Part shown: piece after piece, positions 1 to 27,119 of the stretch | Numbering within the stretch: position 1 is the first letter of the stretch | Layout of the letters: every line of letters begins with the position of its first letter | Made by a program: the position numbers and the translations under genes | Notes under the pieces: generated by a model | What the model saw: only the letters and a program-made list of their open reading frames with translations | Told to the model about the DNA's origin: nothing | Database searches by the model: none | IMG/VR virus record: IMGVR_UViG_3300006802_000441 | Location: 1-27,119 of that record | From: a virus | Direction: 5' to 3' (one strand) | Length of the DNA stretch: 27,119 nt

Positions 1-541
1 TAAATATATCATTATCTCGTCTAAATCCCCCCGTACTACTAGAAATTCTAGGAGGTTTAGGAGGCGGTTGAATAGCTGCTAAAAATAAACTAGCAGCTAT
101 ACCTAATGCTAGTTGTCCAAAAGTAGTAACAGTAATAGTAGTTCCTGTTATAGTTGCAGCACCAATGCTCCCCGCAGAACTCCCCACAACAGATAAAGTA
201 GGGGTTAAAGCTATTCCGCCAGTATAAATTGTTAAAGCTACTATAGCTACCGCAGCTACTATCATACCAATTCTACCACTGCCTTTTATTAAAGGAACTA
301 ACTTAATTATCTTTCCTTTAGCAGGTAAAAATAAATTATCTAAAGACAATAATTTACCGTCAACTATTAAAGCTAATTCTGCATTATGATATAAATTTAT
401 TTGTTTGAAAAGTTTATATAATCCCTCAAATAAATCAATACTAGCTTTTACTAAATCGTAATAAGTATTAACATCTATAGATATTTTATCTATATTATTG
501 GTATATTTGTGTAAACTTTTATGAAAGTGTATTGTTCTCAT
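1..541 (-). CDS. Tail tip assembly protein, lambda gpI-like (3' end cut by window)
   Basis: About 180 codons are visible from the ATG at 541, with no stop before the window edge, so the C-terminus is missing. The first ~100 residues are a small polar domain. A glycine/alanine-rich hydrophobic stretch follows (IGMIVAAVAIVALTIYTGG, then an AIAA-type segment) and then a proline-rich piece (IQPPPKPPRISSS). A small N-terminal domain followed by a hydrophobic hairpin is the layout of lambda tail assembly protein I. Position supports this: it is directly downstream of the K-like JAB gene (23-base overlap), as I follows K in lambda. In lambda, I acts with K and L in tail-tip assembly before J is added, so a J-like host-specificity gene is expected just left of the window. 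The assignment rests on layout and synteny, not on a clear motif. Confidence 0.7.
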   Translation of the reverse strand, partial: MRTIHFHKSLHKYTNNIDKISIDVNTYYDLVKASIDLFEGLYKLFKQINLYHNAELALIVDGKLLSLDNLFLPAKGKIIKLVPLIKGSGRIGMIVAAVAIVALTIYTGGIALTPTLSVVGSSAGSIGAATITGTTITVTTFGQLALGIAASLFLAAIQPPPKPPRISSSTGGFRRDNDIF

Positions 542-908
542 TTAAATGTTTTACTTCAAAAGGTTCATAAATTATAGTATCTATAGTTTTGTGTCTCCAA
601 TAGATAAAATACTTTGTACCAAATCCTACTAAAAATTTGTATTCATCAAATACTGTAGAAGGGGAATCTTCATCACTAGGTATTGGATTCTCATCACCTG
701 GATGACTATGTACTATACCCCAAATATCGTCTTCATAAGTATATAAAGCTACAGGATCTAATATAAAGCTGTTTTTAGGATCACTTGAAACATTATCACA
801 TTTTATATATTTAAATTCTTTTGTAATAATACCACAACTTTCTAACGGATAGCTAGATTGAGCATGTAATCCCATATCTTTCATTAACTGTTCATAAATT
901 CTTTGCAT
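519..908 (-). CDS. JAB/MPN metallopeptidase domain protein (N-terminal half of lambda gpK)
   Basis: A 129-residue protein with the JAMM zinc-peptidase signature: Glu23 (YPLESCG), then HSHP with His67 and His69, then Ser78 and Asp81. Between His69 and Ser78 there are eight residues, one more than the usual seven, so geometry may differ slightly. Lambda gpK joins a JAB domain to an NlpC/P60 domain in one chain; here the two halves are separate adjacent genes (this one and 884-1336). JAB domains of tail-tip proteins are thought to process virion or cell-wall substrates; the substrate is not known. It overlaps both neighbours slightly, consistent with coupled translation in the tail operon. Confidence 0.85.
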   Translation of the reverse strand: MQRIYEQLMKDMGLHAQSSYPLESCGIITKEFKYIKCDNVSSDPKNSFILDPVALYTYEDDIWGIVHSHPGDENPIPSDEDSPSTVFDEYKFLVGFGTKYFIYWRHKTIDTIIYEPFEVKHLNENNTLS

Positions 909-1336
909 CTAAAACACATATTAGTATATTGTTTATATGAATTACCATATGTAGCAATATAACTAGTTTTCCCTTCTAAAATCATTAACATTTTGTTTTG
1001 CCCTAAATATAAAGCACAGTGGTTAGGTACGTTACTAGCTCCTATAGTCATAATAATTACATCATATTCTTTCAGTTTATTCTTATCTACACTAACCCAT
1101 CCATTTGCTTCGTCTTTAAAGTTATTTAATGGATTAAATTTATGACTATCTGCTTTATTATACCAATTTCCTTCTAAATTACAAAAAGTTTTTGTAGTAT
1201 AATCTCTTGTAACGCCTGTTTCTTCTTTTATTATATGTAAGGCTAAATTAACACAATCTATACCTTTAATAATATCATTACCCAGATGTTCATATGGCAG
1301 CCCACAGTATTTTTTATACTTTTCTATAACATCCAT
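884..1336 (-). CDS. NlpC/P60-family cysteine peptidase, tail-tip (C-terminal half of lambda gpK)
   Basis: A 150-residue protein with the NlpC/P60 pattern: Cys28 in GIDCVNLALHI, then His106 in PNHCALYLG, with the usual hydrophobic strands between them. Such domains cut peptide bonds in the cell-wall stem peptide, and in tails they are thought to open peptidoglycan at the injection site. I chose the ATG at 1336 rather than the one at 1360 because GGAAAGG sits just upstream at a normal distance. It overlaps the JAB gene downstream by 25 bases and the second NlpC-like gene upstream by 23. Together with the JAB gene it equals a split lambda K. Confidence 0.85.
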   Translation of the reverse strand: MDVIEKYKKYCGLPYEHLGNDIIKGIDCVNLALHIIKEETGVTRDYTTKTFCNLEGNWYNKADSHKFNPLNNFKDEANGWVSVDKNKLKEYDVIIMTIGASNVPNHCALYLGQNKMLMILEGKTSYIATYGNSYKQYTNMCFRCKEFMNS

Positions 1337-1766
1337 AGATTCTACCTTTCCAATAATCATCTAATGTTTCTAATCTAGACTGAGAATCTTCTTGTAAATG
1401 AAAAAATTCTAATCCGGATATGTACATTCCAAAATGAACTATTCTACCTTTCTTATCTTTAAATAATATTATATCAAAACTTTCTAAATCAGGCAAATTT
1501 ATTTGTTTAAAGTATTCAGTTTCCTTAGATATTATTTGTGTAGTAAACTTTTTATGCCAAAATTTGGATACTTTTAAGTCAGTATCTAATCTATCTAAAG
1601 TATCTATTAAAGGCTTATTTAATTCATTTTTATATATTTTATTAATTATAGAAAAACAATTATTTGTATAATAATCGTGTTGTATTCCTAAATACTTTTT
1701 TATAATTTCTTTAGCTACCATTTCTTTAGGTAATCCCCATTCTTTTGTATAGTAATTAACAGTCAT
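1314..1766 (-). CDS. Second NlpC/P60-like protein, divergent
   Basis: A 150-residue protein of the same length as its downstream neighbour, with a matching residue layout: Cys37 in YYTNNCFSII, His111 in IVHFGMYISG, and a further His123. The C-terminal DYWKGRIYGCYRK resembles the closing strand of NlpC/P60 tail proteins. A cysteine helix followed by a histidine strand points to a papain-like NlpC/P60 fold, but similarity is weaker than in the neighbouring gene and activity is unproven. It starts exactly at the stop of the gpL-like gene (shared position 1766). Two such genes in a row could be a duplication or two different lytic specificities. Confidence 0.6.
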   Translation of the reverse strand: MTVNYYTKEWGLPKEMVAKEIIKKYLGIQHDYYTNNCFSIINKIYKNELNKPLIDTLDRLDTDLKVSKFWHKKFTTQIISKETEYFKQINLPDLESFDIILFKDKKGRIVHFGMYISGLEFFHLQEDSQSRLETLDDYWKGRIYGCYRKV

Positions 1767-3259
1767 TATCTTGGTATAGTTCTTCCTGTACCTGAAAAAG
1801 CTCCATAATGTCTAAGATTATTTCTCAAATCACATGCTTGTCTATTTTGAGCACATATATCATCTGCTTCATTAGCTACTGTCTGATTGTTGATATCAAA
1901 AAAACCGTTAGCAGTTTCAGTAGAACCAGGAATAGTGCCTGTTCCACTACTTGGATACTGACATTCATCTCCTTTGTAAATCCATTGACAAGTATTTTTA
2001 AAATACTTTCTTTTAGGTACTTGTAACTTAAAGAATTGTAGAAAGTTAGTTAAACTAAATACACCTACTTGTTCATTTAATGCTTGTAGATTGTCTATTT
2101 TAAATACGTCTTTAACAAAAGATTCAGAGTCAGCATTTTCATTAACAATGAATAGCTTATCTCCAACAGATACATTTTGTCCTGGATTATTATTATCTAA
2201 TATTACAAAATCTCCGACTACATCTAATACAGTAAAAGTTTGTGCATCAGCATTACTTTTTACAGAATCATTTACTCTATAAGGTAATCCGCTAGACACA
2301 TGAATACTATTACTAGTAATAGACTGTACTATTCCGTATTCAGGCCAAACATCTAAAAAGGTAGCAAAAGTAGATTTAATTTCTACAACTCCACCTAATA
2401 AATCTCTAGTATCTCCTTTAGTTTTTACCCAAGTATCTCCAAAACTAATTGTGTCAGCATAATTCCAGGCAACATTATTGCCACCTTTTTGATTAGCTAT
2501 TGTAGCATCATAATTAGCATGAGTAGGATTTGTTCTAGGATCAATACCATTCACAGTTTCTCCATTAACTATACCTGTTACGCTATTACTACTATTATTA
2601 CCTGATAAAAACGGATCTTCTACTAAAGTAGTTATTAAATTATCAAAGTTGGCTATACTAATACTAGTTTCTCCTACTTCACCTTCACTGGAAATATCTA
2701 TTCCACCACTATTTACAGGATAAGGAGTAAAATCTTTATTTTCAAACTGAATGGTATAACCAACATCACTAGCAAAATCTCCTCTGACTTCTGCAAATCT
2801 AAAAGGTATATTTTCTGGCCAAGCACTACCTAATCCTTCATTACTAGGATTATCTCCTTCAGTAGGAGGATAGAACTCTCCTGGATAGTATAAAGTATAT
2901 AATCTAACTAAAGGTTGTTGTATAAAGGCATTTTTTTCAGCAATATAATTACTAGGAGCTACACTTGTTATATTAGAAGATATTATTACTGATTCACTAT
3001 CGAATGAAGGAGATACATAAGGAGTTATATTAGTATTAGCACTTCCTCCTGTAGTAGTTATAAAAGTAGTATTTACAGATTCATTGTTACTAAATTTAAT
3101 ATGTGTATTAGTTAACTTAACTTTTACAGTATTATCTTCTGAATTTACATTAGCTATAATACCTTCAGCAGTAGTATCTACTCCTATAATATTATTTCCT
3201 TTTGAAAATCCGGTTATACTATCTAATGTTAAAATTATATCATAAGTTCTTGAAGTCAT
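1766..3259 (-). CDS. Minor tail protein L-like, with four-cysteine Fe-S motif
   Basis: A 497-residue tail-tip protein. The C-terminal domain carries four cysteines, Cys424-x8-Cys433 and Cys469-x6-Cys476. The x8 and x6 spacings match lambda gpL, whose four cysteines bind an iron-sulfur cluster. The region around Cys433 (KGDECQYP) and the GTGRTIPR end also fit the family. At 497 residues it is about twice the length of lambda gpL. The extra part is the N-terminal ~230 residues plus an insertion near residues 300-370 that looks like beta-rich modules. Gene order M-L-K-I supports the call. It starts at 3259, where the M-like gene stops. Confidence 0.85.
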   Translation of the reverse strand: MTSRTYDIILTLDSITGFSKGNNIIGVDTTAEGIIANVNSEDNTVKVKLTNTHIKFSNNESVNTTFITTTGGSANTNITPYVSPSFDSESVIISSNITSVAPSNYIAEKNAFIQQPLVRLYTLYYPGEFYPPTEGDNPSNEGLGSAWPENIPFRFAEVRGDFASDVGYTIQFENKDFTPYPVNSGGIDISSEGEVGETSISIANFDNLITTLVEDPFLSGNNSSNSVTGIVNGETVNGIDPRTNPTHANYDATIANQKGGNNVAWNYADTISFGDTWVKTKGDTRDLLGGVVEIKSTFATFLDVWPEYGIVQSITSNSIHVSSGLPYRVNDSVKSNADAQTFTVLDVVGDFVILDNNNPGQNVSVGDKLFIVNENADSESFVKDVFKIDNLQALNEQVGVFSLTNFLQFFKLQVPKRKYFKNTCQWIYKGDECQYPSSGTGTIPGSTETANGFFDINNQTVANEADDICAQNRQACDLRNNLRHYGAFSGTGRTIPR

Positions 3260-4206
3260 TATATAAAGCTTTCCTTTAGTCTTATAGTTACATCATAGTA
3301 GTTATCAATAAGGTTACTACTTCTAGTTCCTTTATGTTGAACATCTAAGTTTTCACCTTCAAATCTAACAGTAACATTACCTATACCATTAATATGATCT
3401 AAATCAAAGGTAAATTTCTCAAAGTTACCACTTCTAGCATCATAAAAACTTTGTAATGCTTGTTTTTCTATGCCTGTTATATTTGTATAAGTTAATTCAT
3501 AAGTTCTTTTTGGTCTTCTACTTCTAAGTCTATAGCTTTCATATCCTGCCTGGCTTTCGAAACTGACACTATCAAAAGATCTACCTTCAGAATATCCTAT
3601 GTCAGGTTTTCTATCTGCCATACTATCTTTTCTAGAAGTGTATCTACTAGTACCTGAAATTACTCTAATTTCTAAACTGCTAGGAGTATCTAATGCAGGC
3701 GATATATCTATACCTACAGTTCCTAAAGTAGCACTAGGCCATGTATAAGAGTCATTAGGCTGAACAGTACCATCTACTATAACAAAAATTTGTTCTTTAG
3801 CACTTGGTATAACGTCAACGGGAACTGCGAATGCAGTATCTACACCATTAATTATATAAGTATTACTATCTACAACCGTAGTACTAGTATTACTGTAATT
3901 AACAGTATAAAATTGATCTACAGATTGTATTTTCTTATATTCGCTAGGTATTGATAAGGATCTAAGAGTTAAGTTACTAGCGTCGGGAGCAGTTAAAAAA
4001 TTAACTGTCCCTCCACTATTACTTAATGTATAGGTAGTAGTTTCTTGAACTATACTATCTACTATGGCAAATACTTCTCCTACAGTGTTAACATAGACTC
4101 CTAAATTAAAGTCTGTGGTAGCTCCTGTATTAGTAAATTCTACACTATTTAAAGCAGAAAATACATTTTCTGCACTCCATGATGCGTCATTTGGATAAGT
4201 TGCCAT
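3259..4206 (-). CDS. Minor tail protein M / DUF2460-like with duplicated N-terminal beta module
   Basis: A 315-residue protein in two parts. Residues ~200-315 match the phage minor tail protein M / DUF2460 type, a conserved RTYELTY strand, LQSFYDARSGNFEKFTF, and a VRFEGENL strand near the end. Residues ~20-185 hold two copies of a beta module with the pattern FxIVDxxVQxxxxYT, ending in SLxIRxxS-like strands. This module resembles those found in tail-fibre and minor tail proteins. In lambda, M sits between the tape measure and L at the tail tip, exactly where this gene lies. It is four bases out of register with the tape-measure stop, so translation is probably coupled. Confidence 0.75.
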   Translation of the reverse strand: MATYPNDASWSAENVFSALNSVEFTNTGATTDFNLGVYVNTVGEVFAIVDSIVQETTTYTLSNSGGTVNFLTAPDASNLTLRSLSIPSEYKKIQSVDQFYTVNYSNTSTTVVDSNTYIINGVDTAFAVPVDVIPSAKEQIFVIVDGTVQPNDSYTWPSATLGTVGIDISPALDTPSSLEIRVISGTSRYTSRKDSMADRKPDIGYSEGRSFDSVSFESQAGYESYRLRSRRPKRTYELTYTNITGIEKQALQSFYDARSGNFEKFTFDLDHINGIGNVTVRFEGENLDVQHKGTRSSNLIDNYYDVTIRLKESFI

Positions 4207-7200
4207 TATTTTCTCATTCCTTGTATACTTTTTCTAATAGGACCATTGTTACGTAGATCAGTTGTAACAATATCTATTACTATTTGTTTACCGTTAAAGT
4301 CTACTTTAGGAGTACCTTCAGTAGTTTGAGGGGTTCCTTTATTAATTATATTAATTTGCGGAGTCATTCCTCCAGAACCATTTCCTCTGTTCATATCTCT
4401 TACATTGTTAATACCAAGTTGTTGAACCGCTCTTTTTCTTAGAACAAATTCTCCTGGCTCTAACATAGCAGGAACACTATCTCTTTTAGCTCCCCCACTA
4501 GCAAAATTTTCTACTAAACCTCCGCCAGCAAAAGCTTTAACAGAACCTCCACTTGAGAATAAAGCACTTAGAATACCGCTAGCAGCGTTAGAAAGATTTT
4601 CTACGATTAACTTTTGAGTAATATCTTCTATTAATTTAGTGATAATACCTCTAAATAAGTCCCTCATAGCGTCTCCAACAGTTTTAGTACCATCAATAAC
4701 TTCAGTAAAAATAGTATTAAAGAAATCATTAAAGGCACTAGTTAAGTTATCACTAACTAACTCACCTAAATCAGAAATTATATCTTTTTCTTTATTAAGA
4801 GCATCTACTCTTTCTCTATGAGTTTCTAACACTATTTGAGTTTCTGTTTCTAGACCTTCAATAGTATCTCTTAGAATTTCTTTTCTAGCTTTTTCAGAAG
4901 CATCTAAATTCTTTAACTCTTCTCTTAACTTATTTTTTTCGTTTAAGATAGCTTGTAATTTAGCGTCTCTTTCAGCTAATATAGATTGTTCTCTTAATCG
5001 TCTTAGTTCTTCTTCTGTATCTAATAATTGTTTTTGACCATTAATTTGCTCTTGTATATTTTCAGTTCTATTATTAGTATTATTAGTAGTTTGTTTTCTT
5101 CTAGCATCAAATACAGCATTACTAGCTCTTCTACTGGCTTCTACAGCATCTCTAGCTTCTTTACTAGACGCAGTAGCAGTACTTGATAAAGAAATAGGAG
5201 TTAATTTACTAGGATCTGTATTAGTAGATATAGCAAATGCCTTTGCTGCTTGATTAAATATGTCAGCTAAATCTGCAGGTAATTTTTGGAAAATTTCAGC
5301 TTCTTTGTCTAGTACATTTAATCTTTCAGTTATTAAATCAAATTCTGCATTTTTAGTAGCTTGATCATTAGCTATTTGCTGTAATTGTAGCTTTTCTTGA
5401 TCCATTAATAGATTCTTTTGACCTTCTAATTGACTAATAGTATTCTGAATTTGTTGTTTAGTTAGTTCAGATTCTTTATTTAAAATATTTAATCTATTAG
5501 TCTGCTCTTGATTTGCTAAGTTTTGTTGTACTACTTGAAGCTGTAGTTCTTTTTCTACTCTTAATTTCTGAGCTTCGATTATTTGTCTTTCTTTTTCAGA
5601 AGTTTCTTTAGCTAGATTCTCTCTTATTTGTAATATTTTTAATTCAGTTTTTAAAGAGGTATCTTCATCTCTAATAGCTCTATTTCTTAATTCTTCGTTA
5701 TTAGGACCAAAAAATCTACCGAAATCTCTAGCTCTATCTGCTCTTCTATCTCTAGCTATAGTAATATCTCCCTGTCCTCTTGCGGAAGTAAGGGCTCTAT
5801 TTCCAGATCTTTCAATACTAGATTTTTCTCTATTTAATCTAGCTATAGTAGCATCTAATATTAACAATTCTGCATTAGCTCTTTGTTCTGCTAGTTTAAC
5901 ACTTTGCTCTTGTATATTAATTTGCTCTTGCATAATAGATAATTTTTGTTGTTCTATCTGCATTGTATTAGAATTTCTAGTTTTCTGTAATTCTAAATCA
6001 GCTTGTTTTTGTTGTAAAGCAATTTGTAAATCTAAAATAAGTTTTTGTTGAGTTAAAGATCTTAATCTTTTTTCTTCTTGTTTTACTATTTTTTCAGATT
6101 CTAGTATTAATTTTACCATAAATCCTATACTAGCTTTTATAGCTGTATTAGCAGCAGTAGCTAAATCAAGTTGTTCTTTGTCTAATTTTTTACCTTTTCT
6201 TTGTAGTAATACAAGATCTTTACCTTTATCAATAGTTTCAGTTATTAAGTTAGCTCTATTTTTAGCTACTTCTAGTTCATTTTTAGCAAACTCTCCTTGT
6301 AAATTAGCTTTTCCGCTAATAAATAAAGTATCCATTAGTTTAATTTCTTTTCCAAGTTGAGTATTCAGATCTTTTTGAAATTTTTCTCTAAGAGAAATAG
6401 CGTTAACTTCTCTATTTATTATATCTAATCTACGTTTTAATACTGCTATAGTATCTACATTAGTTCCATTTTCAGATTTTAATGCTTCATTATATTGGTT
6501 TTGTGCATTAATTAATCTAAGACTTGCTGCTTCAGCATTTATATTACCGCTTTCAAGTTCTCCTATAAATTTCTGATATACAGCATCACTAGCTATTACG
6601 GAAGCTAAATAACTTTCTTGTCCTTTAGTTAATATTACTCCGTTTTCTCCTAATTCCCCTATTTTTTGACTGATACCATCTAAACTAACAAATACTTCAT
6701 TATTATCTAAAATATACTGTTTAGAAGCAGTAGTTAATTCTTGAATAGTAGTACCTGCTATTTTATTAACTTGTGCAAATGCAGGAGCTAAGAAGGTAGC
6801 TTCTTCATTTATTCTTCTGATAGCTTCAGCTAAGGCAATAGAGTCATTTGCTAACTCTTTCATAACTTTTTGTTTTAGCATCTCTCTAGCTTCATCTATA
6901 TTTAAAGATTCTCTAATAGTTTCTCCAGCTTGTTCAGGTACTTTCATACCTGAAGAAGTAAAAGCTTCTTTTTCTGCTGCAGATAATCTAATAGTAGATC
7001 TACTAATTACTTTTCCAAAATCTGAACTTTTAATAGCGTTAGAAATAGAATTAATTATAGATTTATTTACATCTTTAATTTCATCTTCAGAAAGCAAAGC
7101 TGTAGCACTAGCAAAACTACTACTAGTAGTAGCATTACCTATAGCTTCTAAAGTTCTATTTAAAGTCTTAGCTTCTGTTACTAATCTTTTAATAAAATCA

Positions 7201-8681
7201 AAAGCTTCTCCTAAAAGATCTACACCAAAAGCTTGGCCTATAACTTGAGATAAGGCAGTAATTATACCTACTATACCAAGAAATCTACTAGCTAAAATAC
7301 CTACTTGAGTAGCGAAAGCCGCAACATTAGTTGTTACTTTTTTGAAATTGTTAGCAAATCTAACAGTTCTAGTATTTATACCATCTAATTTAGGACCTGT
7401 TTCGTCAATTATTTTGCTTATATTTTGCTGTCTAATTTTAGCTACTTCTAATTGTTCAGCTATTCTTTTATTAGTTTTAGCTTTTTCTTTTAAAACAGGA
7501 ATTTGACTATCTAATAAAGCTTTTTCTTGTTTTAATATGCTTAATTGTTCTACAGCTTGAGCAGCGTCAAGATTACCAGATTGTAAAGCTTTAACAGCAT
7601 TGAAGGCTGCTCCACTACTACCTTTGGCTACTAATTTTCCTTTTCCTTTGGTAGCACTTTGAACAATATTACTTTCAGCTATATCCTCTAATATTTCTTT
7701 TGCATCAGTACCTTTTAATGTCATATTAGCAAAACTATTAGCAGTTAATTGTAGTTTAGCAGCTAAGGCACCTACACCGCTTGCTGCTAAACTAAACGCT
7801 TTAGCAAAAACGATTGAAGCTAATGCTCCAAACGCTAATAGAGCATTACCTATATCATCACTGAAAAAGTCTACAAAAGGCTTTAAAGCATCTGCTATTA
7901 ATGTACCAAAAAATGTACCAATATTTAATATAGTAGCAGAAAACTTTTCTAAGCTTTCTTGAGCATTACCAGTAGTGGTATCAATATTACCAAATTTTCT
8001 TTCACCTTCTGTAATAGCAGCATTAACGAAAGCTTGACGTCTTTCAAACTCTGTTAACGAAGTAACAGATCTATTTAAAGATTGAGCATATTTTTCTACC
8101 GCAGGATCAATTCTAGTAAAGATACCTAATTCGTCTAATAGTTCAGGTTCTAATTTAGAAGTACCTCTAATAACACGCTGTAAAGCATCAGTTAGATTTC
8201 TACCTAACGCTCTACTAGCTTTTAAGGATACACTAGTTAATCCTTCTATCTGAGTTTGATTAAACCCAGCAGATAAGGCAATGTTGATATTCTGAGCAGC
8301 TTCTGCCATAGTTAACTGACTTTTAGTTATCTGTTGTACTTTAGCAATGATAGCATCACCAGACTGACCAATAGCACCAGCTAACGCTCTAGTACCAGAA
8401 ATAATTTGTTCTGTTTGAGCAGCTTTTTGTAAAGCAGAGAATGCTTGTTGGACGGCGAAAATAGTAGCGGCAGCACCAGCGTATGCAGCAACAAGACCTC
8501 CAAGCCCATTTGACTGAGCTGAGAAGTGTCGTCCTGCACTAGCACTTGTTTGACCTAATCTTGTTTGTTGCTTATTTAAGTGTTCTGTTTCATCTCTAAT
8601 ACCTTTAATTTGGTCTCTAGCACGTTTAGCGCCTTCAACATTAAAAGCTAAGTTGATAACAGACTTAATTGCTCCCGCCAT
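4206..8681 (-). CDS. Tape measure protein
   Basis: At 1,491 residues this is by far the largest gene and sits directly after the tail chaperones. Very long Gln/Glu/Lys/Leu-rich coiled-coil stretches fill roughly residues 700-1350. Three hydrophobic segments lie near residues 60-80, 275-305 and 450-490. The C-terminal GGSVKAFAGGG and DSVPAMLEPGEFVLRKRAV block (about 1380-1425) is typical of tape measure proteins. The protein sets tail length and is ejected with DNA. With the usual ~0.15 nm per residue, the tail would be about 220 nm long (inference). The flexible long tail implied is that of a siphovirus. Confidence 0.95.
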   Translation of the reverse strand: MAGAIKSVINLAFNVEGAKRARDQIKGIRDETEHLNKQQTRLGQTSASAGRHFSAQSNGLGGLVAAYAGAAATIFAVQQAFSALQKAAQTEQIISGTRALAGAIGQSGDAIIAKVQQITKSQLTMAEAAQNINIALSAGFNQTQIEGLTSVSLKASRALGRNLTDALQRVIRGTSKLEPELLDELGIFTRIDPAVEKYAQSLNRSVTSLTEFERRQAFVNAAITEGERKFGNIDTTTGNAQESLEKFSATILNIGTFFGTLIADALKPFVDFFSDDIGNALLAFGALASIVFAKAFSLAASGVGALAAKLQLTANSFANMTLKGTDAKEILEDIAESNIVQSATKGKGKLVAKGSSGAAFNAVKALQSGNLDAAQAVEQLSILKQEKALLDSQIPVLKEKAKTNKRIAEQLEVAKIRQQNISKIIDETGPKLDGINTRTVRFANNFKKVTTNVAAFATQVGILASRFLGIVGIITALSQVIGQAFGVDLLGEAFDFIKRLVTEAKTLNRTLEAIGNATTSSSFASATALLSEDEIKDVNKSIINSISNAIKSSDFGKVISRSTIRLSAAEKEAFTSSGMKVPEQAGETIRESLNIDEAREMLKQKVMKELANDSIALAEAIRRINEEATFLAPAFAQVNKIAGTTIQELTTASKQYILDNNEVFVSLDGISQKIGELGENGVILTKGQESYLASVIASDAVYQKFIGELESGNINAEAASLRLINAQNQYNEALKSENGTNVDTIAVLKRRLDIINREVNAISLREKFQKDLNTQLGKEIKLMDTLFISGKANLQGEFAKNELEVAKNRANLITETIDKGKDLVLLQRKGKKLDKEQLDLATAANTAIKASIGFMVKLILESEKIVKQEEKRLRSLTQQKLILDLQIALQQKQADLELQKTRNSNTMQIEQQKLSIMQEQINIQEQSVKLAEQRANAELLILDATIARLNREKSSIERSGNRALTSARGQGDITIARDRRADRARDFGRFFGPNNEELRNRAIRDEDTSLKTELKILQIRENLAKETSEKERQIIEAQKLRVEKELQLQVVQQNLANQEQTNRLNILNKESELTKQQIQNTISQLEGQKNLLMDQEKLQLQQIANDQATKNAEFDLITERLNVLDKEAEIFQKLPADLADIFNQAAKAFAISTNTDPSKLTPISLSSTATASSKEARDAVEASRRASNAVFDARRKQTTNNTNNRTENIQEQINGQKQLLDTEEELRRLREQSILAERDAKLQAILNEKNKLREELKNLDASEKARKEILRDTIEGLETETQIVLETHRERVDALNKEKDIISDLGELVSDNLTSAFNDFFNTIFTEVIDGTKTVGDAMRDLFRGIITKLIEDITQKLIVENLSNAASGILSALFSSGGSVKAFAGGGLVENFASGGAKRDSVPAMLEPGEFVLRKRAVQQLGINNVRDMNRGNGSGGMTPQINIINKGTPQTTEGTPKVDFNGKQIVIDIVTTDLRNNGPIRKSIQGMRK

Positions 8682-8686
8682 TATTT

Positions 8687-9483
8687 TTATCTCCTATTTT
8701 CTGCCTTCTCTCTTTCTTTACTAACATGTTTACTGTATTCACTAACTATTAATAATAACAAATTAAATACTTTCTTATAGTCGTATATTTCTAATAATTC
8801 CATAAAAAAAGATAATTCAGAAAAATCTTTACCGTACCATCCTATAGCAGCTCCATCTAATTTATCTGGCAATACATTAAATAAGTTTAATGCTTGTTGA
8901 GATTCAATAGTTAAATTTTCATAATCAATAAATTTTTCTTTATCTCTTTCATATAATTCATTAACATCCCAACCCATTTGCTGATATAGTTCTATTTCTT
9001 GATCTAAGTCTATTTTCTTACCTCCAACAAATTCTTGTTGAAGATAAGTTTTTAGTTTTTTACTTCTTCCTCTTCTTTTTCTTCTTCAAAGGTTGATATA
9101 TCACCCATACAATCAGTAAGAAACTGATCAAATGTAGTACTATTTTGAAGTAAGTCCAAAGCATCTTCTTCAGAATATTTGATTTCTTGTTCTGGATTTT
9201 CATTACTAATATCTACAGGCATGAAATGTTTGAGATGCTTAAATTTTAATCCTCTCCAACCTTTAATAGCTGCTTCTGCATATAACTCAGTAAATTTATC
9301 ATTATCAATTTCTTCATCAAATTGTCTTGTGCTTCTATTTCTTTTTCTTACAATACAAGCATTTCTAATCTTTGTTAATTTTTCTCTATCTAAGTAGCGA
9401 AGAGTAACAAAAAATCCTGGAATTTCTGGATATTCTACCTCACTTAATCTTTCGCTTACTTTTACTTTACTAATAATTCCCAT
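8687..9483 (-). CDS. Tail assembly chaperone fusion (gpG-gpT type) made by -1 frameshift
   Basis: The upstream chaperone frame (9483 to 9052) and the downstream frame (open through to 8687) are joined by a -1 shift at the A AAA AAC heptamer at 9061-9055. After the shift the reading frame continues K-L-K-T-Y-L-Q-Q-E-F-V without a stop into the segment beginning MGWDVNELYERD and ends ~120 codons later. In lambda, the gpG-gpT fusion made by -1 frameshifting binds the tape measure and recruits tail tube protein. The position between major tail protein and tape measure is exactly right. The ATG at 8977 probably is not a real start: the frame is open upstream of it and continuous with the slip site. 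Confidence 0.85.
9017..9061 (-). promoter_or_regulatory. Programmed -1 frameshift signal: slippery heptamer plus stem-loop
   Basis: On the minus strand, A AAA AAC (9061-9055) is in the correct register: the zero-frame codons are GTA AAA AAC and then the stop TAA. Six bases downstream begins a 12-pair stem (9048-9037 with 9028-9017, two G-U pairs) closing an 8-base loop. Heptamer, 5-9 base spacer and stem are the standard parts of a bacterial or phage -1 frameshift site. Confidence 0.9.
9052..9483 (-). CDS. Tail assembly chaperone, unshifted product (gpG-like)
   Basis: A 143-residue protein ending in a strongly acidic tail (EEEKEEEEVKN). It includes a two-strand start with FFVTLRYLDREKL, and a central helix pair. 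It starts at ATG 9483 with AGAAAGG upstream. The last two codons before the stop, AAA AAC, form part of the frameshift heptamer, so most ribosomes would end here and a minority would make the longer G-T fusion. Function is assigned by position and by the frameshift architecture shared with lambda-like phages. Confidence 0.85.
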   Translation of the reverse strand: MGIISKVKVSERLSEVEYPEIPGFFVTLRYLDREKLTKIRNACIVRKRNRSTRQFDEEIDNDKFTELYAEAAIKGWRGLKFKHLKHFMPVDISNENPEQEIKYSEEDALDLLQNSTTFDQFLTDCMGDISTFEEEKEEEEVKN

Positions 9484-9501
9484 TCTTTTACCTTTCTATA
9501 T

Positions 9502-9620
9502 AAAAAATGAGCGTTCACACGCTATATGACTCGCAGGTATGGTGAGGGGAAAACCATAAGCTTGTCTTAAACGTGTAAACGCCCTATTTATTTTGTTATC
9601 TGTTAAATTAATCCCCTCAG
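9502..9620 (-). terminator. Structured RNA or attenuator between major tail protein and chaperones
   Basis: The 143-base gap is one of the few real gaps in the operon. On the minus strand a 13-pair stem (9584-9572 with 9521-9509, two G-U pairs) closes a 50-base loop and is followed at once by A and six T (9507-9502), the layout of an intrinsic terminator. Inside the loop is a smaller ATGGT/ACCAT hairpin. TGAGGGGA just after the tail-protein stop (9619-9612) can pair with TCCCCTCA in the loop, which would form a pseudoknot or an alternative fold. The likely job is to lower expression of chaperone and tape measure relative to the abundant tail protein. Confidence 0.6.
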
Positions 9621-9626
9621 ATTATA

Positions 9627-10877
9627 TTAACCGTGATCTACGTAAATATCAAATTCTCCACCGTTACCACAACTTGCTTCCGGTTCTTGTGCTTGGAAAG
9701 CTACTTGGATGCTGATTACATCTTCAATGGCGTGAGTAGGGAAATCGTATTGAACTGATGGATGATAGAAAGCTACATAAGGGCCAGTTGCTCCACCAAC
9801 TTTTAAGTTAGCATTGGCACCGGAACTATGGCTTACTCTGCTATCGTTAACAATTTCACGTAAGAATCTTGCACTTTCATTATCTCCATGTCTTAAATAA
9901 GCACTTAAAGATCCAGTAACAGTTCTGCTTCCAGCAAAGTTACCAATAGGAACATTAAGAGTATTTAGTTCTTCTGGAGTTAAATAAGTAATGTTGTTGT
10001 TAATAGTCCAACTTAAGCTAGTAACAGGGAAGGTATAGCTTACATCTGCCCCACCTTCTGGTGTGTGGTGTAATTCTACAGTAGATAATCTATTTTTAAC
10101 AAATCTACTTGTAGTAATACTTCCTGCTACGTTATAACTTGACCAACTATGGAAACTAGCGGCGTTACTTAAGTTAGCTACATTACCATTAGCACTTACA
10201 GAAGTACCATCATTTAGTACACCACCAAAAACGCTAACAGCATTATTTCTTTTAACTCCTGTTAATTCAATTAAGTCAGTTCCAAAACCGCTCCAAGTAG
10301 TAGTAGCAATACTATCAATAGCCGCATCTACAGATGCTTCATTAATAGCTGCGTTAGCTATTTGATAGAAAACATTATCCATTTTAATGTATAAATGGTT
10401 TTCTTGAGCTACAGCAAAGTTAGGATTATGGCTGCTAGTGTTAGCACTTGCTGCTCGTAGAGCAGTAGTGTATTTAGCAGTATCCTGCCAAGCACTTCTT
10501 TCAGCAGTCCCACTTGCTGGGGCAGTGTTATTTAAAGCTGCCTGCCACATGAACCAATCTGCTACAGGCTTAACATTACCTGTGGATGAAACATCAGTTC
10601 CATCTTCTGCATTTGTAGGTCTTAAATAGCACTGGAAATTCCATTCTGCTGGATTAAAAGCAGTATTATATCTTTTTACGCTTCTATCAGGAGTTAAACC
10701 ACTTTCTAATGTGGTAATATCCTGAGTAGTAGCACTTTGTGATACAGCATAGCCAGCTAAAACTTCTATTTCCCAAGTGTTACTTGGTGTCATAGCAGTT
10801 ACTGCTGCGCCGCTGTCAATATCTACAGTAGAATAGAAAATCTTACTATCTCTTTGTAAATTTAAATTACAACTCAT
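9627..10877 (-). CDS. Major tail (tube) protein
   Basis: A 416-residue protein, rich in Ala, Ser, Thr and Asn and largely beta, with few Cys and no membrane segment. It lies directly upstream of the frameshifted chaperones and downstream of the tail terminator, the place of the major tail protein in siphoviruses. The start at 10877 has a strong AAAGGAG ribosome site. A mid-to-late block (about residues 265-320: SYTFPVTSLSWTINNNITYL, then SRTVTGSLSAYLR) reads like the long beta strands of tube proteins. It is longer than lambda gpV and may carry an extra surface domain. The terminator-like element that follows fits a highly expressed structural gene. Confidence 0.8.
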   Translation of the reverse strand: MSCNLNLQRDSKIFYSTVDIDSGAAVTAMTPSNTWEIEVLAGYAVSQSATTQDITTLESGLTPDRSVKRYNTAFNPAEWNFQCYLRPTNAEDGTDVSSTGNVKPVADWFMWQAALNNTAPASGTAERSAWQDTAKYTTALRAASANTSSHNPNFAVAQENHLYIKMDNVFYQIANAAINEASVDAAIDSIATTTWSGFGTDLIELTGVKRNNAVSVFGGVLNDGTSVSANGNVANLSNAASFHSWSSYNVAGSITTSRFVKNRLSTVELHHTPEGGADVSYTFPVTSLSWTINNNITYLTPEELNTLNVPIGNFAGSRTVTGSLSAYLRHGDNESARFLREIVNDSRVSHSSGANANLKVGGATGPYVAFYHPSVQYDFPTHAIEDVISIQVAFQAQEPEASCGNGGEFDIYVDHG

Positions 10878-10892
10878 TTTAAAATATCTCCT

Positions 10893-11348
10893 TTATAAAA
10901 CATATCTGACAATAAGAGTTAATTCTCCTAACCCATAGCCACCACCGTCTTCATTTTGAAATAAACCCTCATCTGTACTCATAGATTCTATTATTATATC
11001 TTCTATTCCTTGATCGGGATTATCTGGTATGTTATAGATAACATGTTCTATATCTTCTAATAAATCATTTACCTCATTACGAGTATTGTCCGATTTATGA
11101 AAAAATCTTATGTTAATAGGCATAATACCTTCTACTAAATTAGCACTATTATATATTCTTTGTTCTACTCCCCCCAATACGTAAATACTAGGAAAATCAT
11201 TAATACTATCAAAAAACTTAAATCCTCTATATACATTATTAAATACGCTTTGCGTATAAGTATAAGAGTTATCAAACGAAGATACTTCTCCGTCTATTAA
11301 TTTTAGATTTTCTATTATATTGCTTATTATATTATTTCTTTTACTCAT
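10893..11348 (-). CDS. Tail terminator/completion-like protein, copy A
   Basis: A 151-residue protein next to the major tail protein, where the tail terminator (lambda U / HK97 gp10-neighbour type) usually lies. Conserved blocks are SVFNNVYRGFKF, SINDFPSIYV, INIRFFHK, DIEHVIY and STDEGLF. The same blocks recur in the gene at 23534-23995, so these are paralogs. No Shine-Dalgarno sequence is visible before the ATG at 11348; instead a TATACT box sits three bases upstream. The function is inferred from position. The family is not one I can name with certainty. Confidence 0.65.
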   Translation of the reverse strand: MSKRNNIISNIIENLKLIDGEVSSFDNSYTYTQSVFNNVYRGFKFFDSINDFPSIYVLGGVEQRIYNSANLVEGIMPINIRFFHKSDNTRNEVNDLLEDIEHVIYNIPDNPDQGIEDIIIESMSTDEGLFQNEDGGGYGLGELTLIVRYVL

Positions 11349-11390
11349 TTAAGTATACCAAATTAATTTTTTATTACAAAAATTAATTTT
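11349..11390 (-). promoter_or_regulatory. Possible internal promoter with direct repeat
   Basis: In this otherwise gapless operon a 42-base gap holds TTGTAA (11379-11374), a 16-base spacer and TATACT (11357-11352) on the minus strand. A 14-base AT-rich sequence, itself containing the palindrome AAATTAATTT, is repeated at 11360-11373 and 11380-11393. The -10-like box is so close to the ATG that a transcript would start at or just inside the gene, so the element could serve the major tail protein gene downstream instead. AT-richness makes chance matches likely. Confidence 0.3.
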
Positions 11391-11753
11391 TTAAAATCCT
11401 TTAAATATATTGAATTTGTGTCCCATAGCTTTCACAGTAACTCGTCTAATACTGCTTTCTATAAGTTTTCTAGGGTCTCTACCTGTAGTTTCATGAACTA
11501 TATAAATCGGATTATAGAAATAAAGAATAGCACGTAGTTTTCTGCTATAAAATACTTCTATACTTTTAGCAAATCTACCTGTTCTATAAGTAAGCACACT
11601 ATCTGACAAAGGTTTTCCGCCTACAGGGCCTTTTGGCATTCTATTAATAACACTTAGTTTAACTCGTCTACTTAATTCTTTTTCTGAAATACCAAACATC
11701 ATAGTGTCAAAAGCAGTTAAAGTATCCTTAACAAGTCCTTTTTTACGCATCAT
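11391..11753 (-). CDS. Head-tail joining / minor tail protein, HK97 gp10-like (tentative)
   Basis: About 120 residues from the ATG at 11753, chosen because GAGGAGG lies just upstream; an in-frame ATG at 11783 has no such site. The protein is basic at the N-terminus (MMRKKGLVKDTLTAF). It has a TYRTGRFAKSIEV strand and a YIVHETTGRDPRKLIESSIRRV helix, a pattern seen in HK97 gp10-type joining proteins (TG-R-L...S...GT..RP). Its place between the connector genes and the tail terminator supports a neck role. It overlaps the stop of the upstream 350-residue gene. Confidence 0.5.
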   Translation of the reverse strand: MMRKKGLVKDTLTAFDTMMFGISEKELSRRVKLSVINRMPKGPVGGKPLSDSVLTYRTGRFAKSIEVFYSRKLRAILYFYNPIYIVHETTGRDPRKLIESSIRRVTVKAMGHKFNIFKGF

Positions 11754-12795
11754 CTTCCTCCTCGTCGTCTTCAAAGAATTCATCTGTATCGTCGATAATA
11801 TTTAAGTTACCAATTATTTCCTCTAACTCATCTTTAGTATGAGTTCCTATAGTTATTGATAAAATTTTGGTATTTACTCCATTTAACAAATCTGATATAA
11901 AACCTTTTTCTCCTTTAGGATGCCTTTTAATAGCAGAAGAAGTAGCTATTTCTACATTTCTATTATCTAGTATGCTTCTAGACATATGAGCTTGTAACCT
12001 CTTTAATATTTTTCCCATACTAGATCCGTGTACTCCTATATCTACTTGATTAGTTTTAGTATTGATTCTAACAGATAAATCTTTAGAAGTTAATTTATTT
12101 TTGCCAACATTAGCAATTACTACCCCAAATTCTCTTCTCTTGCCATCTGTAGTTTGAATAGTTAAGGGTAGTGTAAATAAGTTAATCTTTCTTAAGAAAC
12201 TATTATTTTGTTTCATTTTTGATATTATGTTTTTTTTAGCTAACTTTAATTTCTCAGGATCTTTTTTTAATTGTTCAGCTATATGCTTAATACCTCTATT
12301 TTTAAAAGTTGCATCCCCTTTTCTTATTGAATCTACTACTTGCTTAGTTCTTGTCCCTTTTTCGCTATCTTTCAAACTAGATTCAGATAAAGTAGTACCA
12401 CCTATTTTAAAAGACATATTACCTCTAGAAAAAGAACCATCTTTGTTAGTATCTAATTTAAGCGCTTTATTTTTTACTTCTAACCCATCTACAATTTCTG
12501 GCAACATCGGTTCACTAAACCCACTAGTACCTTTTACTCTACTAAAAGAACTAACATAAAAAGCGTTAAGATCCATATTTCGCATCATTGCACTAGTTTT
12601 TATATCTGCCATACCACTAGACGTAGTATTGGTGGCGTTACGATAAGATCCTAATTTAAAATCTTTAATTAAAGATCGTTCGAGTCCTTCCCCCATTAAA
12701 GGGCTTAGATTACCACTGCCTGTTCTTCTCATTACCTTAGCAATTTCTTCTTTTACATCATCAGCATTTATATCATATATTAAAAATTGAACCAT
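11743..12795 (-). CDS. Hypothetical structural protein in the connector cluster
   Basis: A 350-residue protein I do not recognise. It is lysine-rich through the middle (residues ~100-200), has an IQTTDGKRREFGVVIANVG beta segment and ends in an extremely acidic tail (DDTDEFFEDDEEEDDA). There is no membrane segment or signal peptide. It starts at 12795 on the stop of the gp6-like connector gene and ends overlapping the gp10-like gene, so it belongs to the head-tail joining block and is probably a virion protein. Confidence 0.6.
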   Translation of the reverse strand: MVQFLIYDINADDVKEEIAKVMRRTGSGNLSPLMGEGLERSLIKDFKLGSYRNATNTTSSGMADIKTSAMMRNMDLNAFYVSSFSRVKGTSGFSEPMLPEIVDGLEVKNKALKLDTNKDGSFSRGNMSFKIGGTTLSESSLKDSEKGTRTKQVVDSIRKGDATFKNRGIKHIAEQLKKDPEKLKLAKKNIISKMKQNNSFLRKINLFTLPLTIQTTDGKRREFGVVIANVGKNKLTSKDLSVRINTKTNQVDIGVHGSSMGKILKRLQAHMSRSILDNRNVEIATSSAIKRHPKGEKGFISDLLNGVNTKILSITIGTHTKDELEEIIGNLNIIDDTDEFFEDDEEEDDA

Positions 12796-13415
12796 TATAA
12801 AATCCTATAAAAATCTAATATTCTTCGTATATGTTTAGGGAAATTTCCGCTTAATGGAAACGAGTTCTTATTTTGGCCTTCAAAACTGAAACTATCAGAA
12901 CTTTGTTCATTTTTATGAATCATTTTAATATAATCTAAACAAGCTAATTTTAAATCTTGAGGAACACTAGTATATCCGGCACCATAAGTAACTTTAATTC
13001 CTTTAGGATAGTTATTAAAAAAAGGATGATTACCTAAATCTAAGGTTCTTACTGCTTTACCATCTTCCCCTATTTTCCTAATTTCTCCAGTTTCTTGATA
13101 CCACATATACTGTAAATTTGCATTAGCATTAGCAGTAGGTAAACTACCATCACTATTAGGCCCATTTAAATTAGAATAAGTATTTCCATCGTATTCTGCT
13201 ACTACAGTAACATTATTAACAGGTAAATTATCCACAAAAATGCTAATAACACCCCCATCAAAATACTCAGTATAAACATTTTCAGTAATTTCTTGATTAC
13301 AATAATTTCTTACACTGGCACTAACATAATTAATAATATTACTAAGTCTAGCATCAGAAGTATTACTATTTATTTCTAAGTAATTTTTAACTTCGTCTAA
13401 ATCTACTAAACTCAT
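12795..13415 (-). CDS. Head-tail connector, HK97 gp6-like
   Basis: A 206-residue protein. The N-terminus (DLDEVKNYLEINSNTSDARLSNIINYVSASVRNYC) is the helical start typical of gp6-like connectors. A beta-rich middle follows (VDNLPVNNVTVVAEYDG), then GIKVTYGAGYTSVPQDLKLACLDYI, a motif very common in this family. In HK97, gp6 forms the ring under the portal. Here the gene follows capsid and decoration genes as expected. Confidence 0.8.
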   Translation of the reverse strand: MSLVDLDEVKNYLEINSNTSDARLSNIINYVSASVRNYCNQEITENVYTEYFDGGVISIFVDNLPVNNVTVVAEYDGNTYSNLNGPNSDGSLPTANANANLQYMWYQETGEIRKIGEDGKAVRTLDLGNHPFFNNYPKGIKVTYGAGYTSVPQDLKLACLDYIKMIHKNEQSSDSFSFEGQNKNSFPLSGNFPKHIRRILDFYRIL

Positions 13416-13417
13416 AA

Positions 13418-13612
13418 TTAGTCTCCTTTTTTGTTGCTGTAATGTATTTTCTGATACAAACTACTAACATTACAATCTACTTTAGTATTTAATCTATTTT
13501 TACTTTCTTGATTAACTTTCCAATCATCAAGTAATTCTTCGATATTTAAATACTGTCTTTTACTTAAATATTTAACTGCGTCTATTTCGTCCCTTATAGT
13601 TGTTGGTATCAT
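13418..13612 (-). CDS. Small hypothetical protein in the head gene block
   Basis: A 64-residue protein starting at ATG 13612, with AGAAAGGGG just upstream. The longer reading back to 13669 would translate the terminator hairpin and is not credible. It is charged and mostly helical (YLSKRQYLNIEELLDDWK), with no recognisable motif. It lies two bases before the gp6-like gene, so is co-translated with connector proteins. Confidence 0.6.
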   Translation of the reverse strand: MIPTTIRDEIDAVKYLSKRQYLNIEELLDDWKVNQESKNRLNTKVDCNVSSLYQKIHYSNKKGD

Positions 13613-13633
13613 TATGTACCCCTTTCTAAATAA

Positions 13634-13661
13634 GAAGGGAGGATGTTGCCATCCTCCCTCC
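13634..13661 (-). terminator. Hairpin terminator after the head decoration gene
   Basis: On the minus strand a 12-pair stem (13661-13650 with 13645-13634, one G-U) with a GCAA tetraloop is followed by TTATTT. It lies ~40 bases past the stop of the 13701-14336 gene and just before the ribosome site of the next gene, so it probably separates abundant capsid transcripts from the connector genes. Confidence 0.75.
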
Positions 13662-13700
13662 AAAAACATATAACAATATACAGTGATTTAAGTATTTCTA

Positions 13701-14336
13701 TTAAGAAATAGCTGCTCTTACTGTTTCAGTAGTTGTTCCTACGTTGGCTCCACCGCTGTGACTTAAGGTCACAGTACTTACAGGACCAGTAGCGCCATTA
13801 TTAACAGCTCCACCGGCAGTAAAGTAAGCGTTGGATGAAGTATTTAAAATACTGAAATTAGTAGTAACATTAGCATTAGAACTATAAGCTCTATCTACTC
13901 CTGTAGCATCAACGAAATCTGCCTGTACTGACATAGTATTACCGTGTGCGATAACACCAAAATCTGCATTAGCTAGAATTACGTTTTTTAACTTAAGAGC
14001 AACACTACCACCTGCATCTGCAGGACTACCTAATTCGATAGCACCTTTACCAGAAGCCGCCATACTGTTACTACCGTAAACGGTCATATTTTGTAAAGTT
14101 ACAGTATTGGCTGCAGTATTAGATAGAACTAATCCGTTTAGAATTACGTCGGCTGGATCACCAACACCTTCTACTGCGATATTATCCCAAGAAGCACTTA
14201 CTGCATCGTAAGTTCCAGGATATAGTCTAATAGTAGATCCCTGAGTTAAGTCTACGCTAGGAATATCTCCAATGGACTTATACTGAGCGTTATCAGTTAG
14301 CTCAGGACTTACTTTATGAATGAATTTCTGTGTCAT
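13701..14336 (-). CDS. Probable head decoration protein with beta-helix-like repeats
   Basis: A 211-residue Ala/Gly/Asn/Thr-rich protein directly after the capsid gene. It starts STIRLYPGTYDAVSASWDNI and then repeats short strands (VILNGLVLSN, VTLQNMTVYG, LKLKNVILAN), like the rungs of pectate-lyase-type right-handed beta helices. The ribosome site AAGGAGG is perfect, and the gene has its own terminator on each side, so high expression is expected. Together this suggests a capsid surface (decoration or fibre) protein. A tail fibre is less likely at this locus. The function is inferred. Confidence 0.6.
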   Translation of the reverse strand: MTQKFIHKVSPELTDNAQYKSIGDIPSVDLTQGSTIRLYPGTYDAVSASWDNIAVEGVGDPADVILNGLVLSNTAANTVTLQNMTVYGSNSMAASGKGAIELGSPADAGGSVALKLKNVILANADFGVIAHGNTMSVQADFVDATGVDRAYSSNANVTTNFSILNTSSNAYFTAGGAVNNGATGPVSTVTLSHSGGANVGTTTETVRAAIS

Positions 14337-14356
14337 TATTAACCTCCTTATAAAAT

Positions 14357-14382
14357 CTAGGAGGGAGATAACTCCCTCCTAG
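14357..14382 (-). terminator. Hairpin terminator after the capsid gene
   Basis: A perfect 11-pair GC-rich stem (14382-14372 with 14367-14357) with a 4-base loop is followed on the minus strand by ATTTTAT. It begins 14 bases past the capsid stop and ends just before the strong ribosome site of the decoration gene. Confidence 0.75.
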
Positions 14383-14395
14383 TTATTATCAATTA

Positions 14396-15817
14396 TTACG
14401 CGCTACGTACTACGGATGCAAAGCTATAGTTAGTTGCATTTAGAGCTGGAGCACTTGCAGTACCTGCAGTAGTTAGAGGTTTCATGTCCCAACGAGTTGA
14501 GAAGTATAACGCGGTAACTTCTGTACGAGGCTTATATTCGCTTTCAACCTGCATAGCACGTCTTTCAGCAATTTTAAACCCAGGCTTGTAGATTAGAGCA
14601 CCAATCTGTTCGTCACTTGAACCAGTGTTGTCTAAGAATTCAGTTACAACGATAGGAATACCGTAAACTGCTCCAACAGAACCTGTTAGATAAGTAGCGT
14701 TTGTTCCGATTTTGTCCACAGTTCTGAAATCAGAAGTCTGAACTAATTCGTTATATCCTTCAATAGTTGTTAAGAATACTAGATCCTGACCAAGCATTAA
14801 TCCGTATTTACCTAATTTAGCTCTTGCGCTAGCAATGTCAGCAGGGCTAACTTGCTGAGTAGCACCAGTGTCAACTCTTAGGCCAGAGATATCATTAGCA
14901 TGAGTAACCATACCTTTAATAACGGAGGCATAACCACTACCAGCGGTAATTGCGTTAGTAGGAGAAGCAGTAAATCCGCTTAAGCTACCGTCACCACGTA
15001 ATAGAGCCTTATCAATGGCACGAGCCATTCTTCTAGCAGCGCTTCTTCTTAAGAAGTCCATTAGAGGCATAATAGTATCTTCTTGTTCATCTTTTGATAG
15101 ATGGGTAGCAGCCATGAATTTGTGAGGAGTAAATTCTACTGCTCCAAATGAGTGCTGATTACTTACAGGTACTCTGGTAGTATCGTAAGCACCAGTAGCG
15201 AAAGTTCCGCTAGCAAACTGTGCTACGTCTCCATCAGTATCTTCGTCAGCAACAGGAACTCTGAAAGTTCTTGCGTCTACTTCAAATCTTTCAAGCATAG
15301 GAGCAATAATTAACTGTTGTTCCATTTCTTCAAAGATAGTAGTTGAGAAGTTACTTAAGAATGCATCTACAGTAGTAACTGCTTTTAATTTACTAGTATG
15401 TTTAGTATCAAATAATTTTTCAGTGTCAGGTAATTCTTTAGCTTTTGCATATAAATATAAGTTAGCTAACTGAATATTAGAATACTGAGATTTTGCAGTC
15501 TGAGATTCGTAAGCTAGTTTATCGTTCTGATAAGCCTGAGCTCTTTCAGCATTTTTCTTTACCTGCTGTTCTAGCTCTTTTACTTTCTCGTCTAAGGAAT
15601 AGTCTTCACGAATAACAACGTTGTCGTCATTCTTTTTACCTGTTTCTTCTAAGGTCTTTAGAAGTTCAGCAATTCTATCCCCTAGTACTTCTATTTTAGT
15701 AGAAGCATCAGATTTTGCTGTATCCACAGTAGATGTGTCCTGAGTTTTTACAGATTCGTCTTGTGATTTGTTAGAAGTATTAATTACTTCTACATCATCA
15801 ATTAATTGTTCTGCCAT
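14396..15817 (-). CDS. Major capsid protein with scaffold region, from an internal start
   Basis: Reading from the ATG at 15817, in frame with the longer gene, gives 473 residues: MAEQLIDDVEVINTS..., a coiled-coil delta/scaffold-like part to about residue 150, and the HK97-fold capsid (AVTTVDAFLSNFSTTIFEE..., residues ~160-473). AAGGAG (15832-15827) lies nine bases upstream, a stronger site than that of the full-length protein. Capsids need hundreds of capsid subunits but few proteases, so most capsid protein should come from this start. This nested arrangement recalls lambda C/Nu3. The internal start is inferred from sequence only. Confidence 0.75.
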   Translation of the reverse strand: MAEQLIDDVEVINTSNKSQDESVKTQDTSTVDTAKSDASTKIEVLGDRIAELLKTLEETGKKNDDNVVIREDYSLDEKVKELEQQVKKNAERAQAYQNDKLAYESQTAKSQYSNIQLANLYLYAKAKELPDTEKLFDTKHTSKLKAVTTVDAFLSNFSTTIFEEMEQQLIIAPMLERFEVDARTFRVPVADEDTDGDVAQFASGTFATGAYDTTRVPVSNQHSFGAVEFTPHKFMAATHLSKDEQEDTIMPLMDFLRRSAARRMARAIDKALLRGDGSLSGFTASPTNAITAGSGYASVIKGMVTHANDISGLRVDTGATQQVSPADIASARAKLGKYGLMLGQDLVFLTTIEGYNELVQTSDFRTVDKIGTNATYLTGSVGAVYGIPIVVTEFLDNTGSSDEQIGALIYKPGFKIAERRAMQVESEYKPRTEVTALYFSTRWDMKPLTTAGTASAPALNATNYSFASVVRSA

Positions 15818-17281
15818 TTCTTTTTTCTCCTTGTTAGCCACTTTATGGCCGTATGATATTAGGTTTTTATTTCTGCTATCGGACTCATTCATTTCTAATA
15901 GAGCTTCTACTGTGTCGCAATAGCGGTTAGCTAGCTTATAGTCGGCATCTGACCAATTTTTGCTAGATACTAAATTAATAGTAGTATTTAAAATTTTCTG
16001 ATTAGTGTCTCCCTGATCTTTTACACTATATAAATCTATAGTAGACATATTAATTAAATTATCGAAACGATCTCTAATAGATTTTCTATCTTGATCTTTT
16101 AAGTTTTTAATTTCTTTATGTTCGATAACGGAAATATCATAATCAGTTTCTAAATCCCATCTATTAACTAATCCTAAAGAACTACCTTTTATAGAAATTT
16201 CATTGTCTAAGTTTTCATTATCTAATGAAATTTCCTGTAACTTGAAGTTAGGGTCGTCTACAGTGGCAATTTTTTTAACAGTAAATCTGTTGCCACTTAT
16301 AACTAAATTATCCCCTTGTTTAATTTTACAAGTATCAGCATCTAATAAATTAACAAAAGGAATTTCTTTAGAATAATCTTCTACTTCTTCCTCTTCTGCT
16401 TCAACTTTATTAACTTCTTCTGTTGTTACTTCTTTGGTTACTTCTTCTTCTTTTTTAACTTCTTTGACTTCTTTGACTTCCTCGTCAACAATTTCGTCTT
16501 CATCCATAAGAACGATCTCCTTTGATTCTGCGTTATTAGCAGCTTTCATTGAAGGTCTTGTAGAGTCTTTCCAATCTTTTATTGAGTGTATATGACCTTC
16601 TTCCTCTTGAACCTCGAAATTGATCACCGCATGTTTATGCGTCACTCCGTTGCTGGAATAAGTAGAAACTCCATCTCCATTTTCATCTACTTCGAAACTG
16701 TGGTAATGAAAAATGTTTTTTGAGTCATTTTCAGAGCTACCTATTCCTGCTTTAAAAGAGGTTTCAAAATTTTCTTCTTCATCAATGATTTCTTTAATGA
16801 AATCTTTGTATTCTTCATCAGTATCAAAAGATTTTCTAATACTAAATAAACTATCTTGATTAGCTGGAACACTTACTACACTGATTTCAAATAAATCTAA
16901 ACTTTTAATAAAATTAGTATCAGTTTTTCTATCATAAGAAACTTTTTTTGGTAAGAAACCTACGCTAAAAGCTTTTAATGCACCATCTTTGATTAAGGTT
17001 TGTATTTCTTGTTTTGCACTAGAAATTTCTGCCTCAATATATAGACCATTTCTGTCTACAGTTACTTTACTAACTCTACCAATCGCGTCACTTCTATTAT
17101 GTTGATATAATAAAACTGGATTTTTTCTAAAGTTTTTTACACCATGTACCCAAGCTTCAGGTACTATAATATCTTTAGTACGATCTTTAGAAGTAGTATT
17201 AGCATAACCAGCAATCTTAAGCTTTTTACCTTTTGTCAGTGATTTTATTTCTTCACCGATTAAGTTAAATGACTTATTCAT
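14396..17281 (-). CDS. Prohead protease-capsid fusion polyprotein (HK97 type)
   Basis: A single 961-codon frame. Residues 1-150 are an HK97-type (S78) prohead protease: His61 in LLYQHNRSD, Ser106 in LKAFSVGF and Glu132 in FEISVVSVPAN. Residues 190-235 hold an unusual insert with three His-x-His pairs (192/194, 215/217, 230/232) and DENGDG, which looks metal-binding. A Glu/Lys-rich linker (~260-300) and an unknown domain (~305-480) follow. Residues ~490-961 contain a scaffold-like coiled coil (VKELEQQVKKNAERAQ) and then the HK97-fold capsid protein. In most phages protease and capsid are separate genes. The start at 17281 has TAGGAG. It lies between portal and decoration protein. Confidence 0.9.
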   Translation of the reverse strand: MNKSFNLIGEEIKSLTKGKKLKIAGYANTTSKDRTKDIIVPEAWVHGVKNFRKNPVLLYQHNRSDAIGRVSKVTVDRNGLYIEAEISSAKQEIQTLIKDGALKAFSVGFLPKKVSYDRKTDTNFIKSLDLFEISVVSVPANQDSLFSIRKSFDTDEEYKDFIKEIIDEEENFETSFKAGIGSSENDSKNIFHYHSFEVDENGDGVSTYSSNGVTHKHAVINFEVQEEEGHIHSIKDWKDSTRPSMKAANNAESKEIVLMDEDEIVDEEVKEVKEVKKEEEVTKEVTTEEVNKVEAEEEEVEDYSKEIPFVNLLDADTCKIKQGDNLVISGNRFTVKKIATVDDPNFKLQEISLDNENLDNEISIKGSSLGLVNRWDLETDYDISVIEHKEIKNLKDQDRKSIRDRFDNLINMSTIDLYSVKDQGDTNQKILNTTINLVSSKNWSDADYKLANRYCDTVEALLEMNESDSRNKNLISYGHKVANKEKKEMAEQLIDDVEVINTSNKSQDESVKTQDTSTVDTAKSDASTKIEVLGDRIAELLKTLEETGKKNDDNVVIREDYSLDEKVKELEQQVKKNAERAQAYQNDKLAYESQTAKSQYSNIQLANLYLYAKAKELPDTEKLFDTKHTSKLKAVTTVDAFLSNFSTTIFEEMEQQLIIAPMLERFEVDARTFRVPVADEDTDGDVAQFASGTFATGAYDTTRVPVSNQHSFGAVEFTPHKFMAATHLSKDEQEDTIMPLMDFLRRSAARRMARAIDKALLRGDGSLSGFTASPTNAITAGSGYASVIKGMVTHANDISGLRVDTGATQQVSPADIASARAKLGKYGLMLGQDLVFLTTIEGYNELVQTSDFRTVDKIGTNATYLTGSVGAVYGIPIVVTEFLDNTGSSDEQIGALIYKPGFKIAERRAMQVESEYKPRTEVTALYFSTRWDMKPLTTAGTASAPALNATNYSFASVVRSA
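15815..15832 (-). promoter_or_regulatory. Internal ribosome binding site for capsid protein
   Basis: AAGGAG, then nine A-rich bases, then ATG, all inside the protease-capsid frame at codon 489. It falls at the boundary between the acidic/unknown middle domain and the scaffold-capsid part, exactly where a separate capsid gene would begin. Confidence 0.7.
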
Positions 17282-17291
17282 AAATTTTCTC

Positions 17292-18527
17292 CTATTCAGA
17301 AGACTCTTGAGGCGGTCTTCCTCCTACGCTGGGATCAACATTACTTCCCGCTATGTTCTGCGGAATTCTAATACAATCACATTGTTCGTCATCCATTGGC
17401 TCTAGTCTTAGCTGTTTTCTAGCCTCGTTAACAGTAGCAATACCGCCGTTAACTAACATGCTCCAATATTGTGCCTGACTTTTAGCATCAGGTCTTAAAG
17501 CCGTTACTTCCAGTGTATTAGGTTTAACTTTTACATCTGGCCCAAAAAAATGAGCAAAAGCACTAGCAAATTGATCTAATATAGGAATTACTGTAAATTC
17601 AAAAAATAATTTCTCATTAGCACCAATGTTAGCGTTATTACCACTTCTTAATAGAACATAAGGAACACCTAAAGCTTTACTCATATCTTGTTGTAATCTA
17701 TCTACACTGTTTTCGAAATCTAATTCTTTGAAGTTAATATCACTAAACTTATCAATTTTTAAACCACCATCTAAAATGGCAGGACTTCTTGATCCGTTAA
17801 AGAAACTGGAATAATTTTGTCTCCACTGCTGAAGAACTCTTTCTTTAATTTTAGCACTTAACATATTATCTGTTGTTAATACTAACCCAGGTACTGCATT
17901 GTTCTTAAAGAATTGTTGTTGAAAATTTAATACAGAATAATAAGTATTAAATAATGTTTCTAAACTAGCTAACCTACTAGTACCTCTATGAATATCATCA
18001 TCATCGTCGTCTTTCACATGGATAATTTCATCAGTATTAAAATAAATGGTTCCTTTAGAATTAGTTTTTCTTGGATTAAAAAACCCGAAATACTCATCAT
18101 CCATTGGAGTATATTCAAAATGAGATACTAAGCCTTTCGTATCTCCTACTATGGATACGTTGTTAGCAGGTAGTAAATAAATAGCACCAGCTAAAGAATC
18201 ATAATAGAAAAAAGCATTTCCGTCTAAAATGAAATCTAGAAAAGCTCTTCTAAAGAATCTAGTTCTATCTTCAAAAGTATTAGGATAAATATTAATTAGC
18301 TTATTTATCTTTTTAGTAGGACCTCCGCCCTCTACTACAAACGGAACACTAGCACAACCATTAACTATTAAAGTACAACATCTATTAATGATTTCTACTT
18401 CTCTATAAGCCTGCTTATAATCTTCAATATTAGCAGGTCCAGAAGTTGAAAAAGATCCTAATATAGAAGGAGCATTAGGACTAACTTTTTCACTTATCCA
18501 TTGTCTGGCGTCTTGCCACAGACTCAT
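17292..18527 (-). CDS. Portal protein, HK97 family
   Basis: A 411-residue protein, close to the usual length of HK97 portals. Typical blocks are VEIINRCCTLIVNGCASVPFVV near residue 45, a FRRAFLDFILDGNAFFYYD block, the IIHVKDDDDDDIHRGTSRL loop, and ALGVPYVLLRSGNNANIGANEKLFFEFTVIPI. The portal is the dodecameric ring for DNA packaging. It starts at 18527 with AGAAGGAG and overlaps the HNH gene by 38 bases. The five consecutive aspartates near residue 175 are an oddity but lie in a surface loop. Confidence 0.95.
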   Translation of the reverse strand: MSLWQDARQWISEKVSPNAPSILGSFSTSGPANIEDYKQAYREVEIINRCCTLIVNGCASVPFVVEGGGPTKKINKLINIYPNTFEDRTRFFRRAFLDFILDGNAFFYYDSLAGAIYLLPANNVSIVGDTKGLVSHFEYTPMDDEYFGFFNPRKTNSKGTIYFNTDEIIHVKDDDDDDIHRGTSRLASLETLFNTYYSVLNFQQQFFKNNAVPGLVLTTDNMLSAKIKERVLQQWRQNYSSFFNGSRSPAILDGGLKIDKFSDINFKELDFENSVDRLQQDMSKALGVPYVLLRSGNNANIGANEKLFFEFTVIPILDQFASAFAHFFGPDVKVKPNTLEVTALRPDAKSQAQYWSMLVNGGIATVNEARKQLRLEPMDDEQCDCIRIPQNIAGSNVDPSVGGRPPQESSE

Positions 18528-18924
18528 AGTATTTCTCCTTCTGAATTTTTACCCAATTCTTTATTTTAGGGACCATACTATTAGAGTATGTTTGTCCATA
18601 AATGTTATGTAATCTTTCATGATGAGCTTTACACAAAGTTAAACAATTTCTATCATCTAGTTCTTCTTTATGATCTACCATGAAATTATATCTACTAGTT
18701 CGTATTACGTTTACATCATCTTTATCTAAATTATTTTTCTCTAACCAGGTATGAAATAATTCACTTAAACTGTACATATGATGTAATTCTAAATTACTTT
18801 TCTTATTACATATGTAACAGCTACTTTTTTTTCTGTAATTTTTCTTTATAACGTCACGAACGTATTTGGTGGGAACTCTTTTCAATTTTTCTACCTTTTT
18901 AATTATGTTTTTATAATAACACAC
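18490..18924 (-). CDS. HNH endonuclease of the packaging module
   Basis: Contains a zinc-bound HNH motif: CYICNKKSNLELHHMY, then NCLTLCKAHHERLHNIYG. In HK97-like phages an HNH protein beside terminase and portal is needed for DNA end cutting and packaging; the place here, between terminase and portal, fits that role. The frame begins with GTG at 18924. A TTG at 18885 (AAGG upstream) just before the conserved domain is a good alternative start, giving ~131 residues. Confidence 0.85.
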   Translation of the reverse strand: MCYYKNIIKKVEKLKRVPTKYVRDVIKKNYRKKSSCYICNKKSNLELHHMYSLSELFHTWLEKNNLDKDDVNVIRTSRYNFMVDHKEELDDRNCLTLCKAHHERLHNIYGQTYSNSMVPKIKNWVKIQKEKYYESVARRQTMDK

Positions 18925-18952
18925 TCTTTACAAAGAGACTATTTTTTATTTT

Positions 18953-19222
18953 TTAAGAACTCTTTTTCTTTTTTAAAGTAGCTTTATTAGTCTTTTTGTT
19001 GTATTTATAGCTACTTGCAGGATTATTAGAAGCTTTAGCAGCTCTGTCTTTTGCACGCTGTGCAGGTGTCATACTATTTCTTTTTTCGCCTTTTTTTGTC
19101 AAATCTAAACTCCCTTTTTTTAATATACCAGACTTTTGTAGCTGACTTACTGCTACGGCTCTACTGTTTTTAACACCTTTAGATCTTAATTGTCTAGTTA
19201 ATCTTTCTAAAATTTTAGGCAT
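18953..19222 (-). CDS. Small basic phage protein, conserved in marine phages
   Basis: An 89-residue, lysine/arginine-rich protein with RLTRQLRSKGVKNSRAVAVS, KRNSMTPAQRAKDRAAK and YKYNKKTNKATLKKK. From memory, proteins with this same layout are common as small conserved genes next to packaging or structural genes in aquatic phages; they have no established function. High positive charge suggests nucleic-acid binding. It overlaps the terminase stop by eight bases. Confidence 0.7.
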   Translation of the reverse strand: MPKILERLTRQLRSKGVKNSRAVAVSQLQKSGILKKGSLDLTKKGEKRNSMTPAQRAKDRAAKASNNPASSYKYNKKTNKATLKKKKSS

Positions 19223-20567
19223 CGTCTTCCTCCTGTTGAGACTTACTCAACATACTATCAGCTAAGCTAAATATTTGTCCATTATTTTTAGCATAAGTAT
19301 ATATAGCATATCTAATAGCATCACACATATGAGAGTGATCATCGTGTTCTGGTTTTTGAGTTTCAGTTTTTAGATTCCATTTATACCCTGCCATGTCATT
19401 GTAAACATCTAAAGCATCAGCATGTATAGTTAATTTATCATTTTGTAATAAGGTTTGTATAAAAGCTATTCCATCATTAACATTTTTCATAGCTAATTCA
19501 CAATAAATATCATAATCATATGCTAAATCTTGTTTAGTTTGAGCACTAGCACTATCAATATAAATCATATCTATATTATATTCATCTATTAATTCTTGAA
19601 TAGCTTCTGCGTGTTGACTAGTACTAACGTTATTAGCCTTATAACTAGCTAACACGTAGTACTTATCTTCTATTATAGCTATTACACACATAGCAGTATC
19701 ATCTCTGAACCCCATATCAAGTCCAGCAATAACATCTATTCTATAGTCATCAGTATTTATTACTCTATCAAACTGATGTCTTTCTTCATCCACTTCATAG
19801 ATTTGCCCTTCGAACACGGCCCAGTCACAGTAATATTCTTGCATAAAAATATTTTTAGGAAGGGTTTTCTTAGCGTCTTCAATATCTTTTTCCTTAAGCA
19901 TTTTATTAGTATACCAAGGAAATCTAGCACTACCCCACTCACTATATTCAGGATCTTCTCCACGATTATAATAAGTATATAGATAATTTAATTTACCTCT
20001 AGGAGTGCTAATAAATAACGCTCTACTGTTATCGAAGGTGGATAGAGCAGGTCTTAAATCTCTAGTAAAATATTCATCATCATTGATAATAGCTGCTTCG
20101 TCAATAATTAATAGATGGGCTTGACGCCCAATTAAGCTATCTCTATTGTTAGCAGATAATAATCTAAATACACTACCATTAATTAATTCTACTATCTTAT
20201 CTTTACTATTAAATTTTACAGTTTCTAGTTTTAAATCTTTAATAAAATCAGTAACATAATCCCAAATAATACTACTTAAGTTGTAGTTAGGCGCTACAAC
20301 AATTACTTGTTGATTTGGTTCTAGTAATTTAGCTAGAGCTATAACAGCCGCAGCCCAACTTTTACCTGTACGTCGTGCAGATATATGCACCCAAAATCTG
20401 TTAGTTTCTAATCCTTCTATCATAGCCCACTGACTTTCATTGAATTCTAGTGGTACTCCAGGATTATATTTATTGGGTAATTTAGATAACAACTTAGTTA
20501 TCGGTAATTTAATAAATCTATCTTTAGCCTTTTTAGGCACTTCATCTGGTATTTCTGTTACTTCCAT
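19215..20567 (-). CDS. terL: Terminase large subunit (packaging ATPase-nuclease)
   Basis: A 450-residue protein. The ATPase has a terminase-type Walker A, ARRTGKS (residues 64-70), and Walker B, LLIIDEAAI (Asp156, Glu157). The C-terminal RNase H-like nuclease has Asp284 in AGLDMGFRDD, Asp338 in MIYIDSA and Asp416 in SHMCDAIRYAIY. It pumps DNA through the portal and cuts it. It starts at 20567, sharing its first base with the stop of the membrane GAF-like gene. Confidence 0.95.
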   Translation of the reverse strand: MEVTEIPDEVPKKAKDRFIKLPITKLLSKLPNKYNPGVPLEFNESQWAMIEGLETNRFWVHISARRTGKSWAAAVIALAKLLEPNQQVIVVAPNYNLSSIIWDYVTDFIKDLKLETVKFNSKDKIVELINGSVFRLLSANNRDSLIGRQAHLLIIDEAAIINDDEYFTRDLRPALSTFDNSRALFISTPRGKLNYLYTYYNRGEDPEYSEWGSARFPWYTNKMLKEKDIEDAKKTLPKNIFMQEYYCDWAVFEGQIYEVDEERHQFDRVINTDDYRIDVIAGLDMGFRDDTAMCVIAIIEDKYYVLASYKANNVSTSQHAEAIQELIDEYNIDMIYIDSASAQTKQDLAYDYDIYCELAMKNVNDGIAFIQTLLQNDKLTIHADALDVYNDMAGYKWNLKTETQKPEHDDHSHMCDAIRYAIYTYAKNNGQIFSLADSMLSKSQQEEDDA

Positions 20568-21160
20568 TATCTTAATAATTTTCCTAAATCTATTGATGCT
20601 TCTCTTAATTTTTTACAGTATAATTCTTTTTTGTACTTCATAGGATAATTTCTATCAAAAGATATAGTTACTTCTCCTATTAAATAGGGAGTATTTATAG
20701 GAACTGCTATAGCTCCTACTTTTTCCTCTCTAAGTTCTTCTGTTACTATACTGAACTGGTCTACACTTATTCTGACACAATGACCTTTTAATAATTCTTT
20801 ATAATAATAGGCTTTATCAGACATAGGAACATTTACATATCTATCTGTTATAGTATAATAATTATCAGGAAATACATCATGAATTACAGTTAGTAAAGGT
20901 TTTTTAGTTTTGTCATTGTTAGAGAATATAACTAAGGAAACTCTTCTTACATCAGACCCTATTGAGTCGTATAAATTGTTTAAAATATAATCTATTACTA
21001 ATATATTTTTATTCGCTTTTTGAACAGTACTTTCTATTTTGCTAGAAGTTATTGATAAAGATACAACTAGTAAAAATACAGCAGCGGCGGTTAGTATATT
21101 GGAGGTTAAAGATAATACGGTATTAAGAGATAAATGAGTAATTTGCTTCTTAAAGGTCAT
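20567..21160 (-). CDS. Membrane-anchored GAF-like protein, copy 2
   Basis: A 197-residue protein with one N-terminal membrane segment (~17-38, NTVLSLTSNILTAAAVFLLVV), a short coiled linker and a compact sensor-like domain. The domain has SDVRRVSLVIFS (69-80) and ends GAIAVPINTPYLIGEVTISFDR. The same strand order is in the gene just upstream, so they are tandem paralogs. This copy lacks the FHNG motif of its partner. I do not know the function. It starts inside the stop region of the upstream gene (11-base overlap), so both are made together and may interact. Confidence 0.6.
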   Translation of the reverse strand: MTFKKQITHLSLNTVLSLTSNILTAAAVFLLVVSLSITSSKIESTVQKANKNILVIDYILNNLYDSIGSDVRRVSLVIFSNNDKTKKPLLTVIHDVFPDNYYTITDRYVNVPMSDKAYYYKELLKGHCVRISVDQFSIVTEELREEKVGAIAVPINTPYLIGEVTISFDRNYPMKYKKELYCKKLREASIDLGKLLR

Positions 21161-21815
21161 CAGATAACCTCTCCATTTTCTTAGTATAGTCTTTCAGTAT
21201 ATCTATAACTGAACTATCTACTTCTTGTCTTCTAGTATAACTTATAGATATAAAGCCAATTAAGTAATTATTAGCATATACAGGACATTTAATATCTAAC
21301 TTAGTGCCTACTTTATTCATTATATTTCTTAATAATAAATTAGTAGTATTAGAAGTAGTTAAATAACATTTCTTCTCTAAAAGTTTTTGTAACCCAACTG
21401 GATCTATAGATAAATGAATTTCTTGTAGATCCGTTATACTATTACTAGTACCAATAGCTATTTGTTGATGACTTGCACTATAAAATAAAAATGCTACACC
21501 ATTTAATCCACTTTTACCGTTATGAAACTTAAATAAAGTAGCTCTATCAGATTCTGTTTCATCTAAAACTCTAGATAATAATATATTAATTTTTAAATTT
21601 CTTTTTATGTTATCTTCAAGTTCTTTATCTAATTCTTCAGAAGTAGTAGGATGATCAATAATCATCATAACTTTTTCAAAATTATCTACTCCTACATATA
21701 TTAAAGCAATCATAAAAATAGTTACTATGCATATTATACTAGTAAAAAATATCTTATATAAACTAGTATTTTGTAAATAATTAAATATAGGCTCTAAATT
21801 AAGTTTTCCTAACAT
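21150..21815 (-). CDS. Membrane-anchored GAF-like protein, copy 1 (FHNG motif)
   Basis: A 221-residue protein with one membrane helix (~21-43) and a helical linker (residues 45-85). The likely cytoplasmic domain runs SDRATLFKFHNGKSG (89-103), GVAFLFYSASHQQIAIG, and IKCPVYANNYLIGFISISYT near the end. The strand-helix order and final liGxxxIxY pattern are GAF-like. Such single-helix FHNG proteins appear to recur in aquatic phages as unnamed genes (from memory). It lies between PhoH and its paralog. Possible roles are lysis timing or superinfection exclusion; none is shown. Confidence 0.6.
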   Translation of the reverse strand: MLGKLNLEPIFNYLQNTSLYKIFFTSIICIVTIFMIALIYVGVDNFEKVMMIIDHPTTSEELDKELEDNIKRNLKINILLSRVLDETESDRATLFKFHNGKSGLNGVAFLFYSASHQQIAIGTSNSITDLQEIHLSIDPVGLQKLLEKKCYLTTSNTTNLLLRNIMNKVGTKLDIKCPVYANNYLIGFISISYTRRQEVDSSVIDILKDYTKKMERLSDDL

Positions 21816-21816
21816 A

Positions 21817-22488
21817 TTACTGGGTTCCTATGTGTTTTAAAATCTCCTTAACCAGTTCACTTCTAACTACGTCTTCTTTATTAAAAGTTAAAATGTTGAC
21901 TAACTCACAGTCATTTAAAGTATCATTACAATAAATCAAACCGTTATTTAACCTATGAAGGTCACTACTACTAGGATCTCCATTTATGACTACAGTAACA
22001 TTTTCTCCGAACCTAGTTAAGAACATCTTCATTTGTTCTAAAGTAGTATTTTGCGCTTCATCTAATATAATAAAACAATTAGATAAAGTTCTTCCTCTTA
22101 AGTATGCTAGAGCAGCAATCTCTATTTCTCCTGTCTCCAACATTTTATGAACCTTTTTAGGACCCCATCTACTTTCTAAAGCATCATATAAAGGTCTTAA
22201 ATAAGGATCTAACTTATCTTCTATAGTACCTGGTAAATAACCTAATTTTTCTCCAGCATCTACTGCAGGTCTTACTAATATTATTTTATCTATACTTTGA
22301 CTATCAAAAGCTTTACAAGCTTTATATACTGCTAAAAAGGTCTTGCCAACACCTGCAGCCCCTAAAGTGATAGTAACTGGAAAATTTTCTATACTTTCCA
22401 TATATATTTTTTGATTTATATTTAAAGGTCTTATATTCTTAACGTAATTAGATTTTTCAAACTTCTCGTTATTATAAGATTTTTTCAT
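21817..22488 (-). CDS. phoH: PhoH-family ATPase
   Basis: A 223-residue P-loop protein with Walker A GAAGVGKT (43-50), IILVRPAVDAGEKLGYLPG, Walker B IILDEAQN (140-147), and TRFGENVTVVINGD. This is the full core of PhoH. PhoH is one of the commonest host-like genes in marine phages; its role is unclear and may involve RNA or phosphate metabolism. It begins on a TAATG overlap with the peptidase gene and has AGGAG upstream. It is placed among late genes, not early. Confidence 0.95.
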   Translation of the reverse strand: MKKSYNNEKFEKSNYVKNIRPLNINQKIYMESIENFPVTITLGAAGVGKTFLAVYKACKAFDSQSIDKIILVRPAVDAGEKLGYLPGTIEDKLDPYLRPLYDALESRWGPKKVHKMLETGEIEIAALAYLRGRTLSNCFIILDEAQNTTLEQMKMFLTRFGENVTVVINGDPSSSDLHRLNNGLIYCNDTLNDCELVNILTFNKEDVVRSELVKEILKHIGTQ

Positions 22489-22916
22489 TAATTCTCCTGA
22501 CTTAAATCTCTATGAACGCCTGTATTATTAAAAGGAATATCATAGAACCAGTAATAGTAGGTTAAATCTCTTACATCAGTAACTTCATAAGCTAGATGAT
22601 CTAATGCTACTGTTTTTGTAGGTAGATATACTAAACATACTGCGTGATTTGGTCTATCATTGCTTCCATGTATATTACAAACTCCTACACTTATGTCAGA
22701 GCTATTTAATATTTGTAGATCATTTATTATATCACCACAAGTAATAGCAAATCCATCACAATCATCCTTGAATCTTAAGTTGTTATTAACCATTTCCTTA
22801 TAGCTTCTAAAATCTTCAGATGTTTGGAATTGATCAAAATCACCTACATAAGTAAATAGATTCTTTACTTTATTGTATATTATATCTAATTGATCTAATA
22901 TTTGTTCCTCAGTCAT
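22488..22916 (-). CDS. Transglutaminase-like cysteine peptidase
   Basis: A 142-residue protein with the catalytic set of bacterial transglutaminase-like cysteine peptidases: Cys53 in DDCDGFAITCG, His91 in PNHAVCLVYL and Asp106 in VALDHLAYEV. It starts at ATG 22916 (AAAGGA upstream); the longer frame to 23066 would overlap the lipoprotein gene and is rejected. It is coupled by TAATG to the lipoprotein gene above and to phoH below. A cell-wall or processing role is possible, given the lipoprotein neighbour. The substrate is unknown. Confidence 0.8.
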   Translation of the reverse strand: MTEEQILDQLDIIYNKVKNLFTYVGDFDQFQTSEDFRSYKEMVNNNLRFKDDCDGFAITCGDIINDLQILNSSDISVGVCNIHGSNDRPNHAVCLVYLPTKTVALDHLAYEVTDVRDLTYYYWFYDIPFNNTGVHRDLSQEN

Positions 22917-23086
22917 TATCTTTTTTCCTTTGCGCACAAAGACTCTACTCTTGTCTTTTTGTTTGCGCACATTTTTATATGTCCTATACTTGTATTTACT
23001 ACTGCTTTTCCTGGTCGAAAAGGCCCTGTTTTTACTGGGTCGCAGCTTGCTAAAAATACTAAGCATAATATAATTATAAATTTCAT
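22916..23086 (-). CDS. Small lipoprotein (possible o-spanin-like)
   Basis: A 56-codon gene: MKFIIILCLVFLASCDPVKT... . The hydrophobic start and LASC lipobox make Cys15 the expected lipidated residue. Asp follows that Cys, which in enteric bacteria retains lipoproteins in the inner membrane. The mature part is short and basic with two more Cys. It fits perfectly between neighbours: its ATG shares a base with the stop of the small terminase and its stop shares a base with the ATG of the peptidase, both TAATG. Size and lipobox recall Rz1-type spanins, but no membrane partner (Rz) is visible, so this is tentative. Confidence 0.75.
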   Translation of the reverse strand: MKFIIILCLVFLASCDPVKTGPFRPGKAVVNTSIGHIKMCANKKTRVESLCAKEKR

Positions 23087-23544
23087 TAATCTGTTAGCAA
23101 ATCGTTCATTAGTTTATCGTAATTATTAACTTGTATGGCTACTGCAGGACCTTGCTTTTCTTTAGGTCTTATGCTAGTTTCTTCATCTTTAAGATGTTTT
23201 AACCAATCTAACAAGTCTTTCTTACTAAGAACGCCTGTTTCCTCTGCTTCCTCTAATTTTTTATCAATTACTTTATTTATTAAAGCTAATCTTTTATTTC
23301 TATGTACATATCCCTGAGTTAATAAAACTCCATTTATATAATTCTCTACTTCTTTTTTAGCTATAATGCTAGTCACTAAGTCTTGAGAAATATCATACAT
23401 ATTAGATAGATCTTCTACGCTTATACCAGACATATGATCATTAGCTATAGATAAATATATAGGATCAAGTTTAGGAGCTTCTAAACTTTTAACTAAATTA
23501 CTTTCTAATGTGTCTGTTTTGATTACTACTTGATTATCTCTCAT
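23086..23544 (-). CDS. Probable terminase small subunit
   Basis: A 152-residue helical protein. Residues ~35-65 (MSGISVEDLSNMYDISQDLVTSIIAKKEVENYI) look like a helix-turn-helix, followed by YVHRNKRLALINKVIDKKLEEAEETG and a charged C-terminus. DNA-binding N-terminus, helical middle and position in the packaging cluster, before the large terminase, support a small terminase subunit. It is separated from terL by five genes, which is unusual. Alternatively it is another DNA-binding regulator. Confidence 0.6.
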   Translation of the reverse strand: MRDNQVVIKTDTLESNLVKSLEAPKLDPIYLSIANDHMSGISVEDLSNMYDISQDLVTSIIAKKEVENYINGVLLTQGYVHRNKRLALINKVIDKKLEEAEETGVLSKKDLLDWLKHLKDEETSIRPKEKQGPAVAIQVNNYDKLMNDLLTD

Positions 23545-23995
23545 AATTAATTTGAACCTCTAAATTTATGACCCCAAATGGGTCAAATAATCCTTCATCT
23601 GTTTCTAAAGTTAAAACTCTGCTATCTACTACACATAAATTTCGTGAACTTTCTCTGTATCTAAAACTATTAACAACATATTCAATATCGTCTACAAGCT
23701 TTTCGCAATCTGTAATTACATCTCCACTGCTTCTTACGTACCCTCGTATGTTTATACTTAGAGTTCCATATTTAATATTAGAACCACTGTGAGTAATACT
23801 ATCAACTACATTATAAACACATACGCAAGGAAAATCATTGATTTCATCCATGAATTTATATTTATTGAATACATTATCAAATACATTTGATTGGTATGTG
23901 TAGGGCTGTCTATAAGCTAAAGGGCTAGTATCTGTGCTAGTATTTATTTCTTTTAAAGCGGATACTAAATTAGACAAAATTTCTCTTCTTTTCAT
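23534..23995 (-). CDS. Tail terminator-like protein, copy B (first gene of the late operon)
   Basis: A 153-residue paralog of the gene at 10893-11348. Shared blocks, by eye, are YTYQSNVFDNVFNKYKFMDEINDFP, LSINIRGY, VDDIEYVV and ETDEGLF. It begins the leftward operon, well away from the tail genes. I chose ATG 23995 over 24013 because a TATAAG box lies just upstream, so the earlier ATG would not be transcribed. No Shine-Dalgarno is seen, so the message may be leaderless. Whether it also forms part of the virion, or regulates something, is unknown. Confidence 0.65.
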   Translation of the reverse strand: MKRREILSNLVSALKEINTSTDTSPLAYRQPYTYQSNVFDNVFNKYKFMDEINDFPCVCVYNVVDSITHSGSNIKYGTLSINIRGYVRSSGDVITDCEKLVDDIEYVVNSFRYRESSRNLCVVDSRVLTLETDEGLFDPFGVINLEVQINYER

Positions 23996-24004
23996 GGTTT
24001 TTAT

Positions 24005-24032
24005 CTTATACAAATTTTAAGCATGATGCTAA
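24005..24032 (-). promoter_or_regulatory. Promoter of the leftward late operon with palindrome
   Basis: On the minus strand: TTAGCA (24032-24027), 16 bases, TATAAG (24010-24005), giving a start a few bases before ATG 23995. The perfect palindrome AGCAT-G-ATGCT (24020-24030) lies between the boxes, a typical repressor position. AT-rich background lowers certainty. Confidence 0.4.
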
Positions 24033-24050
24033 TTTTATTTTTTTATTTTA

Positions 24051-24097
24051 TTGCTTGATACACAAAGAAAATGTATTCTAATAACTAATTGAAGGAG
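24051..24097 (+). promoter_or_regulatory. Rightward promoter and ribosome site
   Basis: TTGCTT (24051-24056), 17 bases, TATTCT (24074-24079), then the ribosome site GAAGGAG (24091-24097) and ATG 24105. It is divergent from the late promoter. Confidence 0.5.
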
Positions 24098-24104
24098 AAA
24101 AAAT

Positions 24105-24260
24105 ATGAACGAAGTGGAAGAAAGTTTTTCAAAAATTATAAAAACAAAAAAATTTAACATTTACTTATGCGGAAGGCAAACAGGCAAGTCTACTTTTTGT
24201 AGACAACAAAGAGTTAGGAACAAAGAATTGGCTAAGAGAAGAGTATGGAATTATAGATGA
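24105..24260 (+). CDS. Small ORF, probably frameshifted at an A7 tract
   Basis: The ORF has an excellent ribosome site and reads 51 codons, ending by an ATGA overlap with the hydrolase gene. Its second half is Arg/Lys/Cys-rich with a P-loop-like GRQTGKST. The +1 frame past the A7 tract (24146-24152) is open to a TAA at 24274-24276 and reads far more like a protein: LTFTYAEGKQASLLFVDNK, then KELGTKNWLREEYGIIDDAG. I think the second reading is the real one, with an extra A in the run (sequencing error or natural mutation), giving ~56 residues. Function unknown either way. Confidence 0.45.
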   Translation: MNEVEESFSKIIKTKKFNIYLCGRQTGKSTFCRQQRVRNKELAKRRVWNYR

Positions 24261-24784
24261 CGCTGGTAGTAGGTAAATTTTATAAAGATAAATTGTATAT
24301 GTGTTCTGATAGAATAAGTGCAGAATCAGATTCAGGAGAATTCTTCTTATTAAATGAAGATAAAATTATACAATTAGGAAACTGGTATATTGGATATTGT
24401 GGTAGTTATTTATTAAGAGATATTATTAAATATAGATTAACTAACTATAAAATGTTTAACAAGAAATGCACAAAGAAAACATTAATAAAAAAGATAGTAC
24501 CAGAAATACAAAAATGTTTACAAGAAGAAAAAGCATTAAGCAATTCAAAAATACCTGGAGAATTGTTAGTAGGTAGTTCTGCAGGATTATTTGTTATACA
24601 ATGTGATTTTAGTGTTCTAGAAATAAATAGATATGCCATTGGAGCAGGTAATAAACATGCTACAAGTTTATTAGCTAGTACGAATTTTAGTTGTGAAAAA
24701 GTTATTAAAAAGGTGTCAAAGATAAATGTATTTGTAAGTTGCCCCGCAAAGCAGAGACTGATTTTTGAAAAAAATCCCAAATAA
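24257..24784 (+). CDS. Proteasome-beta/HslV-like Ntn hydrolase
   Basis: A 175-residue protein starting MTLVVGKFYKDKLYMCSDR. After Met removal Thr1 would be the nucleophile, with Asp17 (CSDR) and Lys35 (EDKIIQL) near the positions of the HslV Asp17/Lys33 pair. Further typical parts are NWYIGYCGS and RYAIGAGNKHATSLLAS. Length equals HslV (~175). Phages carry such proteins singly without the HslU ATPase; the role is unknown. The last ~15 codons (from ~24739) are more GC-rich than the rest, and the compositional break begins here, so the C-terminus could be foreign. Confidence 0.75.
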   Translation: MTLVVGKFYKDKLYMCSDRISAESDSGEFFLLNEDKIIQLGNWYIGYCGSYLLRDIIKYRLTNYKMFNKKCTKKTLIKKIVPEIQKCLQEEKALSNSKIPGELLVGSSAGLFVIQCDFSVLEINRYAIGAGNKHATSLLASTNFSCEKVIKKVSKINVFVSCPAKQRLIFEKNPK

Positions 24785-24838
24785 TTTTCGGGGTGAGGGG
24801 CGATCTGTAGTTCCACAACCTCAAGTCGTAGAACCGCC
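24740..24838. other. Compositional junction
   Basis: Upstream DNA is strongly AT-rich with A/T-ending codons. From here to the window end it is about half G+C, and gene style, promoters and repeats all change. The plus frame open from 24760 to a TAG at 24855 reads like the proline-rich end of a protein (VVPQPQVVEPPYALDA) with no credible start, possibly the tail of a broken gene. There is no integrase, target duplication or tRNA at the boundary. Confidence 0.6.
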
Positions 24839-24957
24839 CTATGCGTTGGACGCATAGCTGGATCATGGTTATGCGTTCAGTGCATAACTACCAGCTATGC
24901 GTCCGCTGCATGTCTAAGCCATGCGTTTATTGCATGGCTTAGGCAATGCGTGCAGTT
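24839..24957. repeat. Four tandem hairpins with common ATGC-N7-GCAT core
   Basis: Cores start at 24841, 24871, 24897 and 24921. Each is ATGC, a seven-base loop beginning GTT or GTC, and GCAT. Stems outside the core differ but stay paired: CT/AG, GTT/AAC, (partly broken), TAAGCC/GGCTTA. A fifth half-copy, ATGCGTGCAGT, starts at 24946. Spacing is 24-30 bases. Compensatory stem changes suggest the structure is what is conserved. Confidence 0.75.
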
Positions 24958-25129
24958 CGCGTTTAGCCTTCTGCGATGCCGTTTCCTTGCAACGACAGAA
25001 CGAAAATTGGAAACGGTGGATGCGGATAAACGTGATTCCGCCGACACGGTTCCACGACACGCGCGGGAATAGCGGAATTTCAAATATCGCGATTGCGAGG
25101 ATTGCGAGGATAGCTAGAGCATACAACAT
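24914..25129 (-). CDS. Small membrane protein (tentative)
   Basis: A 71-residue frame with a hydrophobic start (MLYALAILAILAIAIFEIPLF) and a basic, aromatic domain (RVGGITFIRIHRFQFSFCRCK), then a Lys/Arg/Pro-rich end. Codon use is GC-ending, like the neighbouring genes. AAAGG lies ~12 bases upstream, rather far. Its last 14 codons run into the hairpin array. It is downstream and on the same strand as the 25205-25420 gene. Confidence 0.4.
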   Translation of the reverse strand: MLYALAILAILAIAIFEIPLFPRVSWNRVGGITFIRIHRFQFSFCRCKETASQKAKRELHALPKPCNKRMA

Positions 25130-25165
25130 AGCGTTTAAACGCCTTTCAATGGGGGCAGGACGGGC

Positions 25166-25197
25166 GCTAGGCTGTATCAGGTATGATACAGCCTAGC
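25166..25197. repeat. Perfect 14-bp inverted repeat
   Basis: Arms 25166-25179 and 25184-25197 pair perfectly around a GGTA loop. It begins eight bases past the stop of the minus-strand gene at 25205, so may end or stabilise its message; there is no T run, so it is not a classic intrinsic terminator. Confidence 0.7.
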
Positions 25198-25204
25198 AGA
25201 CGTG

Positions 25205-25420
25205 TCACGGGCGCTGGCCGATGTACCAGACCGCATCGTCAACAGCCTTTTTTGCCGCTTCTGCGCGCGTAGTAAGCCATGCGATATGTTCCACGCTTGC
25301 GCCGCGCTCTACCGCTTCTTCTAGCGTTATGAGCGCCATAGCGGCGCCATCAAGCAAAACGCTGCGGATAGCGTTCCATTCGTTGCTTGTCATGTCGTCC
25401 AGATACTTAAACTTGCTCAT
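25205..25420 (-). CDS. Small acidic helical protein, unknown
   Basis: A 71-residue protein (MSKFKYLDDMTSNEWNAIRS...) with a helix-rich acidic sequence, EEAVERGASVEHIAWLTTRAEAAKKAVDDAVW. A clean AGGAGA ribosome site sits six bases upstream of the ATG at 25420, and a promoter (TTGCAA-N16-TATTGT) just before. No known family seen. It is divergent from the Csx16-like gene. Confidence 0.65.
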   Translation of the reverse strand: MSKFKYLDDMTSNEWNAIRSVLLDGAAMALITLEEAVERGASVEHIAWLTTRAEAAKKAVDDAVWYIGQRP

Positions 25421-25449
25421 AACTATCTCCTATGTGATTGACTATCCCC

Positions 25450-25477
25450 ACAATACAGGATTGATCGGACGTTGCAA
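25450..25477 (-). promoter_or_regulatory. Promoter for the 25205-25420 gene
   Basis: TTGCAA (25477-25472), 16 bases, TATTGT (25455-25450) on the minus strand. The sequence TATTGTGG at the -10 region is identical to that of the divergent csx16-like promoter. Confidence 0.5.
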
Positions 25478-25490
25478 CACTTAATTTCAC

Positions 25491-25591
25491 CACGACGACC
25501 ACGACGACCACGACGACCACGACGACCACGACGACCACGACGACCACGACGATTGTGCCATCCAGGCGGACGATTGTGTCGTCCAGGCGTA
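25491..25591. repeat. Nine-base tandem repeat (seven copies) and 21-base pair repeat
   Basis: CACGACGAC repeats seven times (25491-25553, last unit ending in T). It is followed by two 21-base copies (25550-25570 and 25571-25591) differing at three positions. The block lies between two divergent promoters. Reading it as protein gives only Pro-Arg-Arg or poly-Val runs, so I regard it as non-coding. Confidence 0.8.
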
Positions 25592-25639
25592 CGATTAAGA
25601 CGATTCGACAAAGCCAGGCAATTATCGGCAATCAACGTA

Positions 25640-25667
25640 TTGACACCTAACGCCGTTGCTATATTGT
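25640..25667 (+). promoter_or_regulatory. Promoter for the Csx16-like gene
   Basis: Consensus TTGACA (25640-25645), 16 bases, TATTGT (25662-25667), 36 bases before ATG 25703. Confidence 0.6.
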
Positions 25668-25702
25668 GGTGACAGTCAATAACACTTATGAGGAATTTAG
25701 CT

Positions 25703-26167
25703 ATGACCGACGTTTGGACCTGCCGCGAATGTGAGACTGAAAATGACGTTGAAGCGGACCCGCGTAACGCGCGGGATTGCCGTTCGTGCGGTTGTGTCCG
25801 CACGGAATCGTCATGGGTTGCAGACGCTATTGCGTCCGCGTCCGCCCCTGTGATCGTAGACAATACGGTTACGCTTTACGATTACGACGACGTCGTAGTC
25901 GTCACGCGCCATATGGCGCTTGTGACCTATCTCGAACTGACTGGCGTAATTGAGAAAGACACGCCCGTTATACAGCACGCGACGGCGGAAGCCGTCGCGG
26001 GTCGTCATATCATCGGCGTTCTGCCCTATCGCCTTGCGGCATTGGCACAAAGTGTGACGGAAATTCCGCTGGACGTTCCGGCAGAATTGCGCGGAAAAGA
26101 ATTGACAATTGCGCAAATTCGTGAATTCGCAAGCGATCCAGTGACCTACAAAGTGGCTCGCCAATAA
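25703..26167 (+). CDS. csx16: Zinc ribbon-Csx16 (VVA1548-family) fusion protein
   Basis: A 154-residue protein from ATG 25703 (GAGGA ribosome site eight bases upstream; an ATG at 25688 is less likely). Residues 5-31 form a RanBP2-like zinc ribbon, W5-x-C7-x2-C10...C26-x2-C29, with a longer loop than usual. Residues ~63-154 match the Csx16/VVA1548 family: VVVVTRH, a central His92, GRHIIGVLPYRLAA, and IPLDVPAELRGKELT. Csx16 occurs with type III CRISPR loci and has been proposed as a cyclic-oligoadenylate ring nuclease. No cas genes or CRISPR array are in the window, so here it may be an anti-CRISPR-like gene of a mobile element. The zinc ribbon is an unusual addition. Confidence 0.8.
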   Translation: MTDVWTCRECETENDVEADPRNARDCRSCGCVRTESSWVADAIASASAPVIVDNTVTLYDYDDVVVVTRHMALVTYLELTGVIEKDTPVIQHATAEAVAGRHIIGVLPYRLAALAQSVTEIPLDVPAELRGKELTIAQIREFASDPVTYKVARQ

Positions 26168-26218
26168 GGCGAGTCACGCAAGAGTCATTCGCGTCTATCA
26201 CTAGATGCGAATGATTCT
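26153..26218 (+). terminator. Two strong hairpins ending the Csx16-like gene
   Basis: Hairpin one: 26153-26162 with 26168-26177, with the stop codon in its AATAA loop. Hairpin two: a 17-pair stem, 26181-26197 with 26202-26218, loop TCAC, allowing G-U pairs. There is no long T run, so termination is likely but not certain. Confidence 0.6.
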
Positions 26219-26342
26219 TAGCTGGCGGCGCCGGCCACATACGGATTCCCACACTAGCAGAATAGGCTAGAAATGTATCATCGTCAATACCTAAAATGCA
26301 GGTCTATCACATTTTTTTCGATTCATGGTTTGTCTATCTTTT

Positions 26343-26469
26343 GTTCTATTTTTGTTCACGATTTGTTGCCTCGGCACCGAACAAAACGTGAACAAAACGT
26401 GAACAAAGCGTGAACGAAACGAGAACAAAGCGTGAACAAAGCAAAGTCAAGGGGAACAAAACGTAAACA
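26343..26469. repeat. 11-bp-phased GAAC/GTTC array resembling LexA (SOS) boxes
   Basis: GAAC occurs at 26379, 26390, 26401, 26412, 26423 and 26434, exactly 11 bases apart, and again at 26454. GTTC occurs at 26343 and 26354, with GTTG at 26365, in the opposite orientation. GTTC-N7-GTTC is the alphaproteobacterial LexA box. The six GAAC copies make five overlapping boxes. Replication iterons are the alternative. Confidence 0.7.
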
Positions 26470-26478
26470 AACGGGCAA

Positions 26479-26719
26479 CGGTAATTATACCGCACAATGC
26501 CTACAACCCAGGGTGGTGCGGTAAACGGACCGGATTTTACCGATTCGGTATATACGCCGCACAATATTTATTTTTACACACAGTCATTTTTATTTACCGG
26601 AAATCCTGGCGAAAAGATAACAATTTCAATGGGTTACGAATTACCGCATAACCTGTCAATACCAGCCAAATTCCTCTAATGTTTTCAATAGCTTATGTGT
26701 TGCGTATCTTAATTTACCG
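26479..26719. repeat. Cluster of TACCG/CGGTA motifs
   Basis: Eight copies on either strand within 241 bases, at 26479, 26488, 26519, 26538, 26546, 26595, 26642 and 26715. These include the inverted pair TACCGCAC/GTGCGGTA (26488-26495 and 26516-26523) and the palindrome TACCGATTCGGTA (26538-26550). About 0.5 would be expected by chance. The last copy lies in the spacer of the next promoter. The gap 26168-26773 holds only these, the hairpins and the GAAC array; no gene is credible. Confidence 0.6.
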
Positions 26720-26727
26720 TGTATACT
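26700..26727 (+). promoter_or_regulatory. Promoter for the last gene
   Basis: TTGCGT (26700-26705), 16 bases, TATACT (26722-26727), ~47 bases before ATG 26774. The TACCG motif in the spacer could be an operator. Confidence 0.55.
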
Positions 26728-26773
26728 TGAGTCACGGCGCGCAATTCTGCCGCTGTTTTCGGAGGTTGTTACA

Positions 26774-27119
26774 ATGGCTTATTCGATCCGCTCTACCGAA
26801 TTCAAGGAAACTGCCCGCCGTGTCCGACATGGTGGCGCGACAGTCAGTGTTGAAGCCCGAATTGACGCGGGCGAATTCACTACCGCCGCTGCCGCTGCAC
26901 TCGAAAAGAAAATTGACCAAGCCCGCGCCCGGAACGGGCGCAAATCGGCAATCCGCGCGCCGCACAATTTCTCTAAGGCAATCCGCCGCAATGTCATCGG
27001 CGTTCAGTGCCATTGTGGCAATCGTGCAGACAATGCCGATCACATTGTGCCGATTGAAGCTTTCGGCATCCTGAAGGCTTCAATGCTGCCGGAGATTGCA
27101 GCTTTTCTGAATGATGACA
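26774..27119 (+). CDS. Partial protein with HNH-like DHIVP motif (runs off right edge)
   Basis: 115 codons from ATG 26774 (GGAGG eight bases upstream), no stop in the window. Residues 79-93 read C-H-C-G-N-R-A-D-N-A-D-H-I-V-P. A zinc-like Cys pair before DHIVP is the first half of many HNH nucleases, and the second half would lie beyond the edge. The N-terminal part (ARIDAGEFTTAAAAALEKKIDQARARNG) is an Ala/Arg-rich helix. A nuclease is likely, but the missing C-terminus prevents a firm call. GC-ending codons match the Csx16-like gene. Confidence 0.5.
   Translation, partial: MAYSIRSTEFKETARRVRHGGATVSVEARIDAGEFTTAAAAALEKKIDQARARNGRKSAIRAPHNFSKAIRRNVIGVQCHCGNRADNADHIVPIEAFGILKASMLPEIAAFLNDD

Follow-up and report, generated by a model that had tools for sequence, protein, structure and literature searches.

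A gene in an IMG/VR virus record encodes a protein of the Csx16 family joined to an N-terminal zinc ribbon (Table 1), and we propose that this protein is probably an accessory ring nuclease of a phage, which would degrade cA4 in opposition to host type III CRISPR systems. Because the Csx16 family destroys cA4 and the zinc module was found in one other phage only, the fusion probably represents an unusual counter-defence enzyme. Support for the proposal comes from the gene family and from that other phage, known from two contigs with terminase and portal genes (L050 and L028), and not from the junction at position 24,788 of the window (the whole 27,119-bp stretch analysed), which marks a possible chimeric join in the virus record that carries the gene.

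Table 1 Features of the zinc-ribbon–Csx16 gene and its surroundings, in window coordinates
Feature	Position	Strand	Details
Compositionally foreign segment of about 53% GC with the Csx16 gene (imported or chimeric)	24785–27119	.	GC change point
Candidate sigma-70-like promoter, TTGACA-16-TATTGT	25640–25667	+	Such sites are no commoner in the region than by chance
GAGGA, Shine–Dalgarno-like	25690–25694	+	8 nt ahead of the ATG at 25703; read directly
Zinc-ribbon–Csx16 fusion gene	25703–26167	+	Single intact ORF, one continuous frame, 154 aa
N-terminal zinc ribbon, W-x-C-x2-C-x3-N-x11-C-x2-C-G	25703–25810	+	Residues 1–36; sequence and AF2 model
Linker, poorly conserved, probably flexible	25811–25891	+	Residues 37–63; low pLDDT, divergent in L050
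Csx16 (PF09652) ring-nuclease-family core	25892–26155	+	Residues 64–151; T68-R69-H70, H92, G105-V-L-P108
Hairpin with 18-bp stem, right after the Csx16 stop codon	26178–26219	+	−40.9 kcal/mol, z −7.4; without U tract

A divergent Csx16 core

A reading of the sequence alone (the sequence-only reading) had assigned the protein to Csx16, and the profile search agrees: PF09652 (Csx16, Cas_VVA1548) matches residues 66–151 at 57.2 bits (E 2e-15; 58.3 bits in a second result), against a curated cut-off of 25 bits. The PADLOC Csx16 model also matches (E 2.3e-14). All of the residues that are invariant in 26 aligned viral Csx16 proteins (R69, H70, G105, L107, P108 and L111) are present, and the near-invariant T68, H92, R130, G131 and L134 are kept as well. 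The score against NCBIfam TIGR02620, the equivalog model for Csx16 of CRISPR loci, is 17.8 bits and thus below the cut-off of 46.35; we therefore place the protein in a divergent clade of Csx16-domain proteins, outside the well-sampled clade of CRISPR loci.

The AF2 model (mean pLDDT 84.9) has a confident alpha/beta core, in which the conserved TRH sits where the first core strand ends. Structure searches with the full model gave no significant match. The CARF entries retrieved (Cam1 8t66, Cad1 9c68 and the ring nuclease Sis0455 7z55; Z 3.3–4.1) scored no higher than methyltransferases and other Rossmann folds and were not separable from noise, and Pfam found neither DUF1874 (AcrIII-1 / Crn2; E ≤ 0.1) nor SAVED in the fusion protein. 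Profile matches to 162 PDB entries for DARPins were rejected as chance, the LPLHLAA motif resembling ankyrin repeats.

The zinc ribbon and the gene boundaries

The ribbon, formed by residues 5–35, contains four zinc-ligand cysteines (C7, C10, C26 and C29), together with W5 and N14, and shuffling of the region reproduces its C-x2-C...C-x2-C motif in 0.055% of cases. The AF2 model gives pLDDT values of 82–89 across residues 1–30, with a beta hairpin at residues 4–6 and 13–15, and shows the linker as disordered, with values below 50 at residues 46–59. No named zinc-ribbon or zf-RanBP family in Pfam matched above its cut-off, all zinc-ribbon matches being sub-threshold (NZF-N, 16.2 bits; TFIIB, 13.7; RPAB4, 15.8 for L050). 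Structure searches with the ribbon gave no significant match either: the best Foldseek match, a zf-RanBP structure, was non-significant, and RNA-polymerase ribbon entries were not separable from noise.

The longest ORF reported by the ORF caller opens at an in-frame ATG at 25688; we favour the start at 25703 because the homologue on L050 begins MEDTNWTC.... The fusion gene looks like a single-gene unit, and the hairpin behind it may mark the end of the transcript. Two further repeats were seen nearby. A perfect 9-bp tandem repeat, ACCACGACG, lies just upstream of the Csx16 gene (25489–25561), and iteron-like direct repeats, GAACAAA(A/G)CGT with a spacing of 11 bp, lie at 26368–26484, upstream of an unassigned ORF at 26774, and are a possible replication or regulator site.

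The same fusion in a second phage

Scans of IMG/VR found the ribbon on only two other contigs, L050 and L028, and a scan for further ribbon carriers returned L050 only. L050 has the whole N-terminus and stops inside the core, and L028 opens inside the ribbon and has the core whole. Since they share a 329-base overlap without a mismatch and were recovered from two metagenomes, they are one phage species, of approximately 62% GC. One strand of L050 carries portal genes, terminase genes (identified by Pfam) and methylase/ParB-like genes; the fusion gene lies on the opposite strand and is divergent from them.

The proposed fusion to a zinc ribbon is borne out by this independent phage, which retains all four cysteines within the conserved stretches WTCRECETEN and CRSCGC-x-RTE; the linker differs. 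Between the window and L050, dN is 0.29 and dS 2.48 for the ribbon, and dN is 0.42 and dS 3.54 for the core; because dS is saturated, only the low dN is informative. On these estimates, the ribbon looks constrained at least as strongly as the core, and purifying selection is indicated for both domains. We rejected the idea that the ribbon is a read-through of upstream DNA, since L050 conserves it and its dN is much lower than its dS; an open stretch of 64 codons is by itself not rare (8% of shuffles). The one continuous frame likewise rules out a two-gene frameshift as the origin of the fusion.

In a tree of the relatives, both ribbon carriers fall in a branch of four rows (82/85) in which two ribbon-less proteins are nested; this weakly resolved branch would fit one gain and one loss of the ribbon. 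As L050 and L028 show the fusion on their own, it is independent of the question posed by the GC junction in the window.

Csx16 outside CRISPR loci

A single-sequence query with the fusion protein found no relatives in viral contigs; alignment queries did. Using alignment queries, scans of IMG/VR by narrow patterns identified 34 contigs with Csx16 genes. Most (32 of 34) encode proteins at 34–62% identity, and some of these are near-copies. The other two (L005 and L006) are divergent, at 26% identity, and have a different N-terminal extension of approximately 95 amino acids. With this unassigned extra domain, the Csx16-like proteins (L005, 7707–8273; L006, 7728–8270) constitute another Csx16 fusion architecture, on phage contigs of approximately 137 kb.

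Genes that neighbour viral Csx16 include those for terminases, a P22-type portal, family A DNA polymerase, primase and ribonucleotide reductase. For instance, in L020 a gap of 4 bp separates the Csx16 gene from the end of a DNA polymerase gene, and the Csx16 gene of L014 lies near terminase genes. On three plasmid records, Csx16 occurs outside any annotated CRISPR locus within the stretches examined, and two of the three were typed as having MPF_T conjugation genes. By contrast with the 34 IMG/VR contigs, tblastn of 50,697 phage records in the isolate-based INPHARED collection found no Csx16 relative, so the clade is nearly invisible among isolate-based phages.

The sequence-only reading also placed the gene outside a CRISPR locus, and this stands for the record, a 27,119-bp linear contig that is itself a fragment: the Cas10 palm domain is absent and the remainder consists largely of phage structural genes. 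The same domain was found in none of 29 other virus records tested and in none of the three plasmid records. These results bear on whether the protein could be a regulator of the host, that is, a type III accessory ring nuclease of cellular origin, picked up by chance and with no viral role. Such an origin would agree with the published distribution of Csx16, which is known mostly from type III loci (68 loci, and 2 of 28,114 phage genomes; PMC12409355), but we think it very improbable given the absence of Cas10 from all viral records tested, the recurrence of Csx16 in unrelated phage contexts and the signature of purifying selection.

Several of the relatives are unusual in other respects. Plasmid pMESIL02 (L002, 5983–6768) has a tandem double Csx16, with two PF09652 stretches in 261 amino acids, between conjugation genes; a relative occurs in Meiothermus luteus (L010). 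A 64.5-kb element (L011) carries type IV CRISPR genes at 11058–12705, approximately 2–4 kb downstream of its Csx16 gene: Csf2 was identified by PADLOC (E 1.8e-74), and csf1- and csf3-like genes were recognized by eye. L011 may be a mobile element that pairs a type IV system with a putative type III off-switch. On a low-GC phage contig (L034, 9992–10345), Csx16 has a short Cys-rich C-terminal tail (CQCGSGFYNDICPYNSEFCG), possibly an independent metal-binding addition.

Origin of the high-GC segment

The left part of the window (1–24,784) is a siphophage-like late region of approximately 30% GC, with genes for terminase, portal, protease–capsid, major tail and tape measure proteins. Its terminase shares 40–41% identity with the terminases of Serratia phage Slocum and of further enterobacterial phages of 110–120 kb. 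The low-GC phage is real, as a 5,105-bp contig (L052) is 99.94% identical to positions 15,057–20,161. One ORF of 961 amino acids in this part (14396–17281) joins a prohead protease (Peptidase_S78) to the major capsid protein (Phage_capsid).

At 24,788, the GC content changes from approximately 30% to approximately 53% (change point, log-likelihood gain of 102), 4 bp past the stop codon of an Ntn-hydrolase gene that belongs to the low-GC phage and has an apparently complete C-terminus. Judged from composition and gene layout, the right 2.3 kb may be a recent acquisition or a chimeric join, and the two options are about equal. We give an even chance that this segment comes from another phage of higher GC and was joined during assembly, which would make the gene real but not a gene of the low-GC phage. 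The abruptness of the switch, right behind the Ntn-hydrolase stop codon, would suit a chimera, as would the dinucleotide distance of the right segment, which is 261 from the left part versus 175–179 from the L028/L050 phage. Furthermore, the nearest relative of the left part (L053) shows no GC rise behind its Ntn-hydrolase gene, remaining at approximately 30%, and Csx16 is absent from its record; the fusion gene on L050 is divergent from the late genes of its own phage, the layout expected if the right segment had been cut from such a phage. However, the junction falls at the end of a gene, as natural module exchange would give, and L034, a phage contig of approximately 31% GC, also has a Csx16 gene (46% GC), which sits in a region of locally raised GC beyond its late genes; moreover, no parental contig with another continuation was found. 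Searches returned no independent contig that crosses 24,788, no tRNA or Rfam feature at the junction and no relatives of the neighbouring high-GC ORFs.

Approximately 50 bp from the GC boundary, at 24841–24960, there are four copies of the palindrome ATGCGT-N5-GCAT (at 24841, 24871, 24897 and 24921) and a half site at 24946. The array folds into very strong hairpins (z −8.7) and appears operator- or origin-like.

Proposed role in counter-defence

One representative of the family converts cA4 completely into linear products and leaves cA3 and cA6 uncut (PMC12409355). This published activity upholds the link that the sequence-only reading had drawn between the protein and type III second messengers, and it narrows the substrates suggested there, cA4 and cA6, to cA4. 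For the fusion protein, we infer both catalysis and cA4 specificity by analogy with the characterized Csx16. A counter-defence role, raised in the sequence-only reading and likewise an extrapolation, would fit the recurrence of Csx16 in phage and plasmid contigs without Cas10 as well as the published ring-nuclease activity.

We suppose that the Csx16 core, which presumably forms a dimer, acts in the infected cell by binding the cyclic tetra-adenylate (cA4) that a type III Cas10 has made and cleaving it to linear products. Effectors activated by cA4 (Csx1, Can1/2, Cam1 and the like) would thereby become inactive, and infection could continue. For one viral ring nuclease, AcrIII-1, it is disputed whether the natively expressed protein is a true anti-CRISPR (Nature 2025, as related in PMC12751052).

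Alternatively, Csx16 in these phages could act as a sponge for cA4, or on another cyclic nucleotide such as a CBASS signal. Sponges that bind nucleotide signals are frequent in phages, and the phage clade is divergent from Csx16 of CRISPR loci. Yet T-R-H, H92 and the other residues conserved family-wide are all retained, the characterized Csx16 is an efficient cA4-specific enzyme, and a sponge copes badly with the large amount of signal that type III systems produce (PMC13148439). On balance, we consider a sponge or another target improbable and prefer the degradation of cA4.

In a cA4-degrading fusion protein, the zinc ribbon would fold as a module of its own, tethered by a flexible linker. 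Our guess is that it adds a docking contact, to nucleic acid or protein; the alternative is stabilization or oligomerization. The sequence-only reading had likewise supposed that the ribbon could direct the protein to RNA, ribosomes or another protein. A bolder and unlikely idea is that a phage lineage evolved a targeted ring nuclease: the ribbon would bring the cA4-degrading Csx16 to a specific site (the target RNA, the Cas10 complex, RNA polymerase or the ribosome), and cA4 would be removed at its point of synthesis. Such a protein, if the idea is true, would represent a new type III anti-CRISPR architecture.

Comparison with known systems

Only a small number of viral ring nucleases have been described (AcrIII-1, AcrIII-2, Csx20 and, from a few phages, Csx16), and it is debated whether they really serve as anti-CRISPRs. 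Earlier work established the Csx16 family and its activity, and also that phages rarely carry it; in literature with few subscription journals, we found no earlier report of the zinc-ribbon architecture or of the abundance of Csx16 in uncultivated viruses. Csx16 is much commoner in uncultivated phage contigs (34 in IMG/VR, by narrow patterns) than in the isolate-based collection (0 of 50,697), and one phage lineage joins it to a conserved zinc ribbon in a single protein. These proteins provide material for asking if viral Csx16 can block type III immunity and if localization is relevant to a ring nuclease.

The fusion protein shares with Csx16 (PF09652 / Cas_VVA1548) the core domain and the T-R-H, H, G-x-LP and RGxEL motifs, and is about 40% identical to Csx16 annotated on Deinococcota plasmids. 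Unlike Csx16 of CRISPR loci, it has a ribbon and a linker, occurs in a viral record with no CRISPR locus and scores below the TIGR02620 cut-off. Its core is 26–62% identical to the stand-alone Csx16 proteins of phages and plasmids, which share its mobile-element context and lack Cas10 where tested, whereas the N-terminal ribbon occurs only in the window and in the L050/L028 phage. AcrIII-1 (DUF1874) and AcrIII-2 (viral SAVED) resemble it in the proposed viral degradation of cA4 (PMC12409355, PMC12751052), but they belong to other protein families, and we found no report of a zinc ribbon for either.
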